Position numbers and translations under genes: made by a program | In this document: one piece after another, positions 1 to 64,000 of the stretch | How positions within the stretch are numbered: position 1 is the first letter of the stretch | How the letters are laid out: each line of letters opens with the position of its first letter | Source of the DNA: Isoetes taiwanensis | Taxonomy: Eukaryota; Streptophyta; Lycopodiopsida; Isoetales; Isoetaceae | Reading direction: 5' to 3' | Length of the DNA: 64,000 nucleotides | Assembly (NCBI GenBank): GCA_021234155.1 | Contig: JAJEKV010000533.1 | Location: 91,700 to 155,699 of the forward strand | Notes under the pieces: generated by a model | What the model saw: the letters and a program-made list of their open reading frames with translations, nothing else | What the model was told of the DNA's origin: nothing | Databases searched by the model: none

Positions 1-105
1 GTGTGTCATGTGTAATTCTATTCAAGCAATCAATTCAGAAATTTCTTTTATGGTGTGTGAGTCCCATTTTCAGTCCGAGTCCCAAAATTCAAGATTTGTC
101 CCACT

Positions 106-3100
106 TTAATTAAATACGACTTTTGTATTATTTGCAGGAGTGTTAGAATCCTTTAATATTGACAAAGGTTTAGATGGAGGTTTAGCTACAAGATAGGTAT
201 CCCTTAACAGCTCATCATCTCCCCATCTGATATTCCCTAAGTTTTCTTTATTTATAGTATCAACGTCTTCCTCACTGTCAGAAATACCCCCTGGGATGAA
301 CTCAAACATATTGTTTATGGAGTTATCAAACAAACATTTCTTAGAACTATTTTGAAAGGGGACTTGCCTGGAAAGTTGAGCATCTTCCTCCACGTCTTGA
401 GAATTGGAGATGATCTCGGGACTCAGGCTTTGAGGAGCTTCCTTGTTGATTTGAGAAGTCTGTCTGTCAGGTGTATCCAAAATTATATCCTTCTCTGTCA
501 TAATTTCTGTAGCTTGATCTAGAGCAGCCTGATCTTGGTCTTGTACTATAAGACTTTGTTCTGAGCTTGTGCACAGTATACCTTCTTGTAGAGTAGCCAT
601 TTCCTTCTCAATATCAGTAGAAATGGTTTGGCAGCCATAATTCACAGAAGACAGATTTATTTCCAAATCAATGAGGGGTTCAAGCTGGATTAAAGTGTTT
701 GAGGGAGAGGGTTGAGACAAAAGGTCTGCAGGTGTATTGGATGAGGGATGAACATGAAGATCAATCAACTGCTCATAATTTTCAGAATTCAACAATTAAT
801 TAGAATCATGGTTAGTATTAAGATCTGCAAGTATCTGGAAATGGTTGTAGCAGAGGACCTTGTTTTCCATTTCAGTTTGCTTTGATTTATCTATCTCCAA
901 AAACGTTCGGTTAATCCTTATGTCCATGTCTCTATCTGAAGTCTGAGGTTGGAATTATTGAATTCTCTGTCTTTGATCTTGAATTATCACTGGGAGGTTG
1001 AATTCTTCTTGTCTCTGATAACCAAGGTGGTCATATTTTTGAAGTTTGAGGTATGGCTTTGTCTAATTAATGAATCTCCCTTACTGCCTTGATTGAGATT
1101 CAAAGAATTTGACAGTCTAGAATTATTTAGGTTTTTGGCATCCTGAATAATTCTGTCTAGTGTGGAATGCAGATCCTCTGTTGATCTTGCATCCTGATCC
1201 ATAGGAGCTTTGCCTTTATGATTGAAATCTATTTCTGAATAACTTTAATTCCAAAGGCATTTTTATTTGCATTTACTCCTGTTAAAGAACTTCTGTTTGA
1301 TGTCGAGTCAGAAATATGAAAGCCCTGAGCATTCTTTTGTTTATCCTTTTCAATTCTGTTCTTGTGGATTCTCCTTTGAGATCCATTCACTCTTTTCCAA
1401 GCGAAAGCATTGGTATTGCTTGGATCTTCCAGTGTAGTTGGCCCTTGAAGAACTTGTGAACTGATATTTTTATGTGCCATATTTTCTGCTGTATTTTTTA
1501 TCTTATTTGCCTCATTTGATTCCTTTGAGGGAATTGTACTCACTGTGGCATCTGCTTGCTTGATGGGAGTTGTCTTACAATTTTCATACCAAAAGTGCCT
1601 GTAATCACATGTCCGGCAATGAGGAAGCTGGGAACGACCATCTTAGTGATAGGATTGATTTACGTCCCAAAAGCATCAGAGAAGGGAATGGAAGTGGGAA
1701 CAGGTTTGGTAAGACCAATTTGAATGAAAGCTCGGGGAGGTCTCTCAGGGGAATATTCTGTAGAAATATATGTGCCAATGGAGTTGAATAGAATTCTGAA
1801 ACAATCTTCATTCCAATAAATTGGATTGAGCCCATGTAAAGTGGTTGATGCAATGCACAAGGACTCAAATGAAGATGTATCTAGCCTAGGATGCCATTTA
1901 AGAAAGCATATTTGAAAACTTTCAAAAGCCAGATGACCACGGTTTAGTAAGAAGTTTGCTGTTCTGGAGTTATCACATTCAATCATAATAAATTGATAGT
2001 TTAGCCAGTACGGGTTTATTTTTAATAGTGGTGTACAAAAATGCGAAATTTCAGCACGTCTTCGACACCTTACTTTTTTTGTGCAAGCTTGTTTGACGGG
2101 CTCAACGGGCATAATGAAGTCTGGCGACGACCATTATGACACTCCAGCGATTGGCATTTTGAGACTTAAAGCACGATCGAAGCACCAAGAATCGCAGATC
2201 ATTAAGATCGGTGTACTTCCAAAATTCGTCAGTGATCAACCTGGTCTGGTGAAATGAGCATTATGACGTTCAAACGATGAGCATTTTGAAATTCGAAGCA
2301 GGATTGAAGCACCAAAAATCCGTAATGATGGCGGCATAGCGCGCTTCTCGAAAATCGTTAGTGATAAACGCAAATCCGAGGGCCATCATTTTTTGATGGG
2401 TGATGAAAATCTCTGACGTGCTGTTGAAGTTCAACTTGAAGGGCTATCAGCACTTTATCAGCACCTTATGTCGCGACGTGCTAAATTGTACACCACTATT
2501 AAAAATAGACCCGTACATGGCTTTGATGAGAATGCCTTTCTGAAGGTTTTGGCAGAAGGTCCAAAGTTTTTCAAGATTGATTCCACATTTATTAACCTTG
2601 ACTAGAACAGCTGTGTCTATCAGAGTTGACATCTTAGCATGAACAGAAGGGAGATTTAAAGAAATACCATGGTACAAAGCTTGTTTGTTCCCTTCATCAG
2701 CTCGGGCCTCCAGTAAAGCAGCATCCAAGGCATTGTCACTATAGACATCTCTGACAGGTTTCGAAACTCCATATGGCATGTGAATTTGAGTAGAAGGATG
2801 CAGAAATGGGAGTCAACCATAAAGATCAGAATCCTTTGTGAGGTTATCCCAAAGCGGGGAACCTTTCGAAGTTCTAGGATGCATGATCTGATTATCAGAG
2901 AGAAGGTTAGAGAAATCTCCAAAAATCAGACAATTTTTTGGGTTTTCTTGAAAAAGTCTTAACTGGTGAAGCAAAATCGGTCGCTCAGAGTCTCCTAGTT
3001 GAGCAAAATCGTGGAGAAAAGCAAGGAATTTAGGGCTAAAATTGTCTTTAATATCCATGAAAAAGGCTCAGGAGTTTATAGCAGAGACACTTGAGAAGAA

Positions 3101-3555
3101 TGGAAAAAGAGGAGGGAAAAATAATTCAAGAAGGTGGAAGAAAGAAACTAAAAGGGAAAGCTAAATGGATCGAAATCAATTCTATCACGAAGAGATCAAA
3201 GAAACCGTCCTCATTGTCCAAATTCTGCATCATTGTATAATTTAACTGTCAATTTTGTGTCTGTCCAGTCACAATTTACTCGAAAAATAGCAGAGGCCTC
3301 TGTGTTTTTGTTCCCAATGAATTCTTCTAACCAAGATTGGATGATTTCAACTTCGAATTCTTCACAGCTCGGCACAAATGAGTATTCTGAATGGAAATTT
3401 TCTTCTAGGAACAGTTTTTGTGTGACCAAAGATTGCCAAAGTTGAGAAGCAGATCCTCTTAAATGGCCACAAGTTAATCTACCTCTGTCTTGGAGGATTA
3501 CAAAGAAATTTGTATCCATCGATGTTGAATTGGCGGGGAATTCATGTGGCGGCAA
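106..3555 (-). pseudogene. Non-LTR retrotransposon ORF1-like (DUF4283/zinc-knuckle type), decayed, copy 1
   Basis: Read on the minus strand from about 3,555 down to 106, this is a chain of open segments broken by stops, frameshifts and one transposon insertion (2,011-2,513). The middle segment, near 1,660-2,000, resembles the DUF4283 domain found in plant LINE ORF1/gag-like proteins: a phrase like LNPIYWNEDCFRILFNSIGT is followed by a basic region ending in TKPVPTSIPF. The following zinc-knuckle region is intact only in copy 2 and is scrambled here around 1,610-1,680. The tail (795-106) is acidic and Ser/Gln-rich. Two upstream segments (3,555-3,211 and 3,058-2,813) are open but not recognised. 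No ORF2 endonuclease or reverse transcriptase is visible within the copy. The family call rests on motif memory, not a search. Confidence 0.6.
2011..2513. mobile_element. ~503 bp non-autonomous TIR element inside ORF1, copy 1
   Basis: The ends are inverted repeats. The left begins CGGGTTTATTTTTAATAGTG and the complement of the right begins CGGGTCTATTTTTAATAGTG; both continue to GGTGTACAA. The element is flanked by TA (2,009-2,010 and 2,514-2,515), which also reads as a palindromic GTAC on both sides, so the duplication is either TA or GTAC. Two related internal blocks of roughly 110-120 bp, each ending in a GAAGCACCAA-A-ATC phrase, suggest an internal duplication. No coding capacity is seen. 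Removing the element and one TA rejoins the flanking minus-strand frame exactly. The same insertion is in copy 2, so it is older than the duplication. Superfamily is undecided (Tc1/mariner-like if TA). Confidence 0.8.
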
Positions 3556-3839
3556 CCTCGGATTGCTAGCCTCTACATGGCTAGCAAGGATTTTGGATTG
3601 AATTGGATGCTAGAGAAGCACATTTTTCAAAAAACATGCAAGAAAGGGATGCAAACTGAAAAATTCACTAGAGGACAAAAAATCCAAGAAAATAGGCACT
3701 CGAGCATTTTCCAGCCCTTAGACTTTCTCGTGCTCAAGCTTTGCCTTGAAGCCATGCTAAAAAAGGACTCGTGGGCCGAATTCCAAAAGGTATCCAAAAT
3801 ACCTGTATTTGTGGAACACTTAAAAGGATCTATTTTGAA

Positions 3840-4175
3840 ATGAGCTTGTTAGATCTTTTTGGGGGTGTAGGCTTCTTATTGCCAATGTAAAGTTTTCCAA
3901 AAGATCCTTTTTGTTTCTTCAAAAGTTACAATTGAGGTTATTGTATTTTGATCCTGACTGAAGACCTTGACTTACTCTGATCCTGACTGAAGACCTTGAC
4001 TATTCTTGAAGTTCTGGTTTTTTATATAAATTTTGAAAAAACTTTGCCAAGCTTGCCTATATACATAACTCTATTATATTCTGATTTGCCTATATCTCTA
4101 GGCAGTCGAATTATATTGTATGTTTTTCCTTAATTAATGAAAAAATCATCTCGTACCTTCAAAAAAAAACCCCTC
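3840..4175 (+). other. Possible LINE 3' end with A-tract, copy 1
   Basis: An AT-rich stretch holds two copies of GATCCTGACTGAAGACCTTG about 26 bases apart and ends near ...CTTCAAAAAAAAA (A-tract 4,161-4,169). The composition and terminal A-run resemble the 3' untranslated end of a plus-strand non-LTR element, head-to-head with the minus-strand ORF1 relic. No reading frame supports this, so it is only suggestive. Copy 2 has the same feature at about 19,525-19,856. Confidence 0.3.
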
Positions 4176-6880
4176 GAAGATTTCGCTTTTTAAATTTCAC
4201 CTAAGAGTCTCTTATTACAGCGATGCTAAACATCGATGACTTTCAAGGAATAGAATCTTAGACCATAAGAATTAGATGGCGGACATCTTTAAGATCAAGA
4301 CTCTTAAGTCTAAATCTAGGCCAGTAATTATGGCACGGCCAAGTAATTAGCAACACCAAAGGAACAAGAGTCAAGTTCGACATCAACCTTAAGCGGAGCA
4401 AAGTAGAGCATCGGCACCAAATCAGGTACCTTGGCAAGTATGACCTCATAATAGGCATGGAATATTAAAGCCGGCTAAGGCAATAATTGATTATCATAAG
4501 CAAGAGATGTTTATCCCGGCACCAAAGGGCAAGTACCTTATAATTAAAGTAAGGAAGTAATTTTGTTAAGTCTGCCCTAGGATCTTAGACGATAAGAATT
4601 ATACATTGTTAAGTTTGCCCTAGGTTACCTGTGTAAGCTCAAACCTTCTCAAATGATGTCATTTCAAATGGGCCATGCTGCCATTTGAGGTGGCCTTGTG
4701 ACGAGGTTGAGTGGGCTCGTGATTGTGTAAATGGATTGTAGATGGTATTATTATAAAAGCTAGATAAATGAACAATTTTTGAGATGATCATTGCCAAACC
4801 ATGACTGCGTAAGGTTTTATTTCGATGGTGGGGATATTGCAAATCTCTTATTATGAAGGCCATCCAGATGTCCTTACATAATGGAAATTGCATAGCCTCC
4901 ATTTAATTTAACATGGCCATTTTTCATTTGGCCTTTGTAGACCATTTTCTATACATCAGTGCATGAAAATAATGCATCACGATATTTATATTTTTAACGC
5001 ATTGGTAAATGGAATTTGTGCTACTTGACCCCTATTCTAGGTATAGTATTATTTCTAGACCAACGCCAATTGCCTGTGCCAACTGAATAGCTTGCTTTGA
5101 GAATAATTGAGAAAATCAATAACATCATCATCATGATGGAAAGTAAAGTATCAACTTATTGTACCTCTTAAGTTGCTTATCAAAGGTTAAAAGGCATATT
5201 CACCAACACAAAGTTCCAAAATGACCATTGATCGATATTATGCGAAGCGTGCTTAGTCTTGAACTCTACATATACCTTTTAGCATTGAAATTATCGGGTG
5301 AGTGTCGGTGGGATATGAACATCTGTTGTTGTACTATATCATCTAAGATTGCGTGCTTCGTATACAATCCCAATCAATAGATCTTTCACTAGCAGCATGT
5401 CAAATTTCATCCACCAATTTGACTCTTTCTTTTAAACTTGTCAGTACCTATTAAGAACATAGTAGAAAACAGGCTTTTCAATTTATCTAGTTAATCAAGA
5501 ACAAAGATAATATTCATACAAATCTTGTCCAATAGATCAAGTGGACTAATGTGCATCATGAACAAAGGGAAAGGGATCCTTTCCATTCAAGACTTTTCCT
5601 TTAAGAGAAGTGTGTCTCAAGGGCCGATTGATGTTTGATTTGGTATGCGTATGCATATAGCATAGTCTTCTACTACGTGGTTTGGTCATGATTCTCTACT
5701 ACGTGTGCCATGATTCATGAGAGAATAAACAATTATTGCAGGTTTTATTAGGGCACACAAAGTTAAAGAAAACGAATATTCGAGGGGCCAACCAATGATG
5801 GGGAATATTAGGGGGTGGCCACATGCAATCTTTAGGGCCCTCCCCTCCATATATGAATCTGATATGAGGGGATACGAGAGAGGGGAAGATCTGCAGGAAC
5901 AGCTGCGGAAGAGAAGAAAACAGATGATCAGACTAAAAGTTTGGGTGCCTCCCCTATCCGATTGGAACATTGAAAGTTGGCCTCCAACATGAGCCAGGAG
6001 GTCTCCACCTCCATTTTTGAATGAGAAACTCCTTCCATTGAAACCGGAAAACTGACATGTGGCCACCCTTATTTTCCCCTAAAGAATCGGATGTTTCAAG
6101 TTTCCAACTGAAAAGTTGTATCCTCCATATTGAAAAATATATGAGAATCTTAGAACAAATTTCCATGCACTAACTGAATGGAAAAACCTCCCATCCCAAA
6201 GTTCTTCCTTGATTGGAATGGCCGAGATTTATAGTGGAACCCAAAGATAAAAAACAAATGTTATTTTGTATTCTGTATATCATTTTGTGGGACCTTAGTG
6301 GATTAGAGAAATATCTGGCACGCACGTGTCGAAACATAAAGCTCCATCCAGCAAGTGGATTATGTAGTATAAAGGGCGGCCGGATCTCAACGTAGAATGC
6401 ACATCTCAAAATGGAAATGGAACCCGGCGTCTTCTTATTAAAGGAGGTTTGGCTATAGTGCCCGGGTCGCCGGAGTATGAAATCCGCACTGGGGCCTCAA
6501 ATTTCCTTCCTAATCTTACTAATCCACATGGAAATAATTCTTTCTAGTTGCTCTTTGCACTTTGGCAGAATTTTGCTCCTTTTTTTTGCATAGAATAGTG
6601 TGATACGGGGCACAGGGAATACGGACCATGGCCTCAAATCAACCATCGAATTGGTAGCCACAAAATTGGATCGCTTCTTATTTCTGAGGCAAACGAATAG
6701 TGCCATGCATATTTTCTAAGATAAGTTCTGGCGGTTCTTCTGTAGACTGTGATCTGTGACCCTTTTTCGTGGCACAGCCATAGCTATAGCTTCGCATTTT
6801 ATCCCGTCTAGACTAGACCAGGCTATAAATGAGGCTAGCAAATAGCCGCCTTCATTCACGATTGAATAGATCCTTGATGG
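4176..6880. other. No recognisable gene (right part of copy 1)
   Basis: About 2.7 kb shared with copy 2. Open frames are short and not preserved between the copies. A TATAAAT sequence lies near 6,825 and a purine-rich block lies near 5,860-5,930. I see no protein family, RNA gene or terminal repeat here. Confidence 0.6.
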
Positions 6881-7164
6881 TCATATCCAAGTTCTCACAT
6901 TGCAAAGGACAACACACACTCACCCCGGTTTTTGGTCCACTGTTGAAAACATCAGTTTTGGTAGGTCTACATGTCCTGTTTTCAAAGAATCCTACATGTG
7001 GATTTGTGAAGGTATGGTTTTGTTCGATAATGGTGTTCTTTTTTCAGTGGACTAAAACATCCACTGTTGTTTTGTAGTTTCTTCTATTGTGACATGTCAT
7101 TTTATAATACAATCCACTGTAGGAAAGAGTACTTGAATTTCTACATGTCTAATAATTCTATTGT

Positions 7165-7620
7165 CACATGTCTTTATAGATGTAGGAAAGAATATTTGAT
7201 TCTCTACATGTCCTATACTTCCATTCACATGTCTTTATAGTAGTAGGACAGAGTACTTTATTTGCTAAGGCATTGTAGGAAAGAATACATGAATTACGAC
7301 ATGTGTAATACTTCTATTGTCACATGTCTTTATAGAAGTCGGAAAAAATACTTGATTCTCTACATGTCATATGCTTCCATGTCACATGTCTTTATAGTAG
7401 TAGGATGAATTACTTTATTTGCTAAGGCATTGTAGGAAAGAATACATGAATTACGACATGTGTAATACTTCTATTCTCACATGTCTTTATAGAAGTAGGA
7501 AAGAGTACTTGATTCTCTACATGTCCTATCCTTCCATATCACGGGTCTTTATAGTGGTAGGGATGAGTACTTGATTTGCTACATGTGATGCACGTGCCGC
7601 GATCACATGTTCTTATACTA
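7165..7620. repeat. Higher-order tandem array, ~157 bp period
   Basis: The phrase CACATGTCTTTATAG recurs (one copy slightly changed) at about 7,165, 7,226, 7,321, 7,383, 7,478 and 7,540. Spacings alternate at roughly 61 and 95 bp, giving a higher-order unit of ~157 bp repeated about three times. Each half-unit carries a variant of GTAGGAAAGARTACTTGA followed by CTACATGTCCTATAC. Diverged units extend left to about 7,085. No coding content. Confidence 0.8.
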
Positions 7621-7688
7621 GTATTCCATGTAACACAAGTTACTTCAACTACTTCAATTACTTAACACCTATTTTTTTGCATAGCGTG

Positions 7689-9206
7689 GGCACCAACATG
7701 CCAAGGTGAAACCTAACATGCCACCTAGGCTCAAACATGCCAAGGTGGCTCCAACATGCCACCTAGGCTCCAACATGACAAAATGGCTCAAACATGCCAC
7801 CTAGGCTCCAACGTGCTCAAACATGCCACCACAGGGCTCCAACATGCCACCTATGCTCCAACTTGCCAAGGTGGCTCAAATATGCCACGTGGGCTCCAAA
7901 CATGCCACCTAGGCTCCAACATTCCTAGGTGGCTCCAAACATGCCACATAGGCTCAAACATGCCATGGGCTCACTTAGGCTCCAACATGCCAAGGTGGCT
8001 CCAACATGCCACCTGGGCTCAAAACATGCCAAGGTGGCTCAAACATGCCACCTAGGCTCCCAACATGCCACCTAGGCTCAAACATGCAGTGGCTCAAACA
8101 TGCCAAGGTGGCTCAAACATGCCACCTAGGCTCCAACATGCCACCTAGGCTCAAACATGCCAAGGTGGCTCAAACATGCTGCGTGGGCTCCACTATGCCA
8201 CCTAGCCTTCAACATGCCAAGGTGGCTCACAACATGCCACCTAGGCTTAAATATGCCAAGTTGGCTCAAACATGCCACCTAGGCTCCAACATGCCACCGT
8301 GGCTCCTAACCCCGCCACCCTAGGCTCAAACATGCCCGTGGGCTCCAACATGCCCGCGTGCCAAGGTGGCTCCAACATGCCACCTAGGCTCCAACATGCT
8401 CAAACATGCCCACGGGCTCTAACATGCCACCTATGCTCCAACTTGCCAAGGTGGCTCAAATATGCCACGTGGGCTCCAACATGCCAAGGTGGCTCAAGCA
8501 TGCCACAGGGCTCCAACATGCCACCTAGGCTCTAACATGGCAAGGTGGCTCAAACATGCCACGTGGTCTCCAACATGCCACCTAGGCTCAAACATGCCAA
8601 GGTGGCTCCAACATGCCAAGGTGGCTCAAACATGCCACCTAGGCTCCAACGTCTCAAACATGCCAAGGTGGCTCAAACATGCCACCTAGGCTCAAACATG
8701 CCAAGGTGGTTCCCACATGCCAAGGTGGCTCCAACATGCCACCTAGGCTCAAACATGCCAAGGTGGCTCAAACATGCCACCTAGGCTGCAACATGACAAA
8801 ATGGCTCAAACATGCCACCTAGGCTCCAACGTGCTCAAACATGCCATGCTTGAGGCTCCAACATACCACCTATGCTCCAACTTGCCAAGGTGGCTCAAAT
8901 ATGCCACGTGGGCTCCAACATGCCACCTAGGCTCCAACATTCCTAGGTGGCTCAAACATGCCATCTAGGCTCCAACATGCCACCCAGGCTCAAACATGCC
9001 AAGTGGCTCAAACATGCCAAGGTGGGCTCAAACATGCCACCTAGGCTCCAACATGCCAAGGTGGCTCAAACATGCCACGTGGACTCCATAATGCCACGTG
9101 GGCTCCAACATGCCAAGGTGGCTCCAACATGCCATGCAGGGCTCCAACATGCCAAGGTGGCTCAGGCATGCCACCTAGTCTCAAGCATGCCACCTAGGCA
9201 CCCCAA
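7689..9206. repeat. 19-bp satellite, array 1
   Basis: About 1.5 kb of tandem 19-bp units of two main types: CTCAAACATGCCAAGGTGG and CTCCAACATGCCACCTAGG. A third variant ends CCACGTGGG. Occasional units are shortened or expanded. The consensus lacks stop codons in the read frames, so long false reading frames rich in Met-Pro-Arg-Trp-Leu and Cys-His-Leu-Gly-Ser phrases appear throughout. Array 2 is at 11,915-12,850 and remnants lie at 13,112-13,150 and 56,715-57,215. Confidence 0.95.
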
Positions 9207-9419
9207 GTGGTGATATGGCATGCCAAGTAAGCAAGGTCAAGTTTTGACTAGGCCAAAAAACCAAAGATGTCCATCTTTGGTCTTTTCGATGGTGATGTTG
9301 GCAAATTTTAGGTGACATGGCTAGATGATGGTGACATGGACCTTGGATGTCTTTGAACCAAACAAGGCGAGGCACCTCGGTGCCCCTTTCTTGTGAAGGA
9401 GTCTCCAAAAGGTAGATAT

Positions 9420-9805
9420 CTTTGGTGCATTTTTCTCTTGCGTATCTTTTGGCGTCATCTTTGCACATCCTGCCAAGATTTCACCTTTTTGAGACCCGGA
9501 TTTTTATCATGCTTTTCTTTGTGTTTATGCTCAGGAAATTCATAACTAATGCATGGGGCAGGGGAAAAATCCTGGTTTTCAGCCAGCTGGCTTGCCAAGT
9601 GGCCCCAGAGTATAGGAAAATCCCGGTATTTCGGATGAGTTTTAGACCCTCGATTTTTATTGGGATGGCCGCCGTTTGGCCACGACAAGGTTTAGACCCG
9701 TTTTCAATTTTGGGGCATGGAGGAGGCCCGGATTGGCGATCCGACCTGCTTGGCGTCGTCAAACGGCGGCGAAATTACCCTAGGGGACAAGTTCCACGGC
9801 GAGTT
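9420..9805. repeat. Dispersed unit R1, copy a
   Basis: This ~385 bp block recurs at about 10,240-10,618. Shared landmarks are TGCCAAGATTTCACCTTTT, TTCAGCCAGCTGGCTTGCC, GGCATGGAGGAGGCCCGGAT and AAATTACCCTAGGGGACAAG. The last phrase is close to a landmark of the ~1.1 kb satellite at 57-64 kb. No gene is recognised; open frames here are not preserved in the second copy. Confidence 0.85.
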
Positions 9806-9859
9806 TTCCCAAAGGGATCAATCACTTACCCCTCACTAGGAGGTATTGACATCCACCTC

Positions 9860-10150
9860 CATGCCAATTGACTACAAGTGTGTAGTAAGCGACCTACTTT
9901 GGCGTTTCTTGGAGAGGGGTGGTCTTCGCTACGAAACTTGGTCCCCTAGGTAATGGGGATGTTCGGGTCCATTGGCGGGCCAGTTTCGATTAGAAGTGGG
10001 GGTCCAGCCCAGTCCTCCCCGGCTTGGACTAGCTGCGAGAACAAGATACTTGGGGTTCACCACGAGGCCACGGTAGAAGATTGAAGTGACAATAGGAGCA
10101 CTAGGACTGCTAGGTGGTATACATGTGACCACGGAGAAGAAAAGCTAGCT
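9860..10150. repeat. Diverged relative of the 57-64 kb satellite
   Basis: The order of phrases here (GCGACCTACTTTGGCGTTTC, GGTGGTCTTCGCTACGAAAC, TTGGTCCCCTAGG, GGGTCCATTGGCGGGCCAG) matches the order in the satellite at 57-64 kb (GAGCTACTTTGGCGCTTC, GGTGGTCTTCnGCCACGG, AACTTGGTCCCCGTGGC, GAGTCCATTGGCAGAGCC). It is a single diverged unit segment. The boundaries are approximate. Confidence 0.7.
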
Positions 10151-10239
10151 CCAGCGCTTTCCATTGGGGCGTTACCGGCCGGTGGCCTCCGAAAGGGGTT
10201 GGCAGCGGAAGCTCGTCTCATGCCTCGCTTGTGCTTCTA

Positions 10240-10618
10240 TTATCGGTGCATTTTCTCTTGCGTGTGCAGCGTCATGTTGCATATCCTGCCAAGATTTCAC
10301 CTTTTGAGACCGGTTTTTATACGTGTTGTTTTTTGTGTTTATGCTCGGAAATTCATAATTAATGCATGGGGCGGGGAAAAATCCTGATTTTCAGCCAGCT
10401 GGCTTGCCAAGTGGCATGAGTGTACAGGAAAATCCCGGTATTTTCGGGCAAGCTTTAGACCCTCGATTTTTTGATTGGGATGGCCACCGTTGGCCACGGC
10501 GAGTTTAGACCACGTTTTTTCGATTTTGGGGCATGGAGGAGGCCCGGATTGGCGATCCGACCTCTCCATGTCATCTGGAGCGACCAAATTACCCTAGGGG
10601 ACAAGTTCCACGGCCCTC
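10240..10618. repeat. Dispersed unit R1, copy b
   Basis: Second copy of the block at 9,420-9,805, offset by about 817 bp, with numerous small substitutions and indels. It keeps the same landmark order and ends in AAATTACCCTAGGGGACAAG followed by TTCCACGG. Confidence 0.85.
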
Positions 10619-10636
10619 TTGATCGGAGGAGCATCC

Positions 10637-10775
10637 CGAATGTAAATCCTACCAAACCCTAGGGTTTGGTAGGGTTTATCTCGGCGTCAAGGCGGAGACT
10701 AACACATCCGAAACTTTGCATGGAGTTCTCTGTGTATGCTCGGGGACCATGCCGGAGATGGGGTCAAATCCCCTT
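10637..10775. repeat. Dispersed unit R2, copy a
   Basis: This ~138 bp block recurs at 10,947-11,083, about 310 bp downstream. It starts with a palindromic AAACCCTAGGGTTT that resembles two facing plant telomere-like heptamers. It continues through CACATCCGAAACTTTGCATG and GAGTTCTCTGTGTATGCTC to GGAGATGGGGTC. There is only one AAACCCTAGGGTTT per unit, so this is not a telomeric tract. Confidence 0.85.
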
Positions 10776-10946
10776 CGCGAAGACATGCTTTCAGAACTCC
10801 CCTTCACTGGAAAGGGGCTTGTGAAGGGAGTCTCCGAAAGGTATCTTTGCAAGAAAATTTGGCTCTGTCTCCCGGTGCCATGAGGGTAATCCGGCAAGGG
10901 TATTCCGCGTCGGATCACGGGCCCTACGGGTCATCAGACATCCCGG

Positions 10947-11083
10947 AATGTAAACCCTATCAAACCCTAGGGTTTGCTAGGGTTTACATCTCGAGCGTCA
11001 AGACGGAGACTCACACATCCGAAACTTTGCATGGAGTTCTCTGTGTATGCTCTGGGGACCATGCCCGGAGATGGGGTCGAAAA
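10947..11083. repeat. Dispersed unit R2, copy b
   Basis: Second copy of the 10,637-10,775 block in the same orientation. Differences are few and include small indels around CTC/CTG positions. The stretch 11,110-11,900 that follows holds no recognised gene. At about 11,773-11,803 it contains an inverted version of the ACCCTAGGGACCAAGT landmark of the 57-64 kb satellite. Confidence 0.85.
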
Positions 11084-11914
11084 GGGTCGTTTTCTTGGAT
11101 AGCTAGGTGAGCCTTTGCTAACCACATATCTTGAACCATGGCAAGCTGAAATAACGAGTTTGGATCTATTGGCCATCCCGAATGATCCCAAACGGTTTTA
11201 CTCTCTTGCAAAAGGCGCTCTTGACTTCTAATTGCCACACTGGGAGGAGGATAACTCCAAACCCCATTCTATCAGTTCCTATTGCTTCATGTTTTCAATT
11301 GCAGCTTCTCAACCATGTCCCAAGTGCAACCGACTAAGACTCGACCCCCATAACGTAAACCCTTCAATAACCTAGCAACACCACGGGGTTTTACGTTTGA
11401 ACTTATATCCTAGTCGATTCGACCAAAATCTTGCACAATGTCATCACGTAGAGGGAGGGTGTTGATGCCATAAGATGTGCCTTTAAAACCTTAGGAGGCG
11501 ATTAAGCCCCAAAGGTCCTCTCCCAAAGAACCTTGGCCACGGATGGGCAACTTTCCCACTCCGGAACTGTGAACTGACTCTGCCAATGGACTCAAAACGT
11601 TGACATTACCCTGGAGACCAAGTTTCGTGGGTAGAAGACTACCCCTTTTCCAAGAAGCGCCAAAGTAGCTCATGTCCAACATGTTCGTAGTCAACTGGTC
11701 TAAGAGGTGGCTGCAGAATACTGCCATGTAGAGGGTTAAGTATTTTTTCGTTGCAAAAATGACCGTTTAACTTGGTCCCTAGGGTAATTTCGCCGTTTGG
11801 ATGGCATGGCTAAGTCGAATCTCTATTTGAGCCTTTGTGCTTTGCCCGAACGACAAAATGCCTCTACCAAAAGTTCCAAAGGTTATCATATTTCTTGCAT
11901 GAAGTCCTATCATC

Positions 11915-12850
11915 ATGCCCACATGGCATGTTTAAGCCGCCACGGCATTTTTGAGCCACCTTGGCATGTTGGAGCATAGGTGGCATGTTGGAGCCACCTT
12001 GGCATGTTTGAGCCACCTTGGCATGTCGAGCCTAGGTGGCATGTTCGTGCCTAGGTGGCATTACCTTGGCATGTTGGAGCCTAGGTGGCATCACATGCCA
12101 AGGTGGCTCAAACATGCCACATGGGCTGCAACATGCCACCCAGGCTCAATAACATGCCAATGTGGCTCAAACATGCCACCTAGGCTCAAACATGTCAAGG
12201 TGGCTCAAACATGCCATCGAGGCCCCAACATGCCAAGGTGGCTCAAACATGCCACGTGGGCTCCAACATGCCACCTAGGCTCCAACATGCCACCTAGGCC
12301 CCAACATGCCAAGGTGGCTCAAACATGCCAAGGTGGCTCCAACATGCCACGTGGGCTCCAACATGCCAAGGTGGCTAAAACATGCCACGTTGGCTCCAAC
12401 ATGCCAAGGTGGCTCAAACATGCCACGTGGGCTCCAACATGCCAAGGTGGCTCTAACATGCCACCTAGGCTCGAACATGCCAAGGTGGCTCAAATATGCT
12501 GCCACGGGCTCACCTAGGCTCCAACATGTCAAGCTGGTTCGACCCACGCGGGCTCCAGCGTGCCATCTAGGCTCCAACATGCCAAGGTGGCTCAAACATG
12601 CCACCTAGGCTCAAAATGCCAAGGTGGTTCCAACATGCCATCTAGTGGCTCAGCAAGCATGCCACCTAGGCTCAAGCACGCCACCTAGGCACTCCACGCA
12701 TGGCATGTTTGAGCACCCGGTGGCATGTTGGAGCCTAGGTGGCATGTTTCAACCACCTTAGCATGTTGGAGCCCACGTGGCAGGTTTGAGCCACCTTGGC
12801 ATGTTGGAGCCTAGGTGGCATGTTTGAGCCCGCGTGACATGGGCTAGTTT
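11915..12850. repeat. 19-bp satellite, array 2, with orientation switches
   Basis: Same 19-bp family as array 1. From about 11,915 to 12,095 units run in the reverse orientation (CCACCTTGGCATGTTTGAG), from about 12,096 to 12,700 in the array 1 orientation, and from about 12,700 to 12,840 reversed again. The array is interrupted by a MITE-like element at 12,860-13,112 and a few degenerate units follow to about 13,150. All open frames across it are satellite artefacts. Confidence 0.92.
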
Positions 12851-12859
12851 GAATAATCC

Positions 12860-13112
12860 GCCCCCCTCTCTTTGTAGTATCCGGCCTGTGCAGCGATTGA
12901 AGTAGATGTCCCCACCCCCCCCCAGAGCCTATCCGCCCCCCTTTGCCCGATTTAGTACAAGAAAAAAATACCAAAAATCTAGTACGGTTTGTCTTATCGG
13001 GCGATGAAGTTGGGGGGGGTCGGATAGGTTCAAAGGGGGGGGGCGGATTAGTTCAATGGGGGGGCGGATAATCTGATGAGCTGCTTTCGGCCGGATATTA
13101 CAAGAGAGGGGG
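12860..13112. mobile_element. MITE-like ~253 bp element with G/C homopolymer runs
   Basis: The left end reads CCCCCCTCTCTTTGTAGTAT then CCGGCC. The complement of the right end reads CCCCCTCTCTTGTAATAT then CCGGCC. The arms continue with weaker pairing through GCAGCGATTGAAG against the complement of CTGATGAGCTGC. Three long C or G runs (7-9 bases) lie inside. The 19-bp satellite is present on both sides, so the element appears inserted into the array. Target duplication is unclear and no coding content is seen. Confidence 0.55.
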
Positions 13113-13374
13113 CATGTTGAAGCCAACCCGGGTAGCATGGTGAATCCTAGGGGCACAACATTTGAATTATAAAAATAAGATATGAATTAAACCATTAAAA
13201 ATATTTCATTAATCAAGATGCATGGTGGAGATCTTGATCCCGGCCCTATTATGTTATTGGCCCTTAAAAGCGGCATTGCGATTGATGGATAGCGATCAAC
13301 GGCCAAGATGATGATCCGGGTCCTCTACCCTCATTGGCCCGCCTGAGGTTCCTTGTGTTTTTCGTTTCCCTCCC

Positions 13375-13560
13375 TTGGCCATGGCGATGGCGAGAGGTCC
13401 TAGGCTATGGCAATGCTCCCGCTTTGCGTGGCTATGGCGATGCTCCATGCATTGGCTATGGCAATGCGGAGCTCTATGCTATGGCGATGGCGGAGCTCCT
13501 TGGCTATGGCAATGTGCCTGTATCTTTCCTTTCTCTCCATTGGCTGTTTCCGATCTTTGG
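13375..13560 (+). repeat. GGCTATGGCGATG minisatellite
   Basis: Degenerate tandem copies of GGCTATGGCGATGCTCC and GGCTATGGCAATGC fill this stretch. They give an apparent 160-codon frame (13,334-13,816) full of Gly-Tyr-Gly and Ala-Met-Ala phrases. The frame has no recognisable domain and I treat it as a repeat artefact. Confidence 0.6.
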
Positions 13561-15685
13561 GTTATGGCTTGTAGCGGCAGGCGGGTGCGCTTCGCTTCTT
13601 GGGGTTATGGCTTGCGGTGACGGGGAAGGAGCCACGTTAGGTGGTAAAAACAACGGTTTTTGTGTATGGGATAAATCCACTCCACGGCTAAAAACGCCTT
13701 TTTGGGTCGCCTCCGCCGTTATTGAATCTGAGAGAGAGATCGGATTCTACACCGGCTCGATCTTTGCACAATTTTTGCCTGGCGCCATTTTTTTCAGATC
13801 AAAAGACCACGGCTGATCTATTTCTCCGGTTATTCCTGGTTTTCTCTTCATTTCAGATCAATAACAATGGAAATTGTTTTATTATCATGTCGAATTTAAG
13901 GTTTTGAAGTGGCTAAAGGCGGTTTGCATTCACAATAGTGATCGGCTGCGAAAAGAACTCTTCTTGATCGACTCATGCAAGTTCCCATCGCAATGGTATA
14001 TTTACTCATTTTCATTCCTCGATTCTTCCTTTCGTTTTTTCCCTTTGTTTTTCTTTCGGATCAAACACAAAGGGACTCATTTTCCCTTTTATTTTTTTTT
14101 CGGATCAACCCAAGCTTCTCCTCAGCATTTGCGATTCTGAGATACATCTAAAGCTTGTGCGTCTAAAGGCAAAAAGCTTGTCTATTTCAAGGCCTGAGAA
14201 GCTTGCCCGTCTAAATCCAAAAAGATGCTTGTCGTCGCCCGCCTGGCGGTTTTTCGGGTGAGCACTATTAACCCTAGAGCTAGCTAATTCAACTTTGAGA
14301 GCAAATCCTAGAACTGGAGTATGCATATGCGGATGAAGCGGGAGTCGGCTTGCTTCTCTTCCACTACCGAAGAATTTAAAGAGCTTGCAACCATACCTGA
14401 AAAATCTGAAAAAGCTGTGGTGAATGGTAATGGTGTTGCCTCTCCTGAAGCCCGAGGACATAGCATTGCAAGCTTGAACCAAGAGGTTTGATCAAAGCCG
14501 ATTAGCACAGTCAATTGTGCTACATTGTTTTTAAACTTAACCATTAATTCAATTGTTTTGGACCTTTACCATTGAATGTTTTAATCTAACGTTGAAATTT
14601 AGATTGCAATCTATTATTATGCGTGAATGAGAATCTAGATAACATTGTATATTATGCCTTATGGACTTTTTTGGGTTCGATTCCCAAAAAGGTTTTCCTT
14701 TTTTAAAATAAAAAGAGCAATATAAAGTTCATAATATATTAGCTTTTAAATTGTGGTCTATAGGAATTTTTTTTTTAATGTCTGCGACGTGTCAACATTT
14801 GATTTGTTAGAAGACATATTAAAAACAATACTTTGTTTTTCCTACGTGTGATAATAATGCTTTTTTTATTTCAAAAGTATGCCACGTGTCCATATTTGAT
14901 TAGCAAGAATAATGTTTTTTTTTTTTTTTTAAATATGCCACGTGTTAATATCTCATTAGTTAAACAACCACATTAGAAACACATATTTTTTCTACGTGTA
15001 ATAATTTTATTTTTTCGTATGTCCTTATTTTAGGAAAACTATAGCTAGATTTCAATAACACATGTAGGGTTTTGTAAATTAAAAAAAGGCCATACGTGAT
15101 TTTTTTTTAATTTTGCAAAAACAACACTTGAAACAACATGTCCACATCGCGAAAAAGAACACTTGAAAACATCAATTTTCTATTTCCTATGTGTTTTTTT
15201 TCTTTGTAGTGTTTTATTTCTACTGTTGTAATTTAGTTTTTCAGGTGTAGTAAAATTAAAACCTACACGTGCTATTTTAAAGATAAACAACGTATGGTTC
15301 CGCCAAAAAACAACAGTGAAGGAAAAAAGTACACGTTGACAAAAATTCACAAAAACCATGTCAATTTTTTCTACGCGTGGATTTTTCTGCCAAGGACCAC
15401 TGTCTCTTTGTGCAAATCCGGATAAACAGGCCACGTGGACTTTTGGGGCCATTTTGGTGTTGTTTTTGGCATAAAACAACACTTCCGTACAACTAAAAAA
15501 CAACTGTGGACCAAAAATTGGGGTCAGTGTGACACACACAAGATCCCAAGAAGGGAGATGGACAAGGCCATGAGCAACCTCCATGCTATATCATTGTATG
15601 AGGGTACATAATATTGAGAAGTTTGAAAACTTTCTCAACTAGTGGTTTGTAAAATTTATGAGGAAAACAAGTAACCCAATTCTAT
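13560..15685. other. AT-rich spacer, no recognisable gene
   Basis: No protein family or RNA gene is recognised. From about 14,790 to 15,400 the sequence is AT-rich with runs of T. ACGTG-core motifs recur (TGCGACGTGTCAAC, CTACGTGTGATAAT, GCCACGTGTCCATA, GCCACGTGTTAATA, CTACGTGTAATAAT), loosely spaced at 50-70 bp. They look like a decayed repeat more than a designed regulatory array. The stretch 15,600-15,685 borders copy 2 of the duplication. Confidence 0.5.
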
Positions 15686-15790
15686 GTGTGTCATGTGTAA
15701 TTCTATTCAAGCAATCAATTCAGAAATTTCTTTTATGGTGTGTGAGTCCCATTTTCAGTCCGAGTCCCAAAATTCAAGATTTGTCCCACT

Positions 15791-18700
15791 TTAATTAAAT
15801 ACGACTTTTGTATTATTTGCAGGAGTGTTAGAATCCTTTAATATTGACAAAGGTTTAGATGGAGGTTTAGCTACAAGATAGGTATCCCTTAACAGCTCAT
15901 CATCTCCCCATCTGATATTCCCTAAGTTTTCTTTATTTATAGTATCAACATCTTCCTCACTGTCAGAAATACCCCCTGGGATGAACTCAAACATATTGTT
16001 TATGGAGTTATCAAACAAACATTTCTTAGAACTATTTTGAAAGGGGACTTGCCTGGAAAGTTGAGCATCTTCCTCCACGTCTTGAGAATTGGAGATGATC
16101 TCGGGACTCAGGCTTTGAGGAGCTTCCTTGTTGATTTGAGAAGTCTGTCTGTCAGGTGTATCCAAAACTATATCCTTCTCTGTCATAATTTCTGTAGCTT
16201 GATCTAGAGCAGCCTGATCTTGGTCTTGTACTATAAGACTTTGTTCTGAGCTTGTGCACAATATACCTTCTTGTAGAGTAGCCATTTCCTTCTCAATATC
16301 AGTAGAAATGGTTTGGCAGCCATAATTCACAGAAGACAGATTTATTTCCAAATCAATGAGGGGTTCAAGCTGGATTAAAGTGTTTGAGGGAGAGGGTTGA
16401 GACAAAAGGTCTGCAGGTGTATTGGATGAGGGATGAACATGAAGATCAATCAACTGCTCATAATTTTCAGAATTCAACAATTAATTAGAATCATGGTTAG
16501 TATTAAGATCTGCAAGTATCTGGAAATGGTTGTAGCAGAGGACCTTGTTTTCCATTTCAGTTTGCTTTGATTTATCTATCTCCAAAACGTTCTGGTTAAT
16601 CCTTGTGTCCATGTCTCTATCTGAAGCTGAGGTTGGAATTATTGAATTCTCTGTCTTTGATGCAGAATTATCACTCTGGGAGGTTGAATTCTTCTTGTCT
16701 CTGATAACCAAGGTGGTCATATTTTTGAAGTTTGAGGTATGGCTTTGTCTAATTAATGAATCTCCCTTACTGCCTTGATTGAGATTCAAAGAATTTGACA
16801 GTCTAGAATTATTTAGGTTTTTGGCATCCTGAATAATTCTGTCTAGTGTGGAATGCAGATCCTCTGTTGATCTTGCATCCTGATCCATAGGAGCTTTGCC
16901 TTTATGATTGAAATCTATTTCTGAATAACTTTAATTCCAAAGGCATTTTTATTTGCATTTACTCCTGTTAAAGAACTTCTGTTTGATGTCGAGTCAGAAA
17001 TATGAAAGCCCTGAGCATTCTTTTGTTTATCCTTTTCAATTCTGTTCTTGTGGATTCTCCTTTGAGATCCATTCACTCTTTTCCAAGCGAAAGCATTGGT
17101 ATTGCTTGGATCTTCCAGTGTAGTTGGCCCTTGAAGAACTTGTGAACTGATATTTTTATGTGCCATATTTTCTGCTGTATTTTTTATCTTATTTGCCTCA
17201 TTTGATTCCTTTGAGGGAATTGTACTCACTGTGACATCTGCTTGCTTGATGGGAGTTGTCTTACAATTTTCATACCAAAAGTGCCTGTAATCACATGTCT
17301 GGCAATGAGGAGGCAGACCTGACCATCTTAGTGATAGGATTGATTTCTGTCCAAAAGCATCAGAGAAGGGAATGGAAGTGGGAACAGGTTTGGTAAGACC
17401 AATTTGAATGAAAGCTCGGGGAGGTCTCTCAGGGGAATATTCTGTAGAAATATATGTGCCAATGGAGTTGAATAGAATTCTGAAACAATCTTCATTCCAA
17501 TAAATTGGATTGAGCCCATGTAAAGTGGTTGATGCAATGCACAAGGACTCAAATGAAGATGTATCTAGCCTAGGATGCCATTTAAGAAAGCATATTTGAA
17601 AACTTTCAAAAGCCAGATGACCACGGTTTAGTAAGAAGTTTGTTGTTCTGGAGTTATCACATTCAATCATAATAAATGGATAGTTTAGCCAGTACGGGTT
17701 TATTTTTAATGGTGGTGTACAAAAATGCGAAATTTCAGCACGTCTTCGACACCTTACTTTTTTTGTGCAAGCTTGTTTGACGGGCTCAACGGGCATAATG
17801 AAGTCTGGCGACGACCATTATGACACTCCAGCGATTGGCATTTTGAGACTTAAAGCACGATCGAAGCACCAAGAATCGCAGATCATTAAGATCGGTGTAC
17901 TTCCAAAATTCGTCAGTGATCAACCTGGTCTGGTGAAATGAGCATTATGACGTTCAAACGATGAGCATTTTGAAATTCGAAGCAGGATTGAAGCACCAAA
18001 AAATCACAGAATGACGGCATAGCCGCACTTCCGAAAATCGTTAGTGATAAACGCAAATCCGAGGGCCATCATTTTTTGATGGGTGATGAAAATCTCTGAC
18101 GTGCTGTTGAAGTTCAACTTGAAGGGCTATCAGCACTTTATCAGCACCTTATGTCGCGACGTGCTAAATTGTACACCACTATTAAAAATAGACCCGTACA
18201 TGGCTTTGATGAGAATGCCTTTCTGAAGGTTTTGGCAGAAGGTCCAAAGTTTTTCAAGATTGATTCCACATTTATTAACCTTGACTAGAACAGCTGTGTC
18301 TATCAGAGTTGACATCTTAGCATGAACAGAAGGGAGATTTAAAGAAATACCATGGTACAAAGCTTGTTTGTTCCCTTCATCAGCTCGGGCCTCCAGTAAA
18401 GCAGCATCCAAGGCATTGTCACTATAGACATCTCTGACAGGTTTCGAAACTCCATATGGCATGTGAATTTGAGTAGAAGGATGCAGAAATGGGAGTCAAC
18501 CATAAAGATCAGAATCCTTTGACAGATTATCCCAAACAGGAACCTTCTGAGTTCTAGGATGCATGATCTGATTATCAGAGAGAAGGTTAGAGAAATCTCC
18601 AAAAATCAGACAATTTTTTGGGTTTTCTTGAAAAAGTCTTAACTGGTGAAGCAAAATCGGCCGATTTCAGAGTCTCCTAGTTGAGCAAAATCGTGGAGAA

Positions 18701-19237
18701 AAGCAAGGAATTTAGGGCTAAAATTGTCTTTAATATCCATGAAAAAGGCTCAGGAGTTTATAGCAGAGACACGTGAGAAGAATGGAAAAAGAGGAGGGAA
18801 AAATAATTCAAGAAGGTGGAAGAAAGAAACTAAAAGGGAAAGCTAAATGGATCTAAATCAATTCTATCACGAAGAGATCAAAGAAACCGTCCTCATTGTC
18901 CAAATTCTGCATCATTGTATAATTTAACTGTCAATTTTGTGTCTGTCCAGTCACAATTTACTCGAAAAATAGCAGAGGCCTCTGTGTTTTTGTTCCCAAT
19001 GAATTCTTCTAACCAAGATTGGATGATTTCAACTTCGAATTCTTCACAGCTCGGCACAAATGAGTATTCTGAATGGAAATTTTCTTCTAGGAACAGTTTT
19101 TGTGTGACCAAAGATTGCCAAAGTTGAGAAGCAGATCCTCTTAAATGGCCACAAGTTAATCTACCTCTGTCTTGGAGGATTACAAAGAAATTTGTATCCA
19201 TCTGATGGTGAATTGGCAGGAATTCATGTGGCAGCAA
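15791..19237 (-). pseudogene. Non-LTR retrotransposon ORF1-like (DUF4283 + zinc knuckle), copy 2
   Basis: Minus-strand chain of open segments, read from right to left: 19,237-18,893 (unrecognised); a region near 18,750-18,200 containing ALYHGISLNLPS and NLQKGILIKAMY; the TIR element (18,196-17,695); then one long open segment to 16,915; then 16,888-16,481 and 16,480-15,791. If the element is skipped, ...IKAMY joins WLNYPFIMIECDNS in frame. The long segment carries a DUF4283-like core and a Cys-rich motif (LPPHCQTCDYRHFWYENC, about 17,290-17,320) that fits a zinc knuckle. The last two parts are Ser/Asn/Gln-rich and acidic. The apparent Met at 17,796 lies inside the transposon and is not a real start. 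In-frame stops remain at the segment joins, so I call a pseudogene. No ORF2 is present. Confidence 0.65.
17695..18196. mobile_element. ~502 bp non-autonomous TIR element inside ORF1, copy 2
   Basis: Copy of the element at 2,011-2,513 with the same TIRs and TA/GTAC flanks (TA at 17,693-17,694 and 18,197-18,198). One base in the left TIR differs (TAATGGTGG against TAATAGTGG). Because it sits at the same codon of the host frame in both copies, it was inserted before the segment was duplicated. Confidence 0.8.
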
Positions 19238-19524
19238 CCTCGGATTGCTAGCCTCTACATGGCTAGCAAGGATTTTGGATTGAATTGGATGCTAGAGAAG
19301 CACATTTTTCAAAAAACATGCAAGAAAGGGATGCAAACTGAAAAATTCACTAGAGGACAAAAAATCCAAGAAAATAGGCACTCGAGCATTTTCCAGCCCT
19401 TAGCCTTTCTCGTGCTCAAGCTTTGCCTTGAAGCCATGCTAAAAAAGGACTCGTGGGCCGAATTCCAAAAGGTATTTGTCCAAAATACCTGTATTTGTGG
19501 AACACTTAAAAGGATCTATTTTGA

Positions 19525-19856
19525 AATGAGCTTGTTCCGATCTTTTGGGGGTGTAGGCTTCTTATTGCCAATGTAAAGTTTTCCAAAAGATCCTTTTTGT
19601 TTCTTCAAAAGTTACAATTGAGGTTATTGTATTTTGATCCTGACTGAAGACCTTGACTTACTCTGATCCTGACTGAAGACCTTGACTATTCTTGAAGTTC
19701 TGGTTTTTTATATAAATTTTGAAAAAACTTTGCCAAGCTTGCCTATATACATAACTCTATTATATTCTGATTTGCCTATATCTCTAGGCAGTCGAATTAT
19801 ATTGTATGTTTTTCCTTAATTAATGAAAAAATCATCTCGTACCTTCAAAAAAAAAA
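19525..19856 (+). other. Possible LINE 3' end with A-tract, copy 2
   Basis: Counterpart of 3,840-4,169, ending in a 10-base A-tract (19,847-19,856). It has the same internal 26-bp duplication. No coding support; offered only as a possible head-to-head LINE tail. Confidence 0.3.
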
Positions 19857-22567
19857 CCCCCTCGAAGATTCGCTTAAATTTCACCTAAGAGTCTCTTATT
19901 CTGGCGATGCTAAACATCGATGACTTTCAAGGAATAGAATCTTAGACCATAAGAATTAGATGGCGGACATCTTTAAGATCAAGACTCTTAAGTCTAAATC
20001 TAGGCCAGTAATTATGGCACGGCCAAGTAATTAGCAACACCAAAGGAACAAGAGTCAAGTTCGACATCAACCTTAAGCGGAGCAAAGTAGAGCATCGGCA
20101 CCAAATCAGGTACCTTGGCAAGTATGACCTCATAATAGGCATGGAATATTAAAGCCGGCTAAGGCAATAATTGATTATCATAAGCAAGAGATGTTTATCC
20201 CGGCACCAAAGGGCAAGTACCTTATAATTAAAGTAAGGAAGTAATTTTGTTAAGTCTGCCCTAGGATCTTAGACGATAAGAATTATACATTGTTAAGTTT
20301 GCCCTAGGTTACCTGTGTAAGCTCAAACCTTCTCAAATGATGTCATTTCAAATGGGCCATGCTGCCATTTGAGGTGGCCTTGTGACGAGGTTGAGTGGGC
20401 TCGTGATTGTGTAAATGGATTGTAGATGGTATTATTATAAAAAGCTAGATAAATGAACAATTTGCAGATGATCATTGCCAAACCATGACTGCGTAAGGTT
20501 TTATTTCAGTGGTGGGGATATTGCAAATCTCTTATTATGAAGGCCATCCAGATGTCCTTACATAATGGAAATTGCATAGCCTCCATTTAATTTAACATGG
20601 CCATTTTTCATTTGGCCTTTGTAGACCATTTTCTATACATCAGTGCATGAAAATAATGCATCACGATATTTATATTTTTAACGCATTGGTAAATGGAATT
20701 TGTGCTACTTGACCCCTATTCTAGGTATAGTATTATTTCTAGACCAACGCCAATTGCCTGTGCCAACTGAATAGCTTGCTTTGAGAATAATTGAGAAAAT
20801 CAATAACATCATCATCATGATGGAAAGTCCGTATCCAACTTATTGTACCTCTTAAGCTGCTTATCAAAGGTTAAAGGCATATTCAGCAACACAAAGTTCC
20901 AAAAATGACCATTGATCACGATATTATGCCAGAACTGTGCTTAGTCTTGAACTCTACATATACCTTTTAGCATTGAAATTATCGGGTGAGTAATCAGTAA
21001 GGATATGAACATCTGTTGTTGTACTATATCATCTAAGATTGCGTGCTTCGTATACAATCCCAATCAATAGATCTTTCACTAGCAGCATGTCAAATTTCAT
21101 CCACCAATTTGACTCTTTCTTTTAAACTTGTCAGTACCTATTAAGAACATAGTAGAAAACGAGCTTTTCAATTTATCTAGTTAATCAAGAACAAAGATAA
21201 TATTCATACTCGTACTGTCCAATAGATCAAGTGGACTAATGTGCATCATGAACAAAGGGAAAGGGATCCTTTCCATTCAAGACTTTTCCTTTAAGAGAAG
21301 TGTCTCAAAGGACAGTTGATGTTTGATTTGGTATGCCGTATGCATATAGCATAGTCTTCTACTCTGTGGTTTGGTCATGATTCTCTACTCTGTGTGCCAT
21401 GATTCATGAGAGAATAAACAATTATTCTGGGTTTTTATTAGGGCACACAAAGTTAAAGAAAAACGAATATTCCCAGGGGCCAACCAATGATGGGGAATAT
21501 TAGGGGTGGCCACATGCAATCTTTAGGGCCCTCCCCTCCATATATGAATCTGATATGAGGGGATACGAGAGAGGGGAAGATCTGCAGGAACAGCTGCGGA
21601 AGAGAAGAAAACAGATGATCAGACTAAAAGTTTGGGTGCCTCCCCTATCCGATTGGAACATTGAAAGTTGGCCTCCAACATGAACCGGAGGTCTCCACCT
21701 CCATTTTTGGACGAAACTCCTTCCATTGAAACCGGAAAACTGACATGTGGCCACCCTTATTTTCCCCTAAAGAATCGGATGTTTCAAGTTTCCAACTGAA
21801 AAGTTGTATCCTCCATATTGAAAAATATATGAGAATCTTAGAACAAATTTCCATGCACTAACTGAATGGAAAAACCTCCCATCCCAAAGTTCTTCCAACA
21901 GTGGAGCCAACTGAGATTTATAGTGGAACCCAAAGATAAAAAACAAATGTTATTTTGTATTCTGTATATCATTTTGTGGGACCTTAGTGGATTAGAGAAA
22001 TATCTGGCACGCACGTGTCGAAACATAAAGCTCCATCCAGCAAGTGGATTATGTAGTATAAAGGGCAGCAGATCTCAACGTAGAATGCACATCTCAAAAT
22101 GGAAATGGAACCCGGCGTCTTCTTATTAAAGGAGGTTTGGCTATAGTGCCCGGGTCGCCGGAGTATGAAATCCGCACTGGGGCCTCAAATTTCCTTCCTA
22201 ATCTTACTAATCCACATGGAAATAATTCTTTCTAGTTGCTACTGCACTTTGGCGCAGAATTTTGCTCCTTTTTTTTGCATAGAATAGTGTATTCTGGGGC
22301 CTGGGGAATCTGGACCATGGCCTCGTCAACCATCGAATTGGTAGCCACAAAATTGGATCGCTTCTTATTTCTGAGGCAAACGAATAGTGCCATGCATATT
22401 TTCTAAGATAAGTTCTGGCGGTTCTTCTGTAGACTGTGATCTGTGACCCTTTTTCGTGGCACAGCCATAGCTATAGCTTCGCATTTTATCCCGTCTAGAC
22501 TAGACCAGGCTATAAATGAGGCTAGCAAATAGCCGCCTTCATTCACGATTGAATAGATCCTTGATGG
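19857..22567. other. No recognisable gene (right part of copy 2)
   Basis: Matches 4,176-6,880. No family is recognised in any frame. A TATAAAT sequence near 22,511 lies about 450 bp upstream of the Replitron-like frame. The same sequence in copy 1 has unrelated DNA downstream, so a promoter role is not supported. Confidence 0.55.
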
Positions 22568-22957
22568 GATCCTTTTTCCTATTATAGCTTAGCTCAAATC
22601 CTAGCTATAGAGATGTAGAACTTCAAGCAGAAGCGTCTTCTTGACTGAGGCGTACATTCATCTAAGATCAAGAACTTTTTTACCAGGAGAAGGAAAGATT
22701 TGAAAATCGAGGGGGAAGTAGGTTTCCCAATGAATGAAACCGAGAGTTTTTTTGGTTTTTTGGGGTTGAAACTTTAAGGGCCGTTGGATTTGGTTTTTTG
22801 TGGACAATGGTCTGTTGTTGACGGCATGATTTGGGAGCAACGAAATTGCAAGTGACACTTTCCTCGTACAGAGGACGTTTGGCGTTGAGTAGGTGTTGGA
22901 TCTCAGGCCTGGCCAGATTCGGCTGGGTAGGCTCTTGCCTAGCAGGAATTCGGCCCG

Positions 22958-24619
22958 ATGGGCTACGCTTGGCATGGATTGAGCGATTTTGTTGGAACCA
23001 GGTTCTACTTGAAGATGCATGGATGCAAGGCCATAGTTCTTGTCTGTTTTCTGCGGAATGGCATGCCGAGCAACCAAGGGTCTAGCGAAGGTGACAGAGG
23101 TATATTTCAGTCTGTGTCAATGCTGAAAAAACTTGCTAGAGGTGTTAGGTCTGGGCAGGGCATGCATGAGTGTGTGGATGAGGAGGGTCGACCTCCTGAG
23201 AGCAGCAGCGCTGGAGCTGCAAGGCCCAGGGGCAGCATGAATCGGCTGGCTCCCAATGATTTCCTGAGCCTTGAGTCACATCGGGTTTTCCATCGTAGTG
23301 CCTTTGTAGAGGTCCCTTCTGAGATGCTGCAGCTGCCACTAGAGAGAGCTCAGTGTAACCTGAGCATTCTGGCTAATGTCTGTGAGGGTTTTGTGCCAAC
23401 AAGGAAGAGAGGCAGGCCACGAAAGAATGTTGGAGTCGTAATTCATAAACAGAATGAAAGAGATGATCTTAAGAAGAGCAGACAGTTGCAAAAGGAGGAG
23501 AGCAAGAAGGTGAAACAGATGGAGAAAGAGAGGAGACAGAGGGAGAAGATGGAGGAACAAAAGAAGGTGAAGAGGTAGAAAGAGGAGAGGAAATGCATAC
23601 AAAAGAAAGAGAAGGAGATGAAGAAGAATTCAGAGAAGGATGGGAAAAGCAATGTGCTCGATGTCAGCGTGACTGTGACAGTAAGCGGGTCTGACATACT
23701 TGAAGAACACTATTTGAGAGCTTGCAAATTTTTAGATTCGGATTGTTTGGCTGGCATGGTGGCAGTGGAGCGTGGCTCCGAGGTTGATCATCTCCACTTG
23801 CAATGTGTGTTTCGAGTTCCTTCAACCACGCCTGCAGTTGTGAATGTCCGATTGAGGCAAGCTCTTGATTGGACGAACCACCATCCACCTGGTGATGTCA
23901 TTCTGTGCAAGGCCTTGAAGGATACTCGTTTGCATTGCTTCAAGGGGATGCTCGGATACTGTTTAAAAGATGCAGGTAAACTTCATTATAGAAATCATAT
24001 GAAATAGGTCTCCCCTGAGCAACTTCAGCGTGGCAAGATTCTGTACGCTTTGTACGGAGCTGGCGAGATCAAGCACTGTGTGGTGCTGGATAACAGGAAC
24101 TTGCTTGGTCGGGCCAGTCATTTTGTCATATATCATGGGAGATGGTAAAGGACTCCCAGCCTATGCTACACAATCGCTCGAATGCTGCGAACTAGAAAAT
24201 TCACCCTTTCTAGTGCCTGGGTTCTCCCTTGGAATTCCGCTCGAATCAGTTATCACAAAGTAGAGGCAGCTTGGAGGCTAACCTTGGATCCACATCATGC
24301 CTCCATCAAGGATATGCGCTGCGTGATTTATGGGCTGCCGCCAGGGAAGGAGCCAGTAGAGAAAGTGGGGAAAAGGCGCCATAGGTACTGAGACGATGCC
24401 TTGGCTTGTGCAGAATTAGATAGACTTGATGCCATGCTGGAGGAGGAAGCAAGCAGCGGTAATGAAGACAAGGATGCAGTAGACATTGTTGATTATCCAG
24501 GGGATGAAGAGTACCACGAGGAAACGCCTGCTTTCATGCCTCCTATACATGGCAGCCATCTGCCCTTTGAAGACTATATCCCTTTAAATATTATAGACCA
24601 CGGTTTTGACATTGGATAA
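22958..24619 (+). pseudogene. Replitron-like HUH endonuclease, one frame with four stops
   Basis: A single reading frame of about 554 codons runs from the ATG at 22,958 to the stop at 24,617-24,619 without frameshift, but has in-frame stops at 23,576 (TAG), 24,005 (TAG), 24,146 (TAA) and 24,389 (TGA). In order, it encodes an N-terminal low-complexity region, an AT-hook-like RKRGRPRKN (about 23,402-23,428), a long Lys/Glu-rich coiled-coil-like stretch, and a Rep-type fold with beta strand VSVTVTVSG. Next come an HUH motif His-Leu-His (23,789-23,797, followed by Leu-Gln) and a Tyr-Cys-Leu-Lys motif (Tyr at 23,957-23,959). These two are the metal-binding and nucleophile motifs of Y1 HUH endonucleases. 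Downstream phrases (VSPEQLQRGKILYALYGAGE, then RMLRTRKFTLSSAWVLPW) fit my recollection of the Replitron HUH and C-terminal domains. An acidic tail ends the frame. The stops make it non-functional as sequenced. Confidence 0.7.
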
Positions 24620-24669
24620 TACGAGTTCTTCAGCTGCCCTTATGTTGTTATGTTTCATGTAACTGATTG

Positions 24670-25116
24670 CTTGAATTTTGTGTTGCAGGCTCCCATGTTG
24701 AAGGCCCAGCCAGTGAAGGTAACATAGATGCCTCTCCTCCGCCTCCATTCTCTACGTTTATTCCCTTAGATGCAGAATCCGAGGAGAGGGACTGTGTTGA
24801 AGACTGTGCTGCTGCAATCGATGGTGCTTACTTCGATGTTGAATGGATGAAGACACAAACTTGGAGGATGGTGCATAGCCTATCTGTTAACTTGAGTAAT
24901 GCGATGGATATCCTGGAGGAAGCCTTGACTGCTATTGATGATCCCCATGGAGTTGTTCCAATGCGAGATAAAAGAGTCTTTAGGGCTGAAGTAAACCATG
25001 TACGAGCCATGCATGCGGCAGCTCCAGCAGCTAACTGCCGCTCATCCAAACACCATGCAAGCATAATGGCTTGTTCCAGTGGCTGGGTGTGCAGATCCTT
25101 TATTGTATGTATATAA
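24670..25116 (+). pseudogene. Possible downstream exon or tail of the Replitron-like unit
   Basis: An open stretch follows a TTGAATTTTGTGTTGCAG sequence that looks like a splice acceptor (exon start about 24,688). It is in a different frame from 22,958-24,619. It encodes an acidic, Pro-rich start (about 24,700-24,790) and then a helical, Met/Leu/Glu-rich stretch with VEWMKTQTWRMVHSLSVNLS. No domain is recognised and no good donor is seen upstream, so its link to the HUH frame is inferred from proximity and matching composition only. Confidence 0.35.
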
Positions 25117-25299
25117 ACTTGTAGTTTTCATGTTTGTCTTCCATTTGGACGTTGCTGTTTTGGCTCTAAATGCGAATTGTCATTGGCATCTGTAATACTT
25201 TATGCTCACGTTTCTGTTTCTGTGTTGTGCACAAACTTGTGGTATATATTCAATGTTCATATTGCTGTTTTGATCACAAGTTTCTGTTCTTTTGGTTGT

Positions 25300-25475
25300 A
25301 ATCTGGCACTAATGCCAGTTGTAATATGGCGCTAATGCCACTTGTGCCTAGCTAATGCCACATGTACAAACCACATTGTTTATGAATTGGCAATGATCAT
25401 TTATGAATTGGCAATGATCCACATTGTTTATGAATTAGCAATGATCATTTATGAATTGGCAATGATCATTAGCAT
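25300..25475. repeat. Hairpin-forming and 22-bp tandem repeats downstream of the HUH frame
   Basis: TGGCACTAATGCCA (stem TGGCA/TGCCA, loop CTAA) is followed by TGGCGCTAATGCCA and GCTAATGCCA. Then come about five copies of ATTTATGAATTGGCAATGATC up to about 25,470. A poly-T run follows at about 25,490. The location after a HUH-type coding region makes a terminal or subterminal element structure conceivable, but no end is proven. Confidence 0.6.
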
Positions 25476-26115
25476 AGAAGGCTGGGATTTTTTTTTTTAA
25501 TTTGCAAAGGAACCGATTAACATGGAGGGACCGATAAAATGGACTAGAGTGATAGAATTGAAGAAGGGTTTTAAAGATTTTCTGGATTTGGGCGCTAAAA
25601 CAGTGCCAAAAAGGATTTTTTAGTTTGAAAATGGCCGTAATGGAACAAAGCATGGAGGTTATGGCAATTATGGCACTTCACAAAGCTTTGAGAAATGTGC
25701 GCATCAATTCCGAATGGACATATTCGATTTTTGGACAATCAAGCCGAGGTCAGGAGTATATAGATCTCTCTTCTTTTTTTTATTTTTTTTTAAAGAATAT
25801 AGATCTTTCTTCATTTTTTGTTTCTTTCCAAATCTGACCAATCCATGGCGCCAAATTTTGCAAAAGATTTAAAAGGTAGAATAGGATAATAGGATGCAAG
25901 GCTAGAGACTGAGACGACGAACATCACCATAAATGCATCTCGCTTTAAAATTTTTTAGCACGTGTCAACCCTTATCTACTCGGCACAAAAAAAAAATAGC
26001 ATCACAGAATTAATAGAATCAAACAAAATTTTATGTGCATTAATACGTTGTGACAAGATAAAGACAGGGGGCGTGCAATAAGGTTCAAAAATACAAATAC
26101 TTAGAACTCCCAACT

Positions 26116-26299
26116 AGGAACATATAGAATTAGAACTTAGAACATATAGAATTAGAACTTTTGTTAAATTCCAATTCAATCCACTCAAGAGCTCCTTCTA
26201 ATCCACTAGGAACATATAGAATTAGAACTTAGAACATATAGAATTAGAACTTTTGTTAAATTCCAATTCAATCCACTCAAGAGCTCCTTCTAATCCACT
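26116..26299. repeat. Two-copy 92-bp tandem duplication
   Basis: 26,116-26,207 is repeated essentially perfectly at 26,208-26,299. Each unit itself contains two copies of GAACATATAGAATTAGAACT. It lies just downstream of the ferritin-like stop codon (26,339-26,341) and would fall in that gene's 3' flank or 3' UTR. Confidence 0.92.
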
Positions 26300-26338
26300 A
26301 TAGCCTCCTAGAGTTAAATTCTAATCTACTCTGGACTC

Positions 26339-28854
26339 CTATACTACAGATAACACCCTCAGAAGCTCCTTGTCCCAATTCCAAACTCCTACACAAAAGT
26401 AGCACAAATTATCGAAATAACCACCACAATAATAACTGCGTAACAGAAGGAAATGAACCCACCATGTCCAGTACCAACAAGACGAAGTTGAGCTACATAC
26501 TCTCCATGTTGTTTGAGTAATCTCACCTAAGAAAAAAACAAAACGGAAAACCACAAGAGTAAATGCCCCAAATACGCAATTCAAATCCAACTTACACAAA
26601 TCTAAATTGAGCCTCCCAAGAAACATTTGCACCCTCCAAAATCATGGCATCCAAGTTCCTACTCAACTCTAATTCTAGTGACCCACAAAGAAACAGATAA
26701 AACACTTCTAACATTCTAAAGCTCCTAAATTGACAAATTTTAAAGCTCTTGGCACGCTAATTACATGTGGTTGTAAAAAATGTTGAGATAAATAGAGAGT
26801 CATATCATTGTCCCCAGCTTCCTCGGCAACCTACACATGATCAATTAACTACTTCATTACTTACTATCTTTACGAACCCAACTCAAGTTGCAATATAAAC
26901 TTTTGAGATCGCATACGCTAACCTTTGTTAAAGCCAAGTATCTCTCCAATTGCAGTTTCTCCATAGCCAGAGTCAATTCCATGGCTAGAAAATATAACAT
27001 GTAATATTAAAAAAACCAAAATTAAATAAATAGCTTTGACGCAACACATACCATACAGGGCATCCCCTTTCTGCTCATGATTATATTCACTCATAGGCTC
27101 ATGAATCCTCTTCAAATCAATGCTTCCACCTCTTTTTGCCTATGAGGATCACAAAAAATAACTTAAATTCTAAAAAACATCATTACATAAAAACAAATAA
27201 AGCTGTTGAGGATGATCTTGCACCTCTTGGTGTGGATCGATGATGTGGCATGCCCTTTGGGCTGAATGGTCATCTCTCCAAGAGACACATCTCCATGATC
27301 AGACACACCTCTTCATAATCCATCCTATAAATGTATAAGCCAAGGCTGGGGCTATTCCAGTCACTCAGATCAATATATGCTTCCGCTATTCATATTTGTG
27401 AGATGGTATCAGAGCCCAGGTCGTAGCCTGGGCAAATTCGTGCTTAGAAGGATGGAGGACGCCAGTACTGAGGCTGGCAATGAGGAGGACGAGTCTCCTG
27501 ATCTGTAAGGAAAGTGGGCCTATTCTATTTACGCCATTCACATTCCAATCCATCTAAAGAAGACCCGGATGCCTGCATGCATTCCGGATATACGGTGCTG
27601 CTGGTGAGATGCATCTTGTGCTTGTGGTAGTATTTAGATGCTGTGAAGAATTTGCAGCAGAAGAGATGAAGCCCAAGCAGGTACATTCAAGATGCATGCT
27701 AGAGACTCCAGTTTGTTGCTCAAGACTCCATCCCTGTAGAGACGCCTGGTCCAAAACCAATTGGTCCAGAAGAACCCACATAGTGGTTTGTTGCAGGTAT
27801 TAGCAGAAGACTGCACTGCAATTTGAGGGGGAGTTGTCTGAAGATCTTGTTCTGGTTCGGATGCCAGATCAAGGGGGAGTGTTGAGAAAATGATCTCACA
27901 TCCTCACCGTACAAGTGGAGGGTTGATCAAGAGTCATGGCGATTCACAGTGGCGTTTGGGCTGGATCGATCCACCCAAACAGTCACACCTCTTCATATAT
28001 TCCTTATATATTTGTGCTACGGGTTGGGGCCTGTCAACCCAGTTTTTCTCTCATCATCAATATGTATTGATGATGAGAGAGATGATGAGAGAAAACTGGG
28101 TTGGACAGGCCCCAACCCGTAGCACAAATATATAAGGAATATATGAAGAGGTGTGACTGTTTGGGTGGATCGATCCAGCCCAAACGTCACTGTAACTGCT
28201 TGGTGACTCTTGATCAGCGTCCTCCACTTGTATGGTGAGGATGTGAGATCATTTTCTCAACAAAAGCTACCATGGAATAGACCTTACAGTGTAATTAGAA
28301 AGAGATAACGCATCAGCCCTCTCCTCCAGACTACGAGTTTTATAAAATCTTAACAAAAATCAGTTAAAACATATGTCAATTCCCTAAGTAAAAATACAGA
28401 CCTCAAATGACTGATTCAAAATTCAAAGTATTAACATACTTCACCAATCCTGGCAACGCCACACAGTCTCGATCAAAGTAATGAACAAGGGACTGAAAGG
28501 TATAAGCCATATTATAGGCCACACTGTGCAGAAAACAGGGCAAATGAGCAAGTAGAACAGAGTATCAGACAAAAACCAAGAAAAAGAACAAAAAAATGGC
28601 AGATTATGCGAAAGAAAATCAAGATTTAGGTTAGGCCGATCTTACTTGATAGCATTGGTAAGCTCCTTTTCACATTTCTGAGTGAAGAAATGGCGACTAA
28701 GGCACTTATCAACACGGTGCTCTGCAGGGCAGAGTTCGTCGAGGCCGGCCTTGAGTGCCAAAGCGGCTGCATCGTAGATTGTTTCCTCCCCTTCGAGGAC
28801 CGAGGGGGCAATTTTCCTCTGAGCTTCCGACCTCTGCTGATCCGGCGTCGCCAT
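26339..28854 (-). CDS. FER: Ferritin-like protein, 8 exons
   Basis: Iron-storage ferritin subunit family, assembled from eight exons on the minus strand: 28,854-28,646; 28,523-28,440; 28,348-28,288; 27,139-27,052; 26,984-26,923; 26,830-26,765; 26,526-26,463; 26,388-26,339. All introns are GT..AG and the phases close to a 227-codon frame ending in TAG. Family landmarks are YFDRDCVALPGLVKFYK (about residues 85-101), SLEERADA, AKRGGSIDL (119-127), EQKGDALYAMELTLAMEKL (140-158), EYVAQLRLVGTGHGVW (199-214) and a C-terminal helix WDKELL. Against the human H-chain ferroxidase centre, Glu61, Glu62 and Glu107 are kept (E106, E107, E156), but Glu27 is Ala72, Tyr34 is Phe79, His65 is Asp110 and Gln141 is His190. 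No clear plastid transit peptide is seen before the ferritin core; the N-terminal ~50 residues are unusual. Eight exons match plant ferritin genes as I know them. A bidirectional-looking TATATA lies near 29,003. Expression is untested, but nothing in the frame is broken. Confidence 0.85.
27204..28262 (+). mobile_element. TRIM-like LTR element with palindromic 3' end, in ferritin intron 3
   Basis: Flanked by a 5-bp duplication AAAGC (27,199-27,203 and 28,263-28,267). It starts TGTTGAGG (27,204). A primer-binding site TGGTATCAGAGC, complementary to initiator tRNA-Met as in copia elements, follows at about 27,404. A polypurine tract AAGGGGGAG (27,871-27,879) precedes TGTTGAGA (27,880), where the 3' LTR should begin. 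The 3' LTR is cut short near 28,062 and continues as its own reverse complement to CTCAACA at 28,262. The internal part (~450 bp) has no recognised gag or pol. The two LTR types share CACACCTCTTCATA and TATA-like phrases but are clearly diverged. The element lies within a spliced intron and leaves the gene's exons intact. Confidence 0.75.
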
Positions 28855-28998
28855 AGCTTTCTTTGCAAATCGCCATAGCTTCTCCGGGGCTTAAAAGAAG
28901 CGCCATAGCCCACGTCTTCCGTCCACGCGCCGTTCTCTCTTCCCATGCACACTGGCGGATAACGGGTGGCAATCGGAACTAAAAACAAATTGCTTTAA

Positions 28999-29010
28999 GA
29001 ATATATAAAA
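28999..29010. promoter_or_regulatory. TATA-like sequence upstream of ferritin-like gene
   Basis: GAATATATAAAAGG reads as a TATA box on the plus strand, and its complement also contains TATATA. It is about 150 bp upstream of the ferritin-like ATG (minus strand) and about 130 bp upstream of a short plus-strand open exon (29,136). It could serve either direction; the sequence does not decide. Confidence 0.35.
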
Positions 29011-29135
29011 GGTGCCCTCGCTCTAGCTCTGGCTTAACTGGCTCAACGTACTCGAAGATCAAACGTCTATTTGACCCTCTGGGCTGTATCAGTAAGTATG
29101 ATTGGTGAAGATTGATGCCGTATCAGTAAGTAAGT

Positions 29136-29273
29136 ATGATTGCTGAAGCTTGGTGTCATCAGAATTCCGAGTTGCTAGATCGGCATATTCAAGAGTTGTT
29201 CCTCAGTTTGATGACTGACGATCCTCGTTTTGTGGAGTATGCCTCCCAAGATAGGGTACATCATATGACAGAG
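29136..29273 (+). CDS. Candidate first exon, unrecognised
   Basis: A 46-codon open stretch from ATG 29,136 ends at GAG before GTAATT, a usable splice donor. It encodes a helical, acidic segment with LLDRHIQELFLSLMTDDPRF. I do not recognise the family and find no convincing second exon downstream in the next kilobase, so it may be a relic or a chance open stretch. It lies about 130 bp after a plus-strand TATA-like sequence. Confidence 0.25.
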
Positions 29274-30430
29274 GTAATTATAAGATACTAAGGTTTGAAT
29301 GAAATATATTTCAAGGTGTTAATTTCATACATGTATTATGCCAATTTAAGAGAAATGGCTTATGTATAGGCTTAGGAGAAATTCAAGGATTATAGAAGCT
29401 CTTGCTCTTGTGAACAAGCTCTTGCTCTTGCTCAGGATACCTTATAGAAGCTCTTTCTCTTGCTCTTGCTCTGCTCAGAATAGCTTATAGAAGAGCAAGA
29501 GAAAGGGCTTATTAGGAGAAATCCAAGGACTCATAAGGGATCAAAGTTTATTTTTGTCGATTACTCCACAACCAGGTCTTTATTCTAAGCTTTAACAGAT
29601 AGATGATCAGTAGATGACTAAAGATGGGTTCAGAGTTCCATGAACTGAATCGCGAATCTGTATTAGAAGCCAATTTCCAAACGTGGATGTTCAAAAGTTA
29701 CTATAGCAAGAGTTTTCGTCGGAGGTTGGTCCCGATTTTACTATAGAACTAGCCTTTGTCGAAGGTCTGATGGCAAGGCATATCCGATGTTCTTTCCCTT
29801 AACACAATCGCGTATTTATAGAGGCCAAAGCCTTTTGAAGAAAAAAGTTGTTAAATAGAATTAGTCGAAGCCTTTTGTCCCTTTTCCATATATGATTTTG
29901 CCTTAAAATATCTTCAAAGGTCTTGGCTTCATTTAATCATCCTTTTTGGGTTGCCCCTAGGAGGCAAACCCTTGCGTATGTGGCTTTGTGGCATATCCTA
30001 GGTATATGCTGGAATATACTTAGGATATGTCAATGACTGCTCCAAACCCTTTGTTGCCTATAAACTGGCGGTCTCGCGCGTTCTGGATCGCGGATGTTCC
30101 AAACGGGTAACTGGCGGTGGTTTGAAACTGGCGGTGGTTTGAAAAATGGTCGAGGTGGTTTCGCTACGTACTGCAAAATACTAAAACACTCGTTTAGAAC
30201 ATACTCTCTGTTCAAGAGGTTAGTCGAATCAAACCTAAGTTTATGATCTTGTGTGCATCAAGTTTGTAGGTAGCTTGCGTGCAATGCCTAAGAAAATGGA
30301 ATTATTAGTCTGTTTACGCGAATGAATTCGAAAAGCATATGTCCGAGCCAAGTCACAAGAAAAAGCGTTCTTAATGTTTACATAAAACTTGCTACCTTAG
30401 CAAATGTTAACTCATCAATGGCTACGTTCT
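29274..30430. other. No recognisable gene
   Basis: Contains short GCTCTTGCTCTT-rich runs (about 29,395-29,500) and a twofold CTGGCGGTGGTTTGAAA (about 30,109-30,140). No protein family, RNA gene or terminal repeat is recognised. Confidence 0.5.
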
Positions 30431-30439
30431 TAATAAGGG

Positions 30440-32884
30440 GCTGCAATCAGATGTCATACTTGGGAATAGGCTCCTTAATATGTATGGCAAGGACAAAGAT
30501 CCAGAGGCTGCACATAAAGTATTCAATATGTTGTACTTGATTGCTTGGTCAGCAATAATCTCTATTTATGCTCAAGATGGGCACGACAAACATGCTTTAC
30601 AACTTATTCAACAAATGAAGTTTGAAGGCATTGAGCCAAATAGCATTACTTTCAGCAGTATTCTTGATGCATGTAGAACTTCGAAAGTCCTTGTTGAAGG
30701 TAAATTCGTCCATGCTTGTGCCTTAACAGGTCCACATGTATTTGATGTTGTCTTGGAAAATGCTCTTGTCAATATGTATAGTAAGTGTGGAAGTTTAGAA
30801 GACGCTGAAAGAATATTTGTTAGCATGCATCAATTACATATTATATCTTGGGCCTCTATAATTGGATCTTATGCCGATCATGAATATAGAGAGGAATCCA
30901 TTCAAGTCTATCAGCAGATGCATCTTGGAGGCTTTAACCCTAATAAAATCACAATTATCAATGTCGTAAGTGCTTATGATTGTGTATTTTTGACAAAAGG
31001 AAGGAAGGAAGGAAGGAAGTTTATTTTAACGTCCACGGAGGCCAGAGGCCTATGAGACGATACATGCAGAGAATAGGCAAAAAAGCCAAAAACCCCAACA
31101 CCAAAAACAAACAATGTAACTGTACAGTAGAACCCTACTACCGGGATGAAAAAACCCCCACTTGGGAGGAAAAATCCTAACAGTAGGCTCTCAAATACCA
31201 TGCCCCAGAAGAGCAAGTCTGACGGCCGAAATCTGCAGGATGTAAGCTCCCAGTCGCGCTACCAGAGGTGATGCGAGTAACTGATGTAGCGGCGTGTCAG
31301 AGCATCTAAGATCAATGGGCACTGCTCGGACATGGGCATATGCTGGGCACCGCTGGAGGGCATGGTGCTCATCCTCTATCACGTGCATCTCACAACACTG
31401 ACATATCCTCTCCTCCCTGGGGATCCCGTGCCCGCCATTCACCCCCCAGCGAAACAATGGTTCATGCTGAGTGCATCAAAATTAAGTTGGAGATGGACGT
31501 TGTTTTGGGAACTGCATTTGTTAGCATGTATGGTAAATGTGAGGACCTTGGGCTGGCATGCAAGGTACTTAGTGCGATGGAAAGCAGGAACATAGATAAT
31601 GGTTGCGCATGCCAGATGTCGTTATAATAAAGAGTGCATCAAGCTCCTCCGAAAAATGCAAGAGGAAGGAATTAAGCCAAATAAGGATACATATTTTAGC
31701 ACTATTACTGCATTCGGGGAGCTTTCTTAGTTGGGACAGGGAATGAATACATACGGGAAATCTGGTGATGTAGATTCTGCATGGGAAGTATTTAATGAAA
31801 TTGAAGAAATGCACATAGTTTCTTGCAATTCTTTGATTTCTGTATGTTCTCAGGGAGGTTATAAGGAACAAATAATATGTTTATTCCAACAAATGATGAG
31901 GAAAGGACCAAAACCAAATAATATTATGTATATTACAATCCTCGCTACATATGCTAATGATACACATCTAGCAACAGGAAAGAAAAAATCCATGCCCATT
32001 TGTTGGAAGGTGGATTGCCTTATGATATTGTATTAGAAAATGCACTTTTACACATGTACAGCGAATGTGGAAGCTTTGAAGATGTGCACAAAGTGTTCAA
32101 CCAAATGCAGGAAAGGAATATTATATCATGGTCAACTATGATTGCAGCACATATAGAGCATGGTTATGGAAAAGAGGCATTTGGCATTTATCAACAAATG
32201 CAGTTAGTAAAGGAGAGTTCAAACACCATTATCTACATAGTTCTTCTCAACGATTGTGCCAGATTCAGTTTTTTAATAGAAAGCAAATTAATTCATGCAC
32301 ATGCTATATAGTATGGGTTTGAATCGGCAACTATCGTTGGGAATGTCCTCATCAATATGTCTGGGAAGACTGATAATCTGGATGATGCATCTGAGATTTT
32401 CAACCGGATGGATGAGTAAGATGTCATATCCTGGAATACAATTATTGCAACGTATTCCCAGTATGGTTTTTTCAAAGAGGCCTACTATCTTTTTCAACAG
32501 ATGCAGTTGCATGGCTTCAAACCAGATGATGCCATGTTCATCAACATTCTAAATGCATACACTAGCAGAGCCGTAGCGAGGCTTTTGCATATCCAGATTG
32601 ATATGAATGGTTTCAATGGTAATTTAACATTAGAAACTGCCCTTGTCAACACTTACGGTAAGTGTAGAAGCTATATGATGCAAGGATTATTTTTTGATAG
32701 GCTCCAATATAAAAGTCTGGTAACATGGAATGCAATGATTGCAGTGTCTGCACATCATGGTTATGGAGGTGAAGCACTTCAACTCTCTTGCCAGATGTAA
32801 CTTCAAGGTCTCAACCGAAATGATATCACTTTAGTAAGCATTTTAACTGCCTGCAGTCATGCAGGGTCTGTCCATGTAGATTAA
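30440..32884 (+). pseudogene. Pentatricopeptide-repeat (PPR) protein pseudogene
   Basis: PPR proteins are helical-repeat RNA-binding proteins, usually organellar. The plus strand holds many degenerate ~35-residue repeats with typical phrases such as GLQSDVILGNRLLNMYGKD, ALVNMYSKCGSLEDAERIF, NIISWSTMIAAHIEHGYGKE and VTWNAMIAVSAHHGYGGEAL. The frame shifts repeatedly (before 30,480, around 31,625, near 31,995-32,000, near 32,500) and stops interrupt it (for example after 32,310, at 32,417 and near 32,798). A LINE fragment (about 30,996-31,452) splits one repeat: VVSAYDCVFLTKG on the left continues as VHAECIKIKLEMDVVLGTAF on the right. The last recognisable part is about 32,870. No DYW or E domain is seen. 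Decayed beyond function. Confidence 0.85.
30996..31452 (-). mobile_element. 5'-truncated LINE 3' end inserted in the PPR pseudogene
   Basis: On the minus strand 31,457-31,191 encodes the C-terminal end of a non-LTR reverse-transcriptase polyprotein. A zinc-finger-like segment ICQCCEMHVIEDEHHALQRC is followed by PAYAHVRA, as in the post-RT Cys/His motif of plant LINE ORF2 proteins. After the stop comes ~170 bp of 3' untranslated sequence and a tail that reads (CCTT)n on the minus strand, (AAGG)n at 30,996-31,019 on the plus strand. The microsatellite tail instead of poly(A) is notable. Exact ends and target duplication are not resolved. Confidence 0.7.
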
Positions 32885-34295
32885 TGCTGGAGGCTCCATA
32901 CTTGTGGTAATATCCTTTTCTTCAGTGTTTGAAGGTTGCCTCATATATAGTATATTTCACACGAGGTCGTTTCTGATGCAAACAGTTGGTTATGCTATTT
33001 TTGCTGCCATTTTTCAACATTGGATGGGCTGCAACTCAGGTTTCGCATTCGTTTGGCTTTTTGAAGGAGTTTATATTATGTTGATTTGCGTGTAAATTCT
33101 TCTGTATAGGTCAGTAATTAATTGGATCACATCAAATTCAACCAGCAGGGTTGCACTAGCAAGCTGCAGAAATGCCTTCACCATGGCAAGTACCCTATCT
33201 GAAATCCTATAATGTCCCTAGCCACTTGCTTTAGCAATGTGTGACAAAGCAAATTGAGGTATAGGAAGGGCAATTTGTCATTTTTACCGAGAGTCTGTAA
33301 GGAACATCCAGCATTGTCCACATGATTGTTTTCTACCTTATAATGCCCTACTTGCTACTGAAATTTCAACATGGGATGCTCTCTTGTTAATTGTAGATTA
33401 GTTATGTCGACAAGCTTTAGTTGTAAATCAGTTATATGAACGTGGATTATCAATTTATTTATGAGCTTGATTCTCAAGTGGCCACATTCCTTATCTATGT
33501 CAAGTAGTTTGTTACCAATTGACCGGCTTCACATTCCTTCTCTATTCATTGCAATACCGTATCGATGGATTGCTGGAACATCAATAATTACTGGACTCAT
33601 TTTTGTTATAGTCTTTTTTTTTGGTGTGAAGGAACCCAGGTAGCTAAGTTGATTATCATATCCTAATTTATTGTCGTTTTTGCCGTTTTATATTTCTAAT
33701 CACTTTAGTACTTTTCCACCAGTCTTCAACATCTTTCCTGCATGAAGGATTTTCCAAGAACATCTTTCTGCTCATGGTTTAAAAAGCTTATATATACTAT
33801 CAAGTTGCTTTTGTTTATATGCTTACACAACTTGCTACAAATGTCTCACAGGTTATTAACTCTTCCATCCCAGATTTTGCTTTTATAAATGGATACTTTT
33901 AGGCACTGGACAATGATGAAACTTATTGTTTATTTATGCAAGACTCTGAAATTTAGTAAATGTTGTCTAATGAAAAGTTAAATAGAGGAGGAGCAAGCGT
34001 TGTTAATACTTAACACGTTGCATCCAAATTTCTATATCTTCATAATTTTCTTTTATGATCTTCACAAAGTTTTTTATGTTTTTAGTCGTTAATGGCTTTT
34101 TACCTAGTTGATGATCTTTATATGGAAGAATTGATCAGCCTGAGTGTCTGTGCCTAGGCTCTGCTTGTTCGCAGACAGGGAGGCGACATCATCCTTGTCT
34201 TGCGCGATCTTCTATCTTGCAAGGCTCAAGGCCTTGGATCTTACGACGGTGGGGATTGGACCTCTCTCTTTTATGCTATCTGCAGCTAAGAAGCT
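32885..34295. other. No recognisable gene (between PPR and EGY3-like relics)
   Basis: AT-rich sequence. A short hydrophobic open frame (33,461-33,643, ending GLIFVIVFFFGVKEPR) could be a membrane-protein scrap but I cannot assign it. The remainder could be introns of the EGY3-like relic that follows. Confidence 0.4.
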
Positions 34296-34299
34296 GTTT

Positions 34300-35185
34300 T
34301 GGCTTTGATTCTTTTTATGCAACGGATGTACATCTATTTGGGGATGGCGGGATATTCATTGGAAAATTGCGGAGACCAATAGAAGAAGTGAAACCAGAAT
34401 TAGAATAGAAGCTTTCAGAGGCCGCTGGTCAGGATGTAGTCTTATGGTTCATGGAGCAGAATGTTGATAATATCACTAAGCAGGTACGCATATAAATATC
34501 TACCGGTTAAGTAAGATTAAATGTCAGTGAATTAACAGAAGCATTTGTTTCTAGCATCTTATTATTGATCTTATGATTAGGACATGCTGTAATGTTTTCC
34601 AATACATCGGTCATGGAACTTATAGTCTCTGCAGAACCTTAGATGCAGCATTCTGTATGTTATGGTAAAGCCTAAGACATAGAGATTGCTGTCTTTTCCA
34701 GGTGTGTCTTGTACAACCAAAGGCAGAGATAGATCTTCAATTTGAAACTAACTCTCTCAGCACATTTGGTGGATATCTCTCTGCAATTCTTCTTGGTGTG
34801 ACAACTATTGAGACTACCGCTATCATGAGTGGCCTCTTTTTAGTGCCAAATGCAATATTTGATGATTATGTTGCTAATTTTTTGCCTCTTTTTGGCGGTT
34901 TCATCACTATTCTTATTGTTTCGAAAGTATGTCTTGTGCCAGTATTTTGCGAGGCACAACATTCTTATCTATTTCAACTTCTAAATATTTACATCTATGC
35001 AGACTGCAACAAGGTGGACAGCTTCACAGTACAAGGTCAAGCTCAGCCCATCTTTCCTTATACCTTCTAATTGGACTGGCTGCCTAGGGGTAGTGAACAA
35101 CTTTGAGATGCTTCTACCCAGTTGCAAGGCACCTTTTGATATTGATAATGCTCGAACCACACACAACAAGAGAATGGACATTTAG
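34300..35185 (+). pseudogene. EGY3: EGY3-like site-2-protease family pseudogene (truncated)
   Basis: Three exon-like pieces are joined by plausible splice sites: to 34,483 (donor GTACGC), 34,702-34,926 (acceptor TTTTCCAG, donor GTATGT) and from 35,003 (acceptor CTATGCAG). They encode FGDGGIFIGKLRRPIEEVKP, then QVCLVQPKAEIDLQFETNSL with hydrophobic segments, then KVKLSPSFLIPSNWTGCLG. These match the plastid EGY family. The zinc-binding HExxH of active site-2 proteases is replaced by a TATRWTAS-type phrase, as in the protease-inactive EGY3 branch. An in-frame TAG lies at 34,406-34,408 and the protein ends at 35,185 within what should be the middle of the membrane domain. The sequence then passes into a CpG-rich repeat, so the gene is cut short. 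Confidence 0.75.
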
Positions 35186-35690
35186 CGACGTGGGCTTGCG
35201 GCGACGCCCGTGCGGCGTGGCGTGCCAAAATAACGTCACCATGCGGCGTCAATGCGGCGTCCGCGTCGCGGACACCACGTCGCATGCGGCGCGGTGGTCG
35301 CGACGTCGACAACGCTGTGGCGTGGCGGTCTGTCACCAGGGTGGGCGCTTGCGCCCGGTGGACGACGGTGTCGCGCCGGTGGGCGCTGCGGCGTCGCGTC
35401 GCATGCGGCGTCTGATGCTTGGCCCATGTTTTCTGCCGGTGGGCTTGGGCGCTGGTGAACGACGGTGTCGCCCGGTGGATGTTCTGACGATGGCGTCGCA
35501 TGCGGCGTCGTATATGTGGCGTATGTGGCGTATGTGTTGTATGACGAATGCATTTATATGTGGCGTATGTGGCGTATATGACACGCGTCGATCGTATATG
35601 TGGCGTATATGACACGTTAGTATGTATATGGCCGTATATGACCGTTAGATGCATTATATGTGGCGTGGGTGGTGCATGTGGCGTATATTT
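35186..35690. repeat. CpG-rich minisatellite (GGCGTATGT / GCGGCGTGGCG)
   Basis: Begins abruptly after the EGY3-like relic. The first part is dense in GCGGCGT and GTGGGCGCTGCGGCG motifs. The later part (about 35,480-35,690) is built of ATATGTGGCGTATGTGGCGT and ATATGACACG variants. Six-frame open stretches here are artefacts of the repeat. Similar CpG-rich sequence occurs at 42,480-42,850 and 57,240-57,320, next to the outer CACTA remains, so this may be a subterminal part of a related element. Confidence 0.6.
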
Positions 35691-36415
35691 TTATACGAAG
35701 GTTAATGGTTTTTAGGATTACAAATTCAATAATTGGCCGATTGATACCCCGCGAAAAAGACTCGACGACCAACCCGCGGCTTCATTTAAGCGTGTTTTGC
35801 TGCGCATGCATCATCACAGAGATGTGCTACCGCTATAAATTGTTCATTATAAACCGGCGTTGTTACGTGTCAAAATCTAGTTGTTCCAAGTTTACAATCC
35901 TTGAAGGTAACTTGACAATAGGCTTGTTGTCAATCATTGTTCTTTGAGAGAAAACAGGATAAAGCCTTAAAATTTGTGCAAGAACACAAGAAAAATCCCA
36001 CACTTTTACCTTTTATCTGTAGAAGCATTATAGTGTTTAATATGACTTGCAGCCGCTTGTTCCGACGTCCTGATGGCGGATTCTAGGTTTAGGGCGATGG
36101 CTAATTCTCGAAACATAGCGTTACTCAAACATCCCGGCAAAAGGGATTTATTGATTATTGGTGATTGATCGTCCATATCAATGCGGCTTCATCGAGTCTT
36201 TACGGAAGTAATCTTATCTCTAGATGTGAAAGAGAATGGACCTCCTTCATCTAGACTCTTCAGAAACCGAACTGCGGAAAAATGGTTTTTTTGGGGGCTT
36301 TGAGAGCTTGCAAGAGCTGGAAAAATATTATGCGGAACTATATCGACCAAACCAAAGAAGCACATATGGATACGTCAATATGTGGGGAAGAAGGTTATGA
36401 TCTAAAATCTCATCT

Positions 36416-37090
36416 TTGGGTATACAAGTAATTCTAATGGCACTATGGAAGTTGAAAGATCAACATCAAGGTTGGAATCAAAGACAATGCTTGAACTTGC
36501 AACTTTACCGCCAAACGTCGAATGATTTTGTGATATATGATGGTGGAGGAATTTGCGTTTCAATTGCACAAGTTCCATATGAAGCCGACCCCATTGATGA
36601 GGATTTTGAAAAGCCGAGATACTATGTGGCTACACGTTGATGGCCTTATTTGGAGATCCATACATGGAAAGTGGAATTGGAACATAGCTCGGGCCGCTAT
36701 GCCGATGAAGAGTATCTAAACCGCCCATTTGTTACCTTGGAAGTCTTCAAAGTAGAGCATGTCATGGTGCAAAGGAAAATGGGCTTCAGCCTGGAGCTTA
36801 GGGATCACAAGGCGGTTGAGCTTGCCGACATTGCTGGGGGTTCTTCACGAACACCCAATACCGAAAAACAGACCTCTCTTCTGCTCCTACATGCCAAAAT
36901 CAGATCCTTTGGTGCGTTTTTTAACGCCATGCTCGATTGTTTTCGCTTCATGACTCATGAACTTGTTCGTTTGAGTGCCAAGATTTTTATGGGTTCTTCT
37001 TTGCATCGATTGTATGATCCAACAGTCACAACATACAGCAGCAAAAAATCATGCGCTTTTTTCGAGAAATCTCTTAACTGTCTTTTTTAA
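36416..37090 (+). pseudogene. Unrecognised protein relic, two overlapping frames
   Basis: 36,416-36,640 and 36,650-37,090 read as one protein interrupted by a stop. CVSIAQVPYEADPIDEDFEK leads into PRYYVATR, a stop, then EIHTWKVELEHSSGRYADEE and [20 protein letters not shown]. The sequence is non-repetitive and looks like real former coding DNA. I cannot name the family. The position between CpG-rich repeats and transposon remains suggests a transposon-encoded protein. Confidence 0.4.
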
Positions 37091-37257
37091 TTTATTCATT
37101 ATGGCCATTCTGAGGTTGTGGAGGCTGTTGCCTTCTTGGACAAGTTTGTTCATCGAAAATCAAGAGAATTGTGGAGTTGGTTGAACCAAAATATTTTAAT
37201 TGGTCATCTAGCAAAATGCTTTGGGAAGAAAATAAGTGTATTCTCTCGCAACATTCA

Positions 37258-37371
37258 TTCTAGAACTTTCTACAACATTCTGGAATTTTCTAGAAGGATT
37301 CCTTAGGCTCACCCAAGATTCTCTTATATTTTAAAACTTTTTAAAACTTTCTAGAACATTCTAGAACTTTC
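37258..37371. promoter_or_regulatory. Two clusters of phased heat-shock-element pentamers
   Basis: From 37,258 to 37,295 the triplets TTC, GAA, TTC, CAA, TTC, GAA, TTC, GAA occur at exact 5-bp steps: eight pentamers, seven of them matching the alternating TTC/GAA heat-shock-factor site. A second cluster at 37,349-37,371 has TTC, GAA, TTC, GAA, TTC in perfect phase. Phased nTTCnnGAAn arrays are known HSF binding sites and occur in the LTR of the heat-activated ONSEN retrotransposon. No gene start is identified nearby, so the role is unproven. Confidence 0.5.
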
Positions 37372-37414
37372 GTATATGTGACGTATGTGACATATGTGTC
37401 GTAGAAGGTCGCAT

Positions 37415-37866
37415 GTTCCAGAAAGGCACCATCTTCATTGTGCCCTTAAGCCCCAGCAAGCACGTGAACTTTTAGTGTGAGCATTTCTAATGGATTGAGC
37501 TTCATCCAGAATAATTCTAAACCACCTAATGTTCGACAGTGTGCCCCTTAGCCTGGGGGGCTGCTTCTTTTCATCCTCTTCAGATGGCTTCTGTAATTCA
37601 AAACAAATGGTTCCATATGTAGTAAGCACAATGTTGTGCTTACAAAGTTCAACACAATTTATTCTTCTCTGATCTTCATGGTATATGTACACAGATAGCT
37701 TGACAGATGGTACTATTTTTTCCTTCAATTCATGTTCCCATTGTTTTTAAAGCGATTTAGGGCAAATAATCAAGGTGCTCCTGCATTCTTCTACATTGTA
37801 TCTTAGACGTTTTGGCGGTCTAGCCTTCAAAATCAAAGCAATTGCAGAGATTGTCTTTCCAAGTCC
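37415..37866 (-). pseudogene. SNF2-family ATPase (RAD5/HLTF-like) fragment
   Basis: A single exon-like piece begins after an acceptor (TTATCAG) at 37,866. It opens with GLGKTISAIALILKA (Walker A), continues with LIICPKSL, then KQWEHELKEKI, IVLTTYGTICFEL and WFRIILDEAQSIRNAHTKSS (DEAQ box), and ends in LRAQ, stop, RWCLSGT. This is the order of motifs I, Ia and II-III in SNF2 ATPases of the RAD16/RAD5 type. Two in-frame stops (TAA near 37,747 and TGA near 37,435) and the absence of the rest of the protein show it is a fragment. Confidence 0.8.
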
Positions 37867-38124
37867 CTGATAATTTGATAATTACAAACATATGAGGTTC
37901 TGAAAAGGAATTTACAAATGAGTCTCAGCTTGCAGCTGCGGCCTAGAGGATATTATGCTAGACACTCCACCAGATATTTCTGTGGTGGATCTAGTTGGCT
38001 CTCAAGATAGTGTAGATTGGTTAGATAAGAAAGTCCTTGAGACTGGCATTTCATTTCGTGCTTCTGCAACCAAGTGGGCAGCTTGATTTGATAACTGATT
38101 CTGCGTTGGATTTTTTGTTTCAGC

Positions 38125-38483
38125 TCGTCATTCCAAAAATCAACGCAGAAGCACATTTGCCTTGCGATGGAATTGTGGAGAAAAAAAAAGGTAAGATGCT
38201 TCTGTTTATAGATGAAAATCAATGCATGTGGAAATTTAGATACTGTTATTGGGATAGTTCGCAAAGTTATGTCTTCGCAAAAGGCTGGAGCAGGTTTGTC
38301 AAGGCAAAGAATTTGCAGGTGAATGATGTGGTTTCGTTTGAGAGAGATATCCAAGGTAAAAAATTTTACATCAGCTGGCGAAGGGATCCTTCTGCTGGTG
38401 CTGGAAATTACAGTGTTGATGCAGGATGCAACAGCCCTTTGCAGAAAGTTTTCAGGCTGTTTGGAGTCGATATTTGGTATTGA
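38125..38483 (+). CDS. B3 DNA-binding domain fragment (RAV-like), partial
   Basis: After a splice-acceptor-like TTTTTTGTTTCAG, the frame encodes LVIPKINAEAHLPCDG, a KGKMLLFIDENQCMWKFRY stretch, YWDSSQSYVFAKGWSRFVKA and NDVVSFERDI: most of a B3 DNA-binding domain of the RAV/NGATHA type. It ends with RLFGVDIWY just before the stop. RLFGV is the short repression motif of RAV-class factors. The first strand of the B3 fold (the LTPSDVGKLNR part) is missing and no upstream exon was found, so it is partial; it may be one exon of a gene whose 5' part is lost. The last ~25 codons and 3' flank recur at 41,485-41,665. Confidence 0.7.
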
Positions 38484-38810
38484 AGCAACTTAAATTCTAT
38501 CTTTTGATATAACTATAATATGGTAGTTTTGAGCTCAGATTAGCTCCTGGTTGATCCAGAATTTTTTGAGCTCAGAATTTAGCTTCTGGTTGATCCAGAA
38601 TTTTTGAGGCACTGCCTTATGTATATAAGCATGATGTAGAATACAAAAAACTGGATATATGATATGATATAGATTTCTGAAATCAGTTTTTCAAAATGGA
38701 ATTTGAAGATAAAAATATGAAGAAGATGAATATGATCAGGATGGATATCAAGAAGATGAATGCCACGATGAATAAGGATATGACAATCATATTGCTTGTT
38801 TTAATTTATA

Positions 38811-41352
38811 CTAGTAATGGTGCCCAGCGTTGCTGGGCATAAGGCATAAGTTCAGAGTTTGGAATTTGTAAATGTTTTGGCCACAATGAAAAAAGTGTAT
38901 AGTAATAATCCAACATATATGATGAATCGTGTATGTTTAAACATCTACAATACATGAATATTCTATCCAACTAAACATGTTACAATATTTAGACATCCAA
39001 TATTTTGTATGCAACCTTTAAGCAACCATTCTAAGATTGAATGGACTACCCTACTCTTGGGTTTTCTTAAAAGGGAGCATTTTAATACCATTATCAAATT
39101 CACCTTTTGCTAATAAGCAGATGTATCATGTTAAAATAATTGATGTGGTCACTTGCTGGTTTTACTACTTTATTGTTTTTGTATTTGGTGTGCGAATTAC
39201 TTATTTTGGTTAAAAGCTCGGTTAATTGTGAATGGTGCATTGTGTTAAAATAATTGATGTGGTCTTTTGTTGGTTTCACCACATTATTATTTTTGTTTTG
39301 AGAGATATATCGCGATGCGTGACGATATTTTCAACATGAGATTGGTTGTATAATAGACACCAAAAAGTTGTAATATGTGATACATCGTCAATAATAAATA
39401 TACAAAATATTCTAAGGCTTTTAGTCATATTTGCAAGTTTTAGGTTTACAAATGCAATCTAATATGAAATTGCTCTAAAAAAAATATATTCATGCACATG
39501 TTCCATGTTAAAAACTCCATTTTTAGTCAGTTTAAAATTGATTTCCAACTTTTTGATAAGTTCCCAACTTTTTGGTAAGTGTGTGCAATGCAGAATTATC
39601 CAAGGCCATTGAGCTCAAACTTTCTTTATAAACCTTAAATCCTTGTGAAACATACACTCTGAATTATGCAAAAGCAATGTAATTTCTATTTAGAAAGGAC
39701 ATATTCCACAAGTTTTAAGTGTCTAAAACCTATGTCTAAAAGCACAGTATTTTCAACGCTCGCAGCAATACGTAAACACACTCATTTAGTTTATAAGAAC
39801 TTTCAATTCTACAAACTTGAAATAGTTACATAAAGCTATAGTTTTCATATCAAGAGACCTGCTAAATGTATGTACCCTAACAATTCATATCGACATTGGA
39901 AATGCATCTATTGATAGCTTATGTAGCTTTCGAGAACTATTTTCTTTGTTTCTTTTGGAACATGATTAACTCAAGAAAGAAAATATGTGCATTCAACCCA
40001 ACGCACAATAGCAACAAGAAGAACTTCATATAGTAGGAACACCTAGCTTTCCGAAAAAGGTCTGAACAACTAAAGAAACTTGAAATAATACAAAATATAC
40101 CTTAATCTCGATCTTTCGATCGCTTTACTTTTTCTATGCCGCTAACTCTTGATGAAATGGCTTCGTTGAAGAATAATACTTTGTCACAACATGGGCCTTT
40201 ATATCAAATTCCTTTCCATCACCCATACAATCGTAATTATTATCACGGAAGAATGGGAAGAAGCAAAACTTGGTAGAATCAGCATATGATATGCGGCATT
40301 AAAAATAAAAACCACGAACCGCATACAAGCGCCACTCTCGATCAAAAGCATTCTACTTGGAATAAGATAAACAAAGGCCAATCTAGAACCAAAAGAACAA
40401 TACAAAATCATAGCAAAAACCTTTTTGAAGTCGGGCTATGGCAATGCCAATTTGGGAAGAAAGTCGAGGATGTCTGTTTGCTTTTATTAAGTAGATCCCG
40501 AATATGGCACCTTCCCTTAATATGTTCAAGATGGTTGAATGCCTTGCTTGTTCCTAAACCTCACAATCATCATCTTCTATCTGCTGTCTTTTGACGACTC
40601 TGCAGTTCGTTGGCTAAGAGAAGAGGTAGGCAAGAGGCACTAAATTGTGGATACTTCTTTGTCATGGAAAAATGCAACTTCATACGTTGCAATTATCTCG
40701 TGAGCTAGAAACAACTTTTATCTCAAAAAAATGGATGCCATGTGAGTACAAAGGGAAAAAGTTTGTTACCATTTTTCATGAGACAACACTTAATCAATGC
40801 AGAAAGCATGAAAGGCGATCCCGGATCCCGGAAAATCTATTTGGCCTCAAGATATTTTTTTGGATAATTTGATTGGCATCTTCAATCGAACCGCGAGGAT
40901 TGGTACGCAAGCACCGCTTCGGCCCCTATAATCGTTGTCGCCCCAAAATCCATCCCGATAAGCATCATCTTCCTCAATACTATGGCTACCGAAAAGCGGG
41001 CAGCCTATGGCATCCACCATGGTCGCCTCTCGCTTCCGCTCAAACTCATGACCTTCTTAGGGTAACATCGTGATCGCCTTTTTGTGTTGAATCCCCATCC
41101 TTCACCATGCCTGTATCGCCCAACAGAGGATTTGCAGCCTGGCGGCTCCATTCTGTTCAACAACATGCAGATTAGGGTTAGATAGAAACAAAAACGAAAT
41201 TGGCAAACTCGTCGCCGTGAAGGAGAAACCCTAAAGAAAGGTAAGTCGAAAAGAAAAGGTAGAGATGATGCCACGGTAAAAAAAAAATCCAAACCGGCCC
41301 AATTTAAAGTGTCGCTCAAGACGCATATACATTAAAATTTTATAATATATAG
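38811..41352 (-). mobile_element. Non-autonomous Helitron-like element
   Basis: On the minus strand the 3' end shows a hairpin GCCCAGCAACGCTGGGC (38,822-38,838; 7-bp perfect stem) followed by ACCATTA and CTAG, with T next: the classic Helitron 3' end. The proposed 5' end near 41,352 reads CTATATATTATAAAATTTTA on the minus strand, typical of plant Helitron starts, but the expected leading TC is CC here. The insertion site would be A/T. No Rep/helicase coding is seen in the 2.5 kb. Internal open frames at 40,286-40,594 and 40,645-41,073 are unrecognised. Confidence 0.6.
39122..39296. repeat. Direct repeat of ~61 bp inside the Helitron-like element
   Basis: 39,122-39,182 and 39,236-39,296 share GTTAAAATAATTGATGTGGT and downstream GGTTT-AC--C--TATT-TTTTTGT with about 85% identity by eye. 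They are separated by ~50 bp of unrelated sequence. Confidence 0.7.
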
Positions 41353-41484
41353 GCCTATTTGTGCTATGGGTATTTTGAAAAAGCAGATGAATTTAGTGAT
41401 GGACATGGAGTTGGAGATGGAGGAGCTTATGTATGAACAAGGTAAAGAATCGGGTTTTGGGTTTCGATTGCTCTAATCGTTGAT

Positions 41485-41665
41485 GAGGATGCAAATGACC
41501 CTTTGCAAAAGTTTTCAGTCGCATTTGGAGTCGATATTTGGTATTGAAGCAACTTAAATTCTATCTTTTGATATAACTAATATGGTAGTTTTGAGCTCGA
41601 TTAGCTCTCTGGTTGATCCGTAATTTTTGAGCTCATAATTTAGCTTCCGGGTTGATCCAGAGAAA
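41485..41665 (+). repeat. Second copy of the B3-gene 3' end
   Basis: Matches 38,425-38,605: GATGCAA-GCCCTTTGCA, then TTTGGAGTCGATATTTGGTA, the TGA stop and the 3' flank with GCTCTGGTTGATCC phrases. Small differences cluster at CAG/CTG positions. The two copies flank the Helitron-like element and additional sequence. Confidence 0.85.
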
Positions 41666-41681
41666 GAGAAAAAGAAGGAAT

Positions 41682-42092
41682 TAGAAATGACATATGGATT
41701 TACCCCTAGAATTTCTACAACGAGAAGATTGGGTAGTCAAAAAGTGGGACTCCCATATCCTCAGTCCAACATCTTTAGAGAAGCAACAAAATGCAATCCG
41801 AATGAGGAACTTGGTGTCTAGCATAGTGGGAGAAGCGCTCGACGACTCCTTGCAAATCCAAGGCATTAATGTCCCATGTGTCAAAGCCGCCCCGATCAAA
41901 ATTTGCCTAAAAACGCCATATCGCCCACCGCATCGCCACGACAAATGTCACGACAAATGTCGGACATCCACGCATAATTTGCTCGTGATGCGCCTAATCA
42001 AGCTATGTTCAAGTGTTTTGAGGTATGCAGATTTTAGGTTGTTACACAAAACTCAGATTTTAGATTTTAGGTTGCTCATTAGAGGAAAATGA
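41682..42092 (+). pseudogene. Unrecognised open frame
   Basis: An open frame of 130 codons starts within a purine-rich run (AGAAAGAGAAAAAGAAGG). It includes QREDWVVKKWDSHILSPTSL and SIVGEALDDSLQIQ before passing into CACGACAAATGTC repeats at its end. I do not recognise a family. The repeat-derived end argues against an intact gene. Confidence 0.25.
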
Positions 42093-42120
42093 GATCAAGA
42101 TAGGTATACATAAATTTCAT

Positions 42121-42850
42121 AACCGATGAGAACCTACGTGGTTTTGAGTGAGTAGAAATGCTCATAAAGCATATCTTCACCGCATCGCCACGACAAATGT
42201 CATTCATCACAAGATCTTTTTATGATATAAATATATAAGAAATAAGCAATCAATGTCAATGACCATATTGGATGTCATTGAAAGATCTTTTTCTTTATTC
42301 AAAGATCTAATGACTCGCTATTTTGACAAGTGGATCAAAAGTTATGGGGGCCAGAATGAAGTTGTTGGTCGATTAATTGCAGGAGGGTAAGCCATTCCAT
42401 TGGAGGACGATGAAAATGAGAATAACCGATGAGAACGCCACGTGGTTTTGAGTGAGTAGAAACATAACATATCTTCACCGCCAAGCACAAATGTCACGAC
42501 ATTAATTTGCCCACAAATGTCACGACAGTGGATGTCGCAGATGCTATATCCCCACGGAATTTGACCGTTGACTATACATAAGCCGCGCATTTGCCACGGT
42601 ACCGCGTCGCATGTGCCCGGAATTCTGGACCGTTGACTATAGACACGCCGTAACCCGTAGACACGCACGCATTGCCACGGTAACGCCGCATCGCATGTGA
42701 CCCGATTTTGACCATTGACTATACGCCGCGATGCGACGTGGTCTACGTAACGATGACACGCCTATACGCATTTTGCCACGTGTCTCGCCAAGTCGTAGGT
42801 GACGACATGTGACCGTTGACACTACGCCGCCTGCGGCGTCCCGCATCGCG
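42121..42850. repeat. Subterminal-like repeats at left side of outer CACTA remains
   Basis: A ~75 bp block (AACCGATGAGAAC--CACGTGG, TTTTGAGTGAGTAGAAA, ATATCTTCACCGC, CACAAATGTCACGAC) occurs near 42,115-42,201 and 42,420-42,500. After it, GACCGTTGACTATA-type phrases and CpG-rich GCCGCATCGC motifs recur five or six times up to 42,850, in both complete and broken forms. Repeats of this kind fill the subterminal regions of CACTA elements. No outer terminal CACTA sequence is located with certainty. Confidence 0.5.
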
Positions 42851-42861
42851 ACGTTAAAGAT

Positions 42862-42870
42862 TTCTATATA
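42862..42870 (+). promoter_or_regulatory. Probable TATA box of outer transposon
   Basis: TTTCTATATAAACAAC follows directly after the CpG-rich repeats and is followed by a pyrimidine-rich leader-like sequence (TTTTTCTTTTCGCTCCTCTTC). It is about 1.9 kb upstream of the first transposase-like coding relics. Confidence 0.45.
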
Positions 42871-43159
42871 AACAACTTTTTTCGGCCTTCATTGTTTTTC
42901 TTTTCGCTCCTCTTCCGACCTAGCGCCTTTGGTGTTCTTCTTTTTAACCATATCTTATACTTGTTCTTTGCCTACATGGATCGCCATGGTCATCGGCATG
43001 ATCGGCGCCTGGAGATGGCCAGAGATGATTGATGTTGTCTTACCACGGGGGAGGTCGGATATATGGAACCGTCACATGTAAGTTCTTGATTCTTGTATTT
43101 AGTAGCCTAGACATATATAAACTAGGAGAGGGCGTGTATCAGCGAGAAGTAAAAAAAAG

Positions 43160-43455
43160 CGGTGTTTTTGGTCAAGGACACGGTCGCCTCCACCTTGAGT
43201 GGAGAGGACCGGTGTGCCGGACCCAAACTCACTTTCATACCTTACTAAGTACAATGTAGATTACAAAATTGAGGTGTGTCGGCGTAGTCAAGGTCATATG
43301 TCGACTTCACCTTGAGTGGAGGGGGACTCTATGTATCGGGGCTAGCTGCGTCTCAAAAGATCTTTATTGAAATTGAAACTTATATAAGGGTCGCACTCGG
43401 GAAAGGGCATGGTCGGCTTCACCTTGAGTGGAGAGGACTACGTGTCCGGCCCAAT
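43160..43455. repeat. Three degenerate ~115-bp units
   Basis: CACCTTGAGTGGAG occurs at about 43,191, 43,309 and 43,419. Each is preceded by GGTC plus GCCTCC or GACTTC or GGCTTC and followed by a GG-rich ACT--GTGTCCGG phrase. A short telomere-like run of TTTAGGG (about 43,468-43,492) follows. No coding role is seen. Confidence 0.65.
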
Positions 43456-44062
43456 GGCATCCATTTAGGATTTAGGGTTTAGGGTTTAGTGTTTATACTA
43501 CCATATATTGTATCTATCACGTACCGTTCAAACTATTATGCAATTATATAGTACTTACCTTTTGTAATTGTCAGAGGGACAAAATAGTTTGCGATTGTAA
43601 AAGATGTATGGGGCTGAAGAGACGACTTAGAACGGTTGTTGAAGACCATCCGATAAGATTTGGTACATTTGAACAACCCACCGATCTATGCTCGTCATGG
43701 ATATCGAGGGTTGGTATGTTTTATTATTTGTTTTTTTTAAGAGTATCTCTCCCAGTTCAAGTATATATTCAAGATGTTTATGATATCTAAATATGTAGGT
43801 AGATGATGCTGATGTCTCCTCCAAACTAGATGTGGATTTTGGTTTAATGTTGTCCATAGAGGCATATGAAACCGGCAAAAAGAACTGATTCATCAATAAT
43901 GTGGATGGGTGCCGCCAACGCCGAAAGTGTTCCCTCGCGTGAAAGAACACTTAAGGGCTACAATCATGAGAACATTGCATGTGTCGCACATTTCCCAAGA
44001 ACGCTTTGGCCTCATCGCCCCGGCGTGAAATTCTGAAGAATTGCAAAGATTAGTCCGACCCT

Positions 44063-44535
44063 TTGTTAGGCACCGAAGACATTTGGCTTGTGGCCGAGGA
44101 CTTACCTATCGCTATGGATCAAGAATTTGCTTATTGGGAAGAAGATACATCATTATGCGGAGCCGCATTTGTCCGTAAGCCGGATTCGGCCTTATCTCCC
44201 CGACGCCGTATAGAAGTGGAGCGAGACACCCACATTCCATTAATGCCATATCGTGTGTCCCGAAATGATTGGAAAACTTGGCAAACTTTGACTAAATATG
44301 CTTGGCGTATGAGGATTTATGGAATGAATTCCAATGTTTGCCGATAGTGGGGGCATGTGATGAGGAGTTGAAGTTTATTGATGGTCGCCCGGGGTTCATG
44401 GCAATATTGCGGGGTTCATCAACAGTTCTATTGACAACCGTGAGCGATGCAATTGTGAATTTTAGAGTGTCAAGGAGGGAGGAAGATTTTTTTACAAGAT
44501 CAGAAAAAGCAGATATATCATGGTGTGTGCTATAA
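44063..44535 (+). pseudogene. Unrecognised relic upstream of transposase
   Basis: Two overlapping open stretches in different frames (44,063-44,347 and 44,302-44,535) suggest one frameshifted protein. Phrases include WLVAEDLPIAMDQEFAYWEE and LWNEFQCLPIVGACDEELKF. I cannot assign a family. By position it may be a second protein of the outer CACTA element or a cargo fragment. Confidence 0.3.
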
Positions 44536-44754
44536 AAGCATAAACATTGAGATGAGTTATTCATCAACTATCGCTATGATAGACCTCTCCCGTTTGAGAT
44601 GGAACAATAGTATTGTTGTACTAAAAAAAGGAATAAAGAGGTTTTTTTTTTTTTTAATATGTTTTTTGTCATTCGTGAGTCTATACAAATGGTTGTATGT
44701 ATTTTATACTTATTACATTATTTGACATGATGGTTATCACGTTACTCTCGTTTA

Positions 44755-47700
44755 ATGAACTCATTCGAGCGGTCTCCATCCCGATCCATTAGTTCCAAGT
44801 TACAGCAAAGGGAAACCTATCGTCGTGAATTTCAAGCGAGGAAGCACCAATATGAAGACATTGCATACGATCAATATGAAGAGGATGAAACTATTGACGA
44901 ACCGAGAGCGAAGTCTTTCGTGACGAGCCGATGCTTCGATATATGTTGCACGCTCTTCAAGAATTACCTGATATTGATTTAGATGATGTCGAGGATGGTG
45001 GAGGAGAGGATATGGTAGAAGATGTGGGATACCCTTCGAGGATTGGTCGTACTGACGATGACCCTATTGTTATCGAAGCAGAAACGCAGTTATTTCCTGC
45101 GTCTCGAACCTCTCGTTTGTCGGCGTGCCTGCTAATTCTCAATCTCCATCTTTTATCTTACCACTCTTAGATGCGCAAGTTATTGCACGAGAAGATCCTT
45201 CTAGAGAAGAACAATATGCCTACCGACAGATCTCAAGTTAAGAAAATGATTCAAGCGACCGGTCATACATGCATGTCCAAATGATTGTATGATCTTCTAT
45301 CCCCCTGCCGAGCATGAGAAGTCCACTCATTGTCTCGTATGTAATGAACCGAGATACAGGAATGACCTAAAGGGAAAAACGGTACCTCAGAAGGTTATTC
45401 GACACTTTCCAATAATCCCAAGGTATATGCATCACCACTTCTTACAAATAGTTGTAAATTCACTTATTTTCGGTACTTATATGTTGCCTATAATTTATTC
45501 TATAGGTTAAAGTTGATGTTCCGTTGCAAGACATTGGCTAGCCTAATGGACTTCACGGCTACACATGCATCTAGTGATGATGTGATGCGAGTCCCGAGCG
45601 ACAGTGCAGCTTGGAAGCATGTCGATGCGACATGGCTTGACTTTGAAAAAGAACCACGTAACGTGCGTTTGGGCCTGGCCACCGATGGCGTAAACCCATA
45701 TGGTACACAATCGACTGCATGGTCTACATGGCCAGTGATGATAGTGAACTACAACATACCCCCATGGTTGTTGATGAAGAGTGGGCACATTATGATGACT
45801 TTATTGATACCTGGGAAGAAAAAACCAAGTAATTTAGATGTGTACTTTAAGAATAATTGTGGATGAGTTACTCCCTTTGTGGAACATAGGTATTCAGGTC
45901 TACGATGCCCATAAAAATGACGTTTTTAATCTTAGAGGTATACTATTGTGGACTATGCATGACTTTCCTGGGTTTGCCGAGTGTTCTGGGTTTAAGACAT
46001 CGGGGCACTTCCCTTGCATGATATGTGGGGAAAAGTTGCAGCACCGTCACTCTAAGCATCTGAAGAAAGTAGTATCGAGGGTTTTAGGAAGTATTTTCGC
46101 TCACGCACCCTTGTAAAGCGGCGTGCACAATTCGGTGGTACTAATCAGACTATCTGAGAACCATCAGCGTAATTACCATACGAGAATGGGGTGAGCGTTG
46201 GGATAAGAAGGAAGAAGAGGGGGGAACCGCAGGGGAAATCCGTGAGGGGGCACCTGAATTTGAGGAGGTCGTAGCCGACCTAGACAGTGAGGATGAGGAA
46301 TTATACAGTGGTGGCGAGGAAGCCGCGGAGGAGGAAGTCTTCTTCGCCAATATGAAAAGGAAGTCTGCTTTTTATAGACTACCATATTGGACCGACCTAT
46401 TGATTCAACACCTTTTTAGACCCGATGCATATCTTCAAGAACGTGGGAAAACTTTTTATGGAAGCATGTATTTGGTCAAAAGACACAACAAATGCCAGGA
46501 TGGACCTTAAGGTAAGTAATACAAAGAAAGAGGCATGGATCCGAGGTGAAGGGCAACCACTTCCTCCGGCAAAATGGGTTATTGCTAGGGCTGACCATCG
46601 AGCTATTTATGATGATTTAAGGGCCCTTAGAACACCAACCGGTTACATGCAATCATTGCGAACCGCATTCACAAGTAGTGGGGAGCCGATCGGTTTAAAG
46701 TCCCATGGTGGCATAAGTTCTTGCATGTAAGCAATTGAAGTCCACATATATATGCACTACTATAAAATGTAACCCATAACTTATATTTGATGTTTGGATC
46801 ATCACGAGTTCTTCATGCCCCGACCTTTAGGGGAGTTTTAGACAAGGGACCATTGGAGGCAATAAGTGCCCTATCAAAGGTCATAAGGTTGTCACCCATG
46901 TTGATTTAGTGGTCACCCATGTTTTGGACCTCATAGGTGGATGTGTAAAAAAACTATACCGAAAGACGAAATTGAAGAGATGAAAGTGAAAATGGCAGAG
47001 GCATGTTGCTTGTTGGAGAAGGAGTTTCCCACGAGCTTTCTTGTGATCAAACCCATCTTTTGGTACATCTTATTGAGGAAGTGGAGCTCATGAACTGTAC
47101 ACATGCCGATGGATGTTTTTCTTGGAAAGGTTTATGAAGGTATTGAAGGATATGGTGCGTCAAAGAGCACGTCCTGAAGGTAGTATGGCAGAGGGATGGC
47201 TTGCGAAAGAGTCACTTTTCTATATGACAGAATATATTTCCGCCGTACATCCAGATGCACCTCGCTTATGGAGTGATGAAGGGGACGAGAAGATTGTGGG
47301 GGTAGTGGCAGAAGGCAATGGTATGCAGAAGTCATTTCGCCGATATGATCATTAAGGTTAATCAATTTCTTCTTTACAATTCGGCACCAATGGCAAAATG
47401 GATTGCTTTCGTTATGAGAACGCATAAAGGAAGAAATGGAAGAGAAGAGGCATGAATGGAGCGACATAATAGACGAGTCCGTACCACGATGGATATGAAC
47501 CCTTGCCGGACAAGATGGAAAGAGAATGGGTACTACAGGCTTTGACCGATGCATATCACAAGGGGGAGTATATTACAGCTACGGAATGGGCATACGCACA
47601 AGGTGTCATGAAAAAGGTAGTTGCAACAAATTATGTTGATGTCGAAATCGAGTATTTTCTTTTGATGTTATTGTATCTATTGACATTAATGGTGTTTTTG

Positions 47701-47760
47701 ACAGTATATATCTTACTCCTCGATATGGTGGCATGGGACCCACTATCGTGTGAGTTCTCT
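44755..47760 (+). pseudogene. CACTA (En/Spm) tnp2-type transposase, decayed, N-terminal and central part
   Basis: Plus-strand segments in shifting frames follow the order of plant tnp2 transposases: an acidic leader (44,755-45,170); THCLVCNEPRYRNDLKGK (zinc-binding-like) and VIRHFPIIPRYMHHHF (45,289-45,450); the core DSAAWKHVDATW, PRNVRLGLATDGVNPYG (about 45,600-45,704), YNIPPWLLMKSGHIMMTLLI; then WTMHDFPGFAECSGFKTSGH and CMICGEK (45,838-46,050); then an acidic stretch, YWTDLLIQH and MHIFKNVGKLFMEACIWSKD (46,380-46,500); then MFFLERFMKVLKDMVRQRAR (47,113) as in the DUF4218 region. Frameshifts at about 45,835, 46,430 and 46,735 and several stops make it inactive. The frame runs into the inner CACTA insertion at 47,780 and the next domain lies beyond it. 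Confidence 0.85.
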
Positions 47761-47800
47761 TGACATACACAGGAAGACTCACTACAAGAGGATGAGGGTT

Positions 47801-48067
47801 TGGCGTCAGAAAAATCGTCAGGTAAATTGAATGGTTATGTCTTGACGAATATCCTGACGATTATGACGTTTAAATTCCTGACGATATATCGTCAGGTCAA
47901 AACGTCAGACAAATCGTCAGAAATTAAACGTCAGAAGTATCGTCAGAAGAATCGTCAAAAAAATCGTCAGAATCTTGCGTCAGGTGTAACGTCAGAATTT
48001 TCGTCAGAAAAAATGTCAGATGATGCGTCAGAAGAAACGTCAGGGAAAACGTCAGGAAAAACGTCAG
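47801..48067. repeat. Left subterminal CGTCA array of inner CACTA
   Basis: About 20 CGTCA-core motifs, mostly in the form CGTCAGAAAAATCGTCAG, with a few inverted CTGACGA copies near 47,840-47,890. Such subterminal repeats bind the element's own transposase protein in En/Spm-type elements. TGACG is also the core of bZIP TGA-factor sites. Confidence 0.85.
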
Positions 48068-49522
48068 TTTTTTTTTTTTAGCACGCCAGCCTAACCAAGC
48101 GTGCAACCCTCCTTGCAATTCTAGCCTATCCACGTAGCACCTCCACCTCATCAAAGATTGATGTGGCATTACTTTTTGCCATTAGATTCTTTTTTTTTAA
48201 GATCTACGGCCAAGAAAATTAGATAAGTCCAAAAAATAATACGGAGATGCCATTCGTCGCAATTCCTCGTTATCGTTATCGTTATTGTGGGCTGTTAAAC
48301 TGCTAGATTGCTTTGGATTTCTTGCCTGCCTTCAGGCTATATTGACCTTGCTATGCCTCCCTGTAGATTTGTGTGTAGCCCTAAAGATGCTCTAGCATGG
48401 GCTATTCAATTCCAGAGCAGTTTGCTTCGCCGCTCACTATTTCCTCATTGTGGCACCTAGTTTTTTGCTTCCCTACCGCAAGCATGCATTGCAAATCCAT
48501 GGCGAAGATTTTATAGAAGGAGGTCTTGGCTTTGTTGCCCCTTCACAGCTTTTTTATCGTTTCTAGGGTAGCAAATGGCGGGGATCTTGCAAAATCTTTT
48601 CCTTGTTCTGTGCAGTGTGATTTTTGCCAAAGAATCTTATAGATTCATATGTTCAAGCGAGTTTAGAGACCGATTTCGTAGATCTTTAACATATCTTCTA
48701 TTAATTTTTCCCTTACATTGCAGCCGCCTCTGAATCCTTGCTCTATAGAACCCTAGATTTATTTGCCATGAGATATTCAGTTGATTGAAGAAAATGCGAG
48801 GATGGGATCCTTATCTTCAGTAAAAAATTCTGGTACAAGTATTTTCTTTGCAACACGATGCTGTGCAAGTCTAAAATTTTGGCAAAGTGTACTTCTTCCA
48901 ATATTTTCTCTGCGTTTTCTTTCTCATTTGACTATCTCGATCTCCAGTTTTTTATCTTCAACGCATTTCCATCTCATCTTGCTAAAATTTGGGGTGATCT
49001 GCATGCCGGTTCCTTTTGGCTTTATAGCAAAGCCATCTTCTGCAGTTCAAAGCATATCGGAAGTGGATACTGGACATCTCCACCTTTGGACTTTCGTGAT
49101 GCCTGCAAAAGCCAAATCAAAGTCTTCCATTAGAGGTACTTGGAATCGAAGGTATTTGCAACTCTTAAGATCCCTTTTTTCAAACTTATTTATTCTCATT
49201 CACATTTGGTTAAAAATGCTAGACAGCTTCCAATAAGAAGCTGCTACACATTCTGGTTAAGCAGCATACTGTTAAGACTCTGTGATGGCTTGCATTACTT
49301 TCAGATTGACATACTCAATCATGAGATGAAACGTAAGATCTTGTAAATCAGACAACAATTGCAGTCCACTGCACTAATGGCTGGCATTCTTTATTTGATG
49401 TGACATCTTTAGCTACAGCTTAGCAAGGAAGTGCTAAGACTTAAAGCTCAAAATAATCTATATTCTATACTGAAGGAATATGTTTTCATGGCAAGAAGAT
49501 CATATCCTTCTCGTTAAATCTG

Positions 49523-50356
49523 TCACTCTTCTTTACATCCAGTTTTTGAATGGTTGCAAACTTCAGGATCTACAGAATTTATGTCATGAAAACGCTGCTC
49601 AAATTTTGCCATGACCTCACTCAAGAACCATACTGTCACCCAAACATTGCCTTTTGGACTGCCAGGAAGTAGATAGATCTTATCCAAAGTCAAATAAACA
49701 ATAGTACCAAATATTGCACCTCCCCAACCAAAGTCAAAGGCTTCCAAACGTGTTCTGGTCCAGTCTATCACGACAGTGGTTTCTCTCAAAGAAAGGCAGA
49801 CCTGCTTATCCATAACACTTACGGCATTGACGAAGTCCCAAATATATGAATCTGAAACTCTGTTTTTAGCCATTTGGACCATTTTTACAATACTATGAAA
49901 TGGAGATTCTAATATTTCTTCAACTGTGGAGTTATAAAAGCTTGTGATGGATGCATTATCTATGAACTTTGCATTTGTTGGCGGGTTTGTTCGTGGCCGG
50001 CCATCAACTGGAAATTGCAGCAATATTCTTTCCGTAGGTTTCATTTCTAATGCTTTGATCCTTGAAAGCCATGAATGAGCTGTCAGAATATCAAATGTAG
50101 AGCATGATTTTAAATGCCCTCCTTCCATGGCCCTTTTCCTCAGAACTTCAATCATCTGGTTATTCACCTCAAAAGACTTGGACACATATTTTGTGCTTGA
50201 GTCCAATTTTGCATTTGCGGACTCTGCAACTGTCTTTTCCCATTGCTTCTCATGCTTGTTGTTTCTAAGGACGGGTATTCCTTCAAATCTCTTCATGAAA
50301 CATTCTTCCAACTCATGTGGTGTCATTTCTGATGGTCTTGATTTCATGATCTCTCT
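49523..50356 (-). pseudogene. Captured BAHD acyltransferase fragment (C-terminal half)
   Basis: An uninterrupted minus-strand frame carries BAHD acyl-CoA transferase landmarks: KSFEVNNQMIEVLRKRA, STFDILTAHSWLSRIKAL, LLQFPVDGRPR and, at 49,721-49,735, the DFGWG motif that closes the active-site fold. The N-terminal half with the catalytic HxxxD is absent. The open frame extends further right to 50,479, but from about 50,357 that DNA is the antisense of an LRR gene fragment, so those extra residues are not BAHD. It lies wholly inside the inner CACTA element, so it is best explained as captured exon sequence. Confidence 0.8.
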
Positions 50357-50740
50357 ATTATGTGTAGAGCTTGAGTACAATTTAATAAGTGGTGAAATTC
50401 CTATAGATATTGCTGATTGTGAAGGGTTGGTCACTTTGATTCTCAATGATAACCACCTGGAACGAGAAGTACCTTTCACCTGAACTAGATTGCCAATTTT
50501 GGAAAGCTTAATTCTTGCAAGAAATTGTGTACATGGACCTCTTGCCTTTCTAGCGCAACTGGAATACTTGGACTAAGTAGCAATCAAATTGCTGGCAATA
50601 TTCCACCTGATAATGGAAACATTAGAGACCTTCATTATCTTGATTTGAGCTCAAACATCCTTAGTGGATACATACCTTCAAGTTTGGGATCCCTTTCCTT
50701 TCTGGAGATGCTATATCTTCATAGTAATAGAAAAGCATAA
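50357..50740 (+). pseudogene. Captured LRR (receptor-kinase-type) fragment
   Basis: Plus-strand leucine-rich repeats: LEYNLISGEIPIDIADCEGL, LILNDNHLEREVP, then after a frameshift LSSNQIAGNIPPDNGNIRDL and LDLSSNILSGYIPSSLGSLS. The LxxLxLxxNxLSGxIP pattern is that of plant LRR receptor kinases. Only about four repeats are present, with stops at about 50,480 and 50,738. It abuts the BAHD fragment in the opposite orientation, with the junction near 50,357. Confidence 0.8.
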
Positions 50741-53700
50741 AAAAAGCATAAAAAAAGCATAAAAAAATGTTGGTAGTATTTGTTAGAAAGTTAAAGTATA
50801 CATGATGGAAAACTGCTATCCATGTTCTTTTATCTATCCAGGGCCTTGCTACACTCCCAAGGTTGGGAAATCTTACACTTAGTCACTGCAGACTAAGGGG
50901 TGGCATTCTAGAGTGGAGACTAAGGGGTGGCATTCTAGAGTGGCTTGCTACACTGCAAATGCAGGATTTTAACATTGGTAGATCTTCATCGTGGCCAATA
51001 TTGGATCTGTGTTTCAACACTATCAGTGGTAAAATTATCAACCCCATGCTTCGGTATTTTGTATTCTAGAATTTTGCAATAAATATGCATTCAGATAAGA
51101 ATATTCAGCCAGCTATATACGTTGTCAACGTCATAGATGAAGCAGGATACAAGAAGCAGGCTTATCTGGCATGTCAAACCAATTATCCTATGATAGCCAT
51201 GCCAACCTTGGCTTGCATAAATGATCTGACACGACAGCAGACAATATCGCACATATATGCAACAATTTCCAAGAAAATTCTAATATAGAAGCTAAGGCCT
51301 AATAACACTTGCTGGTTGAGTGTGTGCTTTGCAGTTTAAAAAATACAGCAAAAAACCATGACAAACAACATATGAATGTTACTGTAGGGAATATTGCCAG
51401 TGCACCTGACTAATATGCATTTGCAGCCACACTAATATGTCTTGTCCATCTCCTGGATGGTGCACATGTTCTAAATAGTGTCATACCGGTGCATCATCAC
51501 TAGTTTTCCCATCTTTGATTGCATTCAAATAGCAGATTTTATGGCAATATGCTCTGTTGGATTTTCAAAATTGTTTCCTTATCCATGTTTTCTTTTATCT
51601 ATGCAGGTGAACAACTCTGACAGCACATCTGAGGCATATAGAATAGGGATTGACATTTTTAAGTCAAAAGATGATATGGTTGAATAGGAACTTTTGCTTG
51701 CAGTTGTATTGACTAATCAACTAAGTGTTCGTGTTTGTAAGTTTGAGCATCATTGCTTACTACCATACATCCAATTTATTTTTGTTTAACTCTACGTATG
51801 AGTCGGATTGACAATGACAATGATAGAGGCATCTACTCGAATATTCAAAAACAATTGAGGACATTACAAAAGATCAACTTCCAATCCAACCATTGACTCT
51901 GATGAACTTGATAGCTATGGAAACACAATAGTGGAATTAGAAGATATTGTAAGATTCACCGACTACCATCCACTACATCATTTTGAGGAGTTCTTCTATA
52001 ATGTACTACTGGAAGAAGTGTCGTTCACGCAAGAAAGCCAACCTACGATAAAGAACCTAACGTGCAATAAGAACAACAAGAAATACGTAGGACAAAAAAC
52101 AAACTTAACAAACAAGCACAAATTGTACAAAAAAAAACTTCCACATCGACCTCTTAGAAGAAATCAAAAGCAAGAAAAATGCAAATGAAAACGAAAGACA
52201 TTACGTACACCTTTACAACACAACAAAAAACGGCTATAACAACCTCATATCCTGCCCTCCCAAAACTAAGAAATACTAGTATCTTAAACGAAGGGGCAAT
52301 GTATAAACAACATATGCTATTTCAACCATGGACAATAAATTTCAATACAATTTTGCCCTAACACAATCATCTTTTTTCCAATTACCTTGCCCGAACTCTC
52401 TTGCGCCTTTACTTTCTATGGCCTCTGGCGTGCCTTTTTGCTAGTTTTTTTTTTTTTTAATAAATCATAACAATTGATCCAAAAGCCTGTTTTGAATGAA
52501 ATTTGTTGCATTGGAAAGCTCTCTTATAGATCTCTTCCATGGTGTATAATTGACTCAAGTTTGATTAAGTTATATGGTTGAAAAACATAGCCTTTTGGCT
52601 AGCTTTAGTTATGGTTTGTTTGGTGTAACCTCCATTTGAAAACCTCTCTGCATTAGTTACTTGGTAATTAACCTTTTGGTTTTGTGAACCCTATGGATAA
52701 ATGTAGGTTCTATAAAAGGTAATAATTATGATGGTTGAATCAATACAAGAGTTGACCACTAGCATTCTAAACCTTCCTCCCATTTAATTGCTTTGTAGAA
52801 GCTTTGTTTGGAAGTCACTATGTTGAAGTTTGGAAGACCCCTTGTCATGGTATCTCAAATTTTAGCATTTTCCATTTCCTATTCATTCTTGAACTTGCCC
52901 CTACATGCCATAATCCCCTAGCCAGTATTTCCATCCCTACACCCATACCATATTTTTTATCCCATGTTCACCATTTTGCCATGAATCCAATCCTTGAATA
53001 CTTTTGCCAAACCATTTTCTTAATTTCCTATGCATAACCCTTAGAATTATTCCCCTTGCCATATTCTTTTTTTATCTCCATGCTTTCATTACCATTTTAT
53101 ACCCTTGTGCCATGCCCCTACTTTAAATATTTTTGCATGGTCGCACGTTGCATTTGTGGCTCAAGGGCTTCCCTAAAAAATCTATAAGTTCATTTTTCGT
53201 GGTTAAAAACCTGGGTAGGTGACTTCCTCGAATTTGCCTTGCACCAAATTGTTTCCCATGGTCGTATTGGGTTATTTTAACTCCTCCGCACCATGGTCAA
53301 GACGCCTAAATACCTTAACAAGTTTAATATCGGCAAAATACAAAGACAAATAGTCTTGAATACATGCCTTCAATAATAATTAACTTTTAATCCCTTTAAC
53401 CTTTGGGGGAAGGGCTAGATTCAAACCAAATTACCCCTTCCTTTTCCCTGGTTGTTTGACTATGGCACCAACAGAGATTTGTCTTTGAAGCTTTGAGAAT
53501 TGCAAGGAACAAACGTGAAGTTGGAGAATTTCTTTGCGAACAAAAACGACATTTTTTTGCACTTGTTTGCTTTTAAATAGCAAAAGGTATCTAGGTCAAT
53601 AAACTTGTTATTGCACAAGGTGGTCTCTATTGAGCTCTTAAATGCTGGCTCTTATATGTGCTCAATTGACGAAGGCATCTATGCAAAAGCAAGTAAAGAA

Positions 53701-55550
53701 AAAAAAATAAAAAATTAGATGTAAAAGCAATAAGGTGTTTATGGCAAATACCTCGTTATTTGTACAAGTTGCAAGAGACATGAACTTGCCTAAAGTTCTT
53801 CTTTGGTGGTAAATTGTGGCATTAAAAAATATGATTGCTTGGGTCACTTGGGAAAATGATTCTTCAAAAATTTATTATAGTGGAATCGCTTGTTCTCAAA
53901 CGAGCTCCTCCAAAAGTTATTTTTAGTGGATATGCCTTGGTTTTGGATGTGCACAACACCATGGTTCGAATATTGCTTTGAAACCCTAATTCGTTTTTGC
54001 TTCTAATTCGTTTTTGCTTCTAGGGTTTTTGCGGAAGCACAGAAATAGAGCGTATGTTGCCGGATTAGGCATGGCCTAAGTAGCCGACCTGATTCATTTT
54101 CCGCTCTCGGCTCTGGCCGAAATGATGCTGCCGCCCAATGTATTGGATCACCCTGGTAACAAGCTAGGTTTTGGCAAAATCTATTTAAAGAAAAATGTTT
54201 TCTGTAAGCGACCTTGTTCTCTTAGCTTCTGTGCTTGTGCTCATTTAAATTTTCAGGGCATGATCTGATCTGCTTATAGGCAGGACAGAGGCATTCTGTA
54301 TGAAGCAAAATTTATGTATTCTTAGCCACAAAAGGATCAACTCACCGGCGCAACTCACAGATGTGGAAGGAGCGTCCATAATCAGATTCTTTATGGCGTT
54401 TCAAAATTTCTCATTCAAAAGTTTATCACAATTATTTTTAAAATGTTACAAGATACGCGGATGCAACAGCAAATGGCAGGTAACTTGAGTTTGGCTAGAA
54501 TTATTTCTCTGTTGCTATGTTCTATCCTGCTTTTAGGGCAAATGTGTTTTTGTGGGTCATTTGATACATAGTGCCATATATTCTGATTCCGAACTTTAGG
54601 AATATGGCCTCCTTATAGACACAATGACCCCCAAGAAACACTGACAGATTTTTTAATCCCATGGCAACTTTAACTTGCTGTTCCTGTAGCTTAGGCTGAC
54701 CTTATAGCCTATGCTGGTACAACTAATTCGAGTTTATGACTTAAATTGTTTATGCATAAGGCCAAATATTTTTAAACTTTGTTTGCTGAAGCAGTATAAG
54801 GACTGTTAGCTGACCTTAAATTAAATTAAATTAAGCAATAACAAAATGGTATTAAAAGCCTTTAATAGCCTGTGCAGGCACCAATATCTGCTGCTGAAGC
54901 GTGATTTACAGTTTGATGTGTCAGCATTGATCTTCCAAATCTCCACTAATATCTGCATATGCTCTCCTATTTAATGCTTATTAGGTTTATTTGAGATGGT
55001 GATTTGAGTGTTATAGATCTCAAGTATTTAGGCATAAATCACTTTTGTCCTGTCCTGCACTGCAGATCTGATGTACATATTTTTTCTTCATGGGTCTGCA
55101 AGATGTACATGTCTATATCAAAGTTTAAAAGGTAATGGATTGATTTTGTGTTATGGTTGTTTTTGCTAGTACTGACTGCACTATAGAATCAGGCAAATTA
55201 CAGGAGGTGTAAAGACAAGTTATTAGAGGAGGTGCAATTTACGATAGAGTTCAGAAAGTGAGTGAAGGCCAAAGATTGTAATGTTGGAAGCAGAGGAAGC
55301 GCATTGTTAGCATGGCATTGTAAAGATCGTTATTACATGTAACTGTAACTTGTGACTGGATTTAAATAAAGGAGTTTTTGTTTTACTTATGCTTTTATTT
55401 CTTTATAACTTGTAGCCTAAATTCATCTTAGACTTCATCAGCATTACAAGCTGTGTAATTGAAAATGCAGGCATAGTGCATATCAATAAAAATTTCAATT
55501 TGCAAACAAAATGTAAATCCAAACAAAAGGTAAATAGACGAAAACTTTGA
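50741..55550. other. Inner CACTA body, no assigned gene
   Basis: Contains an AAAAAAGCATA run (50,738-50,768), a 27-bp tandem duplication of GACTAAGGGGTGGCATTCTA (50,891-50,944), a poly-T run near 52,447 and several short open frames (51,085-51,288; 51,931-52,188; 54,300-54,488). I recognise no family in these. The stretch with ALAEMMLPPNVLDHPGN-type coding near 54,110-54,160 may be a further captured scrap. Confidence 0.4.
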
Positions 55551-55552
55551 CA

Positions 55553-55855
55553 AAACTGGTAAAAAAAATTTTGACGAATTTTTTGACTATTTTTTTGACG
55601 ATTTTTTCGACATTTTTTCTGACGATTTTTTTGACCTTCTTTCTGACGATTTTTTTGACGATTTTTCTGACGTTAATTGTGACGAACCTTGACGATTTTT
55701 CTGACGCTTAATCGTCAGAAAGCTGACGATTTTTCAGACGATTTTTCTGACGCAAAAATCGTCCAAAAATCGCCGATAAATCGTCGCCGTAGAGGGTCCG
55801 TGCGGTTTGTACATTTTTGTGAAGACTATCTGACGATTTTTCTGACGCAGAACAT
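55553..55855. repeat. Right subterminal TGACG array of inner CACTA
   Basis: About 18 copies of TGACGATTTTTCTGACG-type motifs, in the opposite orientation to the left array. They are mostly separated by T-runs, with a few CGTCAG in reverse near 55,707-55,720. The array is followed by GCAGAACATGCATTCTCTTG and the terminal repeat. Confidence 0.85.
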
Positions 55856-55874
55856 GCATTCTCTTGTAGTGACT

Positions 55875-56170
55875 TGTGACTGCGGAGTCATGGCATCATT
55901 CACGATGGAGTTTCAATCAAGTGTTGCCGATCGTAATCGTCAGGAAGCCACCTGTGATTGGGTCGGGAGGTTAAAGACTATAATGGAGGTGGATGTTGGT
56001 GGCAATTTTAAGACCTTCATATTCGATGTCGATTGGTTTGACCTTCAATTAAAGGCGGACCTACGGTAAAAAATATGATAGAACAAGTGGCTTTTTGCTT
56101 TGTCAACTCTAGCAAGATGTACCCCGGTAGTGAGGCGCTTGTCCTTCCGCACAAGCGTGAGCGGTACACA
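55875..56170 (+). pseudogene. tnp2 transposase C-terminal (DUF4216-like) part, beyond the nested insertion
   Basis: The frame continues after the inner element with DCGVMASFTMEFQ, RLKTIMEVDVGGNFKTFIFD and VDWFDLQLKADLR, then a stop, and further FVNSSKMYPGSEALVLPHKR in shifted frame. This order (NSGVM--, II-L-Y-GG---LFKCDW-D, F--VN-S) is that of the DUF4216 domain at the end of plant CACTA transposases. It completes the relic at 44,755-47,760 and shows that the inner element was inserted into that gene. Confidence 0.7.
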
Positions 56171-56699
56171 TACACATATCCACTTCAAAATTTAGACCAT
56201 CAATATCAATCTCACGTCCGGCTTCTTTGACCCGATTTTTTTTTCTTTTTACCGTCGACAAGACCCAACATGGTGGTTTATCATACAAAACTACACCAGG
56301 GGCGCCAATATTCCAAGGTGTTGTGCTAGAGGAGTCAATAACGCCCAAAGAGCCCTCCGCGAGATCAAGGCATTCAAACTCACTAAAAAAGCAGGCATCA
56401 AGAGGTTGGACCACCAGCTCTCAAAGACATCTTACGAGCAATTCCAATAAAAATACGATGTACCGGGCATTTTAATACAAATGTTGGCAATGCTAACAAT
56501 GACGACTTCTAGTTAGCACCTAGAGGAGACGATCATTAAATTCTATATGTCAAGTATTATGCACATCCTCGATTGCAATCCTTCTTATAGGCTATGTCTA
56601 TTGGTCTCGTGTGCAATAAAACCCATTCAATTCAATTCTTTTTTTTTCCCCTCCCCCTTTTGGTATACATTATATCGGAGGAATAAAGAACGGGTGGAA

Positions 56700-57215
56700 C
56701 ATGGGCCAAAAGAAGCCACATAGGCTCAAGCATTGCCTCTAGACTAGAACATGCCACCCAGGCTCCAATAGAAGATCAAATATATGCCACATAAAGTAGA
56801 GAAAAAAATACAACACATGGCGTCACAATGACATGTTGCCACAATATTTGCTCTACATGTAAGGATTTGGATTTCAACTCGTCCAAAGAGTCTTCAATGG
56901 TATCTTTAGTTACTTCGATTTTCTCTAACCTTAAACCGGTGCCACCACCAAGTTAACTTTGATCATTGCTTAATTTGATGCTATCCACTAGCTTTTCTGT
57001 TGTGGATCTTTGCTCTACCTTTCAAGCGAGATAATAATAATGGTATTTTTGTAGGGTGAACAAGTCCAAATACATAGAGTGAAGCATGAGGGGAGCCTGG
57101 GGACGTTGAGCGTGTGGCGTTGCATTTCTTTTAGGGTCCGAACATGCCACCTAGGTTCAAACAAGCCTCTTAGGCTCAAGCATTGTCTGGGCTCAAACAT
57201 GCCCCAAAGATCAAA
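56700..57215. repeat. Degenerate 19-bp satellite remnants
   Basis: Scattered phrases such as GCCACATAGGCTCAAGC, ACATGCCACCCAGGCTCC, ACATGCCACCTAGGTTCAAA and CATTGTCTGGGCTCAAACAT belong to the 19-bp satellite of 7.7-9.2 kb but are widely spaced and diverged. They lie near the right side of the outer CACTA remains. Confidence 0.7.
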
Positions 57216-60200
57216 CATGTACACAACAAAATAAAAATAGTTTAAACGACGTCGGCTATAACAAAATACGCCGTGATCGACGATTGACGCCGCACGCGAC
57301 GCATACCCGACGTAAAAAACTCATTTCTTAGTTGGATGAACATGATCGGTCTTCGCCACGAACTTGGTCCCTAGGGCAACGCCGACGTCGGTCCATTATG
57401 GAGCCAAAAGTAGCCTCGAGAGGGGAGGTCACTCGGTCCGGCCCCCGTGGCCTGGGGAGAGGAAATTCGGGCAAGCAGCCTTCGGGCCATTTTAGGTCAG
57501 AGCCAAGGCCAATACCCCCTCCACGTCAAGTCACCGCGAAGGTCCCACTGACCGACATGAGAGGCCTCCCAAAACGAAAACCCCGTGGGCTGCCGTGTTC
57601 TAGAAGGGTTTGGCGCTTTGGGGGCCGAGACTTGGTCTGTTGCACTTGGGACCCGCCGAAGCCGCAGCCGAGATTATGGAGCAAGGGAACCGACGGAGTG
57701 GAGTTTAACCTGTCCTCCTCCGATGTGGCAAGTAGAAGTCGGGGGCGCCATAGCTGGCAAGACATTCATAAATTTGCAATTAATGCATTGTACGAAAATA
57801 AATTCTGATTTTTGCCGCCTAGATTCCTAATCCATCTCCAAAGACACAGCCCAATTTTGAAATTTTAGGAGAAGGTCTAGGTCAAAGGGTTAGCATTAGA
57901 AGCAGTCGGGGCAGCCCGCTGCAGGGAACCGAAGCCGGGCACCCTTCCCCAAGTCAAACGAGGCGGGACCTTGAGGGATCCCTCACAAGAGGGAGAGAGT
58001 CCGACCCTAAGAGGCGGGGATCAAAAAGTTCCCGAGGCTGACCCTTCCTGGCGGCCTCCGGGGTCAGACGCTAATGACCACCTCCCGAGGCCCTGTTCCC
58101 CTATCCGGACCGTTGGATCCTCCGTCAGGGGGGCCCTCTTCGGGAAGGCCCAAAAAGATTCAGATCGGTCCGGGAGAACTTGTCAAACCCGTAGCCGCCC
58201 GAGTCGGCCTTGTAGAAAACAAGCCAGGTGTCTTGTCGTTCGGGCACCGGGAGGCTCCGGAATGGCAAATCGACCACGCTAAATCGTCCGATTCGAGTCC
58301 ATTGGCGAGCTAAATCCACGATTCCTAGGAGGGAGGCCACTAACTTGGTCCCTGGTCGTCCCCATTGCCTTGGGGAGAGGGAACAGGCAAGCTCCGGGAT
58401 TTTAGGGTTTTAGGTCTGGCGTCAACACCCCCCACTCCACGCCAAGTCACTACAAGAAGGTCCCGCCCGGACCGACAAGGAGAGGGCCTCCAAAACGTAA
58501 ACCCCGTGGGTTGCCAAGTTCTAGAAGGGTTTGCGCGGGGGGGGTCAGACTTGGTCTGCTGCACTTGGACCTGGCCGAGAAGCCGCGTGAGATTACGGAG
58601 CAAGGGAAATGACGGAGCGGAGTTTGGGCCTGTCCTCCTCCGATGTGGCAAGTAGAAGTCTGGGGGGGCTGCATGGAAAGACATTCATAAATTCGCAATT
58701 AATGCATTGTAATTTAAAATAAATTCTGATTTGTTGCCAGCTGGATTCCTAATCCATCTCCAAAGACACAGCCCAATTTTCAAATTTTCTGGAGAAGGTC
58801 TAGGTCAAAGGGTTAAGATTAGATCAAAGGAATGGAGTTTGTGGCAACCGAAGCCGGCACCCTTCCCCAAGTCAAACGAGGCAGGACCTTGGGGGATCCC
58901 TCACAAGAGGGGAGAGTCCGGACCCCAAGAGGCGGGGATCCAAAAGTTCCCGAGGCAGCCCTTCCCCGGCTAGCCTCCGGGAATGAAGACGCTTAATGAC
59001 CTCCCGAGCCCGGTTCCCCTATCCAACCGTTGGATCCTCCGCTGTGGGCCCTCGGGAAGGCCCAAAAGATTATAGATCGGTCGGGAGAACTTGTCAAAAT
59101 CGGGGCCCCGAGGTCGGCTTTGTAGAAACCGCATTGTCTTGTCGTTCGGCACCGGGAGGTTCGAATGGCAAATCGAATCGCCAAATCGGGTCCTGAATGG
59201 CTAAATTACCCTAGGGAGCAAGTTACAAGGTCGGTTTTGCAAAAGAAAGAAACACTCACGATCCATGTCAAGATTACAAGATCCCGTGATCCACATCCTA
59301 GGGCCAAACGAAACCCCGTGTGATGGAAGTGAGCTAGACTTTGGTTTTTCTTGGGGTCGGGTGGTCTTCCGCCACACGTAACTTGGTCCCTGTGAGCAAC
59401 GTCGACGTTTCGAGTCCATTGGCAGAGCCAAATCAGCGATTCGGGAGAGGGAGGTCGGGCAGTCCGTCCCTGTGGCCTTGGGGGAGAGGAAATTCGGGCA
59501 AAGCAGCCCGGGATTTTAGGGTCCGTACCAAGGCCAACACCCCACTCCACATCAAGTCACGACGCAAGGTCCCGCCCGACCGACAGGAGAGGGCCTCCAA
59601 AACGTAAACCTTGTGGGCTGCCAAGTTCTAGAAGGGTTTGGCGCTTTGGGGGGCCGAGACTTGGTCTCCGCTGCACTTGGGACTGCCGAGAAGCCGCAAT
59701 GAGATTACGGAGCAGGGGGAAATGGGCGATTTTGGAGTTTGGGCCTGTCCTCCCGATGTGGCAAGTAGAAGTCGGGGCGCTTTTGCAAGTGGCAAGACAT
59801 TCATAAATTCGCAATTAATGCATTGTACGAAAATAAATTCTGATTTTTTGCCACCGGATTCCTAATCCATCTCCAAGACACACCCAATTTTAGAAATTTT
59901 CGGGAGAAGGTCTAGGTCAAAGGGTTAGCATTAGAAGGTCAAAGGCATGGATTGGTGGGCAACCGAGCCGCACCCTTCCCCAAGTCAAACGAGGCCAGGA
60001 CCTTGCGGGGATCCCTCACAAGAGGGGAGAGTGAGACCCAAGAGGCTAGATCCAAAAAGTAGAAGGAAGCCCTTCCTCGGCAAAAGCTCATCGGGCTGAA
60101 TGACGATTAATGACCACCCTCCCGAGCCTTGTTCCCCTATCCGATCGTTGGATCCTCCGCTCGTGGCCCCTCTTCGAAAAAGGCCCAAAAGATTCCAGAT

Positions 60201-61071
60201 CGGTCCGGAGAACTTGTCAAACCGCTGGACCGCCCCGAGGTCTGGGCATTATAGAAACCGCAGATGTCTTGTCGATGGCACCGGGAGGCTCCGAATGGCA
60301 AATCGACCTCGCCAAATCATCCGAATGGCGTGAAATTACCCTAGGGAGCAAGTTACAAGGTCAGTTTTGCAAAGAAAGAAACACTCGCCCTCCACGACAG
60401 CGAGAGGGCCATCCACATCTTAGGCCAATTAAACTACGAGTGTGATGGAAGTGAGCTACTTTTGGGCTTCCGAGTTTTGGTGGTCTTCGCCACGGAACTT
60501 GGTCCCCGTGGCAATGTCGACGCTCGAGTCCATTGGCGAGCCAAATCGCGATTCCGTGAGAGGGAGGTCGCCCGGTCCGCCCCTGTGGCCTGGGGAGAGG
60601 AAATTCGGGCAAGCAGCCTTCCTGGGATTTTAGGGTCCCGTGCTCAAGGCCAACACCCCCACTCCACATCAAGTCAGGCAAGCAAGGTCCCGCCGACCGA
60701 CAAGGAAAGGGCCTCCAAAACGTAAAACCCTATGGGCTGCCGTGTTCTAGAAGGGTTTGCATTTTTGGGGAGCCGAGACTTGGTCTGTTGCACTTGGGAC
60801 TGGCCGAAGAAGCTGCAGACGAGAATACGGAGCAAGGGAAATGACTTGAGCGGAGTTTGGGCCTGTCCTCCCCGATGTGGCAAGTAGAAGTCGGGGGCTT
60901 TTGTGCGGGGCAAGACATTCATAAGTTAATTAATGCATTGTACTAAAATAAATTCTGATTTTTTTGCCACTGATTCCTAACCCCATCTCCAAAGACACAA
61001 CCCAATTTTCAAATTTTCTGGAGAAGGTCGGGTCAAAGGGTTAGCTAAGGTCAAAGGAATGGAGTTTGTGG

Positions 61072-61480
61072 GATCGTTGTACTTGGGGTTGACCTTGGCT
61101 CGCTGGACGTTATACTTGGTCTAAGATTGCATTGAGAATATAAGCATCATAACTATTAGAATGAAGATAAATGATTACGAAAAACATCATAACTACTAGA
61201 ATGAAGATAAATGATTACGAAAAGCAAAAAGACTAGTGAATGGTTGGGGGGTAGATTTGGTTGCTTGTGATGATGGTTGTGTTTCAAGATCAAGGCATAT
61301 GGATAGAGAGAATGCCCTTGTTCAACGGACTGCCCTAAAGCTATTTGACATGGATGGCATAATTAACTTGTAATGAATCAATTCGGGGCAAGCAACTTCC
61401 AGGGGAGTTTAGGGTCCCACTCTCAAGGCCAACACCCCCACTCCATGTCAAGACACCTGCAAGGTCCCCACCAAATCGAC
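61072..61480. repeat. Alternative ~410 bp segment inside the satellite, copy a
   Basis: Replaces part of the normal unit after GGAATGGAGTTTGTGGGATC. It contains a twofold ATAACTACTAGAATGAAGAT with AAATGATTACGAAAA and then GATGATGGTTGTGTTTCAAG. It recurs at 63,300-63,715, marking a second, higher-order unit type about 2.2 kb apart. Confidence 0.8.
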
Positions 61481-63299
61481 AAGGAGAGGGCCTCCTAAAC
61501 GAAACCTTGTAACTTCTGCCGATTCTAGAAGGGTTTTTGTTTTGGGGCCGAAGTTTAGTCTTCGCCACGTAACTTGGTCCCGAGGGCAACGCCGACGCTT
61601 CGAGTCCATTGGCAGAGCCAAATCGCAGCTCCGAGAGGGAGGTCGCCCGTCCGGCCCCCGTGGCCTTGGGGAGAGGAAATTGGGCAAGTAGCAGCCCGGG
61701 ATGATTTTTAGGTCCACTCAAGGTCAACACCCCCACTCCATGTCAAGTCACGGGCACAAGAAGGTCCCACCGACCGACAAGGAGAGGGCCTCCAAAACGT
61801 AAACCCCGTGGGTTGCCGTGTTCTAGAAGGGTTTGCGCTTTGGGGCCGACTGGCCCCAAGCTGCACTTGGGACCCGGCCGAGAAGCCGCAGCCGAGATTA
61901 CGGAGCAAGGGGAACCGGACGAGCGAGTTTGGGCCTGTCCTCCTCCCGATGTGGCAAGTAGAAGTCTGGGGGCTTTTGCAAAGGGCAAGACATTCATAAA
62001 TTCGCAATTAATGCATTGTACCTAAAATAAATTCCCGATTTTTTTGCCACTGGATTCCTAATCCATCTCCAAAGACACCAAATTTCGAAATTTTCTGAGA
62101 AGGTCTAGGTCAAAGGGTTAGCATTAGAATGGAGTCGGGCAGCCCGCTGTACTTGGGGCAACCGAGCCCGCACCCTTCCCCAAGTCAAACGAGGCCAGAC
62201 CTGCAGGATCCTCACAAGAGGGGAGAGTCCTGACCCCAAGAGGCGGATCCAAAAAGTTCCCGAGGCAGCCCTTCCGGCAGGGCCCCAGATGGGGTCAGAC
62301 GCTAATGACCAAAAAGGGAGCCTTGTTCCCCTATCCCACCGCTGGATCCTCCGTCGGGGCCCCCTCTTAGAAGGCCCAAAAGATTCCGTGATCGTCCGAG
62401 AACTTGTCAAACCGAAGAGGGCGCCCTGAAAAGGTGGACTTTGTAGAAACCGGGAAGATAAGTGTCTTGTCGCTCGGCACGGGGAGGGAAGGGAATGGGA
62501 AAATCGACCTGCCAAATCGTGAGGAATGGGAGGGAAATTACCCTAGGGAGCAAGTTACAAGGTCGGTTTTGCAAAAGAAAGAAACACTCACGCCCTCCAC
62601 GGAAAAGGTCCCGCAGATCCACATCTTAGGCCAATATGGACTAGGAAAGTGTGATGGAAGTGAGCTACTTTGGCGCTTCTTTGGAGGTCCGGGTGGTCTT
62701 CTGGCCACGGAACTTGGTCCCCGTGGCAATGCCGACGCTTCGAGTCCATTGGCAGAGCCAAATCGCGATTCTCGAGAGGGGAGGTCGCCGGCCCGGCCCC
62801 CGTGGCCTTGGGGAGAGGAAAGGGGGCAAGCTTCTTCCTGTGGGGATTTTAGGGTGGGGAAAGGCTCAAGGCCAACACCCCCACTCCACGCCAAGTCACT
62901 GGCGCAAGGTCCCGCCCGGACCGACAAGGAGAGGGCCTCCAAAACGAAAGAAAGTGGGTTGCCGTGTTCTAGAAGGGTGGGGCGCTTTGGGGCCGGGAGA
63001 CTTGGTCTCATTGAACTTGGGACCGGCCGAAGCCGCAGCGGAGAATATGGAGCAAGGGGAACCGGACGAGCGGAGTTTGGGCCTGTCCTCCTCCGATGTG
63101 GCAAGTAGAAGCTCGGGGGCTGAGAAAAGGGAAGTGGCAAGACATTCATAAATTCGAAAAAAATGCATTGTACGAAAATAAATTCGATTTTTGCCAGTTG
63201 GATTCCTAATCCATCTCCAAAGACAATGAACCCAATTTTCAAATTTTCTGAGAAGGTCTAGGTCAAAGGGTTAGCTAAGGTCAAAGGAATGGAGTTTGT

Positions 63300-63715
63300 G
63301 GGATCGCTGTACTTGGGGTTGACCTTGGCTCACCGGACGCTATACTTGGTCTAAGATTGCATTGAGAATATAAGCATCATAAATATTAGAATGAAGATAA
63401 ATGATTACGTAAAAGCATCATAACTACTAGAATGAAGATAAATGATTACATAAAAGCAAAAGACTAGTGCGGGTTGGGGAGGGGGTTAGATTTGGCTGTT
63501 TGTGATGATGGTTGTGTTTCAAGATCAAGGCATATGGATAGAGAGAATGCCCTTGTTCAATCGGGACCGCCCCTAAAGCTATTTGACATGGATGGCATAA
63601 TTAACTTGTAATGAATCAATTCGGCAAGCAACTTCCTGGGGAGCTTAGGGTCCCAAATTTCAAGGCCAACACCCCACTCCATGTCAAGACATCTGCAAGG
63701 TCCCACCAAATCGAC
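63300..63715. repeat. Alternative ~410 bp segment inside the satellite, copy b
   Basis: Second copy of 61,072-61,480, with the same order of phrases and few differences, mostly around CTG/CAG and CGG positions. Confidence 0.8.
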
Positions 63716-64000
63716 ATGAGAGGGCTCCAAACGTGTAAACCCCCGTGACTTACGACTCCTAGAAGGGTTTTTGTGGTTTTGGGGGCCGAAGTTTTGGTCT
63801 TCCCGCCAATTTAATCCTGGTCCCTAGGCAATGCCCCATATTCTCCGAAATCCATTTGGCAAGAGCCAAATCGGCAGCTCCGTGAGAGGGGAGGTCGCCC
63901 GGCCCTCGGCCCCGGTGGCCTTGGGAGAGGAAACGTGGCAAGTGCTCTTCCGGGATTTAGGTCCGGTGGCTCGCGCCAACACCCCTACTCCACGCCAAGT

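Follow-up and report, generated by a model that had tools for sequence, protein, structure and literature searches.

A decayed Replitron in Isoetes taiwanensis and a conserved second reading frame in its relatives that may be expressed by splicing

We analysed a stretch of 64,000 nt from contig JAJEKV010000533.1 of Isoetes taiwanensis (hereafter the window, within which all positions are numbered) and identified in it, close to certainly, an inactive, decayed Replitron. Replitrons are a recently described class of eukaryotic transposons, known from plants and algae, that move by means of a single-strand DNA-cutting enzyme, an HUH (Rep-type) endonuclease. The best overall explanation, which we hold with high confidence, is a decayed Replitron whose relatives carry, 3′ of the enzyme ORF, a second coding region (ORF2), together with a putative splice over the HUH region. 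We propose more tentatively, at somewhat short of even chances, that lycophyte Replitrons are two-protein elements, in which splicing would remove nearly the whole HUH region and join a leader to an ORF2 with a helical hairpin, partnering or regulating the transposase and kept across subfamilies. The features are listed in Table 1; L-numbers denote the Replitron loci compared from the same genome and C-numbers its contigs.

Table 1. Features of the Replitron copy, numbered within the window
Feature	Position	Strand	Basis
Replitron element, ~2.8 kb, AGTAGGTTTCCC to GACCGAT	22717..25535	+	edges common to copies; termini approximate
ORF1, transposase reading frame, four internal stops, final stop 24617	23063..24619	+	homology, codon-position changes
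Proposed mini-exon, ORF1 codons 1-12 and one further base; donor-like end weakened here (GTATAT)	23063..23099	+	inferred
Proposed alternative intron over most of ORF1, ending TTGCAG	23100..24688	+	inferred
HUH endonuclease domain	23666..23995	+	PF21859 match
His-Leu-His; Tyr codon; Lys codon	23789..23797; 23957..23959; 23966..23968	+	in HUH domain
ORF2; the proposed junction splits its first codon, and the window copy has a frameshift close to the end	24688..25113	+	conservation, dN/dS

The preliminary description had read the plus-strand frame at 22958-24619 as a Replitron-type HUH endonuclease, with an HUH motif followed 53 residues later by Tyr-x-x-Lys, and had proposed a profile search of the conceptual frame as a check. 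Both the motifs and the assignment are borne out. The 142-residue piece at 23579-24004, which holds His-Leu-His and, 53 residues after the second His, Tyr-x-x-Lys (23957-23968), matches the Pfam model PF21859, Replitron_HUH (E 8.1e-16, 59 bits against a cut-off of 28.5; profile positions 1-110 of 128, residues 30-139 of the piece), and no other Rep family rises above cut-off. Indeed, Replitron_HUH is the sole Pfam model above cut-off both in the pieces of the window frame and in three related open frames of the same genome, which match it at E 1.9e-20, 2.8e-18 and 7.5e-18. The frame was searched in pieces, and its other pieces gave no Pfam model above cut-off; an AT-hook-like motif, also claimed previously, does have a Pfam match, but a weak one of 14.2 bits, under the cut-off of 17.4. 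An Rfam scan over the window gave no match. The Isoetes element resembles Replitrons in its one-Tyr HUH domain, its many dispersed copies, the lack of a helicase match and its lycophyte host, and section 25 of PMC10741241 already reports Replitrons from lycophytes.

No helicase model exceeds the Pfam cut-off in the window pieces or the three relatives, and the same is true of viral Rep and superfamily 3 helicase models. Helitrons, which are also eukaryotic transposons with an HUH Rep nuclease, have two catalytic Tyr plus a fused helicase; the Isoetes element carries a single Tyr motif, and no helicase model reaches cut-off in it, so that it lacks the hallmarks of that group. Reps of CRESS-DNA viruses are recognised by a match to viral Rep models together with a superfamily 3 helicase. 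Although a single-Tyr HUH is common to CRESS Reps, an endogenous CRESS-DNA virus or plasmid Rep gene (geminivirus-like) in place of a transposon has next to no probability and is rejected on the profile results, with Replitron_HUH as the sole Pfam model above cut-off and the HUH piece unmatched in PHROGs, and also in view of hundreds of candidate copies with common edges. The founding Replitron paper, published by Craig in PNAS in 2023 (doi 10.1073/pnas.2301424120), is said to draw a weak link between Replitrons and CRESS Reps.

The frame at 22958-24619 comprises 554 codons and ends in a TAA at 24617. Its four internal stops (23576, 24005, 24146 and 24389) and its freedom from frameshifts had been correctly recognised, the five pieces between the stops keeping their order and frame in alignment with related ORFs from this genome. 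The frame lies beyond chance because the Pfam match (E 8.1e-16) is accompanied by differences that fall mainly at third codon positions (72/37/173 at positions 1/2/3 over 515 codons, against L013). On the other hand, the protein would start only at Met 23063, judged by homology from the conserved MPSSQGS of related copies; the element, too, is wider than the earlier frame (about 22717 to 25535), and ORF2, at 24688-25113, had been missed. Six of eight ORF1 pairs have dN/dS values of 0.09-0.27, the other two being saturated. Hardly any variation is seen in the alignment of relatives (A3) at the first His or at the Leu, Tyr and Lys, and one copy, L029, has Gln in place of the second His. Replitrons have an adjacent C-terminal domain, and C-terminal blocks are kept among the ORF1 copies of this genome; no reference model of that domain turned up in Pfam, and no model matched the region. 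Structure prediction, suggested earlier as a check of the HUH region, brought no help: the model of the HUH and C-terminal region is poor (mean pLDDT 45), and Foldseek returned no structural match for it at E<=0.001. As for a PDB sequence search, the best E was 0.088 for L014 ORF1 (coiled-coil stretch) and 0.38 for the HUH piece of the window.

The extent of the element was taken from the alignment of copies, and all 19 copies compared align to it. This approach, also proposed in the preliminary description, yields common edges at about 22717 and 25535, but the exact termini are not proven. The left edge (AGTAGGTTTCCC) is the starting point in 13 of the 14 copies having a left-end match, while on the right L016 and L018 extend to GACCGAT at 25535 and L017 to 25534. 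Replitrons have short direct terminal repeats of 5-11 bp and target-site duplications of 2-8 bp, according to section 25 of PMC10741241. Among the eight copies with both ends, a search for target-site duplications found flank matches of 11 bases in L014 and of 7 in L022, L013 and L018; of 56 mismatched pairs used as a control, one reaches 9, the maximum, and two reach 7, so that only L014 exceeds all of them. The window copy has no clear flank match of this type.

Relatives are numerous in the genome (1,658,258,908 bp in 1110 contigs), and the match counts are lower bounds, with 150 matches scored each out of longer candidate lists. The HUH piece of the window has at least 150 matches (150 scored among 2949 candidates), as has the PF21859 model (150 scored among 2165 candidates, all of the scored ones above cut-off), which matched in none of 14 control genomes. 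Intact relatives had been predicted, and copies with long open frames are indeed found, for instance one of 523 residues in L014. The dispersal of the copies agrees with copy-and-paste insertion but does not demonstrate it.

Some copies are clustered. Head-to-tail tandem copies, 94-96% alike, occur at L014 (C919), L029 (C930) and L030 (C1101), and at the L014 junction the ORF2 region runs into the 5′ part of the following copy through a short GTTA common to both. The genome search with the HUH piece also showed several more pairs a few kb apart, and L031 (C1078) holds two inverted copies, 96.7% alike over 1678 bases, with about 1.3 kb between them. At L030 the sequence immediately left of the first copy looks like the right end of the copies themselves (reverse complement 752-802 and 3569-3618), which hints at insertion beside a right-end-like sequence or at a once-longer array. 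L036 and L038 represent a further subfamily, in which ORF1 is long and open and is followed by another frame; in L036 this second frame has 155 residues and no clear kinship to ORF2 (E 0.31).

The history of the window copy can be followed in two loci. L064 (C1026) carries the same insertion; its colinearity with the window reaches from 21486 to 26520, and mismatches amount to 2.48% over 1209 bases of left flank and 0.41% over 983 bases of right flank; three of the four stop triplets of the window ORF1 are stops there too. L015 (C479) has its left flank in common with the window across the insertion edge (3.25% mismatch), and its ORF1 is still open for 452 residues. Since both loci share the insertion with its flank, the insertion predates both splits; since the L015 frame is open, the stops of the window arose after the split from L015. 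Hence, of the earlier view that the copy is young or was recently under selection, a fairly late decay stands as a possibility suggested by these alignments, but youth is not established, because L064 and L015 share the insertion. L015 itself breaks off at about window position 24473, and an inverted piece of the ORF2 region lies further on.

Twenty copies were aligned to the window, and in 16 of them the alignment includes sequence over 24690-25113, downstream of the enzyme ORF. In the more distant window-like copies, changes in ORF2 favour third codon positions, less strongly than in ORF1 (32/16/39 in L013), and the closest copies have no such bias (18/11/12 in L016, 15/14/10 in L018). A genome search with the ORF2 protein gave at least 151 matches, with 150 scored out of 758 candidates. 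A profile built from the window-like, L028, L029 and L030 types recovers L042 (E 1.5e-6), L033 (2e-6), L043 (4.4e-5) and L037 (9e-5), and the reverse profile, from the distant types, recovers L029 at E 9.7e-5. Thus ORF2 recurs in divergent subfamilies whose HUH proteins are 42-47% identical. Twelve loci (L032-L043) had been picked by their HUH match alone, and eight of them (L032, L033, L035, L037, L040, L041, L042 and L043) match ORF2 at E<1e-3 with either of two profiles; the second of these was built from L033, L035, L037 and L042, of which L033, L037 and L042 are also recovered by the first. No match at this threshold was obtained in the other four (L034, L036, L038 and L039), and the match of L043 drops to E 0.014 under a joint profile.

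The substitution pattern shows that ORF2 is under purifying selection. Ten of twelve pairs gave dN/dS values of 0.14, 0.20, 0.25, 0.63, 0.20, 0.20, 0.39, 0.19, 0.22 and 0.27, eight of them within 0.14-0.27, whereas the wrong-frame control, one frame of one pair, gave 1.28 against 0.14 in the true frame. The first 52 codons are less constrained (dN/dS 0.13-0.92). Beyond codon 52, 9 of 10 pairs have most of their changes at third positions; ahead of it, 8 of 10 do. We consider it very likely that ORF2 encodes a real protein. AlphaFold predicts two helices (residues 51-83 and 92-122) with block pLDDT values of 88-98 and a low-confidence N-terminal third, with a mean pLDDT of 75 and a pTM of 0.54 overall; the protein is probably one of about 130 residues, in which an acidic N-terminus, likely disordered, precedes an alpha-helical hairpin. 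Pfam searches with 17 ORF2 members gave nothing better than E 0.045, a PDB search with the ORF2 profile reached only E 0.32, and Foldseek found no solved structure for the model at E<=0.001.

The way in which ORF2 might be expressed is suggested by its borders. In 13 of 15 aligned sequences it is directly preceded by TTGCAG, which ends in a splice-acceptor-like AG. Window-like copies have no start codon of their own for ORF2, whose first codon is split after one base; in L013, for instance, the frame lacks a Met at its start and meets a stop 7 codons upstream. A donor-like AG/GTATGT lies at ORF1 codon 12-15, likewise after the first base of a codon. Because both sites split a codon after base one, ORF2 is in phase with a mini-exon of 12-15 codons. 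The donor-like GT is present in 27 of 29 copies scored, the window included (33 sequences were submitted; L018, L046, L047 and L059 were left out); by comparison, eight ORF1s use GGT for 59 of their 208 Gly codons. All 29 scored copies have A as the third base of the codon before this GT, though the residue is Arg, Lys, Thr or Gly. The scored copies are related, so these counts are not independent, and L054, like L064, represents the very insertion found in the window.

Outside the window-like copies the arrangement varies. Three L029-type copies and L043 have a donor-like site upstream of ORF1, after a short Met-started frame and in the same phase; the three L029-type copies also have another such site, a stronger one (7.0), which lies still further upstream and has no open in-phase Met frame. 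L033 has one donor-like site before ORF1, without an in-phase Met. Within 420 bases before ORF1, no donor-like site over 3 was found in L042, L035 and L036 (L030 lay outside this search), which makes the splice route less likely. L032, L035, L037, L040 and L042 have a Met of their own in the ORF2 frame, and the acceptor phase, judged by eye, differs in L042 and L035, as would be expected where the phase need not be preserved. Altogether, we give slightly better than even chances to a route in which the mini-exon would be joined to ORF2 and the HUH region removed as an intron.

Alternatively, no mini-exon splice would be needed if translation of ORF2 began at an internal Met (WMK) or resumed by reinitiation once ORF1 has ended. 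The portion after the WMK Met is the better conserved one and the one predicted to fold, and short intron-like stretches adjoin the ORF1 stop in several copies (by eye). However, the codons before this Met have a third-position excess in 8 of 10 pairs and dN/dS values of 0.13-0.31 in four pairs, and we regard this alternative as unlikely. ORF2 could also be no separate protein at all, but the C-terminal exon of the HUH protein, joined from within or from the end of ORF1. Strong in-phase donor-like sites do occur just after the Tyr (L013, L014) and at the next GK motif (L033, L042), but only 9 of 34 sequences have a GT at the former position, and only 6 of 28 at the latter. On these counts, donors within the HUH region are ruled out as the general partner of the ORF2 acceptor, and the exon reading as a whole appears improbable.

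Alternative splicing from a mini-exon would be the simplest reading of ORF2 expression. By analogy with the family, the ORF1 protein of working relatives would nick one strand at the element ends through its single Tyr, assisted by a metal site at His-x-His, and would remain attached to the DNA end and bring about copy-and-paste insertion. The element would form one transcription unit, whose unspliced message would give the transposase and whose spliced message, with a short leader joined to ORF2 and the HUH region leaving as an intron, would give ORF2; we can only guess that the latter serves as a small helical partner or regulator of the transposase. Plant transposons of the En/Spm type also make two spliced products from one element, namely a transposase and a second protein, as proposed here for the Isoetes Replitrons; enzyme and mechanism are unrelated, and the resemblance is one of layout only.

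Taken by itself, the relic is unremarkable, one more copy from a transposon class that is known and already reported from lycophytes. What sets the Isoetes copies apart from Replitrons as represented by PF21859 and by section 25 of PMC10741241 is ORF2 with its proposed splicing. We found no mention of a second ORF for Replitrons in the literature covered, to which the founding description does not belong, and a literature search for HUH transposons in connection with alternative splicing, or with lycophytes, brought up nothing further. ORF2 may be the new part, a novelty which falls away if the founding description already has such a region. If land-plant Replitrons do have a conserved second protein made by splicing, this class, so far little studied, would gain a partner or regulator open to direct testing, and there would be a handle for spotting other members.

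Elsewhere in the window, 7715-9199 and 12093-12830 hold long, degenerate arrays whose repeat unit has 19 bases (ACATGCCAAGGTGGCTCAA and variants). A plus-strand frame at 30411-31055 matches PPR repeats, and two minus-strand frames match DUF4283, just under cut-off (16915-17817), and the Transferase family PF02458 (49523-50572).
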